From Pseudomonas helvetica (GTDB taxonomy: Bacteria; Pseudomonadota; Gammaproteobacteria; Pseudomonadales; Pseudomonadaceae), in the NCBI RefSeq assembly GCF_039908645.1, contig NZ_CP150917.1, positions 2,863,501 through 2,927,500 of the forward strand: 64,000 nt of DNA, read 5' to 3'. Below the pieces are notes generated by a model that was not told the origin of the DNA, did not search any database, and worked only from the letters and a program-made list of their open reading frames with translations. The translations under genes and the position numbers were made by a program. This document shows, in pieces, positions 1 through 64,000 of this stretch (position 1 is its first letter; every line of letters starts with the position of its first letter).

Positions 1-1
1 G

Positions 2-1642
2 CTGAACGCCTTGCTCAAGGCACCAGTGGATCTGTTGTGGAACGGCGGTATCGGTACGTACGTCAAAGCCAGCAGCGAAAGCCACGCCGATGTCGGCGAC
101 AAGGCCAACGATGCACTGCGCGTGAACGGCAACGAACTGCGCTGCAAAGTCGTGGGCGAGGGCGGTAACCTCGGTATGACCCAACTGGGTCGTGTCGAAT
201 TCGGTCTCAATGGCGGCGGCTCCAACACCGACTTCATCGACAACGCCGGTGGCGTGGACTGCTCCGACCACGAAGTGAACATCAAGATCCTGCTCAACGA
301 AGTGGTGCAGGCTGGCGACATGACCGAGAAGCAACGTAACCAGTTGCTCGGCAGCATGACGGATGAAGTCGGCGGTCTGGTTCTCGGCAACAACTACAAG
401 CAGACCCAGGCCCTGTCCCTGGCAGCCCGTCGCGCCTACGTGCGGATTGCCGAGTACAAGCGCTTGATGAACGACCTGGAAGGCCGTGGCAAGCTGGACC
501 GTGCCATCGAGTTCCTGCCGACCGAAGATCAACTGAACGAGCGCGTTGCGGCAGGCCATGGTCTGACCCGTGCCGAGCTGTCGGTATTGATCTCCTACAG
601 CAAGATCGACCTCAAGGAGCAGTTGCTCAACTCCCTGGTGCCGGACGACGACTATCTGACCCGCGACATGGAAACCGCTTTCCCGCCGATGCTGGTCAGC
701 AAGTTCTCCGAGGCCATGCGTCGTCACCGTCTGAAGCGTGAGATCGTCAGCACCCAGATCGCCAACGATCTGGTCAACCACATGGGTATCACCTTCGTTC
801 AGCGACTCAAAGAGTCGACCGGCATGAGCCCGGCGAACGTGGCCGGTGCGTATGTAATCGTGCGTGACATCTTCCATCTCCCGCACTGGTTCCGTCAGAT
901 CGAGGCGCTGGATTACCAGGTTTCGGCCGACGTACAACTGGAGCTGATGGATGAGCTGATGCGTCTGGGCCGTCGTGCCACTCGCTGGTTCCTGCGCAGC
1001 CGTCGCAACGAGCAGAACGCAGCGCGCGACGTCGCACACTTCGGTCCACATCTGGCAGCGCTGGGCCTCAAGCTCGACGAACTGCTGGAAGGTCCGACGC
1101 GCGAAGGCTGGCAGACTCGCTATCAGGCCTACGTCGCCGCTGGCGTACCCGAGTTGCTGGCGCGCATGGTTGCAGGCACCAGTCACCTGTACACCTTGTT
1201 GCCAATCATCGAGGCAGCGGACGTGACTGGCCAGAATGCAGCGGACGTGGCCAAGGCCTACTTCGCCGTGGGCAGCGCGTTGGACCTGACCTGGTACCTG
1301 CAACAGATCAGTGCTCTGCCGGTGGAAAACAACTGGCAAGCGCTGGCCCGTGAAGCGTTCCGCGATGACATCGACTGGCAGCAACGGGCGATCACCATCT
1401 CGGTCCTGCAAATGGGCAACGGCAAGCAGGACGTGGAAACACGTCTGGCCTTGTGGATGGACCAGAACCAGACCATGGTCGAGCGCTGGCGCGCCATGCT
1501 GGTGGACATCCGTGCCGCCAGCGGCACCGACTACGCCATGTACGCGGTCGCCAACCGCGAACTGCTGGACCTGGCGTTGAGCGGTCAAGCGGTGGTGCCT
1601 GTCACGGCCACTGCAATCGCTGAACTGGAGCCTGCTGCCTGA
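2..1642 (+). CDS. gdhB: NAD-specific glutamate dehydrogenase, C-terminal third (partial)
   Basis: This is the 3' end of the large (about 1,600-residue) NAD-dependent glutamate dehydrogenase that deaminates glutamate to 2-oxoglutarate. The open frame enters from the left edge, so the true start lies outside the window; about 546 residues are visible. The dehydrogenase-core signature APVDLLWNGGIGTYVKAS is at the very start, followed by GEGGNLGMTQLGRVEF and FIDNAGGVDCSDHEVNIK, which belong to the catalytic and nucleotide-binding part of the class. The remainder is the long helical C-terminal region typical of the 180-kDa type. A strong intrinsic terminator follows directly, so this gene ends its transcription unit. 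Family assignment is firm. Confidence 0.95.
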   Translation: MNALLKAPVDLLWNGGIGTYVKASSESHADVGDKANDALRVNGNELRCKVVGEGGNLGMTQLGRVEFGLNGGGSNTDFIDNAGGVDCSDHEVNIKILLNEVVQAGDMTEKQRNQLLGSMTDEVGGLVLGNNYKQTQALSLAARRAYVRIAEYKRLMNDLEGRGKLDRAIEFLPTEDQLNERVAAGHGLTRAELSVLISYSKIDLKEQLLNSLVPDDDYLTRDMETAFPPMLVSKFSEAMRRHRLKREIVSTQIANDLVNHMGITFVQRLKESTGMSPANVAGAYVIVRDIFHLPHWFRQIEALDYQVSADVQLELMDELMRLGRRATRWFLRSRRNEQNAARDVAHFGPHLAALGLKLDELLEGPTREGWQTRYQAYVAAGVPELLARMVAGTSHLYTLLPIIEAADVTGQNAADVAKAYFAVGSALDLTWYLQQISALPVENNWQALAREAFRDDIDWQQRAITISVLQMGNGKQDVETRLALWMDQNQTMVERWRAMLVDIRAASGTDYAMYAVANRELLDLALSGQAVVPVTATAIAELEPAA

Positions 1643-1660
1643 TCATCAGGCGCTGAATAA

Positions 1661-1696
1661 AAAAGCCCCGTCTCGAGAGAGGCGGGGCTTTTTTTT
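1661..1696 (+). terminator. Rho-independent terminator of gdhB
   Basis: AAAAGCCCCG pairs with CGGGGCTTTT around a short GA-rich loop and is followed by a run of nine T, 20 bases after the gdhB stop codon. The A-run on the left arm makes it also usable for the convergent gene ending at 1719. Confidence 0.9.
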
Positions 1697-1718
1697 TGTT
1701 GCAAGTGAGCATGGTCGG

Positions 1719-2426
1719 TCAGGCAGGGAAATTCAGGTCAATCACTTGATAGAAGGCTTTATCGGTATTTGCCACGTCCCAAATGGCGAGAAGGACGTGG
1801 TATCCCTTGCGCGGAGGCAAAGTCACTTCGTGTCGTTGAAGAGGACCAGGCATCAGTTCTTTGTCGGCCTCAGGTCCCCAGTATGGCTGGTAACTGTTGA
1901 GGTACCTCTTGAGCGGGGTTTCTTCGAAATGTCTCCTCGCCAATGGTTCATTGGAGTTCCAGTCCGCTTTGGTGATCAAGTACTTCCATCGGCGGGTCAA
2001 ATGGCCTTGGCTTAACTCCCACATGAGCACCAGGTTTTGGCCCGACATGACGTCATGTTTTTTCCAGTGGGCGCCTGGTGCGTTGAGCAGGGCGCGTGCA
2101 TCGCTATGCCCGCCACTGGCAATCATCCCGTCGAGGGGAGGTGCGATGTTGCGCACATCTTCCGGAGCATCAGGGTCCTGCAAGTTACCTTCAGTCGCAG
2201 GAAACAGTTTTCCGCCCTCAAGTGCGTTGGCTTGACCGGGATCCAGCTTACCTTCCTCAAGAAGGAACTGAGCGCGGGATTTTGGCGTGGTGATTCGGCC
2301 ATGCCTGGGCCCAATTTCTTTCCTGTGGCTTAGCTCACTTAACAAACTCTCGATGAGTTTGTTTACCTCACCTGACGAGAGTTTTTCCAGCCCACTTTCA
2401 GAAGATTGTTCGTTTTTTGAAGTCAT
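1719..2426 (-). CDS. AA10-type lytic polysaccharide monooxygenase-like protein without signal peptide
   Basis: The 235-residue product matches the AA10 / chitin-binding domain 3 fold of CBP21 and GbpA almost end to end. It has the start motif HGRITTPKSR (His42), the second copper ligand in SQGHLTRRW (His142), the ITKADWNSNEPL segment, and the terminal AFYQVIDLNF block with axial Phe225. In known members His1 becomes the mature N terminus after Sec cleavage. Here it is preceded by 41 polar, Ser/Glu-rich residues with no hydrophobic stretch, and the whole protein contains no cysteine, whereas CBP21 has disulfides. I chose the ATG with GGAG ten bases upstream. An earlier in-frame ATG at 2477 adds 17 residues containing Arg and Glu, which also do not make a signal peptide. 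The fold is well supported; activity and export are uncertain. Confidence 0.82.
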   Translation of the reverse strand: MTSKNEQSSESGLEKLSSGEVNKLIESLLSELSHRKEIGPRHGRITTPKSRAQFLLEEGKLDPGQANALEGGKLFPATEGNLQDPDAPEDVRNIAPPLDGMIASGGHSDARALLNAPGAHWKKHDVMSGQNLVLMWELSQGHLTRRWKYLITKADWNSNEPLARRHFEETPLKRYLNSYQPYWGPEADKELMPGPLQRHEVTLPPRKGYHVLLAIWDVANTDKAFYQVIDLNFPA

Positions 2427-2526
2427 CGCATTGACACTCCATTCAATGAAACCACCAAAGACCGGACGAAAGTCCATCGGCCCGTCACCTGTCTGTCGAG
2501 GTGGATTAGAGAAGGAAGGATCGATC

Positions 2527-2558
2527 ACTGTCTACTGTCAGAGTTGACAGTAGACAGT
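2527..2558. promoter_or_regulatory. Perfect 14-bp inverted repeat containing a LexA-like core
   Basis: Two perfect 14-bp arms (ACTGTCTACTGTCA and its complement) flank the loop GAGT. The centre reads CTGT-N8-ACAG (2535-2550), the gamma-proteobacterial SOS-box consensus, although the N8 is not AT-rich. It lies about 100 bases upstream of the LPMO-like gene and about 50 bases beyond the end of the neighbouring lipoprotein gene. It has no T-run, so operator is a better guess than terminator. Confidence 0.5.
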
Positions 2559-2604
2559 TGTATCTAGCTGTGTTTTTCAGGTTTGGCAGGGTGGTCAAAG
2601 TTGG

Positions 2605-3312
2605 TTATTTGACGGTGCGTAAATCTTCGCTCGATAACGAAAGTTTATCTGACGGTTTGCTTAGTAAATTGCTGAGCGACTGGTCAAACTTTTGTAAGGC
2701 GCGAACTTGAATGTTTTGCTGTTCATTGATATCGGCAACTATCTCGCGCGTAGGTTTGAAATCGGCCCACACCGGGCTCAGGCTTTTTGCCTCGTGACCT
2801 GGAGCGGTTCCGATGTAATTGAGCCCGGCGTCATAGAAGTTCGCCATGACGTCGGCCTGTACATCGGAACTGCGCGAGGTGATGAGCTGACTATGGGTGT
2901 CAATGACCGCCACGACATCCGGTTTCGCGGCTTTAAGACTTTGCATGTCCGGGTAAACCGTTACCGAGCCGAACTGCCGTTGCAGGGAGGCCTTGATCCA
3001 ATTCACCGCCATGTCCGGTTGGGAGGTGGAAACATAGGCGTCGTGGATCGGCTGCACCAGCAAGCTCTGGCCAAAACCGGTGCCGGCGTTGGCCTGGTAG
3101 TCCTTGAGGTAGGCACGGCTGTTCTGGGTGTTCTGACTGTAGACAATGCCCAGTGACACGTTCGGACCGCTGGTGACATGGGTGGCGCTGGAGTGCACGA
3201 GTGGTGCAGTGAAGTAATTGCTCAGCGCGGCTTGCTCTTCTGGAGCGGTGGGCACCGAACAGCCGGTTAATAAGGCAGTGAGGCTGATGCTGGTGACCAG
3301 GACTATGTTCAT
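2605..3312 (-). CDS. Predicted lipoprotein of unknown function
   Basis: The start was set at the ATG preceded by GGAGA eight bases upstream. The 235-residue product opens with a short basic-hydrophobic signal sequence ending in the lipobox LLTGC, so it should be lipidated and anchored in a membrane facing the periplasm. The mature part has a glycine/serine-rich entry, SLGIVYSQNTQNSRAYL, and a segment VAVIDTHSQLITSRSSDVQADV that looks like an alternating beta region. I recognise no catalytic motif and no named family. It is transcribed towards the LPMO-like gene but separated from it by the palindrome at 2527-2558, so operon linkage is doubtful. Confidence 0.75.
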   Translation of the reverse strand: MNIVLVTSISLTALLTGCSVPTAPEEQAALSNYFTAPLVHSSATHVTSGPNVSLGIVYSQNTQNSRAYLKDYQANAGTGFGQSLLVQPIHDAYVSTSQPDMAVNWIKASLQRQFGSVTVYPDMQSLKAAKPDVVAVIDTHSQLITSRSSDVQADVMANFYDAGLNYIGTAPGHEAKSLSPVWADFKPTREIVADINEQQNIQVRALQKFDQSLSNLLSKPSDKLSLSSEDLRTVK

Positions 3313-3483
3313 GGTGTGTCTCCAGTGAAACACATTCAATCGGGAAGTTTAACGGGTCGAACAGTGTCGACGTAGTTCCAGACTAAACCTGTTGGCGGGA
3401 AATTAAATAGCCAATAGTTCCACTGGTCGGAGGGCTGATTTATTAGGGATTTAAAAGTGCGTAGTTGATTTCCGAAGGAAATA

Positions 3484-3516
3484 AACAGGGCCCGAATATA
3501 GAGTTCAGGCCCTGTT
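3484..3516. terminator. Inverted repeat, probable terminator for the ABM gene
   Basis: AACAGGGCC and GGCCCTGTT pair around a 15-base loop. Read on the minus strand it is followed by TTTATTT, and it sits 64 bases beyond the stop of the ABM-domain gene. Confidence 0.6.
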
Positions 3517-3580
3517 ACTTATGGCTGGAAGCGCGGGTATTAGTTTTTCAATAGCGTTAGTAGTGCATCGTGTCGACGCG

Positions 3581-3874
3581 TTAAACGATGGGGAAACAGT
3601 TGAAGTCGACGCTGCTGGCCAGTCGGCTGTCGATCAGGCTGATGAAGCCTTGAACTTGCGGGCAGTAGAAGTGTGATTGCATGGCGGTTTCGGACTGCCA
3701 GCGGGCACTGACCGTCCATCGATTGTCATCCTCCGGACAGCGGTCGACCATGTAGGAATCGCAGCCTGGGAGCTCACGCAATGTTTCGACGATCTTCTGC
3801 AATTGCTTGCCCAGTTCATCCGAGCGGCCAGCGGCGGCCTGTACCTGGACCGTATTGATTATTTCGTTGGGCAT
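3581..3874 (-). CDS. ABM-domain (antibiotic biosynthesis monooxygenase-like) protein
   Basis: A 97-residue single-domain protein with the ferredoxin-like alpha+beta pattern of ABM / YgiN quinol monooxygenases: strand NTVQVQAAAGRSDEL, helix GKQLQKIVETLRELPGCDSYMV, strand RWTVSARWQSETAMQSHFYCPQVQGF. Family members are small homodimers that oxidise quinols or similar aromatics without cofactor, or only bind them. The substrate here cannot be read from sequence. The start has AGGAG eight to ten bases upstream. It lies downstream of, and in the same direction as, a MocR regulator gene across a gap of about 125 bases, so it may be controlled by it. Domain assignment is good; function is generic. 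Confidence 0.8.
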   Translation of the reverse strand: MPNEIINTVQVQAAAGRSDELGKQLQKIVETLRELPGCDSYMVDRCPEDDNRWTVSARWQSETAMQSHFYCPQVQGFISLIDSRLASSVDFNCFPIV

Positions 3875-3999
3875 CGCACACGCTCCTGTATCAAGCCGGA
3901 CGAGGCTCGCTCAAGGTGGGATAACGCATGTGCAGGATAGGCCTGTGGCTGGTAGCGGCCAACAGCCAATTGGCAGTAAAAGTGCCATACCAATAGACC

Positions 4000-5433
4000 T
4001 CAACAGACTTGCTGCAAAATGTCCCGCAGGCGGTCAAGGGCACTATCGATGTCCAGGGTTTCGATGGAGCCGAAGCCCATGAACAGCCCGGCCCGTGGCG
4101 GTTGCTGATAGTAAAAACCGCTCAGGCCATACAGCCCGACGTCGAGTTTTTTCGCCAATGTGATGACCAACGGGACATCCACCTCGACTTTGCACAGCAA
4201 GGCCATGTGAAAGCCGGCAGTGGTTGGCACCGCTTCGAGCCAGGGCGAAAGGTCCCCGGCGACGCGTGCGAGGATTCGCTCGCGCCGCCCGGCATAGACC
4301 GTATGGCAGCGGCGGATGTGTTTCAGCAGACAGCCTTCGGCGATGAACTTGGCCAAGGCCCATTGCGGCAGGGTCGAGGTGTGCAGGTCGGTCAGTTGCT
4401 TGGCGCGGATCACCGCGTCGAGAATGGCCGGCGGCAGAATCGCGTAACCCAGGCGCAATTCTGGCAGCAGGGTTTTCGAAAAGGTCCCGACGTAGGCGAC
4501 GATCCCGCGCTCATCCATGCTTTGTAGGGAGTCGGTGGGTCGGCCCGCGTAGCGGAACTCACTGTCGTAGTCGTCCTCGATAATGATCGCGCCCAGCTCA
4601 TGTGCCCTTGCCAGCAAGGCTTCGCGCCGTGCCTGGCTCATCGGCATGCCGAGCGGGAACTGGTGAGAGGGTGTGACATAGATCAGCCGGGTTCCATCGG
4701 GAATCAGCTCGACTTGAATGCCTTGCTCATCCACCGGCACCCCGACCACTTCGGCGCCGTGAGAGGCGAACAACAGGCGTGCCGGCGGGTAGCCGGGATC
4801 TTCCATCGCGACGAGGCTACCGGGCTCGGTCAGTACGCGGGAGATCAGGTCCAGCGCTTGCTGCGCGCCGTTGCACACCACCACGTCGTCGTCCTGGCAA
4901 TTGACCCCGCGAGAAAAGGCGATATGCCGGGCGATCGCGTTGCGCAGCGTCGGCAGGCCTTCCGGCTCGCTGTAAAAACCCTTGGAGCCAGCAATCTGCC
5001 GCAGCGCATGGGCGGTGCAGCGGCGCCAGTCATCCTGAGGAAACAGGCCCTTGCTGGTGGCACCGCCGATGAACTCGTAACGCAGCGAACCTTCCTGGGT
5101 GGGGTGGCGCAAGAACCACGGCATGTTGCGCCAACGCTCGAGGATGTCGGCGCTCGCCAGTTCGCAATGGCTCTGTTTGCGGACGATTGCCGAGGGGCGG
5201 GGATTGACGTAGGTGCCTTTGCCGATCCTCCCGGTGAGGAAGTTCTCGTAGGTCAACTGCGCGTAGGTGTCGGAAATGGTCTTGCGTGAGATCCCCAATT
5301 GCTCGGCGAGCAAGCGGCTCGGCGGTAGCTGTGTCCCGGCGGCCAGGCGACCCGACTCGATGGCGCTACGCAGTTGCTGATACAGCTGACCGGCGAGGTC
5401 CTTGCGGCCGTTGATCACAACATGAAGTTCCAT
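4000..5433 (-). CDS. MocR-type transcriptional regulator (GntR HTH fused to aminotransferase fold)
   Basis: The N terminus carries a GntR winged helix (LYQQLRSAIESGRLAAGTQL, PPSRLLAEQLGISRKTISD), then a linker and a fold-type I aminotransferase domain. That domain has the PLP-binding SFSK-like site (VGTFSKTLLPELRLGY, Schiff-base lysine) and the Asp of IIEDDYDSEF. MocR proteins use PLP or an aminated effector to switch DNA binding. I placed the start at the ATG with AGGAG ten bases upstream (477 residues); an upstream in-frame ATG at 5484 has no visible ribosome site. The gene is divergent from the acetyltransferase at 5621 across a 187-base gap, the usual arrangement for a MocR target. The regulated pathway is unknown. 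Confidence 0.88.
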   Translation of the reverse strand: MELHVVINGRKDLAGQLYQQLRSAIESGRLAAGTQLPPSRLLAEQLGISRKTISDTYAQLTYENFLTGRIGKGTYVNPRPSAIVRKQSHCELASADILERWRNMPWFLRHPTQEGSLRYEFIGGATSKGLFPQDDWRRCTAHALRQIAGSKGFYSEPEGLPTLRNAIARHIAFSRGVNCQDDDVVVCNGAQQALDLISRVLTEPGSLVAMEDPGYPPARLLFASHGAEVVGVPVDEQGIQVELIPDGTRLIYVTPSHQFPLGMPMSQARREALLARAHELGAIIIEDDYDSEFRYAGRPTDSLQSMDERGIVAYVGTFSKTLLPELRLGYAILPPAILDAVIRAKQLTDLHTSTLPQWALAKFIAEGCLLKHIRRCHTVYAGRRERILARVAGDLSPWLEAVPTTAGFHMALLCKVEVDVPLVITLAKKLDVGLYGLSGFYYQQPPRAGLFMGFGSIETLDIDSALDRLRDILQQVC

Positions 5434-5620
5434 ACCCGCGAGGCTCCTGCGGCAGTTGGTGTTTCGGGTTGACGTGTCTGACATCAGATTACCCGTATTG
5501 CGGTGTCGGGAAGAAGTTGCAGCGCATCCATATTCGCGCCTCGTCGCGCTATGGCTGTCGTCATCCGGGTGATGATCCGTTTAGACTCGATGGCCATGCT
5601 ACTTTCAAGGAGGAATCACC

Positions 5621-6142
5621 ATGTCAGCCATCGATCCTGTGATCAGCATTGAGCGTATGAGCGAAGCCCACATCGAGGGCATTACCGCGCTTTACAACGA
5701 TCCGGCGGTTGCCCGCCAGGTGCTGCAAATGCCGTTTCAGTCTACTGAAGTCTGGCGCAAGCGCCTGGCGCCGGAGAACGAGCGGGTGGTGCAACTGGTG
5801 GCGTTGCATCAGGGCCAGGTGATCGGCAACATCGGCCTGGAGCAGGTTTCGCGGATTCGTCGCAGTCATTGCGCCAACATCGGCATGGGCGTGGCGGTCG
5901 CGTGGCAAGGCCAGGGCGTTGGCTCGCGGCTGCTCGCGGCGGTGCTCGACCTTGCCGACAACTGGATGAACGTGCAACGGGTCGAACTCTCGGTGTATGC
6001 GGATAACGAAGCGGCGATGGGGCTGTATCGCAAGTTTGGTTTCGACACAGAAGGCTTGTTTCGCGAGTATGCGGTGCGCGATGGGGTGCTGGTGGATGCC
6101 CTGAGCATGGCGCGCTTGCGCCGTCTGCTCAAGGCGCGCTGA
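5621..6142 (+). CDS. GNAT N-acetyltransferase, AaaT/YhhY-like
   Basis: A 173-residue acetyltransferase preceded by an excellent ribosome site (AAGGAGG, six bases before ATG). The acetyl-CoA loop is GMGVAVAWQGQGVGSRLLAAVL, with the R/Q-x-x-G-x-G/A pattern, followed by the late motif VYADNEAAMGLYRKFGF. The order of segments (RRSHCANIG, DNW, RVELSVYADN, FGFDTEGLFREYAVRDG, VDALSMARL) closely follows E. coli YhhY/AaaT, which N-acetylates amino acids such as phenylalanine and methionine. That substrate range is inference from family resemblance. It is divergent from a MocR regulator, which may control it. Confidence 0.85.
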   Translation: MSAIDPVISIERMSEAHIEGITALYNDPAVARQVLQMPFQSTEVWRKRLAPENERVVQLVALHQGQVIGNIGLEQVSRIRRSHCANIGMGVAVAWQGQGVGSRLLAAVLDLADNWMNVQRVELSVYADNEAAMGLYRKFGFDTEGLFREYAVRDGVLVDALSMARLRRLLKAR

Positions 6143-6386
6143 GTCAGCCGCCGAGGGCGAACGCCAGCGCAGCTTGCGCATACCGTTCGGCGGCATCCGG
6201 GACCAATACGCTCCTGTTGATGACGTAGTGCGGCCTACAATGTCCGCGATCCGGCAGCGGAGTAAACCCTTGGCGCGGCGCTGAAGTGTCAGCAAGGTGT
6301 GCATGCCCGGTTTTAGTCGTACGCCGGCAGCGTGCATCTGCCATGCTCAAAGTCCGCAGTACTGCTTCAACCAAAGGAACACAGCA

Positions 6387-6881
6387 ATGGATGACGTACA
6401 GCAACTGGGTGAGATGCTTCGCCACTACGCAGAAAGCGAAGCGCACAAGAAGCAGCTGTTTGAAACCCAATCGGCAGTCTGGGCAACACGAATTGGCGAG
6501 TTGTTCGGGCAGATCGAGCAGTGGCTGGCCCCGGTCAAGGCCCCGCATTTGCTGGAGGTGAACCGCGAAGCCTATGTGGCGTTCGGGGCGAACGTGCCGG
6601 TCGAAAGCTCGACCTTCAAGACCGAAAAACTGAGCATTCTGATTGCCGGCAAACCGGTGGAAATCGTCCCGGAAGTGATGGGTGCCGGTGGGCTGATTAC
6701 ACTGGCGGTCATGGGCTTGACCGCTGCGCGTTACGGCAGCGTGTCGCTGGTGTGCCAACCCCCTTCGACTGACTGGCAGTGGCGCAAGACCAATGGCCTG
6801 AAAGACCCGGACACCTTTGCCTTCGACGCGAATTTCCTGGCGCAGCAGTTGCAGAGCCTGATACCGCGCGATCGGGGTTGA
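6387..6881 (+). CDS. Conserved protein of unknown function
   Basis: A 164-residue product starting at an ATG with AAGGAA eight bases upstream; an earlier in-frame ATG at 6297 lacks such a site. The N-terminal 40 residues form a charged helix (DDVQQLGEMLRHYAESEAHK). The middle has a beta-rich segment (KLSILIAGKPVEIVPEVM) and a glycine/leucine stretch AGGLITLAVMGLTA that is too short and mixed to call a membrane helix. The end is WQWRKTNGLKDPDTFAFDANF. No signal peptide and no recognisable motif. It appears monocistronic and is followed by a REPIN. Confidence 0.65.
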   Translation: MDDVQQLGEMLRHYAESEAHKKQLFETQSAVWATRIGELFGQIEQWLAPVKAPHLLEVNREAYVAFGANVPVESSTFKTEKLSILIAGKPVEIVPEVMGAGGLITLAVMGLTAARYGSVSLVCQPPSTDWQWRKTNGLKDPDTFAFDANFLAQQLQSLIPRDRG

Positions 6882-6908
6882 GTCGAGTTCTGGCAGGTGT
6901 GAACTTTT

Positions 6909-7054
6909 GTGGCGAGGGGGCTTGCCCCCGTTGGAGCGCGAAGCGGTCCAAAAGTCGATGATCGTATTGTGTCAGGGAAAATGCATCTGCCGGTTTTACG
7001 ACTGCTTCGCAGCCGAACGGGGCGGTGCGGCGTTCCGGCAAGCCCCCTCGCCAC
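6909..7054. repeat. REP/REPIN element, copy 1
   Basis: The left end starts GTGGCGAGGGGGCTTGCCCC, a self-complementary REP unit, and the right end is its inverted counterpart finishing CAAGCCCCCTCGCCAC. About 105 bases lie between the two units. The same paired arrangement recurs five more times in the window, always between genes. Confidence 0.9.
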
Positions 7055-7072
7055 AGGGGGTGTGGTTTGACT

Positions 7073-7294
7073 TCAAACCTCCAGATTCCCCCAACCCGGC
7101 CTGGCTTCTTCGGGTGCAACGGCTTTCACAGTCTTGCCCGTCGCCAACTCCACCCGCCGTGCCACTTCCGGGTCATCGGCAAACGGCATCAGACTGGCAT
7201 CTTCCAGGCTTTCGGCCGACTGATGCTTCAAGCAATACTCCACCGATAAATACAGGCACGCCACGCCCAACAGATCCAACATGACTTCGATCAT
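7073..7294 (-). CDS. CcoQ-like small membrane protein next to orphan ccoN
   Basis: A 73-residue protein with one N-terminal membrane helix (EVMLDLLGVACLYLSV) and a hydrophilic tail. Just after the helix comes SLEDASLMPFADDPE, which closely resembles the F-x-E-A-A-x-L-P-F-A-D-D motif that ends the membrane helix region of CcoQ, the fourth subunit of cbb3 oxidases. I chose the ATG with a GGGA site nine bases upstream. It is 57 bases downstream of ccoN on the same strand, with a hairpin between. The position corresponds to PA4134 beside ccoN4 in P. aeruginosa. That it works as a CcoQ-type subunit is inference from the motif and neighbour. Confidence 0.7.
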   Translation of the reverse strand: MIEVMLDLLGVACLYLSVEYCLKHQSAESLEDASLMPFADDPEVARRVELATGKTVKAVAPEEARPGWGNLEV

Positions 7295-7317
7295 GGCAAA
7301 CATTCCCTGAGGTGAGA

Positions 7318-7341
7318 GACGCAAGCCGGTGGGCTTGCGTC
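7318..7341 (-). other. Intercistronic hairpin between ccoN and the CcoQ-like gene
   Basis: GACGCAAGCC and GGCTTGCGTC form a perfect 10-bp stem with a 4-base loop in the short gap between the two genes. There is no T-run after it in the direction of transcription, so it looks like an mRNA stability or processing element rather than a terminator. Confidence 0.6.
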
Positions 7342-7351
7342 ATGGGCCGGA

Positions 7352-8779
7352 TCAAGCGATCTGCGCTTCTTGCTCAGCGATTTTCAGGTCGGCGACCCGC
7401 ACGGTGCGCCAGGTGTTGTAAGCCATCAGCAGCATGCCGCTGAGGAAGAACACGCCGCCGACGAAACGCACAATGAAGCCAGGATGGCTGGCCACCAGGG
7501 TTTCGACGAAGGAATAGGTCAGCGTGCCATCGTCGTTGATGGCGCGCCACATCAGGCCCTGGGTGATGCCGTTGACCCACATCGAGGCGATGTACAGCAC
7601 GGTGCCGATGGTTGCGAGCCAGAAGTGCGTGTTGATCAGACTGATGCTGTACATCTGCTCGCGGCCAAAGACTTTCGGGATCATGTGGTACAGCGAACCG
7701 AAGGTGATCATCGCCACCCAGCCCAAGGCGCCGGCGTGTACGTGGCCGATGGTCCAGTCGGTGTAGTGGGAGAGGGCGTTGACGGTTTTGATCGCCATCA
7801 TCGGCCCTTCGAACGTCGACATGCCGTAGAACGCCAGCGACAGCACCAAGAACCGCAGAATCGGGTCGGTGCGCAACTTATGCCAGGCGCCCGAGAGCGT
7901 CATCATCCCGTTGATCATCCCGCCCCAGCTCGGCGCCAGCAGGATCAGCGACATCGCCATGCCCAGCGATTGCGCCCAGTCCGGCAGTGCGGTGTAGTGC
8001 AAGTGGTGTGGGCCGGCCCAGATGTACAGGGTGATCAGCGCCCAGAAATGCACGATCGACAACCGATAGGAATACACCGGCCGGCCGACCTGTTTCGGCA
8101 CGAAGTAATACATCATCCCGAGGAAGCCGGTAGTCAGGAAGAAGCCCACTGCGTTGTGCCCATACCACCACTGCACCATCGCATCGGTGGCCCCGGAATA
8201 CACCGGATAGGACTTGAACCAGTCCACCGGAATCGACAGGTGATTAACCACGTGCAGCATGGCGATCACCACAATGAACGCACCGAAGAACCAGTTGCCG
8301 ACGTAGATGTGCTTGGTCTTGCGCTGCACCACTGTGGTGAAGAACACAATGGCGTAGGCGACCCAGACCACCGTCATCCACACCGCGCCGGAGAACTCGA
8401 TCTCGGCGTATTCCTTGGTGGTGGTGTAGCCCAGGGGGAGGGTGATCAGCATGCTGACGATCACCGATTGCCAGCCCCAGAAGGTGAAGGCGGCGAGTTT
8501 GTCGCTGTACAGTCGCACCTGGCAGGTGCGCTGAACCGCGTAGTAGCTGGCGGCAAATTGTGCGCTGCCGGCAAAACCGAAAATCACCAGGCTGGTGTGC
8601 AGCGGGCGCAAGCGACCAAAGGTGGTCCAGGGCAAATCGAGGTTCGCCTCCGGCCACACCAGTTGCGAGGCGATCCACACGCCCATCGCCATCCCGATAA
8701 CACCCCATACCACTGTTGCCACGACGAATTGGCGGACGACCTTGTAGTTATAGGCCTGTCCGATTGCTGCTGTGCTCAT
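7352..8779 (-). CDS. ccoN: Orphan cbb3-type cytochrome c oxidase catalytic subunit CcoN (CcoN4-like)
   Basis: A 475-residue heme-copper oxidase subunit I with about twelve membrane helices. Visible ligands are [12 protein letters not shown] (low-spin heme His), [20 protein letters not shown] (CuB His), [13 protein letters not shown] (CuB His pair) and [12 protein letters not shown] (heme His residues). No ccoO or ccoP gene follows, so it must pair with O and P subunits encoded elsewhere, as orphan CcoN proteins of P. aeruginosa do. The siroheme reductase and DUF934 neighbours match the PA4133 (ccoN4) locus, whose product supports respiration under cyanide. The start is the ATG with GGAAG seven bases upstream. 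The upstream region carries an Anr-like box and a module shared with ccoG. Confidence 0.92.
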
Positions 8780-8862
8780 GGTCAATGCTTCCACGGTTGC
8801 AAAGTCTTGCCAGGCCACCCGGTCTGGCATGCGGTCAACTGTAGAAACCCTGGTCGAAACAA

Positions 8863-8900
8863 AACAGACTCAGAAAAACTGCATTAATGCGGATCAGATG
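8863..8900 (-). promoter_or_regulatory. Bipartite promoter module shared with ccoG, overlapping an Anr-like box
   Basis: On the plus strand the block AACAGACTCAG (8863-8873) is separated by 15 bases from GCGGATCAGATG (8889-8900). Both blocks and the 15-base spacing recur at 29787-29824 upstream of ccoG. Within this copy TTAAT-GCGG-ATCAG (8884-8897) matches 8 of 10 positions of the Anr/Fnr half-site consensus. It lies about 85-120 bases upstream of the ccoN start codon. Confidence 0.65.
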
Positions 8901-9043
8901 TAAGGCCTGCCTGCGGTGATCTGCCGCGCCCTGATATGGTTTTTTAGTCTTTAGCTGAATCTGTAACCACCTGAGCCGCTACTGCATAGTCACTCCCCCA
9001 GAAACGAGCCGCAGAGCCCGATCAACCCTGATGAGGTAGCGAC

Positions 9044-10717
9044 ATGTATCAGTACGATGACTATGACCGGGCCCTGGTCTTTGAACGGGTTGCGCAGTTC
9101 CGCGATCAGGTCGAGCGGTTCATGGCTGGAGCCTTGAGTGAGGAAGAGTTTTTGCCGTTGCGCCTGCAGAACGGCCTGTACATGCAAAAGCACGCCTACA
9201 TGCTGCGGGTGGCCATTCCTTACGGCACCCTGAGCGCCCGGCAGATGCGTACGCTGGCGAGCATCGCCCGGGATTACGATCGGGGTTACGGGCACTTCAC
9301 CACCCGACAAAACATGCAATTCAACTGGATCGAACTGGCCCAGGTGCCGGACATCCTCGAGCGCCTGGCCCAGGTCGAAATGCATGCGATCCAGACCTCC
9401 GGCAACTGCGTGCGCAACATCACCACCGAAGCCTTTGCCGGGGTGGCGGCCGATGAGCTGATCGATCCGCGGCCCTTGGCGGAAATCCTCCGGCAGTGGT
9501 CGACCATCAACCCCGAATTCCTGTTTTTGCCACGTAAATTCAAGATCGCCATCTGCTCGGCGGAACAGGACCGTGCGGCGATCATGATGCATGACATCGG
9601 TCTCTACCTTTACCGCGACGCGGCAGGGCAGATGCTGCTGCGGGTGATCGTTGGCGGCGGTCTGGGGCGCACACCGATCCTCGGTTTGCAGATCCGTGAA
9701 GGATTGCCGTGGCAGCATTTGCTGTCCTACGTCGAGGCGGTGTTGCGGGTCTACAACCGCCATGGTCGACGTGACAACAAGTACAAGGCGCGGATCAAGA
9801 TTCTGGTCAAGGCGCTGGGCATCGAGGCCTTCGCCCAGGAAGTCGAACAGGAGTGGCAACACCTCAAGGACGGCCCGGCGCAGTTGACCGACGTCGAATA
9901 CCAGCGCGTCGCCAGCGCGTTCGTGCCGCCCACCTATGCGCCACTGGCCGACACCGACCTGGACTTCGGTACTCGCCTGACCGAGAACCCGGCATTCGCG
10001 CGTTGGGTTGCGCGTAACGTGCAGCCGCACAAAGTACCTGGCTACACCAGCGTGGTGCTGTCGACCAAACCTGGCATGGCCTCGCCACCCGGTGATGTCA
10101 CCGATGCGCAGATGGACGCGGTGGCCGACTGGTCCGAGCAGTTCGGTTTCGGCGAAATCCGCATTGCCCATGAACAGAACATTGTCCTGCCGGACGTGCC
10201 CAAGTCTGACCTGTACGCGTTGTGGTGCCTGGCCTGCGAGCATGGACTGGGCTGCGCCAATATCGGTTTGCTGACGGACATCATTGCCTGCCCCGGCGGC
10301 GATTTCTGCGCGCTGGCCAATGCCAAATCGATCCCCATCGCCCAAGCGATTCAGGCACGTTTCGATGACCTGGATTACCTTCACGACCTGGGTGACATCA
10401 GCCTCAACATTTCTGGCTGCATGAATGCCTGTGGTCATCACCACATCGGCAATATCGGCATTCTCGGCGTCGATAAGAATGGCAGCGAGTGGTACCAGAT
10501 CACCCTCGGTGGATCACAGGGCAAGAACAGCGCGTTGGGCAAGGTCATCGGTCCGTCGTTCAGCGCCGCCGAAGTACCGCAAGTGATCGAGCGGATCATC
10601 GCGACCTTTGTCCGTTACCGCGAGAGCGAAGAACTGTTTGTCGACACCTTGCAGCGCATCGGTCTGGAGCCGTTCAAGGAGCGCGTTTATCCCAAGAGCC
10701 TGGAGGTCGTTGCATGA
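9044..10717 (+). CDS. Nitrite/sulfite reductase, siroheme [4Fe-4S] type (PA4130-like)
   Basis: A 557-residue protein of the ferredoxin-type nitrite/sulfite reductase family. It has the substrate/siroheme motif FTTRQNMQFNWIE and the four cluster cysteines as C416-x5-C422 (ACPGGDFC) and C459-x3-C463 (SGCMNAC). These bind the coupled siroheme-Fe4S4 that carries six-electron reduction of sulfite to sulfide or nitrite to ammonia. No flavoprotein partner gene lies nearby, so electrons would come from ferredoxin or another donor. The stop overlaps the start of the DUF934 gene by four bases. Which of the two substrates is used cannot be decided here. It is divergent from the orphan ccoN, and the 264-base gap holds the shared promoter module. 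Confidence 0.93.
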   Translation: MYQYDDYDRALVFERVAQFRDQVERFMAGALSEEEFLPLRLQNGLYMQKHAYMLRVAIPYGTLSARQMRTLASIARDYDRGYGHFTTRQNMQFNWIELAQVPDILERLAQVEMHAIQTSGNCVRNITTEAFAGVAADELIDPRPLAEILRQWSTINPEFLFLPRKFKIAICSAEQDRAAIMMHDIGLYLYRDAAGQMLLRVIVGGGLGRTPILGLQIREGLPWQHLLSYVEAVLRVYNRHGRRDNKYKARIKILVKALGIEAFAQEVEQEWQHLKDGPAQLTDVEYQRVASAFVPPTYAPLADTDLDFGTRLTENPAFARWVARNVQPHKVPGYTSVVLSTKPGMASPPGDVTDAQMDAVADWSEQFGFGEIRIAHEQNIVLPDVPKSDLYALWCLACEHGLGCANIGLLTDIIACPGGDFCALANAKSIPIAQAIQARFDDLDYLHDLGDISLNISGCMNACGHHHIGNIGILGVDKNGSEWYQITLGGSQGKNSALGKVIGPSFSAAEVPQVIERIIATFVRYRESEELFVDTLQRIGLEPFKERVYPKSLEVVA

Positions 10718-11208
10718 ATAATCTGCTGCGGTTGGAAGATGGTGCTGCGCTTAAGGTCGACGACGATCCGTGGACCCTGGTCAGGGACCTGGAAAGCCAA
10801 CTGCCAGCGGGGCCGCTGATTTTGCCGCTGGCTCTGTGGCTGACCCGCCGTACTGAACATCATCCGTCACGAGACGCGGTGTGGTTGGGGCCGGATGACG
10901 AGGTCGACAGTCTCAAGCCGTGGCTCAAGCTGATACCCATGATCGCGCTGGAGTTTCCAAGTTTTCGCGATGGTCGGGCTTACAGCCAAGCTTACCTGTT
11001 GCGCACGCGTTTGGGTTGGGCGGGGGAGTTGCGGGCGATTGGCGATGTGCTGCGCGACCAGCTCAGCCATATGCGCCAATGCGGTTTCGATGCGTTCGCG
11101 GTGCGTGAAGACAAATGCGCTGAAGATGCCCTGAAGGGGCTGGTGGGGATGAGCGTGCATTACGGTCGCTCGGTGATCGAGCCACGACCGTTGTTTCGCC
11201 GACGCTGA
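10714..11208 (+). CDS. DUF934 family protein, partner of the siroheme reductase
   Basis: A 164-residue protein starting inside the reductase gene's last codons (ATGA overlap), so the two are translationally coupled. It shows the family's typical blocks [48 protein letters not shown], starting with the PSF-x-DGR-x-YS signature, and ends with YGRSVIEPRPLFRRR. DUF934 genes accompany cysI/nirA-type reductases throughout proteobacteria and are often described as sulfite-reduction accessory proteins; the molecular role is not established. No signal peptide; presumably cytoplasmic with the reductase. Confidence 0.88.
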   Translation: MNNLLRLEDGAALKVDDDPWTLVRDLESQLPAGPLILPLALWLTRRTEHHPSRDAVWLGPDDEVDSLKPWLKLIPMIALEFPSFRDGRAYSQAYLLRTRLGWAGELRAIGDVLRDQLSHMRQCGFDAFAVREDKCAEDALKGLVGMSVHYGRSVIEPRPLFRRR

Positions 11209-11235
11209 TCAATACGTTCAACAGATCCGGGTGAT

Positions 11236-11265
11236 GTGTGCACCCACGGTTGCGGGGGTGCACAC
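11236..11265. terminator. Inverted repeat between convergent genes
   Basis: GTGTGCACCC and GGGTGCACAC form a perfect 10-bp stem around a 10-base loop, midway between the DUF934 stop and the stop of the convergent DUF1254 gene. There is no clear T-run on either side, so it may stop both transcripts only partly. Confidence 0.6.
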
Positions 11266-11285
11266 GGTTTGCGTATCACTTCAAC

Positions 11286-12692
11286 TTACGGGTTGATCGG
11301 CGTCAGCGGCGGCAGTTTCCATTGACCGTTGCCGACCTGAGGCTGGGGCAGGTACAGGCGCAACACCGCGTAGAACGGACCGTGCGGCGCCGGCAGCCAG
11401 TTACTGCGCTGATCCTTGAGCGGCTCGGAGTGCTGCAGGTAAAGCGTCAGTCCGCCGTCCGGGTCGCGCTTGAAGGTGGACAGCATGCGCGAGTTGAGCA
11501 GGTAGCGTTTCTTGTGGTTGGGTACCAGCAGCTTGGTCTTGCCGTCGTACATGGTCAGTGACCAGAACGCGTCGGCTGGCGGTAACTGATCCTTGTCAAA
11601 GTGCACGGTGTAGCTGTGTCTCGCGCCGTTAGCCGGTTTGCCCAGGCTGTCGACCAGGTAACTGAACTTGGCTGCTTCATCGGCCGAGTTGCCAAAGATC
11701 CCCAGGTTGGCGCCGGCGTAGCGGTACAGATAATTGTTGTTCAAGTGGTCGCGGGTACCGAACAAGTCACCGTTGTTGACCTGATGGGTATCGATCTTGT
11801 CTTTCTTGAACGCCGCGTACTCGGCCTTGGCATCGGCAATCCCGTCGTCGAGGGCTTTGCGCTGTTCGGCGGTGAGAGTTTTAAGGTCGTACGGCTGGCC
11901 GGCAACAATGCCGATTTTCGCGAAACGTGCCAGTTGGTCTTTTTCAACGTCTTGCGCCGGGGCGAAGCCGAGCATGAAGTTCAGGTAGCGGAACAGCTCC
12001 GGGCTGTCGCTCATGGTCGGAGTTGGCTTTGGCCAGTCGATTTTTGGTGCAGCAGCCGGTGCCGGTTGCCCCAGGTATTGGCTCAACGTCTGAACCTTGT
12101 AGCCGTGCTGGATTTTCTTGACCTTCTCCAGGTCCTTTTCATCAAACAACTGCGTGCGGTACAGCGCATAGGCAATATTGGTTTCGCTACGTACCAGGCG
12201 ATCGATCTTCAGCGGTTGCTGACCTTGCCAATTGGGACCGGCAATCATGAAGGTCCCGCCCTTGTTGCCCGTGCTGCGGGTGCCCAGGTAAGCAAAGTTC
12301 TGGGTGTAGAGGTCGACCAGTTGTACCGAGTAGTAACGCTCTTCGGCGATCTGCGGCAGGGTCACAACCACAGGCTCGGCGCGCAGGTCCATCCAGAGAA
12401 ATGAGCTGGGAGTGTCCGGGTTTGGGCTAACGAACGCGGTGTCCTTGGGGGTGAACGCTCTTGCCGTATTGCTGATATGGTTGAGCGGTGCCTTGAAGTT
12501 CGGACCGTTCTTGTCCACCGCCTGGGTGTACAGGGTCTTGTACATCTCAACCACCGGGAAGCCGTAGAGATACGCGTCTTTGGCGATCCCCCGGGCTTCT
12601 TCGGGGCTGGCGCTGAAATCTGCCCAGGCGCTTGCGCTCAGTAGCAAAGAGAGGCCGGCGAGCAACAGGCGGGTCGGTTTTTCGATGGTCAT
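11286..12692 (-). CDS. Secreted DUF1254/DUF1214 protein
   Basis: The 468-residue product has a clear Sec signal peptide (RLLLAGLSLLLSASAWA, cleavage near residue 24) and should be periplasmic. The N-terminal half contains the DUF1254 pattern (AYLYGFPVVEMYKTLYTQAV, NPDTPSSFLWMDLRAEPVVVTLP, ERYYSVQLVDLYTQNFAYLGTRSTG). The C-terminal third is DUF1214 (YTVHFDKDQLPPADAFWSLTMYD, LYLQHSEPLKDQRSNWLPAPHGPFYAVLRLYLP). Such proteins are common in Pseudomonas and have no agreed biochemical role. The start has an AGGA site. Transcription is convergent with the reductase operon. I see no operon partner. Confidence 0.85.
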   Translation of the reverse strand: MTIEKPTRLLLAGLSLLLSASAWADFSASPEEARGIAKDAYLYGFPVVEMYKTLYTQAVDKNGPNFKAPLNHISNTARAFTPKDTAFVSPNPDTPSSFLWMDLRAEPVVVTLPQIAEERYYSVQLVDLYTQNFAYLGTRSTGNKGGTFMIAGPNWQGQQPLKIDRLVRSETNIAYALYRTQLFDEKDLEKVKKIQHGYKVQTLSQYLGQPAPAAAPKIDWPKPTPTMSDSPELFRYLNFMLGFAPAQDVEKDQLARFAKIGIVAGQPYDLKTLTAEQRKALDDGIADAKAEYAAFKKDKIDTHQVNNGDLFGTRDHLNNNYLYRYAGANLGIFGNSADEAAKFSYLVDSLGKPANGARHSYTVHFDKDQLPPADAFWSLTMYDGKTKLLVPNHKKRYLLNSRMLSTFKRDPDGGLTLYLQHSEPLKDQRSNWLPAPHGPFYAVLRLYLPQPQVGNGQWKLPPLTPINP

Positions 12693-12963
12693 TGCACAGT
12701 CCTATGGATAAGCGCGATTCAGGTGTCATTGCACGGGCGTAATGTCGTCGAGTTTGCGGTTTTTGTCGAAACAAGTTTCCGTTACCGAACAAAGGTGCAC
12801 GTCATTGCGGGTCGTTACCTGGTCACTTTGTACATAAAGTCCCCTAAATTTCGTGCGCCAAAATAATAAGCCTATTCACAGGCTTGCATGTGAAAAGCGC
12901 TGTAATACGGTAAATGTCGAGTGCTAATCTGCCGGCATTCGTGCTCAAGGAAGGACACTGTCA

Positions 12964-13407
12964 ATGCCTGTTCTGGAACTCTCCACGCTGATCAGAGGAC
13001 AAACACCCGCACAGGTTCTCGATTTTTGCCTTGAAGGCAGCAATTTCCCGAAAATCTTCCCGGAACGGGTGACGCCATTAGGCAACATCGACGTGAATGA
13101 CTTGCGCATTGCTGCCGGTCGCGAGTTCAGTTTTCGTCACTGGATGTTCGGCTGTATTCCGGCGACCTGGACCGTGACGATTCGCGAGGTCAGCGACAGC
13201 CATTTCATCGACGAAATGCTCAAGGGCCCGATGGCTGCATTTCGTCATGAGCACCGGGTCGCGGCGGCGGAGGGGGGGACGCTGTACACCGATCGCGTGA
13301 CCTATGCGGCCATTGGCGGTGCACTTTTCGAGTGGTTGATGGTCAATGCCTACATGCGGCGGATTTTCGAGGCGCGGCACCGCAATATGCTTCGTTTGCT
13401 GGGCTGA
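12964..13407 (+). CDS. SRPBCC (START-like) ligand-binding family protein
   Basis: A 147-residue soluble protein with a strong AAGGAAGG site before its ATG. The layout fits the SRPBCC helix-grip fold: an N-terminal strand ending in FCLEGSN-like text (DFCLEGSNFPKIFPERVTPL), antiparallel strands through WTVTIREVSDSHFIDEMLKGP, then MAAFRHEHRVAAAEGGTLYTDRVTYAAIGGALFEWLMV and a C-terminal amphipathic helix, YMRRIFEARHRNMLRLLG. Ligand and role cannot be inferred. The 270 bases upstream hold its promoter and that of the divergent DUF1254 gene; I see no named operator there. Confidence 0.75.
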   Translation: MPVLELSTLIRGQTPAQVLDFCLEGSNFPKIFPERVTPLGNIDVNDLRIAAGREFSFRHWMFGCIPATWTVTIREVSDSHFIDEMLKGPMAAFRHEHRVAAAEGGTLYTDRVTYAAIGGALFEWLMVNAYMRRIFEARHRNMLRLLG

Positions 13408-13418
13408 ATCGCGCGCCC

Positions 13419-13506
13419 GTAGGAGCAAGGCTTGCCCGCGAAGAACGATAACGCGGTGAGGCTGTTGCACCGCAGTGTTCCAATCGCGGGCAAGCCTCGC
13501 TCCTAC
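13419..13506. repeat. REP/REPIN element, copy 2 (GTAGGAGC variant)
   Basis: It begins GTAGGAGCAAGGCTTGCCCG and ends with the inverted CGGGCAAGCCTCGCTCCTAC. It is shorter (88 bases) than the GTGGCGAG copies and belongs to a related REP subtype, placed between the SRPBCC gene and tpx. Confidence 0.85.
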
Positions 13507-13638
13507 AGAAATCGGCATATCTCCAATGTACGCAACGACCTATCACAATTTGCATCTGGCCATAGGTCGTCGGACAATTTCGTGGTTAACTTCGACCTCT
13601 TCGATATTTTCCAAACAACGTTCAGAAGGACTCCGTTC

Positions 13639-14139
13639 ATGGCTCAAGTCACCCTCAAAGGCAATCCGGTTCAAGTCAACGGCCAACTGCCACAAGCCGG
13701 TTCCAAGGCGCCAGCCTTTTCCCTGGTTGCCGGCAATCTGTCCGACGTGACCCTGGCAAGCTTCGCCGGCAAGCGCAAAGTGCTGAACATCTTCCCAAGC
13801 ATCGACACTCCGACCTGCGCCACGTCGGTACGCAAGTTCAACGCTCAGGCCAACGACGTGGCCAACACCGTTGTCCTGTGCATCTCGGCTGACCTGCCGT
13901 TCGCCCAGGCACGTTTCTGCGGCGCTGAAGGCCTGGAAAACGTCCAGAACCTGTCGACCCTGCGCGGCCGTGAGTTCATCGAAAACTATGGCGTTGCCAT
14001 TGCCGACGGCCCGCTCAAAGGCCTGACCGCCCGCGCCGTGGTGGTACTCGATGAAAACGACACTGTGCTGCACAGCGAACTGGTTAAAGAAATCGCTGAA
14101 GAGCCAAACTACGAAGCGGCGTTGGCCGTTTTGAAGTAA
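13639..14139 (+). CDS. tpx: Thiol peroxidase Tpx
   Basis: A 166-residue atypical two-cysteine peroxiredoxin that reduces hydroperoxides, especially alkyl ones, in the periplasm or cytoplasm using thioredoxin. The peroxidatic Cys60 sits in [16 protein letters not shown] and the resolving Cys94 in [13 protein letters not shown], at the spacing typical of Tpx. The N terminus is [24 protein letters not shown]. The start follows AGAAGGA at nine bases; longer readings upstream would run through the REPIN. It appears monocistronic, with a terminator about 20 bases after the stop. Confidence 0.96.
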
Positions 14140-14160
14140 CCGCATTTTACAATTATTAAC

Positions 14161-14185
14161 GGCCTGGCTCTGTCCAGGCCGTTTT
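14161..14185 (+). terminator. Rho-independent terminator of tpx
   Basis: GGCCTGG pairs with CCAGGCC around a six-base loop, followed by GTTTTCATTT, 22 bases after the tpx stop. Confidence 0.85.
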
Positions 14186-14318
14186 CATTTGTGCTTCAGT
14201 GCCTTAGCAAAAAATCGCAAAAGCAGGCTGAAGGTAAATTGCCGGTAAAGGCGCTTTGCTTCAATGCCGTCAGTGCTTATCGTTCACTCTCCCGTATAAA
14301 GATGCCCACACGCGCCCA

Positions 14319-15641
14319 ATGGTTGATCATTCCATGCAATCCTCTGCTTCCCGTCATCCCCGTCGCTGGCTATTTGGCCTGCTGGTCCTGTTGGTCATTG
14401 CCGGCCTGTGCTGGAAGTTCTGGCCAGGCGGTACGGCTCACAAAGACGCCCCAGTAGCTAAAGCGGCGGCGGGGCATGTCGGCAAGTCTGGCGGGATGCG
14501 TCCGGGTTTTGGTGGCGCCACAGGACCGGTCCCGGTTCGGGTCGCGCCTGCTGTCGTGGGTGATTTCCCGCTCTATTACAAAGCGCTGGGCACGGTCACT
14601 GCGCTGAACACCATCAATGTGCGCAGCCGTGTGGGCGGTGAACTGGTGAAGATTGCGTTTGAAGAAGGGCAAATGGTCAAGGCAGGCGATCTGCTCGCCG
14701 AGATCGACCCGCGCCCTTACCAGAACGCCTTGCTGCAAGCCGAAGGCACGTTGCTGCAGAACCAGGCACAGTTGAAAAACGCGCAGGTGGATCTGGAACG
14801 CTATCGCGGTTTGTATGCGCAAGACAGTATCGCCAAACAGACCCTCGACACCGCAGCTGCGCTGGTGGGGCAGTACCAGGGCACGGTCAAGACCAATCAG
14901 GCGGCGGTCAACGACGCCAAACTCAATCTGGAATTCACCAGGATCCGTGCGCCGATTACCGGGCGTGTCGGTCTGCGGCAGCTGGACGTTGGCAACCTGG
15001 TGTCCGCCAATGACACCACGTCCCTGGCGGTCATTACCCAGACCCAGCCGATCAGCGTGGTCTTTACCTTACCGGAAAACACGCTCGATACCGTGCTGAC
15101 CCGCTACCACTCCGGTGCCAAACTGCCGGCTGAAGCCTGGGATCGTGGCGATACCAAAATGCAGGCCAGCGGCGTCTTGCAAAGCCTCGACAACCAGATC
15201 GACACCACCACCGGCACACTGAAGTTCAAGGCACGCTACGACAATCGCGATCTGGCACTGTTCCCGAATCAGTTCGTCAACGTCCGACTGCTGGCCGACA
15301 CCCTCAAGGGCGTGGTGCTGGTGCCTTCGGCAGCCGTTCAGTTTGGCACCAACGGCACCTTTGCCTATGTCCTGGACGGTGACAAGAAAGTCACCATTCG
15401 CCCGTTGAAGATCGGTGCCAGCGATGGTGACAACACGGTGATCCAGGAAGGCTTGAAAGCCGGTGATCGCGTGGTTCTGGAAGGCACTGACCGCCTCAAG
15501 GAGGGCAGTGAAGTCGAGGTGGTCAACGACAGCAGTAATGTCGCCCCCGCGACCCCGACCCCGACCGAAAGCCAGGACCCATCGACCAACGCCACGACTG
15601 ATCCGAAAGCCACCGGCAAGGCGCACAAGGGTCGCGCATGA
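14319..15641 (+). CDS. muxA: RND efflux periplasmic adaptor MuxA (MdtA family)
   Basis: The 440-residue membrane fusion protein links the inner-membrane RND pumps MuxB/MuxC to the outer-membrane channel. It has one N-terminal membrane anchor ([21 protein letters not shown]), the lipoyl half-motifs ([35 protein letters not shown] and [25 protein letters not shown]), an alpha-hairpin between them, a beta-barrel and a C-terminal Ala/Pro/Thr-rich tail. No strong ribosome site is visible. I use the ATG at 14319, but 14334 is equally possible. Its last four bases overlap the muxB start. The MuxABC-OpmB system is known to export drugs such as novobiocin and macrolides in P. aeruginosa. Confidence 0.9.
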
Positions 15642-18600
15642 ACATCTCGCGGCTGTTTATCCTTCGCCCGGTAGCCACCACCCTGAGCATGCTGGCCATC
15701 GTTTTGGCCGGCATGATTGCCTACAAGTTGCTGCCGGTCTCGGCATTGCCTCAGGTCGACTACCCGACCATTCGGGTCATGACCCTGTACCCGGGCGCCA
15801 GTCCGGATGTAATGACCAGTGCGGTGACTGCGCCACTCGAGCGCCAGTTCGGGCAAATGCCCGGCCTGACCCAAATGGCCTCGACCAGTTCCGGCGGCGC
15901 CTCGGTGCTGACCCTGCGCTTCAGCCTCGACATCAACATGGACGTCGCCGAGCAGCAGGTGCAGGCGGCGATCAACGCGGCGACCAATCTGTTGCCCAAG
16001 GACTTGCCCGCTCCACCGGTGTACAACAAGGTCAACCCGGCGGACACCCCGGTGCTGACCCTGGCGATCACCTCCAAAACCATGCTGCTACCCAAACTCA
16101 ATGATTTGGTCGACACGCGCATGGCGCAGAAAATCGCCCAGATCAGTGGCGTCGGCATGGTCAGCATCGCCGGCGGCCAGCGTCAGGCCGTGCGGATCAA
16201 GGTCAACCCGGAAGCCCTGGCGGCCAACGGCTTGAACCTGTCGGACGTACGCACCTTGATCGGCGCGTCCAACGTCAACCAGCCCAAAGGCAACTTCGAC
16301 GGCCCGACCCGGGTCTCGATGCTCGATGCCAACGATCAGTTGACCTCGCCCAAGGACTACGCCGAACTGATTCTGGCCTACAAGAACGGCGCGCCGTTGC
16401 GACTCAAGGACGTCGCGCAGATTGTCGATGGCGCCGAAAACGAACGCCTCGCTGCGTGGGCCAATGAAAACCAGGCTGTGTTGCTGAATATCCAGCGCCA
16501 GCCGGGTGCCAACGTGATCGAGGTGGTCGACCGGATCAAGGCCCTGTTGCCGAGCATCACCGACAACCTGCCGGCTGGCCTCGACGTTACCGTGCTGACC
16601 GACCGTACCCAGACCATCCGCGCGTCCGTCACCGACGTGCAGCACGAATTGCTGATCGCCATCGCCCTGGTGGTGATGGTGACGTTCCTGTTCTTGCGCC
16701 GGGCCAGCGCCACGATCATTCCGTCGATTGCCGTGCCGTTGTCGCTGATCGGCACCTTCGGCGTGATGTACCTGGCCGGTTTTTCGGTCAACAACCTGAC
16801 CTTGATGGCGTTGACCATTGCCACCGGTTTTGTGGTGGACGACGCGATCGTCATGCTGGAAAACATTTCGCGCTTCATCGAGGAGGGCGACAGCCCGTTG
16901 CAGGCGGCGCTCAAGGGCGCCAAGCAGATCGGTTTCACCCTGATATCGCTGACCTTGTCGCTGATTGCGGTATTGATTCCACTGTTGTTCATGGCCGATG
17001 TAGTGGGGCGGCTGTTCCGCGAGTTTGCGATTACCCTGGCGGTGGCGATCCTGATTTCCCTGGTGGTTTCGCTGACCCTGACGCCAATGATGTGCGCGCG
17101 GCTGCTCAAGCGTGAACCCAAGCCAGAAGAACAGGGCCGCTTCTACCGGGCCAGCGGTGCGTGGATCGACTGGCTGATCGCCGCCTACGGGCGCAAGTTG
17201 CAGTGGGTGCTCAAGCATCAGCCGCTGACCTTGCTGGTGGCCGTCGCTACCCTGGGCCTGACGGTGTTCCTGTACATCGTGGTACCCAAGGGCTTTTTCC
17301 CGGTGCAGGACACCGGGGTAATCCAGGGTATTTCCGAGGCGCCGCAGTCGATTTCCTTCGCCGCCATGAGCCAGCGCCAGCAGGAGCTGGCCAAGGTCAT
17401 CCTGGCCGATCCGGCGGTGCAAAGCCTGTCGTCCTATATCGGAGTCGACGGCGACAACGCGACCCTCAACAGCGGGCGCTTGCTGATCAATCTCAAGCCG
17501 CACAAAGAGCGTGATCTGAGCGCGGCCCAGGTGATCAGCCGGTTGCAGCCGCAGCTGGACAAACTGGTGGGCATTCGTCTGTTCATGCAGCCGGTGCAGG
17601 ACCTGACCATCGAAGACCGGGTCAGCCGCACACAGTACCAATTCAGCATGTCGTCGCCGGATGCCGAGATGCTCAGCCTGTGGAGCGGGCGACTGGTCGA
17701 GGCGCTGCGCAAACAACCCGAGCTGACCGACGTTGCCAGTGATTTGCAGGACAAGGGCTTGCAGGTCTATCTGGTGATCGACCGTGACGCGGCTTCGCGA
17801 ATCGGCGTTTCGGTGTCGAACATCACCGACGCGCTGTACGACGCTTTTGGCCAGCGCCAGATCTCGACCATTTACACCCAGGCCAGCCAATACCGCGTGG
17901 TGATGCAGGCACAGGACGGCGAAAAGATCGGCCCGCAGGCGCTGGAGCAGATTCACGTCAAGACCACCAATGGCGGCCAGGTGCGGCTGTCCAGCCTGGC
18001 CCACGTCGAAGAGCGCCAGGCGCAATTGGCGATTGCGCACATCGGCCAGTTCCCGGCAGTGATGATGTCCTTCAACCTCGCGCCCGGCGTGGCGTTGGGG
18101 CAGGCCGTCGAGCTGATCAACAAGGTGCAGCAGGACATCGGCATGCCGCTTGGCGTGCAGACTCAGTTCCAGGGTGCGGCCCAAGCGTTCGAAGCCTCGC
18201 TGTCGAGTACCTTGCTGCTGATTCTAGCGGCGGTGGTGACCATGTACATCGTGCTCGGCGTGCTGTACGAGAGCTACATTCACCCGATCACCATTCTCTC
18301 GACGCTGCCATCGGCGGCGGTCGGCGCCTTGCTGGCGTTGATTCTCAGCGGCAACGACCTGGGCATGATCGCGATCATCGGCATCATCTTGCTGATCGGC
18401 ATCGTCAAGAAGAACGCGATCATGATGATCGACTTCGCCCTCGACGCCGAGCGTAATCAGGGCATGGACCCGGCGACCGCGATTTATCAGGCGGCGCTGC
18501 TGCGTTTCCGGCCAATCCTGATGACCACCCTGGCCGCGTTGTTTGGCGCGGTGCCGTTGATGCTCGCCACTGGTTCGGGGGCCGAACTGCGCCAGCCATT

Positions 18601-18742
18601 GGGTCTGGTGATGGTCGGTGGCCTACTGGTGAGCCAGGTGCTGACGCTGTTTACCACGCCGGTGATCTATCTGTACTTCGACCGCCTCGGTCGGCGCTGG
18701 CGACGTGCGCCTGAGCGCCTGGAGCCGGTAGAGCAGCCATGA
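15638..18742 (+). CDS. muxB: RND efflux pump subunit MuxB
   Basis: A 1,034-residue RND transporter of the MdtB type that forms a hetero-multimer with MuxC. It begins [18 protein letters not shown] and has twelve membrane helices in two repeats, each with a large periplasmic loop. The proton-relay aspartates are D401 and D402 in [16 protein letters not shown] (helix 4), and helix 10 carries [14 protein letters not shown] with the relay lysine. It is translationally coupled to muxA and muxC by ATGA overlaps, so all subunits are made from one mRNA. Length and motifs are complete. Confidence 0.95.
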
Positions 18743-21700
18743 ACCTGTCCGGACCTTTCATTCGCCGGCCGGTAGCGACGATGCTGCTGAGCCTGGCGAT
18801 CATGTTGCTGGGCGGTGTGAGTTTCGGCTTGCTGCCGGTGTCGCCGCTGCCGCAAATGGATTTCCCGGTGATCGTGGTGTCGGCGAGCCTGCCGGGCGCG
18901 AGCCCCGAGGTCATGGCCTCCACCGTGGCGACGCCGCTGGAGCGATCCTTCGGCGCCATCGCCGGGGTTAACACCATGAGCAGCCGATCCAGCCAGGGTT
19001 CGACCCGGGTAATCCTGCAATTTGACATGGACCGCGACATCAATGGCGCGGCGCGAGAAGTGCAAGCGGCGATCAACGCCTCGCGCAACCTGCTGCCCAG
19101 CGGTATGCGCAGCATGCCGACCTACAAGAAGGTCAACCCGTCCCAGGCGCCGATCATGGTGCTGTCGCTGACCTCGGATGTACTGGAAAAAGGTCAGCTT
19201 TATGACCTGGCCTCGACCATCCTTTCGCAAAGCCTGTCTCAAGTGCCCGGTGTCGGCGAGGTGCAGATTGGCGGCAGTTCGTTGCCGGCAGTGCGCATCG
19301 AGCTTGAACCGCAACTGCTGAACCAGTACGGCGTGGCGCTGGATGATGTACGCAACACCATCGCCAACGCCAACGTGCGCCGGCCCAAGGGTTCGATCGA
19401 AGACGACCAGCGGATGTGGCAGCTCCAGGCCAACGACCAGTTGGAGAAGGCCAAGGATTATGAACCGCTGATCATTCGCTACCAGAATGGCTCGGCGTTG
19501 CGCCTGGGCGATGTGGCCAAGGTTCGCGACAGCGTCGAAGACCGCTACAACAGCGGTTTCTTCAACGATGACGCGGCGGTGCTGTTGGTGATCAACCGCC
19601 AGGCCGGCGCCAACATCATTAAAACGGTCAACGATATCAAGGCGCAGTTGCCGGCGTTGCAGGCGGTGTTGCCGGCCAGCGTCAAACTGAACCTGGCGAT
19701 GGACCGTTCACCGGTGATCAAGGCGACCTTGCACGAAGCGGAAATGACCCTGCTGATTGCCGTGGCGCTGGTGATTCTGGTGGTCTACCTGTTCCTCGGT
19801 AACTTCCGCGCGTCGTTGATCCCGACGCTGGCGGTACCGGTGTCGTTGGTCGGTACGTTCGCGGTGATGTACCTCTATGGCTTTTCGCTGAACAACCTGT
19901 CGCTGATGGCGCTGATTCTGGCCACGGGGCTGGTGGTGGACGATGCCATCGTGGTGCTCGAAAACATTTCGCGGCACATCGACGAAGGGATCGCGCCGAT
20001 GAAGGCGGCGTACCTGGGCGCCAAGGAAGTCGGTTTTACCCTGCTGTCGATGAACGTCTCGCTGGTGGCGGTGTTCCTGTCGATTCTGTTCATGGGCGGG
20101 ATCATCGAGAGCCTGTTCCGCGAGTTTTCGATCACCCTGGCGGCGTCAATCGTGGTGTCGCTGGTGGTCTCGCTGACCCTGACGCCGATGCTCTGTGCCC
20201 GCTGGCTGAAACCCCACACGCCAGGTGAAGAAAACCGTTTGCAGCGCGCCAGTCGGCGCGCCAACGACTGGATGGTCAAGCACTATGCCAGCGGCCTGGA
20301 TTGGGTGCTGCGTCACAAGCGGCTGACGCTGCTCAGCCTGTTTGTCACCATTGGCGTCAACATCGCCTTGTATGTGGTGGTGCCCAAAACGTTCCTGCCG
20401 CAGCAGGACACCGGTCAACTGATCGGTTTTGTCCGCGGCGACAATGGCCTGTCGTTCAACGTCATGCAGCCGAAAATGGAAACCTTCCGCCGCGCGGTGT
20501 TGAAAGACGCGGCGGTGGAAAGTGTCGCCGGTTTTATCGGCGGGACCAACGGCACCAATAACGCTTTCATGCTGGTACGCCTGAAGCCGATCAAGGAACG
20601 CAATATTTCTGCGCAGAAGGTCATCGAACGCCTGCGCAAGGAAATGCCCAAGGTCGCCGGTGCCCAATTGATGTTGATGGCTGACCAGGACTTGCAGTTT
20701 GGCGGTGGCCGCGAGCAGACCACCTCGCAATACACCTACATCCTGCAAAGCGGCGATTTATCGGCGTTGCGCGAGTGGTATCCAAAGGTCGTCACCGCAC
20801 TCAAGGCATTGCCTGAACTGACGGCCATCGACGCCCGCGAAGGGCGAGGTGCCGCGCAGGTGACACTGGTGGTCGATCGTGACCAGGCCAAACGCCTGGG
20901 TGTCGACATGTCGATGGTCACCGCGGTGCTGAACAACGCTTATAGCCAGCGCCAGATCTCGACCATTTACGACAGCCTCAACCAGTATCAGGTGGTGATG
21001 GAGGTCAATCCGAAATACGCCCAGGACCCGATCACCCTCAATCAGGTCCAGGTGATTACTGCTGCCGGCGCGCGCATTCCGTTGTCGGCAATTGCCCACT
21101 ATGAAAACAGCCTGGAAAACGACCGGGTCAGCCATGAAGGGCAGTTCGCGTCCGAGAGCATCTCTTTTGATATGGCCGAAGGCGTCACCGTTGAACAAGG
21201 CTCGGCCGCCATCGAACGGGCGATTGCCAAGCTGGGGTTGCCGGAAGAAGTGATCGCCAAGATGGCCGGCACTGCCGACGCTTTCGCGGCGACCCAGAAG
21301 AGTCAGCCGTGGATGATTCTCGGTGCGCTGGTGGCGGTGTATCTGGTGTTGGGCGTGCTGTACGAAAGTTACGTGCACCCGCTGACCATCCTCTCGACGT
21401 TGCCTTCGGCAGGTGTCGGTGCGTTGTTGTCGATCTATGTGCTGGGCGGCGAGTTCAGCCTGATTTCGCTGCTCGGGCTGTTTTTGCTGATCGGCGTGGT
21501 GAAGAAAAACGCCATTCTGATGATCGACCTCGCGCTACAGCTTGAGCGCCATCAGGGCATGGAACCGCTGGAGTCGATTCGCAGTGCGTGTCTGTTGCGT
21601 CTGCGGCCGATTCTGATGACTACCCTGGCGGCGATTCTGGGCGCCTTGCCCTTGTTGCTCAGCACCGCCGAAGGCGCGGAAATGCGCCAGCCATTGGGCC

Positions 21701-21846
21701 TGACCATTATCGGCGGGTTGATTTTCAGCCAGGTGCTGACGCTTTTCACCACCCCGGTGGTTTACCTCTACCTCGACCGTTTGCGCCATCGGGTCAACCG
21801 CTGGCGTGGGGTTCGTACCGATGCTTCTCTGGAAACTCCGCTATGA
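18739..21846 (+). CDS. muxC: RND efflux pump subunit MuxC
   Basis: A 1,035-residue RND transporter of the MdtC type, paralogous to MuxB. The start [18 protein letters not shown], proton-relay D401/D402 in [16 protein letters not shown] and helix-10 [15 protein letters not shown] are all intact. In the MdtBC/MuxBC type the two different pump proteins assemble together; in E. coli one carries out proton translocation and the other drug binding. The gene overlaps muxB and the outer-membrane gene by four bases on each side. Nothing suggests damage. Confidence 0.95.
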
Positions 21847-23336
21847 CTGACCGTTGCCCACTCAACCTCGACGCACCGATGGCCCGGCGCCTGGTATCGG
21901 CCCGCGGTTCGCGTTTACTGAGTCTTTCGCTCAGCGTCTTGATGCTCAGCGCCTGCGCCATCGGCCCGGACTATCAGCGCCCGACAGTGGCCGAGCCGGC
22001 ACAGTACAAGCAGGCCGACGGCTGGCGTCAGGCGACGCCGAGTGATTCATTGGCGCGTGGCGCCTGGTGGGAACTGTACGGTGATCAGCAGCTCAACGGG
22101 CTGGTCGAAAAACTCAACAGTGCCAACCAGACCGTTGCCCAGTCCGAAGCCCAGTACCGCCAGGCTCAGGCGTTGGTACGCAGTGCCCGAGGTGCGTTTT
22201 TTCCGACGGTTGATCTGAGCGCCGGGAAAACCCGTTCGAGTCAAGGCACCGGTAGCAGCAGTTCGAGCCTGAGCAGTACCAACAGTGGTATCCGCGACAC
22301 CTATAACACTCAGCTTGGGGTGAGTTGGGAAGCGGACGTCTGGGGCAAATTGCGTCGCGGCCTGGAAGCCGACAAGGCCAGTGCCCAAGCGAGTTTTGCC
22401 GACCTGGCCGCGATGCGCCTGAGCCAGCAATCGGAGCTGGTGCAGAACTACCTGCAATTGCGAGTGATCGACCAGCAAAAGCGCCTGCTGCAAGCCACGG
22501 TCGAGAATTATCAGCGCTCGCTGCAAATGACCGAAAATCAGTACCGCGCGGGAGTGTCCGGCAAGGACGCGGTGGCCCAGGCGCAAACCCAACTGAAAAG
22601 CACACAGGCCGACATGGTCGACCTGATCTGGCAGCGTGCGCAGTTCGAGAACGCGATTGCGGTGCTGATCGGCTTGCCGCCGGCTGACTTCAACCTGGCA
22701 GAAACCCAGAACATTCCAGCATTGCCGCAGGTTCCGCTGAGCCTGCCCTCGCAACTGCTGGAGCGACGCCCGGACATTGCCTCCGCCGAGCGTTCGGTGA
22801 TTGCCGCCAACGCCAACATCGGCGTGGCCAAGGCAGCCTACTACCCGGACCTGACCTTGAGCATGAGTGGCGGCTACAGCAGTAGCACTTACTCTAACTT
22901 GATCAGCTTGCCGAACCGTTTCTGGTCGGTAGGGCCGAAACTCGCCATGACCTTGTTCGATGGCGGCCAACGCTCGGCGGAAGTCGACCGAACCGAGGCG
23001 GCCTATGACCAGACCGTGGCCAAGTATCGGCAAACCGTGCTCGACGGGTTCCGCGAAGTCGAAAACTACCTGGTGCAGCTCAAGGTCATGGAAGACGAAG
23101 CAGCGGTGCGCCAGGAAGCGCTGGATGCGGCCCGCGAGTCGTTGCGCCTGACCCTGAACCAGTACAAGGCCGGGTTGATCGCCTACCTTGATGTGGTGGT
23201 GGTCCAGGCCACAGCGCTGAGCAACGAGCGTAGCGTGCTGACCTTGCAGCAAAGCCGGCTGATTGCCAGCGTGAACTTGATCGCCGCGTTGGGCGGTGGC
23301 TGGGATGGTCAGACCCAGATCAGCGAAAAAAACTAG
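21843..23336 (+). CDS. opmB: Outer-membrane efflux lipoprotein OpmB
   Basis: A 497-residue TolC/OprM-family channel. After a 35-residue N-terminal extension comes a signal sequence with lipobox MLSAC followed by IGPDYQRP, the standard start of mature OprM-type lipoproteins. Two outer-membrane-efflux repeats follow, with typical motifs GVSWEADVWGKLRRGLEADKAS, LLERRPDIASAERSVIAANANIGVAKAAYYP and FREVENYLVQL. It completes the tripartite MuxABC-OpmB pump spanning the envelope. Its ATG lies within the muxC stop codon, so it is the last gene of the operon; a REPIN follows 15 bases later. Confidence 0.93.
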   Translation: MTDRCPLNLDAPMARRLVSARGSRLLSLSLSVLMLSACAIGPDYQRPTVAEPAQYKQADGWRQATPSDSLARGAWWELYGDQQLNGLVEKLNSANQTVAQSEAQYRQAQALVRSARGAFFPTVDLSAGKTRSSQGTGSSSSSLSSTNSGIRDTYNTQLGVSWEADVWGKLRRGLEADKASAQASFADLAAMRLSQQSELVQNYLQLRVIDQQKRLLQATVENYQRSLQMTENQYRAGVSGKDAVAQAQTQLKSTQADMVDLIWQRAQFENAIAVLIGLPPADFNLAETQNIPALPQVPLSLPSQLLERRPDIASAERSVIAANANIGVAKAAYYPDLTLSMSGGYSSSTYSNLISLPNRFWSVGPKLAMTLFDGGQRSAEVDRTEAAYDQTVAKYRQTVLDGFREVENYLVQLKVMEDEAAVRQEALDAARESLRLTLNQYKAGLIAYLDVVVVQATALSNERSVLTLQQSRLIASVNLIAALGGGWDGQTQISEKN

Positions 23337-23350
23337 GGTAGAGCGTTTCT

Positions 23351-23494
23351 GTGGCGAGGGAGCTTGCTCCCGCTGGGCCGGTCCGCGTTCGGGCGAAGCG
23401 GCCCCAAAACCTGCGACCGCGTCATTTCAGTCACACCGCAATGGCTGGCTTCACGACTGCTGCGCACCCGAGCGGGAGCAAGCTCCCTCGCCAC
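23351..23494. repeat. REP/REPIN element, copy 3
   Basis: A left unit GTGGCGAGGGAGCTTGCTCC and an inverted right unit ending GAGCAAGCTCCCTCGCCAC. It fills the first half of the 336-base gap after opmB; the remaining bases up to 23672 hold only the presumed promoter of the next gene. Confidence 0.9.
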
Positions 23495-23672
23495 AAATTG
23501 CAGTCAGCCTTACGCTCTGTAAGGGTATGTCCTGCCTTGTTTCAGACTGTCCGTCGCGCTAATGGCCTTTTGGTTACTTTGTGAGTGCGTTCGTTGATGG
23601 AATCAGTACAATCGCGCACTTTGCCCCAACGAGCATGGATGCAGTCCAGCGGGGGCGTCACGAGAAGTTCTG

Positions 23673-25754
23673 ATGCTCATCGGTAGCTATTCCCCCGCGC
23701 TGGTTCTGATCTCCCTTTGCGTGGCGATTCTTGCCTCCTATACCGCCCTGGACCTGACCGGTCGTATCGCAACCGCCAAAGGCCGCGCAGTTCATTTTTG
23801 GACGGCGGGTGGCGCGTTGGCGATGGGTATCGGCGTCTGGTCGATGCACTTCATTGGCATGCTGGCATTCAGGTTGCCGATCATCCTCGGCTACGATATC
23901 GGTATCACCGCGTTGTCGCTGGTGATCGCCATTCTGTCCTGCGGGTTCGCGCTGTGGCTGGTCAGCCAGCCGCGTATGCCGGGCTGGCAACTGGCGTTCG
24001 GCGCATTGATCATGGGCGCGGGCATCAGCGGCATGCATTACACCGGCATGGCCGCCATGCGCATGCAGCCGGGTATCGATTACGATCCGACATTGTTTGG
24101 TGCTTCGCTGGTGATCGCGGTCGGCGCTTCAGCCGCGGCATTGTGGATTGCCTTTCGTTTACGCCAGAACACCCCGTATGTGCGCCTCGTTCGTGGCGGC
24201 GCCGCGGTGATCATGGGTATCGCAATTGTCGGTATGCACTACACAGGGATGGCGGCCGCACGATTTGCCGAGGGCAGCTATTGCGGCGCGACAGTCGACG
24301 GTTTGAGTGGCAAGGGCCTGGACAATCTGGTGCTGGTCACCACTCTGGCAGTGTTGAGCATCGCGCTGCTGACGTCGATCCTCGATGCACGCCTGGAAGC
24401 ACGCACCGCCGAGTTGGCCAATTCCTTGACCCTGGCCAACCGCGAACTCACCCAGCTGGCATTGCACGACCCCCTGACCGGGTTGCCGAACCGTGTACTG
24501 CTGGCCGATCGCATCGATCAAGCCATGCATGTGGTGCAGGAGCAGGGCGGCTGTTTTGCGTTGATGTTCATCGATCTCGATGGTTTTAAACCGGTCAACG
24601 ATGCCTTTGGTCACCATATAGGCGACCAGTTGCTGCGCGAAGTCGGCGTACGTTTGCGCGAGGACCTGCGCGGCCAGGACACGCTGGCGCGGATAGGCGG
24701 CGATGAATTCGTGTTGCTGGTGCAGCTCGCCGAACCTGACGATGCCTTGCGCCTGGCGGCGCGTCAGGTGGGGTTGATCTCGCGCGCATTCCGGGTCGCC
24801 GAGCACGATTTGCAGATCTCTGCCAGCGTTGGCATTGCCGTATACCCTGGCAACGGACAGACCCCGCAAGAACTGCTGATGAACGCCGACGCGGCGATGT
24901 ATCACGCCAAGGGCGCGGGCAAGAACGGTCACAGCTTCTTCGATGCCTCGATGAATACCAACGCCCGCAAGCAACTGCAAATGCTTCAGGATTTGCGTAA
25001 TGCGCTTGAGCAACAGCAATTCAGCCTGCACTACCAACCCAAGTTTGACGCCAGCAATGGTCGGCCGGTCGGCGCCGAAGCCTTGCTGCGCTGGGAACAC
25101 CCGACCCTGGGCATGCTGCTGCCGGACAAGTTCATCGAACTGGCGGAGAAAACCGGGTTGATCATTCCGATCGGCGACTGGGTGCTCAACGAAGCGTGCC
25201 GGCAAATGAGCCTCTGGCACAGCCAGGGTTACACCCATTGGCGTATTGCAGTGAATCTCTCGGCGTTGCAGTTCTGTCATGCCGGGCTGGTTCAAAGCGT
25301 CGCCAAAGCCTTGGCCACTCACCGTTTGCCGGCTAACAGCCTGACCCTGGAAATCACCGAAACCACCGCCATGAGCGATGCCGACGCGAGCATGACGGTG
25401 CTCCAGCAACTGTCGGAAATGGGCGTCGACCTGTCCATCGACGACTTCGGTACCGGTTACTCGAGCTTGATGTACCTCAAGCGCCTGCCGGCCAATGAGC
25501 TGAAGATCGACCGTGGTTTTGTCCGTGACCTTGAGCGCGACAGCGATGACGCGGCGATCGTCTCGGCCATCGTCGCCCTTGGGCAGGCGCTGGGTTTGCG
25601 CATCGTCGCCGAAGGCGTGGAAACCGATGTGCAACAGGACTTCCTGACTCAGCTAGGCTGCGATTCCTTGCAGGGCTACCTGCTCGGCCACCCGTTACCG
25701 GCCGACAGGTTCATGGTCGATATACACCGGGCCGAGCAATTGGTGACGGGTTGA
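23673..25754 (+). CDS. mucR: MHYT-GGDEF-EAL c-di-GMP signalling protein (MucR-like)
   Basis: A 693-residue inner-membrane protein. Residues 1 to about 240 form the seven-helix MHYT sensor, with the repeated motifs MHFIGM, MHYTGM and MHYTGM that are proposed to bind copper and sense O2, CO or NO. A GGDEF domain follows with an intact GGDEF site at 342-346, then an EAL domain with the EAL triplet at 469-471, EITET, and DDFGTGYSSL. Both catalytic halves look intact, so it could make and degrade c-di-GMP. Domain order and length match P. aeruginosa MucR, which feeds c-di-GMP to alginate synthesis; NbdA is the alternative and is longer. Flanked by REPINs on both sides. Confidence 0.85.
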   Translation: MLIGSYSPALVLISLCVAILASYTALDLTGRIATAKGRAVHFWTAGGALAMGIGVWSMHFIGMLAFRLPIILGYDIGITALSLVIAILSCGFALWLVSQPRMPGWQLAFGALIMGAGISGMHYTGMAAMRMQPGIDYDPTLFGASLVIAVGASAAALWIAFRLRQNTPYVRLVRGGAAVIMGIAIVGMHYTGMAAARFAEGSYCGATVDGLSGKGLDNLVLVTTLAVLSIALLTSILDARLEARTAELANSLTLANRELTQLALHDPLTGLPNRVLLADRIDQAMHVVQEQGGCFALMFIDLDGFKPVNDAFGHHIGDQLLREVGVRLREDLRGQDTLARIGGDEFVLLVQLAEPDDALRLAARQVGLISRAFRVAEHDLQISASVGIAVYPGNGQTPQELLMNADAAMYHAKGAGKNGHSFFDASMNTNARKQLQMLQDLRNALEQQQFSLHYQPKFDASNGRPVGAEALLRWEHPTLGMLLPDKFIELAEKTGLIIPIGDWVLNEACRQMSLWHSQGYTHWRIAVNLSALQFCHAGLVQSVAKALATHRLPANSLTLEITETTAMSDADASMTVLQQLSEMGVDLSIDDFGTGYSSLMYLKRLPANELKIDRGFVRDLERDSDDAAIVSAIVALGQALGLRIVAEGVETDVQQDFLTQLGCDSLQGYLLGHPLPADRFMVDIHRAEQLVTG

Positions 25755-25763
25755 TTGACCTCT

Positions 25764-25885
25764 GTGGCGAGGGAGCTTGCTCCCGTCGGCCGGTCCGCGT
25801 TCGGGCGAAGCAGTCGTAAACCTGGCTTGCCGTGGTGGAGGTCAGGAGCGCTGCGCACTCCAGCGGGAGCAAGCTCCCTCGCCAC
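25764..25885. repeat. REP/REPIN element, copy 4
   Basis: GTGGCGAGGGAGCTTGCTCC at the left and the inverted GAGCAAGCTCCCTCGCCAC at the right, nine bases after the MHYT-GGDEF-EAL stop. The left arm is nearly identical to copy 3, which flanks the same gene on the other side. Confidence 0.9.
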
Positions 25886-25970
25886 AGTGGCAGTGACAGG
25901 CCATGCAAAACCCGGCGTTGGCGGTTATTCTTGCGGCGCAAGGCTTTGGGTTCGAATGGGGGGATTGAGC

Positions 25971-26717
25971 ATGGACAAAGTCATCGTTATCACTGGCGGC
26001 AGTCGCGGTATCGGCGCTGCTACGGCGCTCCTGGCGGCTGAGCAGGGCTATCGAATCTGCATCAACTACCAGGCCGATGAGCAGGCTGCGCAACAGGTCC
26101 TCGAGCAAGTCCGCGCGCTCGGCGCCCAGGCGATTGCGGTGCGCGCTGACGTCAGCATCGAAGATGAAGTGATCAGCCTGTTCCATCGCGTCGACACCGA
26201 GCTGGGCCGAGTCACCGCACTGGTGAACAACGCCGGCACCGTCGGACAAAAGTCGCGGGTCGATGAAATGTCCGAATTCCGCATTCTGAAAGTCCTGAAA
26301 ACCAATGTCCTGGCGCCGATTCTCTGCGCCAAGCATGCACTGCTGCGCATGTCACCCAGACACGGCGGGCAGGGCGGCAGCATCGTCAACGTCTCCTCGG
26401 TCGCCTCGCGCCTCGGCTCGCCGGGTGAATACGTCGACTACGCAGCCTCCAAGGGTGCGCTGGATACGTTCACCATCGGCCTGTCCAAGGAAGTCGCCGG
26501 CGAAGGCATCCGCGTCAATGCCGTGCGTCCCGGCTACATCTACACCGACTTCCATGCCCTGAGCGGCGATCCGGATCGGGTCAGCAAGCTTGAATCGGGC
26601 ATTCCCATGGCCCGCGGCGGCCGCCCGGATGAAGTGGCCGAGGCGATTATCTGGCTGCTGTCGGACAAGGCTTCTTATGCGACCGGGACCTTTGTTGATT
26701 TGGGTGGCGGGCGTTAA
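25971..26717 (+). CDS. Short-chain dehydrogenase/reductase (SDR)
   Basis: A 248-residue classical SDR with the cofactor motif TGGSRGIGAAT at residues 8-18, NNAG in ALVNNAGTVG, the active-site Ser in VNVSSVASRLGS and the catalytic YAASK tetrad motif. The C-terminal end GTFVDLGGGR is typical of the FabG-like group. The basic Arg in the glycine motif and the NYQADE segment after strand 2 suggest NADP(H) preference, which is inference. Substrate unknown. A GGGGGGA site precedes the ATG. It is convergent with the MocR gene, their stop codons overlapping by four bases. Confidence 0.88.
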   Translation: MDKVIVITGGSRGIGAATALLAAEQGYRICINYQADEQAAQQVLEQVRALGAQAIAVRADVSIEDEVISLFHRVDTELGRVTALVNNAGTVGQKSRVDEMSEFRILKVLKTNVLAPILCAKHALLRMSPRHGGQGGSIVNVSSVASRLGSPGEYVDYAASKGALDTFTIGLSKEVAGEGIRVNAVRPGYIYTDFHALSGDPDRVSKLESGIPMARGGRPDEVAEAIIWLLSDKASYATGTFVDLGGGR

Positions 26718-28123
26718 AAAGATCGCACAATCCTGCCTAAGGTCTCCATGGCCTTTTCGGTATCCTCGGTCCACGGGCTGCCGTAGTTCAAGCGAATACA
26801 ATTCCTGAAGCGCTGGGTCGGTGAAAAGATCGGTCCCGGTGCAATGCTGATGCCTTGGGCCAATGCCATCTGGAACAACTTCAACGAATCCATCTGCGAG
26901 GGCAATTCCAGCCACAGGAAGTAACCTCCGGCCGGCTGGCTGACGCGGGTCTGGGCCGGGAAGTAGCGGGCGATGGCCGCGAGCATGGCGCTTTGCTGTT
27001 CTTCGAGGGCGTAGCGCAGTTTGCGCAGGTGGCGGTCGTAACCGCCGTGTTGCAGGTAATCGGCGATTGCCGCCTGGGCCGGCATCGAGGCGCAGAGCGA
27101 AGTCATCAGTTTCAGCCGTTCAATTTTCTGCGCATAACGCCCGGCGGCGACCCAACCGATGCGGTAACCGGGCGCGAGGCTCTTGGCGAAGGACCCGCAG
27201 TGCATCACCAGCCCTTCGGTGTCGAAGGCTTTGGCCGGTTTCGGTGCTTGCTGGCCGTAATAGAGCTCGGCGTAGACATCGTCCTCGATCAGCGGCACCT
27301 GATGGCTGCGCAACAACTCGACCAGTTCCTGTTTCTTGGCCTCGGGCATGGTTGCGCCCATGGGGTTCTGGAAACTGGTCATGCACCAGCAGGCTTTGAT
27401 CGGATGGCGCTCGAGGGTTTGCGCCAACACGCCGAGGTCGATGCCGTCGCGCGGGTGCACGGGAATTTCCACGGCTTTGAGTTTGAGTCGCTCAAGCACT
27501 TGCAGGCTGGCATAGAACGCCGGGGCTTCGATGGCCACCAGGTCGCCGGGTTCGGTGACCGCTTGCAGGCACAGGTTCAGCGCTTCGAGCGCGCCGTTGG
27601 TGATCAGCAGTTCTTCCATGGGCAGCATCAGGCCGCCGACCATGTAGCGCAGGGCGATTTGCCGACGCAATTGCGGATTGCCCGGCGACATGTCGGTCAC
27701 CACCATGCGTGGGTCCATTTCCCGGGCGGCACTGGCCAGCGAGCGTGACAGGCGTTGCAGTGGAAACAGCGTCGGGCTCGGGAAGGCCGAGCCGAAGGGT
27801 ACGGTGTTCGGGTCCTTGATCGAGTCGAGTACCGAGAACACCAGTTCGCTGACGTCGACTTCGGTGGATTCGCTGACCTGGCTGCTGATCACCGGCTCCG
27901 AGAACGGGCTCGGCGCGTGGGTGTTGACGAAGTAGCCGGAGCGCGGCCGGGCGCGGATCAGCCCGCGACGCTCCAGCAGGTAATAAGCCTGAAACACTGT
28001 GGACGGGCTGACCCCGTAAGTCTGGCTGGCGTAACGCACCGAGGGTACACGCTGGCCTGGGCCGAGCACCCCGGAGCGGATCAGTTCAGCAATGTCGTCA
28101 GCGAATTTTTCGTAGCGTTTCAT
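26714..28123 (-). CDS. mpaR: MocR-type regulator resembling MpaR (PA4132)
   Basis: A 469-residue GntR-aminotransferase fusion. The winged helix is at the N terminus (YEKFADDIAELIRSGVLGPG, VPSVRYASQTYGVSPSTVFQAYYLLERRGLI), and the PLP lysine is in HCGSFAKSLAPGYRIGW. In P. aeruginosa the gene between a ccoG-like gene and ccoN4 is PA4132, MpaR, which activates ccoN4 during cyanide production. Here the gene lies beside a ccoG-like gene in the same orientation, but ccoN is 18 kb away. The gene name is therefore by resemblance and partial synteny, not proof. The PLP site and HTH look functional. Confidence 0.72.
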   Translation of the reverse strand: MKRYEKFADDIAELIRSGVLGPGQRVPSVRYASQTYGVSPSTVFQAYYLLERRGLIRARPRSGYFVNTHAPSPFSEPVISSQVSESTEVDVSELVFSVLDSIKDPNTVPFGSAFPSPTLFPLQRLSRSLASAAREMDPRMVVTDMSPGNPQLRRQIALRYMVGGLMLPMEELLITNGALEALNLCLQAVTEPGDLVAIEAPAFYASLQVLERLKLKAVEIPVHPRDGIDLGVLAQTLERHPIKACWCMTSFQNPMGATMPEAKKQELVELLRSHQVPLIEDDVYAELYYGQQAPKPAKAFDTEGLVMHCGSFAKSLAPGYRIGWVAAGRYAQKIERLKLMTSLCASMPAQAAIADYLQHGGYDRHLRKLRYALEEQQSAMLAAIARYFPAQTRVSQPAGGYFLWLELPSQMDSLKLFQMALAQGISIAPGPIFSPTQRFRNCIRLNYGSPWTEDTEKAMETLGRIVRSF

Positions 28124-28164
28124 CTAGGACCCGGATTTGACGGAAAACAGGCGGCGCAGATCCT

Positions 28165-28293
28165 GTGGTGAGGGGGCTTGCCCCCGTTCGGCTGCGCAGC
28201 AGTCGTAAACCTGTGTGCGTGTTCTACCTGACACGCCGCGGTGCCTGACTTGGGGGCGCTTTGCGCCCCAGCGCGGGCAAGCCCGCTCGCCAC
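28165..28293. repeat. REP/REPIN element, copy 5
   Basis: GTGGTGAGGGGGCTTGCCCC at the left and an inverted GGGCAAGCCCGCTCGCCAC at the right, separating the MpaR-like gene from ccoG. The two arms differ slightly, so this copy has begun to diverge. Confidence 0.88.
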
Positions 28294-28313
28294 AGGGTTG
28301 GCAGTTTAAAGGC

Positions 28314-29726
28314 TCAACGATTCAACGGTGCAACAAAACGGCTCTGTGCCACGCTGTTCACTGAAGGTTCATCGCTGTCAGTGATCTTGAAGCTGATCGT
28401 CTGCGAGCTGCTGCTCGGCTTGTCGGTGGTCATGGCCACTGAAACAGGCACATCGACAATTTCTCCCGGCGCCAGGCTCAACTCGGTCTTGCCCTGTAAC
28501 TGGAAGCCGTCGCCGTCCACCAGAGACAAGCGATAGTCCTGCCGCTGCTGGGTTTTGTTGATGACTTTGAGGCTGTAGATGTTTTCGATCTGGCCCTGGC
28601 TGTTTTCGCGAAACAGGCCACGGTCCTTGCTGACGTCCAGCGATACCATCGACCGCTCCATCAGCGCCAGCGTCAGTGCACCAATCATTACCACCAGCAC
28701 CGCGGTGTAGCCGATCAACCGAGGCCTGAGCAGGTGCGTCTTGCCACCTTGCAACTCATGCTCGGAGGTGTAGCTGATCAGGCCACGGGCATAGCCCATT
28801 TTGTCCATGATCGAATCGCAGGCGTCGATACATGCCGCGCAACCAATGCACTCCATCTGCAAGCCGTCGCGAATGTCGATGCCGGTCGGGCAGACCTGCA
28901 CACACAGGTGACAGTCGATGCAATCGCCCAGACCCGCGTCGGCAGGCTTCACCTCGCGTTTGCGCGGGCCACGGCTTTCGCCACGGGCGGCGTCGTAGGA
29001 GATGGTCAGCGTGTCTTTGTCGAACATCACGCTCTGGAACCGTGCATACGGACACATATGCATGCACACCGCTTCTCGCAGCCAACCGGCGTTGATGTAG
29101 GTCGCGCCGGTGAAGAACAGCACCCAAAACAGACTGACGCCGCCCATTTGCAAGGTCAGCAACTCATTGGCCAGCGGACGGATCGGCGTGAAGTAGCCGA
29201 CAAACGTCAGTCCCGTCAGCACGCTGATGGCCAGCCACATCGTGTGTTTGGCGGAGCGACGCAGCAGTTTGTTCAGGCCCCAGGGGGCGGCTTGCAGTTT
29301 GATCCGCTGATTGCGCTCGCCCTCGGTGACCTTTTCGCACCACATGAACAGCCAGGTGAAGGAACTCTGCGGGCAGGTGTAGCCACACCAGACTCGCCCG
29401 GCGAACACGGTGATTGCGAACAGGCCGAAGGCGCAGATGATCAGCAGCGCCGAGAGCAGGATGAAATCCTGCGGCCAGAAGGTCGCGCCGAAGATGTGGA
29501 ATTTGCTTTCCGACAAGTCCCAGAGCACCGCCTGCCGGCCGCCCCAGTTCAGCCAAACAGTGCCGAAAAACGCCAGGAACAGAAACCCCGCGCCGCTCAG
29601 GCGCAAGGTGCGGAACAAACCGGTGAAGCTGCGGGTGTGAATCTGGTTGTCGCTGGATTTGGCCTTCATCTTTGGACGCGAAGGCTCGAATGTCTCTACT
29701 AATCGGACGGGGATTCTATCGCTCAT
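28314..29726 (-). CDS. ccoG: CcoG-like polyferredoxin, cytochrome c oxidase accessory protein
   Basis: A 470-residue inner-membrane protein with about five helices, two ferredoxin-type [4Fe-4S] motifs (CIDCHLCVQVCP and CIGCAACIDACD) and a C-terminal soluble FixG-type domain. The CGYTCPQSSFTWLFMWCEK segment is also characteristic. CcoG is reported to reduce copper for delivery to the binuclear centre of cbb3 oxidases. No ccoH, ccoI or ccoS follows, so this is a second, orphan copy as in the PA4131 locus. The exact start among three in-frame ATGs (29762, 29750, 29726) is unsure. The shared promoter module lies just upstream. Confidence 0.9.
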   Translation of the reverse strand: MSDRIPVRLVETFEPSRPKMKAKSSDNQIHTRSFTGLFRTLRLSGAGFLFLAFFGTVWLNWGGRQAVLWDLSESKFHIFGATFWPQDFILLSALLIICAFGLFAITVFAGRVWCGYTCPQSSFTWLFMWCEKVTEGERNQRIKLQAAPWGLNKLLRRSAKHTMWLAISVLTGLTFVGYFTPIRPLANELLTLQMGGVSLFWVLFFTGATYINAGWLREAVCMHMCPYARFQSVMFDKDTLTISYDAARGESRGPRKREVKPADAGLGDCIDCHLCVQVCPTGIDIRDGLQMECIGCAACIDACDSIMDKMGYARGLISYTSEHELQGGKTHLLRPRLIGYTAVLVVMIGALTLALMERSMVSLDVSKDRGLFRENSQGQIENIYSLKVINKTQQRQDYRLSLVDGDGFQLQGKTELSLAPGEIVDVPVSVAMTTDKPSSSSQTISFKITDSDEPSVNSVAQSRFVAPLNR

Positions 29727-29786
29727 GGTCTTTCGCTCATCAGCCTCCATCAGGCCGATCAACTATGACCACCGAACTGTTTGCAT

Positions 29787-29824
29787 AACAGACTCAGGTA
29801 TTGGATTAAAAAGCGGATCAGATG
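29787..29824 (-). promoter_or_regulatory. Bipartite promoter module shared with ccoN
   Basis: AACAGACTCAG (29787-29797), 15 bases, then GCGGATCAGATG (29813-29824): the same two blocks at the same spacing as upstream of ccoN. In this copy GCGGATCA also pairs with TGATCCGC at 29831-29838 as an inverted repeat. The Anr-like right half seen at ccoN is lost here, so the conserved part is not simply an Anr box. Confidence 0.65.
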
Positions 29825-29921
29825 AGTTCTTGATCCGCCCCTGCGACAACTTGATGCACCCCGGCAGGCGCGGCGACAGTGCCTGTCACAGGCGTCTGCG
29901 GCGGTCTGTGATCTGCGTCAG

Positions 29922-30155
29922 TCAAATCACCGAATCACTGCTGGTGACCATCAGGTGTCGGCGACCATCGGTGGCACCTGCTACGGTTAATGCGTCGGCT
30001 TCTGCTTCGGTGATGTAGAAACGCTGGCCATCGAGGTCCACCGCCGACATGGCTTTGTCCGCGTCGGTAATGATGGTGACATCGGCAGCGAGGCGAATCT
30101 CTTCGCCGTTCTCGGTAATGAAGAAGCAGACCTGGTTTTCGATTCGCATGGTCAT
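29922..30155 (-). CDS. Small conserved protein of unknown function
   Basis: A 77-residue soluble product with AAGGG eight to ten bases before ATG. The sequence looks like a small all-beta domain: RIENQVCFFITENGEEIRLAADVTIITD, DLDGQRFYITEAEADALTVAG, DGRRHLMVTSSDSVI. No membrane helix, signal peptide or catalytic motif is visible, and I do not recognise the family. It lies upstream of ccoG on the same strand, but ccoG has its own promoter module between them. It is divergent from glgE. Confidence 0.65.
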   Translation of the reverse strand: MTMRIENQVCFFITENGEEIRLAADVTIITDADKAMSAVDLDGQRFYITEAEADALTVAGATDGRRHLMVTSSDSVI

Positions 30156-30338
30156 GGGGGTCACCCTTTTCTGCGGGATCTAAAGGTTAGGGCACAGGTC
30201 TTGCTCATCGTTCTGTGTAACCGATTAGTGGTCATGGAGCGTGGCTAAAGTGAAAGGATCTGAACTTTTAGCAGAGCCCGGCGCTCGGAACCTAAGTAGC
30301 GTCATGCAAGCAGCACACGATCAAGCACAGGAGCGTCC

Positions 30339-32360
30339 ATGGGGCGTAAGGGGCGAGGCTCGATGACGACTGAAAAACCGACGGAGCTGCAGTACAACCC
30401 GCAACTGCCACTGTCGCAGGCTTTGCTGCTGCCGCGGATTATTATCGAAAACACCATGCCGGTGATCGATGGCGGCCAGTTCGCGGCCAAGGCTATCGAA
30501 CGGCAGGCGGTGACGGTGACCAGCAAGGTTTTTGCCGACGGTCACGATACGCTTGCGGTGCGCGTGCGTTGGCGTGCCGAGGCCGACTCGATTTGGCAGA
30601 GCGAAGTCATGACCGATCTCGGTAATAACACCTGGCAGGGGCAGTTCAGCGTCGCAATGCCGGGTAGGTATCGGTTTTGTATCGAGGCCTGGATCGATCA
30701 GTTCGCCAGTTTCTGTCATGAACTGGAAAAGAAGCACACAGCGGGTGTGCCGGTCAGCCTGGAGCTGCAAGAAGGGCGCATCCAGGTGCTGCAGGCGGCG
30801 GAGCGCAGTGACGGTCCGTTGAGCAAGAAGCTTACGGCGCTGCACCATGAGCTGGCCGGGCTGCTTGAAACCGAGCAAGTCGCGCTGTTTCTGCACCCAC
30901 GCAGTGCCCGGTTGATGGCCGAGGCCGATCTGCGTCCCTACCTCAGCCTGAGTCTGGAGTACCCGCTGGACGTCGAGCGCGAACGTGCGCAGTTCGCCAG
31001 TTGGTATGAATTGTTTCCCCGCTCGATCACCGATGATCCGGATCGCCACGGTACGTTCAACGATGTGCACTCACGTCTGGCGATGATCCAGGACATGGGC
31101 TTCGACGTGCTGTACTTCCCGCCGATCCACCCGATTGGTCGCAGCTATCGCAAAGGTCCCAACAACGCCCTGACTGCCGGCCCCGATGACCACGGCAGCC
31201 CGTACGCCATCGGCGGTATCGAGGGGGGGCACGAGGCGATTCACCCGCAGTTGGGCAGTCGCGAGGACTTCCGTCGTCTGGTCAAGGCCGCCGCCGCACA
31301 CGGGCTGGAGATCGCGCTGGATTTCGCGATTCAATGCTCCCAGGACCATCCGTGGCTGAAGCAGCATCCGGGCTGGTTCAACTGGCGGCCGGACGGCACC
31401 ATCAAATACGCCGAAAACCCGCCGAAGAAATACCAGGACATCGTCAACGTCGACTTCTACGCCAGCGAGGCGATTCCCAGCCTGTGGCTGGAGCTGCGGG
31501 ACATCGTGGTCGGCTGGGTCGAGGAGGGCGTGAAGATCTTCCGGGTCGACAATCCGCACACCAAACCCTTGCCGTTCTGGCAGTGGCTGATCGGCGATGT
31601 GCGGGCGTTGTATCCCGAGGTGATCTTCCTGGCCGAGGCCTTTACCACCCCGGCGATGATGGCGCGCCTGGGCAAGGTCGGTTACTCCCAGAGCTACACC
31701 TACTTCACCTGGCGTAACACCAAGCACGAATTGGTGACGTACCTCACCGAGCTGAACCAGTCGCCCTGGCGCGAGTGCTTCCGGCCCAACTTTTTCGTCA
31801 ATACGCCCGACATCAATCCAGGCTTTCTCCATGAGTCGGGCCGCGCCGGCTTTCTGATCCGGGCTGCGCTGGCGACCATGGGCTCGGGCCTGTGGGGCAT
31901 GTATTCGGGGTTTGAACTGTGCGAGTCGGCGCCAGTGCCGGGCAAGGAGGAATACCTCGACTCCGAGAAGTATGAAATCCGTGTCCGGGACTTTACTGCG
32001 CCGGGCAACATCATCGCCGAGATCGCCCAGCTCAACCGTATTCGCCGGCAAAACCCGGCCTTGCACAGCCATTTGGGTCTTCAGGTCTACAACGTGTGGA
32101 ACGACAACATTCTGTACTTCGGTAAACGCACGGCCGATGGCAGCAATTTTATTCTGGTGGCGGTCAGCCTCGACCCGTTCAACGCCCAAGAGGGGCACTT
32201 CGAATTGCCACTGTGGGAGATGGGCTTGCCCGACGACGCGGTGACCCAGGGTGAAGACATGATGAACGGCCACCGCTGGGACTGGCACGGCAAGACTCAA
32301 TGGATGCGCATCGAGCCGTGGAACCAGCCGTTCGGGATTTGGCGGATAACGGCAACTTGA
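30339..32360 (+). CDS. glgE: Alpha-1,4-glucan:maltose-1-phosphate maltosyltransferase GlgE
   Basis: The 673-residue GH13_3 enzyme extends alpha-1,4-glucan with maltose from maltose-1-phosphate. The catalytic nucleophile is D404 in FRVDNPHTKP and the acid/base E433 in FLAEAFT, exactly ten residues offset from S. coelicolor GlgE (D394/E423). The phosphate-site region is in the conserved middle block NWRPDGTIKYAENPPKKYQD. The start has AGGAG seven bases upstream; an in-frame ATG at 30363 is a less supported alternative. It heads the glgE-treS-glgB operon, the whole GlgE pathway for making branched alpha-glucan from trehalose. Confidence 0.95.
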   Translation: MGRKGRGSMTTEKPTELQYNPQLPLSQALLLPRIIIENTMPVIDGGQFAAKAIERQAVTVTSKVFADGHDTLAVRVRWRAEADSIWQSEVMTDLGNNTWQGQFSVAMPGRYRFCIEAWIDQFASFCHELEKKHTAGVPVSLELQEGRIQVLQAAERSDGPLSKKLTALHHELAGLLETEQVALFLHPRSARLMAEADLRPYLSLSLEYPLDVERERAQFASWYELFPRSITDDPDRHGTFNDVHSRLAMIQDMGFDVLYFPPIHPIGRSYRKGPNNALTAGPDDHGSPYAIGGIEGGHEAIHPQLGSREDFRRLVKAAAAHGLEIALDFAIQCSQDHPWLKQHPGWFNWRPDGTIKYAENPPKKYQDIVNVDFYASEAIPSLWLELRDIVVGWVEEGVKIFRVDNPHTKPLPFWQWLIGDVRALYPEVIFLAEAFTTPAMMARLGKVGYSQSYTYFTWRNTKHELVTYLTELNQSPWRECFRPNFFVNTPDINPGFLHESGRAGFLIRAALATMGSGLWGMYSGFELCESAPVPGKEEYLDSEKYEIRVRDFTAPGNIIAEIAQLNRIRRQNPALHSHLGLQVYNVWNDNILYFGKRTADGSNFILVAVSLDPFNAQEGHFELPLWEMGLPDDAVTQGEDMMNGHRWDWHGKTQWMRIEPWNQPFGIWRITAT

Positions 32361-32377
32361 AGTTGATGCAGTTTTTT

Positions 32378-32506
32378 GTGGCGAGGGGGCTTGCCCCCGC
32401 TGGGCTGCGAAGCAGACCTCGGTCCAGAGAGCCCATTTTCAGGTACACCGCGTGCGCAGATTTTACGACTGCTACGCAGCCGAGCGGGGGCAAGCCCCCT
32501 CGCCAC
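32378..32506. repeat. REP/REPIN element, copy 6, inside the glg operon
   Basis: GTGGCGAGGGGGCTTGCCCC to the inverted CAAGCCCCCTCGCCAC. It lies between glgE and treS, which otherwise read as one operon, and its open frame runs without stop into treS. Such hairpins are known to affect mRNA stability and so the ratio of upstream to downstream products. Confidence 0.9.
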
Positions 32507-32540
32507 AGAGAAGCCTCATCGAATCGAGCAGGAGTTTCCA

Positions 32541-35500
32541 ATGGCGAAGAAACCCAGGTCAGCCACCTTCAGCAATGACCCGCTCTGGTACAAGGATGCG
32601 GTGATTTATCAGGTTCACGTAAAGTCCTATTTCGACTCTAACAACGACGGAATCGGCGACTTTCCCGGTTTGATCGCCAAACTGGATTACATCGCCGATC
32701 TGGGCGTCAACACCATCTGGTTGCTGCCGTTTTACCCCTCGCCACGCCGCGACGATGGCTACGACATTGCTGAATACCGTGGCGTACACCGCGACTACGG
32801 AACGCTCACCGACGCCAAGCGCTTTATAGCCGAGGCTCACAATCGTGGCTTGCGGGTGATCACCGAGTTGGTCATCAACCACACCTCCGACCAACATCCC
32901 TGGTTTCAACGGGCGCGCAAGGCCAAGCCAGGCTCAAAGGCGCGGGACTTTTATGTCTGGTCCGATGACGATCAAAAGTACGACGGCACGCGGATCATTT
33001 TTCTCGACACCGAGAAGTCCAATTGGACCTGGGACCCGGTGGCCGGCCAATACTTCTGGCACCGTTTTTATTCGCATCAACCGGACCTGAACTTCGACAA
33101 CCCGCAGGTCATGAAAGCCGTGCTCTCGGTGATGCGCTACTGGCTGGACCTGGGCATCGACGGCCTGCGCCTGGATGCGATTCCCTATTTGATCGAGCGT
33201 GACGGCACCAACAACGAGAACCTGCCCGAGACCCATGCGGTGCTCAAGCAGATTCGCGCCGAGATCGACGCCCATTACCCGGACCGCATGCTGCTGGCCG
33301 AAGCCAACCAGTGGCCGGAAGACACTCAGTTGTATTTCGGTGATGTTCATGGCGATAACGGCGACGAATGCCACATGGCCTTTCACTTCCCGCTGATGCC
33401 GCGGATGTACATGGCGCTGGCCCAGGAAGACCGTTTTCCGATCACCGATATTTTGCGTCAGACGCCGGAGATTCCGGCCAACTGCCAATGGGCGATTTTC
33501 CTGCGCAACCATGATGAGCTGACCCTGGAGATGGTCACCGACAAGGAGCGCGATTACCTGTGGAACTACTACGCGGCTGACCGCCGCGCGCGGATCAACC
33601 TCGGCATTCGTCGACGCCTGGCACCGCTGATGGAGCGTGACCGGCGCCGCGTCGAGCTGCTCAACAGCCTGCTGCTGTCGATGCCCGGGACGCCGACGCT
33701 GTACTACGGCGACGAAATCGGCATGGGCGACAATATCTATCTTGGTGACCGCGATGGCGTGCGCACGCCGATGCAGTGGTCGATCGACCGTAATGGCGGG
33801 TTTTCCCGCGCCGACCCGGCGAGCCTGGTGCTGCCGCCGATCATGGACCCGCTCTACGGTTACTTGTCGGTGAACGTCGAAACCCAGGCGGGCGATCCGC
33901 ATTCATTGCTGAACTGGACCCGGCGCATGCTGGCGATCCGCAAGCAGTCCAAGGCCTTCGGTCGGGGCAGCTTGAAAATGCTCTCGCCGAGCAACCGGCG
34001 GATTCTGGCGTATACCCGTGAATACACCGGTGATGACGGTAAACACGAAATCATCCTTTGCGTGGCCAACGTCTCGCGCAGTGCCCAGGCGGCTGAGCTG
34101 GACCTTTCGGCCTTCGCTGGCATGGTTCCCGTGGAAATGCTCGGCGGCAATGCTTTCCCGCCGATTGGCCAGCTCAACTTTCTGCTGACCCTGGCGCCGT
34201 ACGGCTTTTACTGGTTTGTGCTGGCAGCGGAAAACCAGATGCCGAGCTGGCACGTCGAGCCTGCGCAAAGCCTGCCGGACTTCACCACTCTGGTACTAAA
34301 AAAACGCATGGAAGAGCTGCTCGAGGCGCCATCGCGCACCATTCTGGAGCAAAGTGCGCTGCCGAGCTGGTTGCACAATCGACGTTGGTTCGCCGGCAAG
34401 GACTCCCGTATCGAAACGGTGCACATTGCTTACGGTGTGCGTTTTGGTGATCCGCTGCATCCGGTGCTGTTCAGCGAAATCGAGGTGGCCAGCGACGGTC
34501 AGACCAGCCGTTATCAACTGCCGTTCGGGTTTCTCGCCGAAGACCAGGTGGGCGCCGCATTGCCGCAGCAACTGGCGTTGGCGCGAGTTCGGCGCGGGCG
34601 GCAAGTGGGCTTGGTGACGGACGCGTTCAGTCTCGACAGCTTCGTTCGTGCGGTGATCCAGGCGATGCAGGCGTACACGGTGCTGGACGCCAGTGACGGC
34701 GAAATTCGTTTCGAGCCGAGCGTCGGGCTGGCGGACCTCAATCTGCAGGCTGACTGCGATGTGCGCTACTTGTCGGCCGAGCAATCCAACAGCTCCGCGG
34801 TGATTGGCGGCAGCGTGGTGCTCAAGCTGATCCGCAAGGTCGCCAGCGGCGTGCATCCGGAGCTGGAGATGGGCGCATACCTGACGTCCGCCGGGTTCAA
34901 GCATATTTCACCGCTGCTCGGCTCGGTGATTCGCCGTGATCGGCAAGGTGAAGACACTCTGCTGATGATCGCCCAAGGGTATCTGAGCAATCAGGGCGAT
35001 GCCTGGGAATGGACCCAGAACAACCTTGAGCGGGCGATTCGCGATGAGTTGGCCGAGGCCATCTCCGAGCAGGAACAGCACTACAACGCGCTCGGTGAAT
35101 TGAAAGATTTCGCTGGCATGCTCGGTCAGCGGCTCGGGGAAATGCACCAGATACTGGCCGCGCCCGGTGACAACCCGGCGTTTGGTTCGCGGGTCAGTAC
35201 GCACAAGGATCAGCAGGCATTGGCGAAAGCGATTGCTGCACAGCTGGAGCACGCCTTGCAGTTGCTCAAACAGCATCAGGCCCGGCTGAGCCCGGAGGAC
35301 CAGGTGTTGGTGGTGCGTTTGCAGGAGCAGAAGAGAGCCATCCTCAGGCACATTCAGGAGCTGGCGGCAAAAGCGGTGGGCGGTTTGCAGATGCGTGTCC
35401 ACGGTGATCTGCACCTGGGCCAGGTGCTGGTGATCAAGGGTGATGCCTACCTGATCGATTTCGAGGGGGAACCGGCGCGGCCATTGCATGAGCGAAGAGG

Positions 35501-35882
35501 CAAGCACAGTCCGTACAAGGATGTCAGCGGCGTGCTGCGTTCGTTCGATTACGCAGCGGCGATGGCCCTGGATGGGCAAGGGGTTGAAGTCACCGCGCAG
35601 ACGCTGGCAGCACGTCAACGGGTGACGGAGCGTTATTTGCGTGAGGCCACCGCAACGTTTGTTCAGGCGTATCGGCAGGCAGCAGCTAGTCTTGCTCATG
35701 CTTGGCAGGATCCTGCAGCCGAAGACGCTGCACTGGCGTTGTTCTGCCTGGAGAAGGCGGCCTATGAAGTGGGGTATGAAGCGGAAAATCGTCCTGCCTG
35801 GTTGCCTGTGCCATTGCACGGTTTATACGGGTTGTTGAGTGGACTCAAACCCTTTTCCTATGTGAGTGGAGAGCAGTCATGA
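32541..35882 (+). CDS. treS: Trehalose synthase fused to maltokinase (TreS-Pep2)
   Basis: A 1,113-residue bifunctional enzyme. Residues 1 to about 550 are the GH13 trehalose synthase, with nucleophile D212 ([10 protein letters not shown]), acid/base E254 (LLAEANQWP) and D325 (RNHDELTLE); it interconverts trehalose and maltose. From about 600 to the end is the maltokinase, with the phosphotransferase motif [11 protein letters not shown] (D956) and metal-binding DFEGEPAR (D973); it makes maltose-1-phosphate for GlgE. The ATG follows AGGAG at seven bases; a longer reading would translate the REPIN. Fusion directly channels maltose to the kinase. The stop overlaps glgB by four bases. Confidence 0.95.
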
Positions 35883-38113
35883 CGGAGCCATCATTGAGGG
35901 AGCAGGGACAGGTGAAAGAAGCGCTGCTGCCAGCGGCGCGAGACATTGAGGCGCTGGTGCGCGCCGAGTATCAGGATCCCTTTGCGATACTCGGACCCCA
36001 TGCAGATGGGGCCGGCGGTCAGTTCATTCGTGCCTACCTGCCGGACGCCTTGAGCGTGCAGGTGATCGCCCGTGACTCCGGCGAAGAACTCGGCAGCTTG
36101 AACCCGACCGAAGTGCCGGGGTTGTTCGTCGGGCATTTCGACCGGGCACAGGCTTATCTGTTGCGTACCCGATGGGCGGGTGGCGAGCAGACCGCAGAGG
36201 ACCCTTACAGCTTCGGTCCGTTGTTGGGCGAGATGGATTTGTATCTGTTCGCCGAGGGCAATCACCGGGACCTCAGTGCGTGTCTGGGGGCGCAGCTGAA
36301 GAACGTCGAGGGTGTCGACGGCGTGCGTTTTGCCGTGTGGGCGCCGAATGCCCGGCGGGTCTCGGTGGTCGGCGATTTCAACGTCTGGGATGGTCGTCGT
36401 CACCCGATGCGGCTGCGTCATCCGTCCGGGGTCTGGGAGCTGTTTGTTCCGCGCTTGCAGGCCGGTGAAGCGTACAAGTACGAAATTCTCGGTGCCCACG
36501 GGATTCTGCCGCTGAAGGCTGACCCCGTGGCACTGGCGACACAGCTACCGCCTGACACAGCCTCGAAAGTCGCCTCACCGTTGCATATCGAATGGCAGGA
36601 TCAGGACTGGATGCAGACACGCGGCGAGCGCCACCGGCCGAGCGCGCCGCTGTCGATCTATGAGCTGCATGCCGGTTCCTGGCAGTGCGAAGTGGATGAC
36701 GTCGGTGAAGTGGCGCGCCAATACCATTGGGGCGAGCTGGCCGAGCATCTGATCCCTTATGTGCAGAAACTCGGCTTCACCCATATTGAACTGATGCCGA
36801 TCATGGAGCACCCGTTCGGCGGTTCCTGGGGGTATCAGCCATTATCGCAATTCGCCCCGAGCGCCCGTTACGGCTCGCCCAGTGACTTTGCCGCGTTCGT
36901 CAACGCCTGCCACCTGGCCGATATCGGTGTGATCCTCGATTGGGTGCCGGCGCATTTTCCCACCGATACCCATGGCCTCGCGCAGTTCGACGGCACCGCG
37001 CTGTACGAGTACGGCAACCCGCTCGAAGGTTTTCACCAGGACTGGGACACGCTGATTTACAACCTCGGACGCACCGAAGTACATGGCTTCATGCTGGCGT
37101 CGGCGTTGCACTGGCTCAAGCATTTTCACGTCGATGGGCTGCGGGTCGATGCAGTGGCTTCGATGCTGTATCGCGACTATTCACGCAAGGCCGGCGAGTG
37201 GGTACCCAATCGCCATGGCGGTCGGGAGAACCTCGAAGCCATCGATTTTGTCCGCCACCTCAACGATGTGATCGACCTCGAAGCACCCGGAGCGCTGGTG
37301 ATTGCCGAGGAGTCGACGGCCTGGCCGGGCGTCAGCCAGGGCACGCAGCATGGCGGGTTAGGGTTCGACTACAAATGGAACATGGGCTGGATGCACGATT
37401 CGCTGCATTACATTCAGCAGGACCCGGTCTACCGCGCCCATCATCACAACGAGCTGAGCTTTGGCCTGGTTTACGCATGGTCCGAACGCTTCATCCTGCC
37501 GATTTCCCACGACGAAGTGGTCCACGGCAAACACTCGCTGATCGACAAGATGCCCGGCGATCGCTGGCAGAAGTTCGCCAACTTGCGTGCCTACCTGAGT
37601 TTCATGTGGGGGCACCCGGGTAAAAAACTGCTGTTCATGGGCTGTGAGTTCGGCCAGTGGCGCGAATGGAATCACGATCAGCAGCTGGATTGGTACTTGC
37701 TGCAATACCCGGAACACCGCGGCGTGCAAAAACTGGTGACCGACCTCAACCAGCTCTACCGCGAAGAGCCGGCGCTGCACGATCAGGACGATGTGCCGCA
37801 GGGCTTCCAATGGCTGATCGGCGATGACGCGATGAACAGCGTCTATGCCTGGCTGCGTTGGAGCAAGGAAGGGCGGCCGGTGCTGGTAGTGGCTAACTTT
37901 ACACCGGTGCCGCGTCCGGCGTATCGGATTGGCGTGCCCATTGGCGGGCGCTGGAATGAAGTGTTCAACAGCGATGCGGGCATCTACGCCGGCTCCAACT
38001 ATGGCAATGGCGGCGGTGTGATGACCGAAGAGGAGGGCAGCCACGGCCAACCCTTGTCGTTGGTGCTGAATCTGCCGCCGTTGGCGGTGTTGATGTTGCG
38101 TCCAGAGGGGTGA
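35879..38113 (+). CDS. glgB: 1,4-alpha-glucan branching enzyme GlgB
   Basis: The 744-residue branching enzyme introduces alpha-1,6 links into the glucan made by GlgE. It has the N-terminal extension and CBM48 domain ([33 protein letters not shown]), the GH13 barrel with nucleophile D424 in [12 protein letters not shown] and acid/base E477 in [11 protein letters not shown], and a C-terminal beta domain. Positions are shifted by 19 from E. coli GlgB (D405/E458), as expected for a full-length copy. It is translationally coupled to treS. No ADP-glucose genes (glgC, glgA) are in this window. Confidence 0.96.
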
Positions 38114-38150
38114 TGTTGAGCTGATGTGCTAACTGGCTTCGATTGCCGAC

Positions 38151-38180
38151 TCCTGCGCAGGATGGTGATCCTGCGCAGGA
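38151..38180. terminator. Inverted repeat between glgB and the universal stress gene
   Basis: TCCTGCGCAGGAT and ATCCTGCGCAGGA form a perfect 13-bp stem around GGTG; each arm is itself a palindrome. It lies 38 bases after glgB and 18 bases after the convergent usp stop. It lacks a T-run, so bidirectional termination or transcript-end protection is inference. Confidence 0.6.
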
Positions 38181-38197
38181 ACGGCGACCGGTTGCGC

Positions 38198-39064
38198 TTA
38201 CTTGCCGCTGGTCACCAGTTCTTCCAGGTGATCCATGATTTCCTGTGGCTTGAGCACCAGCACATCGCTTTCCAGCGAGTCGAGTACCACTTCCGCGGTG
38301 TTTCCGATCAAGGCCCCCGAGAACCCGGTGCGCGCCACAGTGCCGATGACGGTCACCGACGCCTGCAATTTATGCGCAATGTGGGGAATCAGCACATCGG
38401 CCGGACCTTCTTCGATATGCAGGTGTTCATCGTCGATGTCGAACTCGGCCTGGAACGCCTTGCACGCTTCGCGGTAGCGGGCCTCGATGGTTTCCTTGAG
38501 CTGGAACACCGGGTCGGCCGCCGAGAGCATGGGCGATGGATGGGCGCTGATGACGTGCAGATGGGCCTTGGCCAGGTGAGCGATGTCGAAGCCATGATCG
38601 ACGATGCTCGCATGCAGCACGCGGTGCTCGGGGTCGTTGTTGCCCACGTCGATGGCCGCCAGAATCGTCCCGCCGGTCCAGGGTTTCGAGGTCTTCACCA
38701 GTAACACCGGGCTCGGGCACTGGCGCAGCAGTTTCCAGTCCGCCGGGGTCAGCAGGGCCTTCTTCAGCGGGTTGTCCGGAAAGTGTTGCTTGATCACCAG
38801 CCCGCAACCCTCGGCCTGCTGCACATCGATGATGGTTTCATGCAGGCTTTTGTTCCAGGCTTGCTCGGTGGTGACACTGTGGCCGTCTTCCTGCAGGCTG
38901 GCTTTGAGCACACTCAACAGCGCCGAGTGATCATGCTCTTTATCGCAGATCAGCAAGTGCAGATGCGCCTGAGTCACCCCGGCGATCATCTTGGCGCGCT
39001 TGAGGGCCAGGCTCTCCTCGGGCAAGGGTTCGATGACCACCAGGATGCTGCGGATGGCTTGCAT
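38198..39064 (-). CDS. Tandem universal stress protein (UspE type), Anr-controlled
   Basis: A 288-residue protein of two Usp domains. The first begins IRSILVVIEPLPEESLALKRA. The second begins ILAAIDVGNNDPEHRVLHA and ends with the ATP-type loop G-x2-G-x9-G-(S/T), GTVARTGFSGALIGNTAE, then DVLVLKP. The start has GGAG eight to ten bases upstream; longer readings lack this. A perfect Anr/Fnr box lies 70 bases upstream, so induction under low oxygen is likely, as for several Usp genes of P. aeruginosa needed for anaerobic survival. It is convergent with glgB. Confidence 0.88.
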   Translation of the reverse strand: MQAIRSILVVIEPLPEESLALKRAKMIAGVTQAHLHLLICDKEHDHSALLSVLKASLQEDGHSVTTEQAWNKSLHETIIDVQQAEGCGLVIKQHFPDNPLKKALLTPADWKLLRQCPSPVLLVKTSKPWTGGTILAAIDVGNNDPEHRVLHASIVDHGFDIAHLAKAHLHVISAHPSPMLSAADPVFQLKETIEARYREACKAFQAEFDIDDEHLHIEEGPADVLIPHIAHKLQASVTVIGTVARTGFSGALIGNTAEVVLDSLESDVLVLKPQEIMDHLEELVTSGK

Positions 39065-39133
39065 GGTCGGAATCTCCGATGAATGAAAAACACGTCGTTG
39101 CACAACTATAGTTGCTGGTCGTGAACTCGGGTC

Positions 39134-39147
39134 TTGATGCATATCAA
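39134..39147. promoter_or_regulatory. Perfect Anr/Fnr box TTGAT-GCAT-ATCAA
   Basis: The 14-bp sequence matches both half-sites of the Fnr-family consensus and is extended by C and G to a 16-bp palindrome. Its centre is 76 bases upstream of the usp ATG, which leaves room for a class II activator position with a 35-base leader. It lies about 150 bases upstream of the divergent miaE start. Confidence 0.8.
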
Positions 39148-39291
39148 GTCTGGCGACTGGTGGTCTGCCGGCAGGCACGTATAATCGGCCCCCTTCGCTG
39201 TGAACTTATTGCCCGTGAGCCTCATGTTACTGAACCCTGAAATCGTCGCCGTCCTGCCCAATGGTCCTGTTGAACTGTCGGAAGTGAGCCA

Positions 39292-39903
39292 ATGATCCTT
39301 CCTGAAATTCACGAATTCCTTGGCTGCCGCACGCCCGATGGCTGGGTTCAAGCCGCATTGGCCGATCAGGAAACCCTGCTGATCGACCACAAGAACTGCG
39401 AGTTCAAGGCTGCCAGTACCGCGCTCAGCCTGATTGCCAAGTACCATTCGCATGTCGACCTGATCAATTTGATGTCACGCCTGGCCCGGGAAGAGCTGGT
39501 GCATCACGAGCAAGTCATGCGCCTGATGAAAAAACGCAAGATCGAACTGCGCCAATTGTCCGCCGGTCGTTACGCCTCGGGTTTGCGCAAAGTGGTGCGC
39601 AGCCACGAGCCGGTCAAACTGGTCGACACGCTGGTGGTCGGGGCGTTTATCGAGGCGCGCAGCTGCGAGCGTTTCGAAGCGTTGGTGCCCCATCTGGATG
39701 AAGAACTGGGCAAATTCTACTTCGGCTTGCTGAAAAGCGAGGCGCGGCATTTTCAGGGGTATCTGAAACTGGCCTACCAGTACGGCGATGCCAAGGACAT
39801 TGCCCAGGTGATCGACAAGGTTCGCGCCGCCGAGCAGGAACTGATCGAGTCCCCGGACATCGAGTTCCGCTTCCACAGTGGCGTGCCTGCGGCAAGTCTG
39901 TGA
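39292..39903 (+). CDS. miaE: tRNA-(ms2io6A37) hydroxylase MiaE
   Basis: The 203-residue non-haem diiron monooxygenase hydroxylates the isopentenyl group of ms2i6A at position 37 of tRNAs reading UNN codons. The ferritin-like ligands are visible: EFKAAS, AREELVHHEQV (E-x2-H pair), EARSCERFEAL and KSEARHFQGYLKLA (second E-x2-H). The text starts at an ATG within an otherwise ordinary upstream region. It uses O2, which fits with its divergent placement from an oxygen-regulated gene, though that is only suggestive. An intrinsic terminator follows. Confidence 0.95.
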   Translation: MILPEIHEFLGCRTPDGWVQAALADQETLLIDHKNCEFKAASTALSLIAKYHSHVDLINLMSRLAREELVHHEQVMRLMKKRKIELRQLSAGRYASGLRKVVRSHEPVKLVDTLVVGAFIEARSCERFEALVPHLDEELGKFYFGLLKSEARHFQGYLKLAYQYGDAKDIAQVIDKVRAAEQELIESPDIEFRFHSGVPAASL

Positions 39904-39953
39904 AAGAAATCAGGCAAATTGTTAAAAACTCTTAAGAACATGAAAGTTCTCCG

Positions 39954-39979
39954 AAAACCGGCCCGCGAGGCCGGTTTTT
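39954..39979 (+). terminator. Rho-independent terminator after miaE
   Basis: AAAACCGGCC pairs with GGCCGGTTTT around a five-base loop, followed by a T. Confidence 0.85.
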
Positions 39980-40057
39980 CCTGTCTGGCATGTCGGTTGA
40001 GGGTGAGATTGGCGCCATAATGCGCGCTCTCAATCATCGGCTCACAGATTGGCACTT

Positions 40058-40765
40058 ATGGACAATCAGGCGTTTGGCAAGGTACTGCTCGTGGAGGATG
40101 ACGAAAAGCTCGCGGGGTTGATCGCGCACTTCCTCTCCCAACATGGTTTCGAGGTACGGACCGTGCACCGTGGCGATCTGGCGCTGGCGGCGTTTCTCGA
40201 ATTCAAGCCGAAAATCGTCGTGCTCGACCTGATGCTGCCCGGCCAGAGCGGCCTGCATGTGTGCCGCGAGATCCGCAGTGTGTCCGAGACGCCAATTGTC
40301 ATCCTCACGGCCAAGGAAGACGACCTGGACCACATCCTGGGCCTGGAGTCCGGCGCCGACGACTATGTCATCAAACCGATAAAACCACCGGTATTGCTGG
40401 CCCGGCTGCGCGCCTTGCAACGTCGCCAGATACCGGAAACCACGGTACGCGGTTCGCTGGAGTTCGGCCGTTTGCTGATTGATCGCAGCTGCCGCGAAGT
40501 GCGGCTGGCGGGTGAGGGTATCGAGCTGACCACCATGGAGTTCGAATTGCTGTGGCTGCTGGCCAGCGCCGCCGGCAAGATTCTTTCCCGCGATGACATC
40601 CTCAATCGCATGCGCGGCATCGCCTTTGACGGGCTCAACCGCAGCGTCGACGTGTACATCAGCAAACTGCGCGGCAAGCTCAAGGACAATCCCAGAGAAC
40701 CGGTGTGCATCAAGACCGTTTGGGGCAAGGGTTATCTGTTCAATCCATTTGCCTGGGAGCTCTAG
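40058..40765 (+). CDS. rstA: OmpR-family response regulator, RstA-like
   Basis: A 235-residue regulator with receiver domain (VEDDEKLAG; phosphoacceptor D57 in VVLDLMLPGQ; K in YVIKPIKPPVLLARL) and a winged-helix output domain (LTTMEFELLWLLASAAGKILSRDDIL, DGLNRSVDVYISKLRGKL, TVWGKGYLFNPFAWEL). The unusual KPIKPPVLLARLR after the beta-5 lysine, the RG-x-x-(F/Y)-DGLNRSVD block and the ending YLF-x-P-x-AWE follow E. coli RstA. The ATG was preferred to an upstream TTG; no strong ribosome site is seen. The kinase gene starts one base after its stop codon. Targets are unknown. Confidence 0.88.
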   Translation: MDNQAFGKVLLVEDDEKLAGLIAHFLSQHGFEVRTVHRGDLALAAFLEFKPKIVVLDLMLPGQSGLHVCREIRSVSETPIVILTAKEDDLDHILGLESGADDYVIKPIKPPVLLARLRALQRRQIPETTVRGSLEFGRLLIDRSCREVRLAGEGIELTTMEFELLWLLASAAGKILSRDDILNRMRGIAFDGLNRSVDVYISKLRGKLKDNPREPVCIKTVWGKGYLFNPFAWEL

Positions 40766-42043
40766 ATGCTAAGGCTGTTTCTGCGGCTGTACGTCATTCT
40801 CGCCTTTGGCTTTGCAGGGGCGATCTGGACGGTCAATTACATTTTTGCCGAGCTGTTGCCCGAGGCCAACGAGACCTATAACCGCGAAGCCATGCGCGGG
40901 CCAGCTTACAGCCTGGTCGAATTGCTCCGTCCGGTCACCGGCATTGCGCGTGATGAGCGCCTGGCGGAGCTGAAAACCCACTACGGGCTGCGCCTGAAGC
41001 TGGTGCAGAGCAGTGAGCTGGATCTCACTGAGCGAGAGCAAAAACTGCTGGCTGACGGTCTGTTGGTCGTGCGCGGGGATTTCAACGAGTTTATCGCCAG
41101 CATCGATGGCGGCCCGCAGTTGTTGAACATCAAACTCCCGGAGGAGCCCAAGTGGCTGTATGTCTGGGCCTACGCTTTACTGGGCGTGTTCCTGGCTTTT
41201 GTCCTGTACTTCTGGGTGCGACCGCATTGGCGCGACCTCGAACTGATCAGAGTGGCCGCGCAACGTTTCGGCGATAACGATCTGACCTCGCGCATTCAAT
41301 TGTCCAAACGCTCGAACATTCGCGTGCTGGCCGAGCACTTCAACCAGATGGCTGCGCGTATCGAAGGCTTGATTGCCAATCAGCGCGAGCTGACCAATGC
41401 GGTGTCCCATGAGTTGCGCACGCCGATTGCGCGCTTGTCGTTCGAACTCGATCAACTCAAGCAACAGGCCGATCCGAGCGAGCGCAAAGCACTGATTGCC
41501 GACATGTACGCCGATCTCGGTGAACTGGAAGAGATGGTTTCCGAGTTACTGACCTACGCCAGTCTTGAACGCGGTGCCACGGTGATCAGTCTCGAAAGCA
41601 TTCAGGCTCACAGTTGGCTCGACAGCGTGGTCGGCAGCGTTGCCCTGGAGGCCGAGGCGGCCGGGGTGCAGCTGTTGATTCGCGCCTGTGAGGTCGACTC
41701 TGTGCGGATCGAGCCGCGCTTTATGGCGAGGGCGGTGATCAACCTGCTGCGCAATGCCATTCGCTACGCCGAGCGACGGGTGGAGGTGTCGCTGACGCTG
41801 GGTGAAGACGGTTATGAAGTGTTGGTCAACGACGATGGCCCGGGCGTGCCGATGGAAGGACGCGAGAAGATTTTCGAGCCGTTCTCGCGACTCGACACCA
41901 GTCGCGACCGTCGCACCGGTGGTTTCGGTCTGGGCCTGGCGCTGGTTCGGCGGGTGTCGCAATCGCACGGCGGCAAGGTCGACGTCAGCGATTCGCCGTG
42001 GGGCGGCGCGTCGTTTCGCATGACCTGGGCGCAGGCTGACTAA
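40766..42043 (+). CDS. rstB: Sensor histidine kinase, RstB-like
   Basis: A 425-residue inner-membrane kinase: first membrane helix at residues 7-27, a periplasmic part of about 110 residues, a second helix (WAYALLGVFLAFVLYFWV), HAMP, a HisKA domain with phosphorylated H215 in VSHELRTPIARLSFEL, and an HATPase with N box LLRNAIRYAERR, G1 DDGPGVP and G2 GFGLGLALV. It is the partner of the adjacent RstA-like regulator. The signal is not known here; Mg2+, low pH or cationic peptides are the proposals for E. coli RstB. The MipA/OmpV gene next door is convergent and may or may not be a target. Confidence 0.9.
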   Translation: MLRLFLRLYVILAFGFAGAIWTVNYIFAELLPEANETYNREAMRGPAYSLVELLRPVTGIARDERLAELKTHYGLRLKLVQSSELDLTEREQKLLADGLLVVRGDFNEFIASIDGGPQLLNIKLPEEPKWLYVWAYALLGVFLAFVLYFWVRPHWRDLELIRVAAQRFGDNDLTSRIQLSKRSNIRVLAEHFNQMAARIEGLIANQRELTNAVSHELRTPIARLSFELDQLKQQADPSERKALIADMYADLGELEEMVSELLTYASLERGATVISLESIQAHSWLDSVVGSVALEAEAAGVQLLIRACEVDSVRIEPRFMARAVINLLRNAIRYAERRVEVSLTLGEDGYEVLVNDDGPGVPMEGREKIFEPFSRLDTSRDRRTGGFGLGLALVRRVSQSHGGKVDVSDSPWGGASFRMTWAQAD

Positions 42044-42078
42044 GTCAGATCTCAGCCTTAACACATAACCGATCACCC

Positions 42079-42096
42079 GTAGCAGCAGGCTGCTAC
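42079..42096. terminator. Short inverted repeat after rstB
   Basis: GTAGCAGC-AG-GCTGCTAC, an 8-bp perfect stem between the convergent rstB and mipA-like genes. No T-run; it may be a single REP-like unit instead. Confidence 0.45.
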
Positions 42097-42127
42097 GAGG
42101 TCTGGGGCGTACTGCGGGGGAGGCAAC

Positions 42128-42931
42128 TCAGAAGCTGTATTTCACCTGGCCAGCCAGCGACGTTTGCGTCCGTCGTTCGACGATCGGGCTGTCCGCTGCA
42201 TCGCCATTGAGGTACTGCATCGCCAGCACCGTCGAGAATTCGGTCTGGTCGTTGATCGGCACCGCCCAGGTCAACGCTGCGCCTCGGCTGACCATCCCGC
42301 CGTGGGTGGCGTAGGCCCGGAACTGGCTGCGTGACGCCTGGGCCGTGCTCACGCCGTACCAGGTCCGCACGTAGTCGGCATCACCAAACACGCTGTTGAG
42401 GCTGCCATCCAGGCTGCCGTATTCGCCTTCATAGAGGTTGGTGCTGATACTCAGCTCCAGCCGGTTGTAGGCGGAGCCGGTGTCGCGGTCGTCATCGCTC
42501 TTTTTCAGCGCGTGCTCCAGGGTGGCGCCGACAACCACTTCGCCCAAGGTGTAGTGAATACTGGCGCCCAGTTGCGGGCGGGATTTGATCGAGCCCATAC
42601 CATCCAGGCGATTCGAGCCCTCGAACCTCGACTTGCGGTCCTTGCGCGTTTCACTCAGGCCAATGTAGGTGCTGAATGCCAGGTCCCCCCATTCGTTCTG
42701 CCAACCCAGACCGCGTTCGGTGTCGAGGAAGAGGCCATAAGGGCTGACAATCTGGCCGCCGAGCAGCGGCGCAGTCACGCGTTCATCGCTGCCGCTATAG
42801 CGTGGCGCGTTAGCCACACCGGCCTGCGCGCTGTAATGCCAGTCTTCGGCTTGCACGTAATCGGTCGAGGCCAGCAGGCAGATGGACGTCAGCGAAAGAC
42901 AAAAGGTTTTGCGGTTTTTCAGAGCAAGCAT
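42128..42931 (-). CDS. MipA/OmpV family outer-membrane protein
   Basis: A 267-residue predicted beta-barrel. The signal peptide runs to about residue 28 (LSLTSICLLASTDYVQAEDW). The mature part begins with the family motif AGVANAPRYSGSDERVTAPLL and ends with an outer-membrane signature terminating in Phe (TSLAGQVKYSF). Alternating aromatic/hydrophobic strands run throughout. MipA of E. coli scaffolds MltA with PBP1B, and OmpV-type members are adhesins or porins; which applies here cannot be told. It lies convergent to the RstAB-like pair. Confidence 0.87.
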   Translation of the reverse strand: MLALKNRKTFCLSLTSICLLASTDYVQAEDWHYSAQAGVANAPRYSGSDERVTAPLLGGQIVSPYGLFLDTERGLGWQNEWGDLAFSTYIGLSETRKDRKSRFEGSNRLDGMGSIKSRPQLGASIHYTLGEVVVGATLEHALKKSDDDRDTGSAYNRLELSISTNLYEGEYGSLDGSLNSVFGDADYVRTWYGVSTAQASRSQFRAYATHGGMVSRGAALTWAVPINDQTEFSTVLAMQYLNGDAADSPIVERRTQTSLAGQVKYSF

Positions 42932-43022
42932 GAGGCACCCGGCAGGGATTAGGATGCCATCATGCTAGGGGCGTACGGGTAGGCAATCTTTGAGAGCTTT
43001 GTCGGGAAACTGTCAAAGACTG

Positions 43023-43511
43023 TTAACGGCTCAGGCCCAGCCGCTCGTGCCACTCGGCAATGGATTCTTGCGGGTAGACCTCGAACTGCTGATCGCCGGG
43101 ATGTAGCTCGACTTCGACCCACGAGGCTTTTGAACCGAGCATCAGGTGCGTGTGTTCCGGCGGCACCGGCAGCGGGGTGTCGATGGCCGAAGCAAAGGGG
43201 TGAATCAACTCGGGCCATTCAGGGCTGAACAACCACAAACCACTGCCGCAAAGCGAGCAGAAGTGCCGTTCGGCGCTGCTGCTGTGGGCACGCCGGGCGC
43301 CGTCATCCTTGAGACGCGCGTGATAGATCGAGATGTGTTTGCGACCGCGGACTTTCAGGCTTTTCGCCTCGCCGCCGAGGTTGATCGCGTAGCCACCCGA
43401 GCCTTGGGTCTTGCGGCAGATCGAGCAATAACAACGTTGATACGGGTAGGGGTGGGCACTGTTCAGACTGAACGACACCGCGCCGCAATGGCAGGAACCT
43501 TCAAGCTGCAT
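43023..43511 (-). CDS. GFA-family (glutathione-dependent formaldehyde-activating-like) zinc protein
   Basis: A 162-residue protein with the CENP-V/GFA fold zinc sites: GSCHCGAV near the N terminus, CYCSICRKTQGSGGY at about 30, then HFCSLCGSGLWL. These cysteines bind two zinc ions in the family. Despite the family name most members are not proven formaldehyde enzymes. The ATG with GGAGG eight bases upstream was preferred over one five codons earlier. Monocistronic as far as can be seen. Confidence 0.85.
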   Translation of the reverse strand: MQLEGSCHCGAVSFSLNSAHPYPYQRCYCSICRKTQGSGGYAINLGGEAKSLKVRGRKHISIYHARLKDDGARRAHSSSAERHFCSLCGSGLWLFSPEWPELIHPFASAIDTPLPVPPEHTHLMLGSKASWVEVELHPGDQQFEVYPQESIAEWHERLGLSR

Positions 43512-43664
43512 GGGGCAAACCTCCAAAAAGTCGCGCGGACTTCCTGGAACAGCCTAGCAGTTGAGCAATACTTCAGCCCTTGGCATCAGCCTCTGCGGGT
43601 CGCTGCGTTCCAGTGCGAACCGAGCCTGCTGCGGCCGGTTCGCCTGGTTGAAGGTCGTGGCATA

Positions 43665-44159
43665 TCACTTGGATTTTTTCGCGGCCTCGAGCCGGTCCTC
43701 GCGTTTTTCCTGTTCATTGCGGAACAGCTTGTCGGCATTTTTTTTCTGATCGTCGGAAAACGTGCCATACAGAGCGCTAAACGTCGTTGCAAGCTTTTGC
43801 ATATTGTCCGCGTGCAACTGGGCTAATTTGGCATAGGAGGCCATTGCGTCATCGGCATTCAACGATGGCAGCTTTTCCGCTCGCTCCAGAAAGGCGGTAT
43901 CGGCGTTGTGCGCATTGTCGCGGATGGTTTGCGCGTAGGCCTCCCATTGAGTTGACTGCTTGTCGGTGATTTTCAGCTTGGCGTGCAGTTCCTTGATCCT
44001 CTTCTCCACAACGTCCATGTGCTTTTTGGTATGACTGGCAGCTGTCTGTGACGTTGCAGCAGGACTGTTCGTTGCCGTCGTCTGTGCCGAGACAGAAGTG
44101 CTGAGCAATGCCAGCATCAACGCTGCCGGCATAGCTGCTTTGAGTACGAAGTTATTCAT
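43665..44159 (-). CDS. Spy/CpxP-like periplasmic protein (LTxxQ family)
   Basis: A 164-residue protein with a Sec signal peptide (LKAAMPAALMLALLSTSVSAQ). The mature part is wholly helical, with two LTxxQ-like repeats (LKITDKQSTQW at about 62 and GTFSDDQKKNADKLF at about 135). This layout matches the Spy/CpxP group of ATP-independent periplasmic chaperones or stress regulators. The Ala/Thr/Ser-rich stretch after the signal peptide is low complexity. It precedes a secreted glycine-zipper protein gene in divergent-looking surroundings but on the same strand, so they may be co-transcribed or co-regulated. Confidence 0.8.
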   Translation of the reverse strand: MNNFVLKAAMPAALMLALLSTSVSAQTTATNSPAATSQTAASHTKKHMDVVEKRIKELHAKLKITDKQSTQWEAYAQTIRDNAHNADTAFLERAEKLPSLNADDAMASYAKLAQLHADNMQKLATTFSALYGTFSDDQKKNADKLFRNEQEKREDRLEAAKKSK

Positions 44160-44255
44160 GTCTTTATATCCGGATTGAGTTGTCGAACTGACGACCGTTG
44201 TATGGGATATATCAGTGTGAGCGGCGGTCGCTCGGGTTCCATACGACCAGGCAGC

Positions 44256-44654
44256 TTAATAGCCGGGTGGAGGATATCCATAGGAGTTGTACGAATCGGG
44301 ATAGTACGGCCTTGGGTAGTACCGGACCCCCGGTGGAGGGGGCGGAGGAGGTTGCCGGTAAATCACGGCGGGCGGCGCCTGTACCGCACCCGCGACGACT
44401 GCTCCCAATATTGCACCAACCAGTATCGCCCCCAAATCGCCGCTGCCATCACCGCGATAGTCACCACCGCCGCCGCGATAGTCACGACGGTTGTCATGGC
44501 CGCCACGATAGTCGCGATGGTAAACCTGCCGGCCGTAGCCGTCCCGCTGATAGTCATGTTGCGCTTGTGCCGGTAGCGCGGCCGCTGCCACGGTAACAGC
44601 GACAAGCATTACTGCCAGCCGTCGGTAAAAAGGTATTTGCAAATGCTGAGTCAT
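44256..44654 (-). CDS. Secreted glycine-zipper, Tyr/Pro-rich protein
   Basis: A 132-residue product with an AAGGAGG site before its ATG and a signal peptide ending LPAQAQ. The mature part starts with Arg/Tyr/Asp/Gly repeats (DYRGG-type units), then a glycine-zipper membrane segment DLGAILVGAILGAVVAGAV, then a polyproline run of seven and a Tyr/Pro-rich tail. Similar short proteins in Pseudomonas are outer-membrane or periplasmic, with no known function. It lies upstream of the Spy-like gene on the same strand. Confidence 0.75.
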   Translation of the reverse strand: MTQHLQIPFYRRLAVMLVAVTVAAAALPAQAQHDYQRDGYGRQVYHRDYRGGHDNRRDYRGGGGDYRGDGSGDLGAILVGAILGAVVAGAVQAPPAVIYRQPPPPPPPGVRYYPRPYYPDSYNSYGYPPPGY

Positions 44655-44907
44655 GAATCGTGCCTCCTTCAATGAGGGAATCACTGAACCCCACCGTCCA
44701 CTGGATGAGCAGGAAGATCACAACCGTCTTGATATGGCGGCGATCTGCCTTGTGTCAGGTTGACTTAGCTACCGGCGCGGGTCTGTTCGGTAGCGCACCC
44801 TTGCGCCCGGTACAGAGTGATTAAAGCAGATGGGCTGGGGGACAGCGCTCGGACCGCAACGACCGCACTATAATTAATCTGTCGATGACACGAGAGAGGG
44901 TCCAACT

Positions 44908-45261
44908 ATGAAAACTCACTCCTTCCAGCATTACTCTCATAATCTGGGAATGGCCGTTCACGACGCATGGATTACTACCCGGGTGAAATCGGCCCTGACA
45001 TTTGCAGAGCCGACTCTCAGCATGCATGTCAATGTCAAAACCCACGCAGGTACGGTAGCGTTGAGCGGTCGCGTCAACACCCATAAAGAATGCGAGCGGG
45101 TGGTAGAGCTCGCCCGTTCGGTGAATGGCGTCAACGAAATCGATGCCAAAGACTTGCTGACGCATGTGTTCACTCCCGGGCATCTCCCGGAAGCACCCAA
45201 CGCTGAAGAGAGCACCGAGTATCGGCCTCAATCGTCGGAAAAAAAGATCGACGACAAGTAA
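44908..45261 (+). CDS. Single BON-domain protein
   Basis: A 117-residue protein carrying one BON domain (DAWITTRVKSALTFAEPTL, VNVKTHAGTVALSGRVNTHKE, ARSVNGVNEIDAKDLL). BON domains bind membranes or are found in envelope-stress proteins such as OsmY. No signal peptide is visible in the first 20 residues (MKTHSFQHYSHNLG), unlike OsmY, so it may be cytoplasmic, or the start may be wrong. A GAGAGGG site precedes the ATG at about ten bases. The C-terminal 30 residues are polar and probably unstructured. Confidence 0.82.
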   Translation: MKTHSFQHYSHNLGMAVHDAWITTRVKSALTFAEPTLSMHVNVKTHAGTVALSGRVNTHKECERVVELARSVNGVNEIDAKDLLTHVFTPGHLPEAPNAEESTEYRPQSSEKKIDDK

Positions 45262-45343
45262 TGCTGGCAACCGTGTGAACGCCGCGCTCCCGGTTGCGAA
45301 ACGGGGGCGCGCGGCGCAGCGCAGACCGTATCGTCGGCTGACA

Positions 45344-45372
45344 ATAAAAAGCCCGGCACTGGGCCGGGCTCT
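45344..45372 (-). terminator. Rho-independent terminator of uppP
   Basis: On the minus strand AGCCCGGC and GCCGGGCT form an 8-bp stem followed by TTTTTATTGT, 20 bases after the uppP stop. The plus-strand BON gene may also end here. Confidence 0.85.
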
Positions 45373-45391
45373 ATCAGCGTTTGAATGTTGT

Positions 45392-46264
45392 TTAGCTCAA
45401 CAGCCCGGTACTGACCGCGACAATCAGGAAAATACCCAGTACCGCCCGATAAATAACGAAAGGCCAGGTGGAAAACCTTTCGAGGAATTTCATCAGGCCC
45501 CAGATCGCGCAAAATGCCGACACGCTGGCGATCACCAGACCGAAAATCAGGTGCGACCACGCTTCGGCCGGTATGTGTGCGTGATACAGCACCCACAACT
45601 CTTTCAAGCCGGCCAGCGCAATAGCGGGCAGTCCAAGCAGGAATGAGAAACGCGCAGCTTCTTCGCGTTTGAAGTTAAGGAAGAGTGCGGCGGTGAGTGT
45701 TGAACCGGAGCGGGAAACGCCGGGGATCAGCGCGCCAATCTGTGCAATGCCGACAATCAATGCATCCCGCAGGCGCATCTGTCCCACGACGCGTTGATGG
45801 CGGCAGCTGAGTTCGGCCGCAGCCAGCAGAACGGCCATCACCAGGCACGAGATACCAATCACCATCAGGCCTCTTAACGGTGAGTTGCAGGTATTGAGCA
45901 GCGAGGACAAGGCCAGGCCCGCAATGCCGATCGGGATGGTCGCCAGCACAATCGCAACGGCCAGCTTGAACGACTGATTGTTGTAATCACGCTGTCGCAC
46001 GGCGCCTATGCTGCCAGCGACGACTTCCCGTACATCACGCCAGAAATAGCTGACGACCGCAGCCAGTGCGGCCAATTGCATCGCGGCGGAAAACGCCGAG
46101 CCGGGATCGGGCCAGCCGAGCAGGGCGGGCACGATTCGCATGTGCGCAGTGGATGAAATGGGTAATAGCTCGGTGATGCCTTGAATGATCCCCAGGATGC
46201 CAATTTGCAGGTAATCCAGAGAAGCAAAGCCGATATCAAGGCCGCTGGTACAGACGTTTGTCAA
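45392..46264 (-). CDS. uppP: Undecaprenyl-diphosphatase UppP/BacA
   Basis: The 290-residue membrane enzyme removes a phosphate from undecaprenyl diphosphate so that the lipid carrier can be reused for peptidoglycan and O-antigen. The two active-site motifs are GIIQGITELLPISSTAHM (with the catalytic Glu and Ser) and IPGVSRSGSTL, plus eight membrane helices. The best start is a TTG with AAGGAA seven bases upstream; the alternative ATG at 46345 would add 27 residues that look non-coding. Canonical members read EFLPISSSGH or EFLPISSTGH where this has ELLPISSTAH, so this may be a divergent second copy. Confidence 0.88.
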   Translation of the reverse strand: MTNVCTSGLDIGFASLDYLQIGILGIIQGITELLPISSTAHMRIVPALLGWPDPGSAFSAAMQLAALAAVVSYFWRDVREVVAGSIGAVRQRDYNNQSFKLAVAIVLATIPIGIAGLALSSLLNTCNSPLRGLMVIGISCLVMAVLLAAAELSCRHQRVVGQMRLRDALIVGIAQIGALIPGVSRSGSTLTAALFLNFKREEAARFSFLLGLPAIALAGLKELWVLYHAHIPAEAWSHLIFGLVIASVSAFCAIWGLMKFLERFSTWPFVIYRAVLGIFLIVAVSTGLLS

Positions 46265-46608
46265 AATACGTTCCTTAAAAAGTAAGGCTTTCCCACTAGC
46301 CCCGAAAACACGGCACGACGTTCGGAAAGTCTTGGCAGTGGGCAAATGATCCTGGACTGAACCGCTCTGTCAGAGGGTCGTTCATGGTGACTGCGAGCGG
46401 AATAATGGCCTTATTTGTAACTGTTTGCTACAGGCTGTTGAGATGATTTTTTTAGTCAAGAGCGCCCGCGAAGCCCCTGTGTACGGGCTTGGCCGGGATT
46501 TTATGTTCGCTTCATGACCGACAATCGAAGTTCCTCAGTCCCAGCTAAGTTTGCCTGCGTAGTCTCTCCCTTGCGCGATTTGCAGCGCTGTCAAGGAGAA
46601 GCATCCAC
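46265..46608. other. Intergenic region, 344 bases, no gene seen
   Basis: It separates uppP from the divergent DUF347 gene. The base composition is lower in GC than the surroundings, with a run of seven T near 46448 and many stop codons in all frames. Presumably it holds both promoters, but I cannot place them with confidence. Confidence 0.5.
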
Positions 46609-47376
46609 ATGAAGCCGCTTACGAAAGCTGACTGGCTCAATAAAGTCCCTGAGGTGACGCTGTCGTTCTGGGTCATCAAGATCATGTCCACCACCGTGGG
46701 TGAAACCGGCGCTGACTTTCTCGCCGTCGATGCCGGGTTGGGGCAGGGTGTGACCAGTATCGGCATGGCCGTGCTGTTGGCGATCGCGCTGTTCGGCCAA
46801 CTTCGTACACGCGCCTACAGCCCTTGGATTTATTGGTTGACGGTGGTGCTGGTGAGCGTCGTCGGGACGCAGATTACCGATGTGCTCACTGACAAAATGG
46901 GCATCAGTCTGTATGCCAGCACGGCGGTATTTTCGGTGTTGCTGGCGATCAATTTCATGATTTGGTACGGACTGGAACGCAGTCTTTCGATCACTGAAAT
47001 CGTCACGCCACGCCGGGAACTGTTCTATTGGGCGACGGTGCTCTGCACCTTTGCGCTGGGCACCGCCGCCGGCGACCTCGCCACCGAAGCGCTGGGGCTT
47101 GGCTTCACACTGGGTGCGGTGATTTTCGGCGCGCTGATCGGCGTGACGTTCGCCGCCTGGCGCCTGGGCGGCAATACGGTTCTGACCTTCTGGATCGCCT
47201 ACATCCTGACCCGCCCTTTCGGCGCCTCCCTAGGAGATCTGCTGACGCAAGCCAAGACTTATGGCGGCCTCGGCATGGGCGCCATGTGGACCAGCGCGAT
47301 GTTTCTCAGCGTCATCCTGATTCTGGTGGCCGTCGCACAGATGAGCGTCGGCAATCGCAAACTCGTCACTGAATAA
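46609..47376 (+). CDS. DUF347 (COG4705) multi-spanning membrane protein
   Basis: A 255-residue inner-membrane protein with AAGGAG before its ATG. It contains four DUF347 repeats of paired helices carrying the recurring pattern K-(I/V)-(M/L)-S/T-T-T-x-GET-x-(A/G)-D ([71 protein letters not shown]). Members are annotated as membrane-anchored proteins of unknown function. It starts a gene run with a lipoprotein and a QseBC-like two-component system, which could sense or control it. Confidence 0.85.
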
Positions 47377-47405
47377 CCGGTTCAAAAGCCTATCAAGGAA
47401 TCATC

Positions 47406-47843
47406 ATGGTCTACGTTCAAACCGCCATTCGTAAAGCCGCCGTCCTTTCAGCCATTGTCGTGTTCGGCCTGGTCGCCGGGTGTTCTAAACCCGCTGACGC
47501 GCCTAAAACGAGTGCTACTTCGGGCGCGGCCAGCGTCCAGCAGAGCTCGGCCTCGAAACTCGGCGACCTGTCCGCGTTCCAGGGCATTGCGGCCAACGTT
47601 GCCGATCTGGTGAATAAAAACGACCTGCCAGGCGCGAAAACGCGAATCAAGGACCTCGAGTTGTCCTGGGACTCCGCGGAAGCCGGCATCAAGCCACGTG
47701 CTGCCAGCGACTGGCATGTCCTGGACAAGTCCATCGACACTGCACTTGAAGCCTTGCGCGCCAGCACCCCGAAACAGAGCGACTGCAAGGCGGCGATGGA
47801 TGACTTGCTGAAAACCTTCAATTCGCTGCAAGGAAAAAGCTGA
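47406..47843 (+). CDS. Predicted small lipoprotein
   Basis: A 145-residue product 29 bases downstream of the DUF347 gene, preceded by AAGGA. The signal sequence ends in the lipobox LVAGC (Cys26). A Ser/Ala/Thr linker follows, then a helical domain ([63 protein letters not shown]) with conserved-looking DLELSWD and W-x-x-LDKSID blocks. This helical bundle resembles periplasmic proteins seen next to QseC-type kinases, but I cannot name the family. It may be a periplasmic partner of the downstream sensor kinase. Confidence 0.75.
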
Positions 47844-47963
47844 CCGCTTTCAATACCCATAAATCGCTTCGCGCACGCTTGAACAGGTGATTCAATGCAG
47901 GCTCGACATTCGCGCAGGTATACCCGCGTGAGTGTCGAGCCTCACTTATCACCGGAGAGGGAC

Positions 47964-48629
47964 ATGCGGATATTACTGGTCGAAGACGACCCGATGATCG
48001 GGGAGGCGATCCAGGGCGCACTGAAAGATGCCAGTTATGCCGCCGACTGGGTCAACAATGGCCTCACCGCCCTGACGGCGCTGGACACTCAACATTATGA
48101 TCTGGTGCTGCTTGACCTCGGCCTGCCCGGCAAGGACGGCCTTGCGGTATTGAGCAGCATTCGGGCGCGCAACAACGGCGTTCCCCTGCTGATCATCACA
48201 GCCCGCGACAGCCTCGACGATCGCTTGCGCGGTCTCGACGGTGGCGCCGACGATTACCTGCTCAAACCCTTTGATATGGCCGAGCTGCTGGCCCGCATGC
48301 GTGCCGTTCTGCGCCGCAAGGGCGGCAGCGCGCTGCCGGTGTTCAGCAATGGCGTGGTGTCGCTGGACCCGATCTTGAAACAAGCCAGCACCGAAGAAAA
48401 CCCCGAGGTCCAGCTCTCCAGCCGCGAGTTTTCGCTGCTGCAGGCGCTGTTGATCAGGCCGGGGGCAATTCTCTCGCGCAGCGATCTCGAAGACCGTATC
48501 TACGGCTGGGGCAATGAAGTGGAAAGCAATGCGGTCGAGTTTCTGATCCATGCGCTGCGTCGCAAGCTGGGTAGCCACGTCATCAAGAATGTCAGGGGTA
48601 TGGGATGGATGGTTTCAAAAGGCGACTGA
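47964..48629 (+). CDS. OmpR-family response regulator, QseB/PmrA-like
   Basis: A 221-residue regulator beginning MRILLVEDDPMIGEAIQ with a GGAGAGG site. The receiver has phosphoacceptor D51 (LVLLDLGLPGKDGL) and the beta-5 Lys (DDYLLKPFDMAELLARMRAVLRR). The winged helix shows SREFSLLQALLIRPGAILSRSDLEDRIYGWGNEVESNAVEFLIHALRRKLG, the NAVEVHI-like recognition segment of the QseB/PmrA/TctD group. It overlaps the start of its kinase gene by 25 bases, so the two are translationally coupled. Stimulus and targets unknown. Confidence 0.9.
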   Translation: MRILLVEDDPMIGEAIQGALKDASYAADWVNNGLTALTALDTQHYDLVLLDLGLPGKDGLAVLSSIRARNNGVPLLIITARDSLDDRLRGLDGGADDYLLKPFDMAELLARMRAVLRRKGGSALPVFSNGVVSLDPILKQASTEENPEVQLSSREFSLLQALLIRPGAILSRSDLEDRIYGWGNEVESNAVEFLIHALRRKLGSHVIKNVRGMGWMVSKGD

Positions 48630-49990
48630 GCGAGTCGGTTCAGGTCAGGCTGTCCGTTTCCCTGTCGCTGGCCATTCTGATCGTCGCTATCGTGGCTGGT
48701 ATTTTCGCCTTCGTCTCGGCATTCGATGAAGCCCTGGAAATGCAGGACAACACCTTGCATCAGGTGGCCGTGCTGTTCGAGCGCCAGCAGATGACGCTGG
48801 CCTATCCGACGCAAGGCAAGGGCATCGAGGGCGACGATGAAGAATCCCGGGTCACCGTTCAGTACCTGAACGATGGCAACCAGGTGTCGGGCAATGTGGA
48901 GGCTGGCGCACCGCTGCCACTGCCGACAACGCTGGCCGACGGCCTGTCGACGCTGGTGGTCGGTGGCGAGCCGTTTCGCGTGCTGGTCAAGACCCTGACC
49001 AGTGGCGCACGCATCGCCGTTGCACAGGAAACCGGCATGCGCGACAAGGACGCCCGCGAGAGTGCCTGGCGCGGCCTGCTGCCGTTTCTCATCCTGTTTC
49101 CGGTGCTCTTGCTGGTGGTTGCCGATCTGGTGCGCAAGCTGTTTCGGCCTATCGCGGCACTGGCGTCTGAAATCGACCAGCGCGGCGAGCAGGAACTGCA
49201 CCCCATCGACGAAAACCATTTGCCCGCCGAGATCCGTCCCTTCGTGTTGGCCATCAATCGATTGCTCAACCGTGTGGCGCAGTCGATGGAAACCCAGCGG
49301 CGCTTCGTCGCCGACGCCGCCCACGAACTCCGATCGCCGTTGACGGCGCTGTCGCTGCAAGCCGAGCGCCTGGCCGTCGCCGACATGTCGACGTTGGCCC
49401 GGGAGCGTCTGTTTGCATTGCGGCGAGGGATCGAGCGCGGCAAAAATCTGATTGATCAACTGTTGGCGCTGGCCACCGCACAATCGAACTCGACGCTGCC
49501 GGCAACGCCGGTTTCCGTGCATGGCGTCTATCGGCGTGTGTTGGAGGATCTGCTGCCGCTGGCCGAGGCCAAGCATATCGACATCGGTGTCGAGGATGAA
49601 CAGGATGTGCAGGTGCTGATCAACGAGCTCGACCTGCTGGCCATGGTCAAGAACCTGGTTGATAACGCCATTCGCTATACACCTGCGGGCGGACGGGTAG
49701 ATCTTTCGGTGGGCATGGAGGAGGGCGGAGCGCTGTTGCAGGTCAAGGACACCGGCCCCGGGATTGCGGCCGAGGAACGGGAGCGTGTGTTCGACCCGTT
49801 TTATCGCAGCCTCGGGAACCATGAGGTAGGGTCCGGCCTGGGGCTGTCGATCGTCAAGGCAGTAGCGGATCGCAACGGGGCACAGATCCGCCTGGGGTTT
49901 GGCGATGAAGTGGCAAGACGCGGGTTGGGTGTTTCGGTATGGTTGCCGTCATTGATTTCCCGCAGCGTTCCGCCTGCCGCCCATTTGTAG
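48605..49990 (+). CDS. Sensor histidine kinase, QseC-like
   Basis: A 461-residue kinase: one membrane helix near residues 15-38, a periplasmic domain of about 115 residues beginning AFDEALEMQDNTLHQVAVLFERQQ, a second helix (LLPFLILFPVLLLVVADLV), a short HAMP-like linker, HisKA with H240 (ADAAHELRSPLTALSLQAERL), and HATPase with NLVDNAIRYTPAGG, DTGPGIA and GSGLGLSIVK. The periplasmic segment and the AAHELRSPL motif fit the QseC/PmrB group. It forms an operon with the regulator upstream. Confidence 0.9.
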   Translation: MDGFKRRLSESVQVRLSVSLSLAILIVAIVAGIFAFVSAFDEALEMQDNTLHQVAVLFERQQMTLAYPTQGKGIEGDDEESRVTVQYLNDGNQVSGNVEAGAPLPLPTTLADGLSTLVVGGEPFRVLVKTLTSGARIAVAQETGMRDKDARESAWRGLLPFLILFPVLLLVVADLVRKLFRPIAALASEIDQRGEQELHPIDENHLPAEIRPFVLAINRLLNRVAQSMETQRRFVADAAHELRSPLTALSLQAERLAVADMSTLARERLFALRRGIERGKNLIDQLLALATAQSNSTLPATPVSVHGVYRRVLEDLLPLAEAKHIDIGVEDEQDVQVLINELDLLAMVKNLVDNAIRYTPAGGRVDLSVGMEEGGALLQVKDTGPGIAAEERERVFDPFYRSLGNHEVGSGLGLSIVKAVADRNGAQIRLGFGDEVARRGLGVSVWLPSLISRSVPPAAHL

Positions 49991-50073
49991 GCGCGGCATC
50001 ATTTGCGAAAAGAACACATCGCTGGCCGGTGCATCCTTCGGCCGGCCACGGATATTCATTCAAGGATCAACCC

Positions 50074-50445
50074 ATGCTTTTAAGCAAACGCGATCAGGCG
50101 CGAATCGAGCGTCGCCTGGTGGTTACCCTGACCGAGGCGTGTGAGACGGCCAAGACGGAAATAGCAGGGTTTGCCTGGTTGACTCACGAGGTGGATTACA
50201 CGGCGTTCCCCGCAAGCCTGAAGGTGACCTGGGTCTTCGACACGCTGGCCAACAAGCGCCAGGCCCTGGCCGTCGGGCAAGCTGAACGAATGGTCGAACT
50301 GACGGCCGTGGCGTTGAGTGAAGCGGACATTCTCGTCAGTCCGGTTTCGGCTCACGTGCAATTTGACACCGAAGAAGAATGTCAGCGCGCTCATGCCGGA
50401 AACTGGCAGCAACGTTTGGCGCGCCAGCGCTCGACTCGGGATTGA
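50074..50445 (+). CDS. Conserved small protein of unknown function
   Basis: A 123-residue soluble protein with an AAGGA site before ATG. It opens with a basic helix (SKRDQARIERRLVVTLTEACETAKTEIAGFAWLTHEVDY) and continues with alternating strands and helices (LKVTWVFDTLANKRQALAVGQAERMVELTAVAL, SAHVQFDTEEECQRAHAGNW). Homologues in Pseudomonas are sometimes labelled Fis-family regulators, but I see no HTH and do not support that name. It is three bases upstream of the DUF1289 gene, so they are probably co-transcribed. Confidence 0.72.
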   Translation: MLLSKRDQARIERRLVVTLTEACETAKTEIAGFAWLTHEVDYTAFPASLKVTWVFDTLANKRQALAVGQAERMVELTAVALSEADILVSPVSAHVQFDTEEECQRAHAGNWQQRLARQRSTRD

Positions 50446-50448
50446 ACC

Positions 50449-50631
50449 ATGGCCAAGGATATCGAAAACCCGTGTATTTCCGTTTGTCAGCTGCGCGGCG
50501 AGCTGTGTGTGAGTTGTGGGCGCATCAAGGAGGACATCAGGAAATGGAAGCGCATGAAGCGCCCCGAAAAAATGGCCGCTGTGCAACGCGCGAACTTGCG
50601 CCTGCAAAGCCTGAAAAAAAATAACGGGTGA
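50449..50631 (+). CDS. DUF1289 small cysteine protein
   Basis: A 60-residue protein with the DUF1289 pattern NPCISVCQLRGELCVSCGR: four cysteines spaced as a possible metal or Fe-S site, followed by IKEDIRKWKRMKRPEK. These proteins are widespread, always short, and have no proven function. It begins three bases after the preceding stop. Confidence 0.88.
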   Translation: MAKDIENPCISVCQLRGELCVSCGRIKEDIRKWKRMKRPEKMAAVQRANLRLQSLKKNNG

Positions 50632-50707
50632 GCCGCTGGCGAGTAAAGCTGTTGAGCCGTTGCTGAGTAACCAGACAGTCAAATCACAACGTTAAAGGGA
50701 GTTAACG

Positions 50708-51364
50708 ATGGAAATGGATCATGTTTTTATTTGTGTGAATCAAGACGGTCGAGGGGCTGAAGCTCTGAAAATCCTCGGGCTTGTCGAAGGGACGCCAAAC
50801 GTCCACCCAGGTCAAGGCACTGCCAATAGACGGTTCTTCTTCCGAAACGCTTTCATCGAACTTCTATATCTCACGGATGAGTCAGAAGCTCGAAGTCAGT
50901 TAACGGCGCCAACCCGACTCTTTGACCGCCTCACGTGCACAGAGGGAGTCGCCGCGCCCTTTGGTGTTTGCTTCAGACCTTCCACGGTAGGGGAGAAGCC
51001 GCTATTTCCAGTCTGGGAGTATCGACCCGTTTACTTACCCGCCGCCCTGAGCGTCGACGTGGGACATGCGCCTGTATCCGAACCGATGTGGTTTTTTCTT
51101 TCGTTTGCCAAGAGACCCGATGAGGCTCCGATTGAGCGAGCGCAGCCGTTCGAGCATCCCAATGGTTTTCGCGACATTACATCGGTGCGAGTGATCACTC
51201 CCGACAACCAGGCTTTTTCTAGCGCTGCGCAATGTGCTAACCAACTGGAAGGGTTTGCAATTGTTCATGGTCAAGAGCATCTGGTCATAGTGGAGATTGA
51301 TCATGGGGCGGGCGGCCAGACGCACGATTTTCGTCCGGGGATGCCGATGATCATGAACTGGTAG
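50708..51364 (+). CDS. Glyoxalase-like (VOC superfamily) protein
   Basis: A 218-residue protein with AAAGGGAG before its ATG. The first strand MEMDHVFICVN places a candidate metal-ligand His at position 5. The beta-alpha-beta layout (GRGAEALKILGLVEGTPNVHPGQGTANRRFFFRNAFIELLYL, then VVIEIDH-like VIVEIDHGAGG near the end) resembles the glyoxalase-like domain 3 group. No substrate can be proposed. Its codon use looks less GC-rich than neighbours, suggesting later acquisition. Confidence 0.72.
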   Translation: MEMDHVFICVNQDGRGAEALKILGLVEGTPNVHPGQGTANRRFFFRNAFIELLYLTDESEARSQLTAPTRLFDRLTCTEGVAAPFGVCFRPSTVGEKPLFPVWEYRPVYLPAALSVDVGHAPVSEPMWFFLSFAKRPDEAPIERAQPFEHPNGFRDITSVRVITPDNQAFSSAAQCANQLEGFAIVHGQEHLVIVEIDHGAGGQTHDFRPGMPMIMNW

Positions 51365-51530
51365 TTCGGCCTGAAACGGACGCTCGAAAGCAAAACAAGC
51401 TAAAAACAGACGATCACGCAGGGGGATTACCGGTTGCTGGCCGGGGCGCCTTCAATTCCGTAATATCCGCAGCCGTCTTTTCCCACCACGCCCTGCGGCT
51501 TGTTCCGTCGGCCTGTTTTTTAGGTAAGCC

Positions 51531-52976
51531 ATGAAATCCAAACGTCTGCGCGCTGATGCCCTGGCCGGACTCACCACCTCTTTTGCTCTGCTGCCCGAAT
51601 GCATCGCCTTCGCCCTGGTCGCGCACCTGAATCCGCTGATGGGTTTGTACGGAGCCTTCATCATCTGCACCCTGACTGCATTGTTCGGGGGCCGGCCGGG
51701 GATGATTTCCGGGGCCGCCGGATCAATGGCCGTGGTGATCGTCGCGCTGGTGGTGCAGCACGGTGTGCAGTATTTGCTCGCCACGGTGTTGATGGGTGGA
51801 CTGTTGATGATGGCGTTCGGTTTGCTACGGTTGGGCAAGCTGGTGCGCATGGTGCCGTACCCGGTGATGCTCGGTTTCGTCAATGGCCTGGCGATTGTCA
51901 TTGCCCTGGCGCAACTGGAGCATTTCAAAAGTGGCGGGACCTGGCTGAGCGGCACAGCGCTGTATCTGATGATCGGGCTGGTGGCGCTGACGATGGCCAT
52001 CGTCTACGTATTACCGCGCCTGACCCGAGCCGTGCCACCGGCGTTGGTGGCGATCCTCGGCGTCGGTCTGGCGGTCTATCTGCTCGGCCTGCCGACTCGC
52101 ACCCTTGGCGACATGGCGCATATTGCCGGCGGTCTGCCTGGCCTTGCCTTGCCTCAAGTGCCCTGGAACCTGGAAACCCTGCGCATCGTCGCCCCTTATG
52201 CGGTATTGATGGCCCTGGTCGGCCTGCTGGAAACGCTCCTGACGCTGAACCTTACTGATGAGATCACCGAGAGCCGTGGCTACCCGGATCGCGAATGCGT
52301 GGCCTTGGGCGCGGCCAATATGGTCTCCGGTCTGTTCGGTGGGATGGGCGGATGCGCCATGATCGGTCAAACCGTGATCAACCTCAGTTCCAGCGGCCGC
52401 GGTCGCCTTTCTGGTGTGGTCGCCGGAGTGATGATCTTGCTGTTCATCCTGTTCCTTTCACCGCTGATCGAGCGCATCCCGCTGGCCGCGCTGGTCGGGG
52501 TGATGTTCGTCGTGGCGCAGCAGACCTTCGCCTGGGCCTCGCTGCGGGTGCTCAACAAAGTACCGTTGAACGACGTATTGGTGATCATTGCCGTAACGAT
52601 CATCACGGTGTTCACCGATCTGGCCATCGCTGTGCTCTGCGGGATTGTCATTGCCGCGCTGAACTTCGCCTGGCAGCAGGCCCGCGAGCTATACGCCGAC
52701 AGTTACCTGGAAGCCGACGGCAGCAAGCTCTACCGCCTGCATGGCACGCTGTTCTTCGCCTCTACTGCACCGTTCCTCAACCAGTTCGACCCCGCCAACG
52801 ACCCGCCTCAGGTGACCCTCGACTGTCGTCACCTGAGCTTTGTCGACTACTCGGCCGTCGCTGCGCTGAAGACGCTGCGTGAGCGCTACGTCAAGACCGG
52901 CAAACAGTTGCGCGTGTATCACTTGTCCGAACGCTGCAAGAAAATGCTCAAGCGCGCTGGCGTGGACCACGACTGA
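51531..52976 (+). CDS. SulP-family anion transporter with STAS domain
   Basis: A 481-residue permease. About 12 membrane helices include the family signatures AGLTTSFALLPECIAFALVAHLNPLMGLYGAFI and GAAGSMAVVIVALV. A C-terminal cytoplasmic STAS domain (KLYRLHGTLFFASTAPFLNQFD, VTLDCRHLSFVDYSAVAAL) follows. SulP proteins carry sulfate, bicarbonate or dicarboxylates with Na+ or H+; the substrate here is not determined. No carbonic anhydrase or sulfur gene lies next to it. The start has a TAGG-type weak ribosome site. Confidence 0.9.
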   Translation: MKSKRLRADALAGLTTSFALLPECIAFALVAHLNPLMGLYGAFIICTLTALFGGRPGMISGAAGSMAVVIVALVVQHGVQYLLATVLMGGLLMMAFGLLRLGKLVRMVPYPVMLGFVNGLAIVIALAQLEHFKSGGTWLSGTALYLMIGLVALTMAIVYVLPRLTRAVPPALVAILGVGLAVYLLGLPTRTLGDMAHIAGGLPGLALPQVPWNLETLRIVAPYAVLMALVGLLETLLTLNLTDEITESRGYPDRECVALGAANMVSGLFGGMGGCAMIGQTVINLSSSGRGRLSGVVAGVMILLFILFLSPLIERIPLAALVGVMFVVAQQTFAWASLRVLNKVPLNDVLVIIAVTIITVFTDLAIAVLCGIVIAALNFAWQQARELYADSYLEADGSKLYRLHGTLFFASTAPFLNQFDPANDPPQVTLDCRHLSFVDYSAVAALKTLRERYVKTGKQLRVYHLSERCKKMLKRAGVDHD

Positions 52977-53017
52977 GGTCGGCGCCATGGGCGCAGCTCG
53001 AGTTTGAGTTTGCGATA

Positions 53018-54436
53018 TCAACGCTGGGGAAGGTTCCAGCGTTCGCGAAAGTGCTCGTACTCCGCTTCGGGCAGTTGAACCAGTAGGGGCGACTGACGCG
53101 GATCCAGCCAGCTGAACAAGCGAGCAATATCTGCCGGGTCCATGGCTGTGCAGCCAAGCGTCGGGGACGTGGGGGCACGCCAGATGTGGAAGAAAATGCA
53201 CGAGCCTGCGTCGGCGGACGCCGGCGTGTTGTGCTCGATGACAATGCCTTGTCGATACATGTCGTCATCGCGACGCATGTGTTCGGAGCTGTTCCAGTCC
53301 TTGGCAATCGTCGACCCGTCGACAAGCTCGTTATAGCGCTTGGAATGGCGGTCATCCACGCATTCGGTGGTCGGTGTCAGCGCAAGGTAAGGCAGCCTGG
53401 TGTCGGCCGTGCTGTCGTAGCCAAAGGCGGTTCCCAATTTGAACAGGCCAGCAGGCGCTTTCCCGTCGCCTTCACGTTTGACCGGCCCTTCGCGTTGCTC
53501 GACGACACCGAGACCCTTGCCCCAGGCCAGCCCGCTTTTGCCGACAACCACCGGAAACGGCGCGCCGTATTTCTGAAATGTTTTCCCTAGCCGCTCGTAA
53601 CGTTGGGCGGTCCCCTGGACATCAGTCCAGTTTTTTGTCGTGACCACAATCAGCTGGTTGCTGGTGTCCAGCGCCTGAGCCGTAATAGGGAAATCCATGA
53701 CGTTCTTCAGCGCATCATTCCCGGTGTAGGTGAAGTGCCACCACTCTTTCGAGTACCCGGAAAATCCCTCTTTCTGCATGGCGTTGCTGAGCCGCTGGCG
53801 ATTCTCTTTGGCGGTCGCGTTGATCGTTGAACTGTCGGTATGCGCTCGTTCATCGAAGCAATCGAACCCTGTGCCCATGTCGACGGCACCATCATGCCAA
53901 CGCTGCTCATAGGGCGCGGCGCAGTCGACTTGCGCCGCCGAGGGGCTCCATGTCTGGGCGGGCAGAGCCTCCGGCCCGGTCAGCGTCAAATCCACCGTGC
54001 CGCCCTTGGAGTGATTCGAAACCCGGGCCACATAGCCCAAATGCCAGAAGTCTTGCTTGTCTACGCGGGGATAAAACTCGGCCTTGCGCGGGTCACCCGG
54101 TTGCGTCGCAAAGCGCCCCATGTCGGCAACAGCACGGCTGGGTCGATAGCAGTCGAATACCTTCAAACCGTAGCCTTGCGTGCGCAACGCCGCTTGTACC
54201 CGGGCAAGCGCCTTGGCGGCGTCCAGCGACAACAGACACTCCGCAGCGCCGTAGCCGTCGAGCGGGTGTCCGGTGAAGTTGTGGGCGCTGGCATAGCGGA
54301 TGTCTTGCTCGATACCTGGATCAATCGCCCGCAGATAGACCATATGCTCGGGTCTTGGCTCGGCGCTCGCCAGGCAGGGCGCGATGATGGCTAGCATCAA
54401 GAGGCACAGCGGTTGGATTCTGCACAGCAGGCGCAT
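53018..54436 (-). CDS. Secreted fusion: D-Ala-D-Ala dipeptidase (VanX/DdpX) plus L,D-transpeptidase (YkuD)
   Basis: A 472-residue protein with GGAGG six bases before its ATG and a signal peptide ending CLASA. Residues about 30-250 are an M15 zinc D,D-dipeptidase: the metal motif S-x-H-x2-G-x2-x-D reads SNHSKGGTVDLTL, and the base/ligand motif is EWWHF, with YRPSRAV and GFSGYSKEWWHF as in VanX. Residues about 260-472 are a COG3786-type YkuD domain: IVVTTKNW, then GSCIFFHIWRAPTSPTLGCTAM with nucleophile C429. The two domains act on peptidoglycan stem peptides, one hydrolysing D-Ala-D-Ala, the other using L,D chemistry. Both catalytic sets look intact, so a two-step role in wall recycling or remodelling in the periplasm is inferred. 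Confidence 0.85.
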   Translation of the reverse strand: MRLLCRIQPLCLLMLAIIAPCLASAEPRPEHMVYLRAIDPGIEQDIRYASAHNFTGHPLDGYGAAECLLSLDAAKALARVQAALRTQGYGLKVFDCYRPSRAVADMGRFATQPGDPRKAEFYPRVDKQDFWHLGYVARVSNHSKGGTVDLTLTGPEALPAQTWSPSAAQVDCAAPYEQRWHDGAVDMGTGFDCFDERAHTDSSTINATAKENRQRLSNAMQKEGFSGYSKEWWHFTYTGNDALKNVMDFPITAQALDTSNQLIVVTTKNWTDVQGTAQRYERLGKTFQKYGAPFPVVVGKSGLAWGKGLGVVEQREGPVKREGDGKAPAGLFKLGTAFGYDSTADTRLPYLALTPTTECVDDRHSKRYNELVDGSTIAKDWNSSEHMRRDDDMYRQGIVIEHNTPASADAGSCIFFHIWRAPTSPTLGCTAMDPADIARLFSWLDPRQSPLLVQLPEAEYEHFRERWNLPQR

Positions 54437-54642
54437 GCGATGCCTCCAAAGATGCCGGATTTTCAATCCAGAGCAGGCTAATGGTTGTACCCTTTTTTCT
54501 CAATCAGGGTTAGCGGGGTGAGTCGCCTGGTTGGGTAGATGGCATTACCGCTTGCCTGGCCATCTGATATCAGAGAAGCTCCGCGCCAGTCCATGTTCAG
54601 GGCGAATTAGCCACATGATCGAATGGTTTAGGGAAGAGATGA

Positions 54643-55770
54643 ATGACGCTCAGGGTGATGGTAATCGGTGGCTACGGAAACTTTGGCAGCATCGTTTGCC
54701 GGCATTTAATTGCGATGCCAGGTGTATCGCTGGTGATTTCGGGGCGTGACTCACAGAAGTTGTTGCGCAAAGTCGATGAGCTGAAAGCCCAATCGGGCAC
54801 AACCTGTGAAAGCTGGTGCGGCGATGCCATGGACACTGCATTCAAGTCCGTCCTGGACTCGATGGGTATTCAGTTGGTCATTCATACCGGCGGCCCGTTC
54901 CAGGGACAGACCTATGCCGTTGCGCAGGGCTGTATCGATGCGGGCGTGAATTATTGCGACCTGTCTGACTGCCGTACTTTCGTCACCGGAATTGGCGCGC
55001 TCGACGCACAAGCCAAGCGTGCAGGAGTGGCTATCCTCAGCGGTTGCAGTTCGGTGCCGACCTTATCGTCGGCAATAATCGACCAACACCGACATCGCTT
55101 CAAACGTATCGACTCGATCGACCATGGCATTTCATCTTCGGCAAAGATGCCGGGACTGTCGACCGTCGAAGGCGTGCTCGCCTACGCAGGTAAACCGATC
55201 AAGCAACTCAGGAATGGACAGGTGCATGAAGTGTTGGGCTGGCAGGACCTGACGCTTCGCAAGATGCCACAACTGGGTACCCGGGTCCTGGCCAATGTCG
55301 ACGTGCCGGACATCGATATATTCGCCCAGCGTTATGGTGCGCAAACCCTGAGTTTCAAGGCTGGCTCAGGCCTGAAACTCGGCGGTGTGGCCAATTATCT
55401 GCTGGCTCAGGCGATGAGAGCGGGGCTGGTTCGGGACCCTGCGCCATGGGCTGCAAGATTGCATCGCTGGGGCCGGAGGTTCGAGCGATTCGGTGATGGT
55501 AAAAGTGCAATGTACATCGACGTCCAGGGCATCGATGTTGATGCAAAACCGCTGTCCATGACGGTGCAACTGACGGCTATGAATGACAAGGGGCCGGAAA
55601 TCCCCAGCTGCGCAGCGGTTGCCTTGGCCGCAAAAATCGTCCAGGGGTACTTGCCCGAGCCCGGTGCCCGAGCTTGCGTGGGCGAGATCACCGTTGATGA
55701 GTACATGGCTGCGATCAACGACCCGGCGAATCTGCACTTGTCGGTAAAATTCTCTGACGAGCAGGGCTGA
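54643..55770 (+). CDS. Saccharopine dehydrogenase-like NAD(P)-binding protein
   Basis: A 375-residue protein with an N-terminal Rossmann fold (RVMVIGGYGNFGSIVCRHLIAMPGVSLVISGRD, glycine motif G-x-G-x2-G) followed by VIHTGGPFQGQTYAVAQGCIDAGVNYCDLSD, which is the family's hallmark second block. The C-terminal half lacks recognisable substrate motifs. Family members range from lysine biosynthesis to trans-acting enoyl reductases, so no reaction is claimed. It is two bases upstream of a DUF2269 membrane protein gene, hence one operon. Confidence 0.85.
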   Translation: MTLRVMVIGGYGNFGSIVCRHLIAMPGVSLVISGRDSQKLLRKVDELKAQSGTTCESWCGDAMDTAFKSVLDSMGIQLVIHTGGPFQGQTYAVAQGCIDAGVNYCDLSDCRTFVTGIGALDAQAKRAGVAILSGCSSVPTLSSAIIDQHRHRFKRIDSIDHGISSSAKMPGLSTVEGVLAYAGKPIKQLRNGQVHEVLGWQDLTLRKMPQLGTRVLANVDVPDIDIFAQRYGAQTLSFKAGSGLKLGGVANYLLAQAMRAGLVRDPAPWAARLHRWGRRFERFGDGKSAMYIDVQGIDVDAKPLSMTVQLTAMNDKGPEIPSCAAVALAAKIVQGYLPEPGARACVGEITVDEYMAAINDPANLHLSVKFSDEQG

Positions 55771-55772
55771 CC

Positions 55773-56264
55773 ATGCTCTACCTGTGTCTGAAGTACATCC
55801 ACGTCATCGCCGCCATTTTCCTGTTCGGATTCGGCATGGGGTCTTACCTCTATTTGATCGCCGCCAGCCGCACGGCCAATCCTCAAGTGATCGCGCATGT
55901 GGCGAGAATGGTCGTGCGATTCGACACCTGGATTACCACACCGGCAGGTTTCATTCAGATCGTGACAGGCTATCTGTTGGTGAGGCTTGCCGGACTTCCC
56001 CTGACCACGGAATGGGTTCTGACGTCGCTGATCATCTTCCTGTGTGTGGGCACGCTGTGGCTTCCGGTGTTGGTGCTTCAGAAGCGGCTGCAGATGATGG
56101 CCTTGAGCGCGGTTGAGACGGGGGTGGGGCTTGCTGAGGAGTACAGATCCGTTTACAGGAAATGGTTCTGGATGGGCGTGCTGGGGTTTTTGGGAATGTT
56201 CGTGATTGTGATGATTATGGTGACGAAGATGACGCCGAGGGACTTGATTGAAGTGATGGGGTAG
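55773..56264 (+). CDS. DUF2269 integral membrane protein
   Basis: A 163-residue inner-membrane protein with four helices. It begins LYLCLKYIHVIAAIFLFGFGMGSYLYLIAA, the K-x2-H-(I/V) start typical of DUF2269 / CopD-like small membrane proteins, in which the His may bind haem or metal. It continues VVRFDTWITTPAGFIQIVTGYLLV and FLCVGTLWLPVLVLQ and ends in a short cytoplasmic tail. It is in an operon with the upstream dehydrogenase-like gene; a joint redox role is only a guess. Confidence 0.85.
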   Translation: MLYLCLKYIHVIAAIFLFGFGMGSYLYLIAASRTANPQVIAHVARMVVRFDTWITTPAGFIQIVTGYLLVRLAGLPLTTEWVLTSLIIFLCVGTLWLPVLVLQKRLQMMALSAVETGVGLAEEYRSVYRKWFWMGVLGFLGMFVIVMIMVTKMTPRDLIEVMG

Positions 56265-56435
56265 GAGGGTGAGGCAATGCCGGACGCGGGCTATCACCAA
56301 ACGACGCAACCAACCCAGGCAGACGAGCAATCACTCAAGCGTTACATTCCTGGTGGGAATGGATAGCATAAAATTAATGAATTTTAATTATCGCTGAGCA
56401 TGGCGTAGCTTGATTTGAGGACATGGAGAATCGCC

Positions 56436-57152
56436 TTGAAATCATCGCCTCTGAACGCAGCTGAAAAATTTGATACCTCACGGGCCAATGAGTACGGACG
56501 ACAGAGCCGTATTGCATTGGCAGGCTATGACGCCTGCCACGATCTTGCAGCGTGCATGCTGGCGGCAATCCTCGGTGACACAAACTCGGCGAGAATACTG
56601 GTCGTTGGCGCAGGCGGTACGGCTCAGGAGATTATTGCAATGGCAAGGTTGGAGCCGAGTTGGCGTTTCACTGCCGTTGATCCCTCTGAGCCGATGCTGG
56701 AGGCCGCGACGCAGCAGCTGGAGGCAAACAACTTACTTGAGAGAACGGACGTGCATCTTGGTCAGGTTGACGACCTGCCACCGGACGCGTCATACGACGC
56801 GGCGACGCTGATCGGTGTACTCCATCATCTCGCTGGAGACGACGCCAAACGACAACTTCTACGTTCCATTCGGACTCATCTAAAGCCGGGTGCGCCGTTG
56901 ATTGTCGCGGGCAATCAATATGCCTATGCCAGTCAACCATTGTTGCTTGCTGCCTGGGGGCAACGGTGGCGACAGCAGGGTGCGAGCCCGGATGAAGTGA
57001 AGGTCAAGCTTGGGAAAATCCTTCAAGGCGCAGACCCTCCACACTCCGAGGCGGCAGTTCAAAAACTGCTGCATGACTCGGGATTCGGAGACGCTACTCG
57101 TTTTTTCAGCAGCCTTTTCTGGGGTGCTTGGGTGACGTGTAAAACTGTCTGA
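56436..57152 (+). CDS. Class I SAM-dependent methyltransferase
   Basis: A 238-residue Rossmann methyltransferase. The start is a TTG with GGAG seven bases upstream. SAM motif I is ILVVGAGGTAQEIIAMA, motif II has the acidic residue in FTAVDPSEPMLEAA, and motif post-I/III is VDDLPPDASYDAATLIGVLHHLAG. The C-terminal part should hold the acceptor site but shows no recognisable substrate signature. A methylated product is not predictable. It stands alone between an operon end and a stretch with only one tiny gene. Confidence 0.87.
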   Translation: MKSSPLNAAEKFDTSRANEYGRQSRIALAGYDACHDLAACMLAAILGDTNSARILVVGAGGTAQEIIAMARLEPSWRFTAVDPSEPMLEAATQQLEANNLLERTDVHLGQVDDLPPDASYDAATLIGVLHHLAGDDAKRQLLRSIRTHLKPGAPLIVAGNQYAYASQPLLLAAWGQRWRQQGASPDEVKVKLGKILQGADPPHSEAAVQKLLHDSGFGDATRFFSSLFWGAWVTCKTV

Positions 57153-57343
57153 ATGGAGCCGATTGTCGGTTGTTGGCCGATAGGCGTATCTCGCCAACGG
57201 GAGCATTGGATGGTGATTGCGGACGATATCGGTAACGTCGTGTGGCGAGTGACGCCCGTGCCATCATCGAAGGAAGGGTGATGAGGCGAACGCCCACGTC
57301 AGGGAAATAAAACACAAACGATGAATAAAGATGATCTTCGAAT

Positions 57344-57418
57344 CTATCGAAGCCCGAGGACCGACAGGACAAACAGGGCGATCACAACTGCCCCGACGAT
57401 GTAGACGATGCTGCTCAT
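57344..57418 (-). CDS. 24-residue single-helix membrane peptide
   Basis: The tiny reading frame encodes one hydrophobic helix, SSIVYIVGAVVIALFVLSVL, capped by GLR. An AGAGGTGG ribosome site lies five to six bases upstream of the ATG. Its composition and end make a plausible membrane peptide, and similar small peptides with the ending LGLR occur in proteobacteria. It lies in a 537-base stretch (57153-57689) in which I see no other convincing gene. Expression is unproven. Confidence 0.5.
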   Translation of the reverse strand: MSSIVYIVGAVVIALFVLSVLGLR

Positions 57419-57689
57419 GAAATCCACCTCTCATACTGAACGGGATTGCGACACCAGGGTATTGCCAATACAAGGTACGGCACTGTTGTTCGAAATTCCG
57501 TTCGGCAGCACACATAGCACCGTTGTTCATTCGCTACCTCCATTGGCCTGTACATTGGAAGCAGCGGTATGGCTTGAGTTCGGTTTTTTACCGGTGTTCC
57601 CGATGGGTGTCGGCTCTCGTGATTTTCATCGGGAATCAACCGTATGATGCGCGTAGTTCACCAGGCTTGATTGTCTGCCTCGGAGCGTC

Positions 57690-58490
57690 CTACTGACCGC
57701 CAAACACCGCTGGCCTGCGCTCTGCAAACGCCGCCAGCCCCTCATCAAAGTCGCTGCTCTCGCACGCCAGTCGACGCAGTTCTGCGATCTGTTCCATCGC
57801 CTGGACGGGCATCGGTTGCAGGTCTTCGAGGATGCGCAATTGCTCCTTGACCGCCGCAATGGCCAACGGTGCTTTGCCGGCAATCGTGCGTGCCAGTTCC
57901 AGCGCAGTCGCTTCCAGCACGTCGCTATCGACCAGCCGGTTCACTACACCGAAGTGTTCAGCGCGTTCTGCATCGAGCTTGTGCGCGCAGAAAAACATTT
58001 CCTTCAATACGTGAATCGGCAGGTTGTTGAAGAAGCGCAGCAGCCCGCTGGTGGTGTAGGGCAAACCGATGTTTGCCGGCGTCATCGAAAAGCTCGCACT
58101 GCGATCCGCGACCACCAGGTCGCAACTCATCGCCAGGTCGACCGCGCCACCCCATACCGAGCCGGAGATCATGGCGATTACCACACCGGGGTAGGCGCGG
58201 ATGCGGCGCAAGACTTTTTCGAGTGGCTTGCCGTAGGCAACCGGGTCGTGGTCGTGTTGCAGTTCGCGGATGTCATGGCCGGCGCTCCAGACGGGCTGGC
58301 CGATTTCGCTGCCGAGTATCACCACCGGTATACGTTGTGACGCCAGTGCGGCGAGGCTTTCGTCGAGGGCGTTCAGCAGTTGTGCGCTGAGGGCGTTGCG
58401 ATGGGTGGGGTTGCTGAAGACCAGCCGACTGATTCGTTCATCGAGCATGTTGACGGTCACGGTGGCGGAAGAGGTTTGCGTCGGGATCAT
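57690..58490 (-). CDS. scpB: Methylmalonyl-CoA decarboxylase (ScpB/YgfG type)
   Basis: A 266-residue crotonase-fold protein much closer to E. coli YgfG (methylmalonyl-CoA decarboxylase, giving propionyl-CoA) than to hydratases. Shared blocks are WSAGHDIREL (His72, cf. His66), SGSVWGGAVDLAMSCDLVVA, SFSMTPANIGLPYTTSG (Tyr145, cf. Tyr140) and GKAPLAIAAVKEQLRILE. The His and Tyr used for decarboxylation are present, and the Glu pair of hydratases is absent. Its ATG overlaps the stop of the upstream CoA-transferase gene, so both are made together. The substrate could also be a related malonyl-type CoA ester. Confidence 0.85.
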   Translation of the reverse strand: MIPTQTSSATVTVNMLDERISRLVFSNPTHRNALSAQLLNALDESLAALASQRIPVVILGSEIGQPVWSAGHDIRELQHDHDPVAYGKPLEKVLRRIRAYPGVVIAMISGSVWGGAVDLAMSCDLVVADRSASFSMTPANIGLPYTTSGLLRFFNNLPIHVLKEMFFCAHKLDAERAEHFGVVNRLVDSDVLEATALELARTIAGKAPLAIAAVKEQLRILEDLQPMPVQAMEQIAELRRLACESSDFDEGLAAFAERRPAVFGGQ

Positions 58491-59743
58491 TGTGCGGTTC
58501 CTGTTGATTGTGCAGATGCCATTGCTGGCGAATCACTGGTGTCCTGATACACGGCTTTCGCGGCCAGCAGCGCGTTGATCGACGCCGTGTCGAAACCTGC
58601 TTCGCGCAGGACTTCGAGGGTGTGTTCACCGAGCAGCGGCGGTGGTCGCTGACTGACACCGGGCGCAGGTTCTGCGGCGTCGGTCGCGCTGAACACCGGG
58701 GTCACGACCTGGCGCAGCGCGCCGAGTGTCGGGTGCATGAGTGTCCGGGTCAGCTGGCTATGCAGCACCTGCGGATCGTCGAACACTTCGTCGAGTGTAT
58801 TGATCGGGCCTGCGGGTAAACCAGCCTCGATGAACAGCTCGGTCCACACGCGTTTGCTGCGGGTTTTCAGGCGGCTTTCCAGAATAGCTTTCAACTCTTC
58901 ACGTCGCTCGACCCGAGCTTCATTGGTCGCGAAGCGCGGGTCGTCCGGCAGCGCGGGTAAATCAAGCAGCGTGCATAAACGTCCCCACATGGCCGAGGTG
59001 ATCGGCGCCAGATTGAGCGGGCCGTCCTGCGTCTGGAACACCCCGTAAGGCGCAATGACCGAGTGGGCGTTGCCCGTGCGGCGGGGGACATCGCCGAGGC
59101 TGAGGTAGCGTTGCCCGTGCACGCTCAGCAACCCGACCAGGCTGGCCAGCAACGAGGTGCTGACGTGCTGGCCGTAACCGCTGCGTTCGCGCTCCAGCAG
59201 GGCGGCCAATACCGCGGTCACCAGCCACATGCCCGAGGTCAGGTCGCCGATGGCCGTGCCGGTGCGGGTCGGATCGCCATCGACGAACCCCGTCAGGCTC
59301 ATCAGCCCCGAGTAACCCTGGGCGATCTGGTCGAAACCTGGCCAGCTGCTCATCGGTCCGTCACTGCCAAAGGCGTTGATGCTGCCCATGATCAGCCGCG
59401 GATTACGTGCGCTGAGCACCTCATAACTGAGGCCCATGCTATCGAGGGTGCCGGGTTTGAAGTTCTCGATCACCACGTCGGCCTCATCGATCAGCCGCTG
59501 GATCGCGGCCAACCCCTGGGGATTGCGGAAGTCGATGCAGATGCCGCGCTTATTGCGATTACACGACAGATAGTAGGTGCTCACGCCACGGTCAAACGGC
59601 CCCCAGGTCCGGCTCATGTCGCCGGTTGGGCCGGGCTCGATCTTGATCACATCGGCGCCAAGGTCCGCCAGCACCATGGTGCAGAACGGCCCCGACAGTG
59701 CGCGACTCAAGTCGACGATCTTCACGCCTTGCAAAGCTTGCAT
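58487..59743 (-). CDS. Class III CoA-transferase (CaiB/BaiF family)
   Basis: A 418-residue enzyme that moves CoA from one acyl-CoA to a free carboxylate through an aspartyl intermediate. Family blocks are visible: VKIVDLSRALSGPFCTMVLADLGADVIKIEPGPTGDMSRTWGP, SCNRNKRGICIDFRNPQG, FKPGTLDSMGLSYEVL and TGTAIGDLTSGMW, where the Asp of GDL is the catalytic residue. The start has GGAG six bases upstream. It sits between a transporter gene and a methylmalonyl-CoA decarboxylase, so the likely acceptor is the transported dicarboxylate, possibly methylmalonate. That is inference. Confidence 0.9.
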   Translation of the reverse strand: MQALQGVKIVDLSRALSGPFCTMVLADLGADVIKIEPGPTGDMSRTWGPFDRGVSTYYLSCNRNKRGICIDFRNPQGLAAIQRLIDEADVVIENFKPGTLDSMGLSYEVLSARNPRLIMGSINAFGSDGPMSSWPGFDQIAQGYSGLMSLTGFVDGDPTRTGTAIGDLTSGMWLVTAVLAALLERERSGYGQHVSTSLLASLVGLLSVHGQRYLSLGDVPRRTGNAHSVIAPYGVFQTQDGPLNLAPITSAMWGRLCTLLDLPALPDDPRFATNEARVERREELKAILESRLKTRSKRVWTELFIEAGLPAGPINTLDEVFDDPQVLHSQLTRTLMHPTLGALRQVVTPVFSATDAAEPAPGVSQRPPPLLGEHTLEVLREAGFDTASINALLAAKAVYQDTSDSPAMASAQSTGTAQ

Positions 59744-59777
59744 ACGGTTCTCCACTGAATGTTTGAGCGCTGCGGTT

Positions 59778-61100
59778 TTATTGCGGCAACGGTTGATCAC
59801 GGGTTTCGACGGCAAACGGCAGGATCAGAATGCCGGCCACGAAGGCCGCAGCGGTCCAGGCGATGGGGGCGCCAAGCGAGCCGTGCCAGTGGATCGCGGC
59901 GGCCAGCAGGAAGTTGACCCCGGCGCCGATGAAGCGGCCGACCGAGGCGTTGAAGGCGAACGCCGTGGCGCGGATCCGGGTCGGATACTGCTCAGGCAGC
60001 CAGAGCGAGAAAATCGCGAAGTTGCCGCCGAAGAAGCCGAGAAACACCAGCGACACCATGAACAGGTGCAGGCCGTCGTCCATGTAGAACACCCAGCCAA
60101 AGGCGACCACGATCGACGTCGCCATACCGGCGAAGTAGATGCCCAGCGCAAGCCGTCGCCCAAGCCGCTCGGCCAGCCACGGCGCGACAAGGCAGCCGAG
60201 GATAGTGCTGAGCGACAGCACCGCCGCGCCAATGGAAGCCAGGTGCACAGCGCCGACGTGGTCGATACCGGCACGAGTCGCCAGGGTCACCACGGCCGTT
60301 GCTTCATAAACCGAGCCGGCCCACAAACCGACGATCGCAACTCCGACCAGGGCCGAGCTGGTCAGCGTGCGTCGGCGAAAGGCCGGGGCAAAGATTTCCC
60401 ACCACGAACTGCGTGCAGAAGTGATAGGGGAATGTGCGACAGGGTGCGCCACCTTGTGCGTCTGGGCAGGCTCCTTGACCTTCAACGCGGTGTAGATCGC
60501 CACCGCCGCCGGTGCTAGGCCGCACAGAAACATCACGCGCCAGCCGTAGGTTGCACCGACGGTGTAGTTCAGCAACGCGGCAATGAAAAATCCGAAGTAG
60601 TAGCCGGTTTGCAGATAGCCCGCGCCCATCTTGCGCCGGTCCTCCGGCCAGCTCTCGGCCACATAGGTGCCGGCCAGTGCCCATTCGCCACCGACACCGA
60701 TCCCGGCAATCAGCCGAAACGCCGCCAATTGCCAGATGTTCTCCGAGAACGCCGCGGCCCCGGTAAACAGCGAGTACACCAGGATACTGGCCGCCAGCAT
60801 CTTCACCCGGCCAAAACGGTCGGCAAGCGGCCCCCAGATAAACGACATTCCCCAGCCGATCAGAAACAACCCGAACAGCAGAGATCCGTACATGGCGATA
60901 TTGGCGGGGGTTGGGGTGATGCCCGAGTTGGGTAGCAACTCGGTCAGGGCGGGAATCAACACCAGGGCGAAGATCACCGAATCCACGCCATCCAGCACCC
61001 ATCCCAGGTAGACCGTCCAGAAGCCGCGAATCTGCTCGCGGGTCAGGGGCGTTTTGATCGGCTTCACACTCGTTGCTGATGCGGTTAATGCTCTGGACAT
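59778..61100 (-). CDS. MFS proton-coupled acid transporter
   Basis: A 440-residue major-facilitator protein with twelve helices. It has the aromatic/organic-acid-symporter type entry (WTVYLGWVLDGVDSVIFALVLIPAL, Asp in helix 1), the loop 2-3 motif GPLADRFGRVKM, and RLIAGIGVGGEWALAGTYVAESWPE before helix 5. Together these place it with acid:H+ symporters and NanT-like carriers. It begins an operon with the CoA-transferase and the decarboxylase; the transported acid is probably what they metabolise. The start has GGGAG. LysR-divergent promoter upstream. Confidence 0.9.
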   Translation of the reverse strand: MSRALTASATSVKPIKTPLTREQIRGFWTVYLGWVLDGVDSVIFALVLIPALTELLPNSGITPTPANIAMYGSLLFGLFLIGWGMSFIWGPLADRFGRVKMLAASILVYSLFTGAAAFSENIWQLAAFRLIAGIGVGGEWALAGTYVAESWPEDRRKMGAGYLQTGYYFGFFIAALLNYTVGATYGWRVMFLCGLAPAAVAIYTALKVKEPAQTHKVAHPVAHSPITSARSSWWEIFAPAFRRRTLTSSALVGVAIVGLWAGSVYEATAVVTLATRAGIDHVGAVHLASIGAAVLSLSTILGCLVAPWLAERLGRRLALGIYFAGMATSIVVAFGWVFYMDDGLHLFMVSLVFLGFFGGNFAIFSLWLPEQYPTRIRATAFAFNASVGRFIGAGVNFLLAAAIHWHGSLGAPIAWTAAAFVAGILILPFAVETRDQPLPQ

Positions 61101-61201
61101 TAAGATCTCCCATTGACCTTGATCAGGCCTATTGAGGCGCTGCGAGGCGGGGGACGCCGTCAGCGCTTCGTTTATTGTGAAATCAGTCTAGGCAGCGCAT
61201 C

Positions 61202-61220
61202 TCATAAGCTACAAATATGA
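61202..61220. promoter_or_regulatory. LysR-type operator candidate (TCATA-N9-TATGA)
   Basis: A perfect 5-bp inverted repeat around nine bases that contains the T-N11-A pattern of LysR binding sites. It lies in the 177-base gap between the divergent MFS and LysR genes, about 100 bases from the first and 60 from the second. Confidence 0.55.
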
Positions 61221-61277
61221 AATTCCTTTGGTCCCATCGGATTTTTATATAGAGTCAGATTCTTTGGACGCCCCCCC

Positions 61278-62195
61278 ATGGACCTGCGCCAGTTGCGGTA
61301 TTTCATCAAGGTGGTTGAGTGCGGCAACATCACCCGCGCCAGCGAGGCACTGCATATCGCGCAGCCCGCGATCAGCCAGCAGATGCGCAATCTGGAACGG
61401 GACATGGACACGCAATTGCTCGAGCGCAGCGTGCAGGGCGTGGTCCCCACCGCGGCCGGGCAGACGCTGTACCGGCATGCCATCGAGCTGCTGCGCCAGG
61501 CCGACGGCACCCGTGAACTGCTGCGTCAGGACGCCGAACTCCCGCAGGGCAAGGTCTCGGTCGGCATGCCGTCGAGTACGGCGCGGATGTTGGCGATTCC
61601 GCTCGCACGCACGATCCGCAGTCGCTACCCGGGCATCAAGCTGGAATTGATCGACGCCCCGAGTGCCGAGCTGGGCGGCCTGATCACGGTCGGGCGGGTG
61701 GCGCTCGCGGTGAATGTCGACGTGGTCGAAACCCGCGGGATGATCTCGCAGCGACTGCTCACCGAAACGCTGTACCTGATTGCGTGGCCGGAATTTCCGT
61801 TACCCGAGGGGCCGGTGACGATCGACGCCCTGGCGAAGATGCCGCTGGTGCTGCCCTGTGCCCCGAACACCATTCGCAGTCGAGTCGAGTCGGCATTGCA
61901 AGAGGCTGGTCTGCACTGTGAGGTCGAGTTTGAAGCCAACTCCACGGACTTGCTGTTCTCAGCCGTCCTGGCAAAGCTGGGCGTGACGATCCTGCCTTGG
62001 GCAGCCGCCCATGTCGAACTGGATCAACATAAACTCAAGCTCGCCAGGATCGATCATCGGCTGTTCACCCGTGAGCTGTCTTTGTGCTGGCCAGACACCG
62101 CCGTGCAGAGCAACGCGGTGCAAAAGGTCAAGGCGACCATTTTTGAATTGTTCGAGGCGTTTGGACGCCACCCGGGGTGGGCGGACGGGCAATAA
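61278..62195 (+). CDS. LysR-family transcriptional regulator
   Basis: A 305-residue regulator: N-terminal winged helix MDLRQLRYFIKVVECGNITRASEALHIAQPAISQQMRNLERDMDTQLLER followed by the co-inducer-binding domain from about residue 90. It is divergent from the MFS, CoA-transferase and decarboxylase operon and most likely controls it in response to the transported acid or its CoA ester. The HTH is intact and length is normal. Effector unknown. Confidence 0.92.
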   Translation: MDLRQLRYFIKVVECGNITRASEALHIAQPAISQQMRNLERDMDTQLLERSVQGVVPTAAGQTLYRHAIELLRQADGTRELLRQDAELPQGKVSVGMPSSTARMLAIPLARTIRSRYPGIKLELIDAPSAELGGLITVGRVALAVNVDVVETRGMISQRLLTETLYLIAWPEFPLPEGPVTIDALAKMPLVLPCAPNTIRSRVESALQEAGLHCEVEFEANSTDLLFSAVLAKLGVTILPWAAAHVELDQHKLKLARIDHRLFTRELSLCWPDTAVQSNAVQKVKATIFELFEAFGRHPGWADGQ

Positions 62196-62371
62196 CCTAA
62201 AGTCGTGATCGACTTAGAGCATGTCTCCTTTGCGGGAAAACGAACGTGTTTCGGTAACCGTTCGGCAAGCACATATTGTCAAATGCAGTGGCTTTGACTT
62301 TGCCGCCTGGTACGGGCAGAGTTTGGCGCTACATGAGGATGGATGCCTCGGTGAGGCTTAAGGAGAATGCC

Positions 62372-62998
62372 GTGTTTCCGATCAATATTTGGCTTGCCTA
62401 TACTGCCGCGTGCTTGCTATTGGTTCTCGCACCAGGCCCGGACAATCTGCTGGCCGTAGGCCGAGGACTCAGTCAGGGCAGGGTAGCCGCTATCGTATCG
62501 GGCATGGCATCTGGGGCGGGAATTCTATTTCATGTGGCAACCGCTTCGCTGGGACTGACTTTGCTTATGCAGACCTCCGCAGTTGCCTTCTGGGTCGTCA
62601 AGCTTATCGGCGCCGGTTATTTACTATGGCTTGGCATAAAAGTCCTACGCTCTCGTAGCCTGATTAGCTTCCAGCCAGCGACTCGGCAATCACTGCCGAG
62701 CATTTTCCTCACGGGATTACTCTCGGCTGCACTCAATCCGAAGCCTGGTTTTTTCGTTCTTGCGTTTATCCCGCAGTTCGTAGACCCACAACGCGGCTCA
62801 GTGAGCGTGCAGATGCTGGTGTACGGCATATGGTTCGCCGCACTTACGGCAGTGGGATTCGCACTTATGGGCGTATTTGCCACTGCACTGTCCCGATTTT
62901 TGCGTCAGAGGCCACGGCTGGTAAATGGCCTGAACGTAGGGGCAGGACTCACCTTCGTTGCTTCGGGAGTATCGATAGCGGCGCTCAGCCAAAAATAG
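62372..62998 (+). CDS. LysE/RhtB-family amino-acid exporter
   Basis: A 208-residue membrane protein with five to six helices and the family start INIWLAYTAACLLLVLAPGPDNLLAVGRGLSQG (APGPD motif), plus FLTGLLSAALNPKPGFFVLAF. A GTG with AAGGAG five to seven bases upstream is the best start, since the earlier in-frame ATG at 62276 lacks a site and would add 32 residues unlike the family. The exported amino acid or derivative is unknown. It stands alone immediately before a decayed insertion sequence. Confidence 0.88.
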   Translation: MFPINIWLAYTAACLLLVLAPGPDNLLAVGRGLSQGRVAAIVSGMASGAGILFHVATASLGLTLLMQTSAVAFWVVKLIGAGYLLWLGIKVLRSRSLISFQPATRQSLPSIFLTGLLSAALNPKPGFFVLAFIPQFVDPQRGSVSVQMLVYGIWFAALTAVGFALMGVFATALSRFLRQRPRLVNGLNVGAGLTFVASGVSIAALSQK

Positions 62999-63055
62999 GA
63001 TCCGTGTATTGGCGTTGCGGGGCCAAGATTCCAGCCTCGCTGAGCCTCGGTGATT

Positions 63056-63513
63056 ATGAAAGCTGACGACTTTAAGACCTGGAACCGAATTTACGGCATC
63101 GAATACGGCAAGAAAAAGCCATGCCGGTGATGGGTATGCTGCACACCTGGATGATCTGCCAGCGGAATTTAGTGCCCGAAGGTTCAGCTATCAGTAGAGC
63201 GCTGGATTACAGCCTGAAACGCTGGGCAGCGCTGTCGCGCTACCTTGATGACGGCGCCGTACCCATTGACAACAACCGGGCAGAAAACCAGATCCGGCCT
63301 TGGGCACCAGGACGCAAGAACTGGCTCTTTGCAGGATCATTGCGTAGCGGCAAACGGGCGCCAGCGATCATGAGTTTGATCCAGTCTGCGCGACTGAATG
63401 GCCATGATCCGCATACTTATCTCAAAGATGTGCTGATGCGGCTGCCGACACAACCAGCGAGTGAGATCGGGCAACTGCTGCAGCAACAGAGAGTGGCTGC
63501 AGAAATCAGGTAA
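63056..63513 (+). pseudogene. IS66-family transposase (TnpC) remnant
   Basis: Only the C-terminal end of an IS66 transposase is left. The IS66_C hallmarks are DDGAVPIDNNRAENQIRP and GRKNWLFAGSLRSGKRAP. Just upstream, in one frame, lies IYGIE, resembling the LYGIE segment of IS66 transposases; a frame change and an apparent loss of about 20 codons lead into RQEKAMPVM, which continues to the stop. The large catalytic N-terminal part is missing, and no second ORF (tnpA/tnpB) is present, so it cannot move by itself. GTAAG at the stop may be a trace of the terminal repeat. Confidence 0.8.
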
Positions 63514-63568
63514 GCCCCGATGCTTTGAGACTTACAAGGATGACGCAATTAACGGAGTAGCCATAACG

Positions 63569-64000
63569 ATGATTTTGGTTGTTGAAGGTATCAGCGCCAG
63601 CGGGAAAACCACTTGGTGCGCTAAGCATGGAGGGCAACATGTCATTCCGGAAAATGGCCGGTTTGAAAACGAGCCGGATCGGATAAAGGATTCAACCGGA
63701 GCAGCAGCTTTTTGGGCAGAGCGAAACGTGGATCGCTGGCAAACCGCGCTGGCCATGGAAGACATTTTTTCGTGGGCTTTGTGTGATAGCGACCCCCTCA
63801 AGCTCCACTATATTTGGAGTCTTTGGCAGATCGGCGAGGCGAGCGAACACGACTGGCGAATAGAGTTGGACGCCACAAGAGAAACGATCGCACAAGGACG
63901 TATTGGCTTTGCTGACTGTTACATTGTTGGCCGCATAGATCCTCAGCTTGCGCGCGAGCGAGCCAAAGCCGATACCACCCGCCGACGGAGTAGATTCGAG
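63569..64000 (+). CDS. P-loop ATPase/kinase-like protein, partial
   Basis: An open frame that starts at an ATG with GGAG about 12 bases upstream and runs off the right edge (144 codons seen). The start MILVVEGISASGKTTWC is a Walker A loop (G-x4-GKT). It continues with HVIPENGRFENEPDRIKDS, reminiscent of kinase-type chains. The composition is poorer in GC than the body of the window. The nucleotide-binding fold is likely; substrate and full length cannot be known from here. Confidence 0.75.
   Translation, partial: MILVVEGISASGKTTWCAKHGGQHVIPENGRFENEPDRIKDSTGAAAFWAERNVDRWQTALAMEDIFSWALCDSDPLKLHYIWSLWQIGEASEHDWRIELDATRETIAQGRIGFADCYIVGRIDPQLARERAKADTTRRRSRFE

Follow-up and report, generated by a model that had tools for sequence, protein, structure and literature searches.

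A two-block module that occurs twice, letter for letter, in the 64 kb of Pseudomonas helvetica DNA analysed here (the window) is best explained as an operator-promoter unit controlled by MpaR, a MocR-type activator whose full activity in P. aeruginosa depends on cyanide; we put the probability of this reading at about 0.85. The module, AACAGACTCAG-N15-GCGGATCAGATG, is exact at 8863-8900 and at 29787-29824, in the same orientation and with a 15-base gap in both places, upstream of the minus-strand genes ccoN and ccoG. Its sequence on the transcribed strand, in the direction of ccoN and ccoG, is CATCTGATCCGC-N15-CTGAGTCTGTT. An earlier sequence-only reading had described two blocks with equal spacing and orientation and 23 fixed bases in all, and had proposed them as a candidate MpaR site. 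The description was exact for the window, and the assignment is probably right, judging from the ATCTGAT that the module contains, its family-wide conservation and its co-occurrence with mpaR. The two copies stand, but not as a pair alone, since a third, degenerate copy lies before nirA at 8928-8964. The module is a regulon-wide operator rather than a two-copy curiosity, and it turns a 7-bp motif from one species into a complete description of operator and promoter, constant spacing included, that can be used for reading MpaR targets from sequence across Pseudomonadaceae.

The module is rare. With up to 3 mismatches allowed, a search of the window returned the 2 exact copies and nothing further, and 100 dinucleotide-preserving shuffles of the window returned 0 matches. 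The same tolerance (≤3 of 23 positions) gave 2 matches in the entire genome (6,437,446 bases in 1 contig), while the reversed pattern, searched genome-wide as a control, gave 0. Commonness elsewhere in the genome, which the sequence-only reading had named as one finding that would refute its proposal, was not observed.

In the window, the ccoN copy (minus strand; 0 of 19 core mismatches) is the putative MpaR-type operator of a gene for a ccoN4-like cbb3 oxidase catalytic subunit (7352..8779, minus strand; TIGR00780, 718.9 bits against a cut-off of 583), which is followed by a small ORF that is ccoQ4-like by position and appearance (7073..7303, minus strand). A predicted -10 element, TACAGT (8838..8843, minus strand), starts 56 bp downstream of the initial A of ATCTGAT. 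The likely start of ccoN is the ATG at 8779; the start of a longer ccoN ORF, at 8830, would coincide with the predicted transcription start. The second exact copy (minus strand; 0 of 19 core mismatches), the putative operator of ccoG-mpaR, has a predicted -10, CATAGT, at the same offset (29762..29767, minus strand), and it precedes ccoG, which encodes a cbb3 oxidase accessory protein (28314..29726, minus strand, with the likely ATG at 29726; TIGR02745, 564 bits, cut-off 317), and mpaR (26714..28123, minus strand). Back to back with the ccoN operator stands the putative operator of nirA, GCCCTGATATGG...GCTGAATCTGT (plus strand; 4 of 19 core mismatches), which has CCCTGAT instead of the ATCTGAT that is exact at the ccoN and ccoG copies, and a predicted -10, CATAGT (8985..8990, plus strand), again at the offset seen at ccoN. 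The nirA gene is divergent from ccoN and encodes a nitrite/sulfite reductase-like protein (9044..10717, plus strand; PF01077 and PF03460) for which none of the NCBIfam families listed (25 of 73) scored above cut-off; a gene for a DUF934 protein follows it (10714..11208, plus strand; PF06073; ATG start). The starts of the ccoN and nirA operators were 65-66 bp apart in all 16 loci where both were scored, in a sample of 20 loci, 19 of them selected through one of the two sites. The genes nirA, ccoG, mpaR and ccoN adjoin in several other genera (loci L115, L116 and L122); in the window the cluster is split over ~20 kb, each part with its own operator. At 14256-21846 (plus strand), in the interval that separates the ccoN-nirA part of the regulon from the ccoG-mpaR part, we observed an efflux-adaptor-like ORF and two ORFs of ~1035 aa, which by appearance have the size of RND pumps.

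The operator is bipartite, consisting of a distal half, CATCTGATCCG, and, at constant spacing from it, a proximal half, YCTGA-RTCTGTT; the spacer between the halves usually holds a T run. The -35/-10 promoter consensus served as reference for the promoter boxes. Counted from the first base of ATCTGAT, the -10 occupies +56..61; A57 and T61 are invariant among 90 distinct ccoG promoters and likewise among 14 ccoN promoters, and among 42 nirA promoters ~62% fit the +56 offset and ~38% seem shifted one base further. Because the -10 lies at +56, the proximal half overlaps the place of the -35, which at these promoters has no good TTGACA. By arithmetic from the -10 position, transcription is predicted to start ~62 bp past the last base of ATCTGAT. 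Copies of TCTG at 0, +24 and +30 have the look of direct repeats, with a match to ATCTGAT of 5.1/7 at +24 and 4.8/7 at +30 compared to a mean of 1.8 over offsets. Since ATCTGAT reads almost the same when inverted, an inverted reading of these repeats still scores 4.1 and 3.8 of 7, and their orientation is thus not certain. At ccoG, the true gap gave a mean of 0.82 mismatches, compared to 7.0-8.4 at gaps 1-4 off and ~9 in shuffles; the stretches compared had been selected using the true gap. The rise to 7.0-8.4 led us to reject other spacings of the two blocks. The text of PMC5320631 describes direct boxes separated by two or three helical turns as common in MocR operators, and cytochrome oxidases as frequently regulated by MocR factors. 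The repeats at +24 and +30 are similar to the spaced boxes of the GabR, TauR and PdxR operators described there, but the sequence differs and one box here is possibly inverted.

Both core and gap recur before orthologous genes of many genera. From 80 loci fetched by MpaR similarity alone (including P. nitroreducens, P. citronellolis, P. delhiensis and P. panipatensis; P. aeruginosa was not among them), 74 ccoG, 30 nirA and 2 ccoN promoters could be scored. The 19-position core was present with 0-3 mismatches in 74/74 ccoG promoters, with 4 or fewer in 29 of the 30 nirA promoters and 5 in the other one, and with 1 in both ccoN promoters. When loci picked by pattern and the window itself were added, the counts became 93/93 for ccoG (0-3 mismatches), 46/46 for nirA (0-5) and 14/14 for ccoN (0-2). 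In such a comparison, which the sequence-only reading had suggested for Pseudomonas genomes, the core stood before ccoN, ccoG and nirA across Pseudomonadaceae.

At ≤3 mismatches of 20, the site was found in 279 of 298 genomes of the genus, compared to 8 with a match to the reversed pattern, and in 79 of 119 genomes of the family, representing 15 of 19 genera. Among 186 genomes from other families of the order, no site had 0-1 mismatches, all matches having 2 or 3. Two 3-mismatch matches in one genome of another family (G434:C33:2592-2628 and G434:C43:7876-7912) resemble real operators, which suggests that the range of the operator may extend beyond Pseudomonadaceae. MpaR orthologues (best E-value 1.7e-192 or lower) were detected in 288 of the 298 genus genomes. 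The site was absent in 7 of the 10 mpaR-less genomes, several of which are incomplete, compared to 12 of the 288 mpaR-positive ones (Fisher p = 1.4e-7); when only mpaR-less genomes at least 99% complete were counted, it was absent in 3 of 5 (p = 0.001). Weaker sites are present in at least two of the 12 mpaR-positive genomes that gave no match (G031 and G136). Three genomes, G167, G206 and G240, hold the site without an MpaR orthologue; in the latter two the assembly is fragmented or incomplete. G167 (290 contigs, 100% complete, no MpaR orthologue in the assembly) has kept the operators of ccoN, nirA and the microprotein gene described below (G167:C283:22220-22321 and G167:C253:45798-45834); its lack of mpaR may reflect an assembly gap or a real loss.

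The regulator adjoining ccoG, which the sequence-only reading had called MpaR-like, is indeed 89-92% identical to relatives that carry the name MpaR at NCBI. This GntR/MocR-type protein combines a GntR helix-turn-helix (PF00392) with an aminotransferase-like domain (PF00155) and has retained Y284 and K314, positions that were changed in the study of P. aeruginosa MpaR (PMC10790758). The NCBIfam families listed (25 of 73) include no MpaR model, and the best was PdxR with 263 bits, below the cut-off of 320. For P. aeruginosa, the text of PMC10790758 places ATCTGAT 61-62 bp upstream of the starts of ccoN4, the ccoG orthologue and nirA, and reports that shuffling of ATCTGAT abolished ccoN4 expression, that ccoN4 requires MpaR, with cyanide required for full expression, and that both ccoN4 and ccoG-type promoters depend on MpaR. 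By its authors' statement, this evidence for MpaR and ATCTGAT does not come from in vitro tests; an earlier in vitro MpaR motif, at mvfR, is described there as GC-rich and as obtained with truncated protein. The P. aeruginosa mpaR mutant had 275 changed genes (PMC10790758), far more than these operators explain. In the same text, the motif before PA14_10540 is given once as 'ATGNCAT' and elsewhere as ATCTGAT, probably a text slip.

The system in the window is similar to the MpaR- and cyanide-inducible PA4129-PA4134 cluster of P. aeruginosa in its regulator family, in its targets (ccoN4, ccoG-mpaR and nirA) and in having ATCTGAT within the distal block, at a distance from the predicted start that agrees with the published one. 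It differs in having a second block at a fixed gap, whereas the text of PMC10790758 describes ATCTGAT alone and, figures apart, does not contain 'ctgag', 'half-site' or 'bipartite'. It also differs in that the cluster is split and in having a microprotein gene as an added member of the putative regulon. The operator described here fills out a site that was already known in part, and the microprotein target is the new part within the searches made.

Taking together the sequence, spacing, conservation, -10 position and co-occurrence, which were read directly from the genomes, we infer that an MpaR dimer would span the distal and proximal halves in contact with both, and that it would probably bend the T-rich spacer between them. 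The dimer could then meet RNA polymerase at the -35 in a class II-like mode of activation, holding the polymerase at weak promoters. Cyanide-modified PLP may switch MpaR on, as the P. aeruginosa authors propose (PMC10790758). MpaR would thereby activate ccoN4Q4, ccoG-mpaR, nirA and the microprotein gene, and its action at the ccoG-mpaR operator would constitute positive feedback.

A MocR paralogue could act in place of MpaR at some operators, for example at that of the microprotein gene, where the proximal block is often CTGCNTCTGT. Genomes of the genus usually carry further MocR relatives with E-values over 1e-100, the closest being 38-42% identical to MpaR in the genomes examined, and G167 has kept its operators without an MpaR orthologue. 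However, the operator adjoins mpaR, precedes known MpaR targets and co-occurs with MpaR, the microprotein operator shares the gap and the -10 offset, and the MpaR dependence published for the P. aeruginosa ccoN4 and ccoG-type promoters (PMC10790758) likewise speaks against a paralogue, which we regard as quite improbable. A further account, that the two copies are a chance repeat or a recent functionless duplication of promoter DNA, has a negligible likelihood. One duplication event could yield two identical 23-base copies in one genome, but the sequence of the 15-base gap differs between the copies, and core and gap persist at orthologous genes in many genera; a chance repeat is ruled out by the rarity of the module, the conserved core and gap, and the near-absence of close matches in other families.

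The consensus of the Anr box is TTGAT-N4-ATCAA. At the ccoN copy, where the box CTGATCCGCATTAA overlaps the distal MpaR half, Anr could act in addition to MpaR, and low oxygen and cyanide would then be read together; we consider this unlikely. The Anr-like box of the ccoN copy in the window has 2/10 mismatches to the consensus, and relatives have 2-5. In 20 ccoN loci, mostly close relatives and chosen by the site, the best or joint-best Anr-like box (2-3/10 mismatches) lay inside the distal block in 19 promoters, and a 2-mismatch box was present in 14, compared to ~1.7 expected from shuffles. The nirA promoters, from the same intergenic regions, had a 2-mismatch box in 9 of 16 cases, compared to 0.8 expected. 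The corresponding place in 10 distinct ccoG versions has 4-5 mismatches, so that some feature here is peculiar to ccoN, which speaks for the possible role of Anr raised in the sequence-only reading. On the other hand, no promoter has a perfect Anr box (2-5 mismatches in 17 distinct ccoN versions), the left half of the box is the MpaR motif itself, and 2-mismatch boxes are frequent in the window, with 47 matches compared to 17.5 expected. In P. aeruginosa, deletion of anr left ccoN4 unchanged in planktonic cells and caused a small drop in biofilms, according to the text of PMC10790758.

Several of the genus-wide site matches face a conserved 27-aa ORF (consensus MxKMAIFLGGFLxLTIxIGLLATISPx) instead of a long gene. 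In this genome (G000), the single-helix ORF lies outside the window at G000:C1:4016874-4016954 on the minus strand (loci L044, L065 and L111), with a putative operator, AACTGATCCGTATTTT...ATCTGCTTCTGT, at 4017018-4017053. A profile from 14 members detected the ORF in 231 of the 298 genus genomes; in the family draw it was found in 6 of 13 own-genus genomes and in 0 of 106 from other genera. We took 77 loci by the ORF, not by the site, and scored 75 of them (36/36 and 39/41, L244 and L127 being unscored), representing 74 genomes of which four were sources of the profile seed. All 75 had the operator core with 1-5 of 19 mismatches (4 or fewer in 73). The best scores in shuffled upstream sequence were 5-9 mismatches, and a single 5-mismatch locus therefore proves nothing. 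An ACAAT-like -10 was seen at about the usual offset in most of the loci displayed. The ratio pN/pS was 0.24 in frame compared to 1.07 and 2.14 in the shifted frames (71 distinct sequences); by this measure the ORF is under protein-level selection, as a protein-coding gene would be.

The product is read as a membrane microprotein with a single helix, and its best 19-residue stretch has a mean hydropathy of 2.4. The family gave no match in Pfam and two matches in PDB, neither of them meaningful; in NCBIfam, NF040912 stayed below its cut-off (17.8 of 35 bits for the first member) and reached 7 of the 14 profile members at an E-value of 1 or less. Our literature searches found no paper with peptide strings of the family and no small-protein paper tying one to Pseudomonas MpaR. 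The gene is apparently unannotated and, within the searches made, an apparently new putative MpaR target. The operator thus points to a conserved microprotein gene, seemingly of the cyanide response, that is missing from the family libraries searched. Small subunits of terminal oxidases provide an analogy for such a protein. One of them, CcoM, has 36 aa (PMC10433244). Like CcoM, the 27-aa protein is very small and is placed with a cbb3 oxidase, in its case by the operator; it has no Pfam or meaningful PDB match, and the likeness is one of analogy. From this analogy and the putative regulon, our guess is that it may be a small subunit or stabiliser of a cyanide-tolerant oxidase. We tentatively propose, at less than even odds, that MpaR controls this protein through the same bipartite operator, and that the protein, which within the searches made is confined to one Pseudomonas lineage, serves either the CcoN4 cbb3 oxidase or a different respiratory complex as a cyanide-induced small subunit or stabiliser.

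A putative transporter gene is a possible fifth target, on the strength of its upstream DNA. A related site, ATCTGATCYGCA...CAGCTAAGTCTTT, was observed at G000:C1:2572777-2572813 on the plus strand (L042/L066) and also in loci L273-L281. It has a GACAAT -10 at the usual offset and precedes a gene that by appearance encodes an HAAAP-type amino acid transporter. Across 10 loci with sites of this type, nine of them picked by pattern, conservation begins sharply at ATCTGAT.
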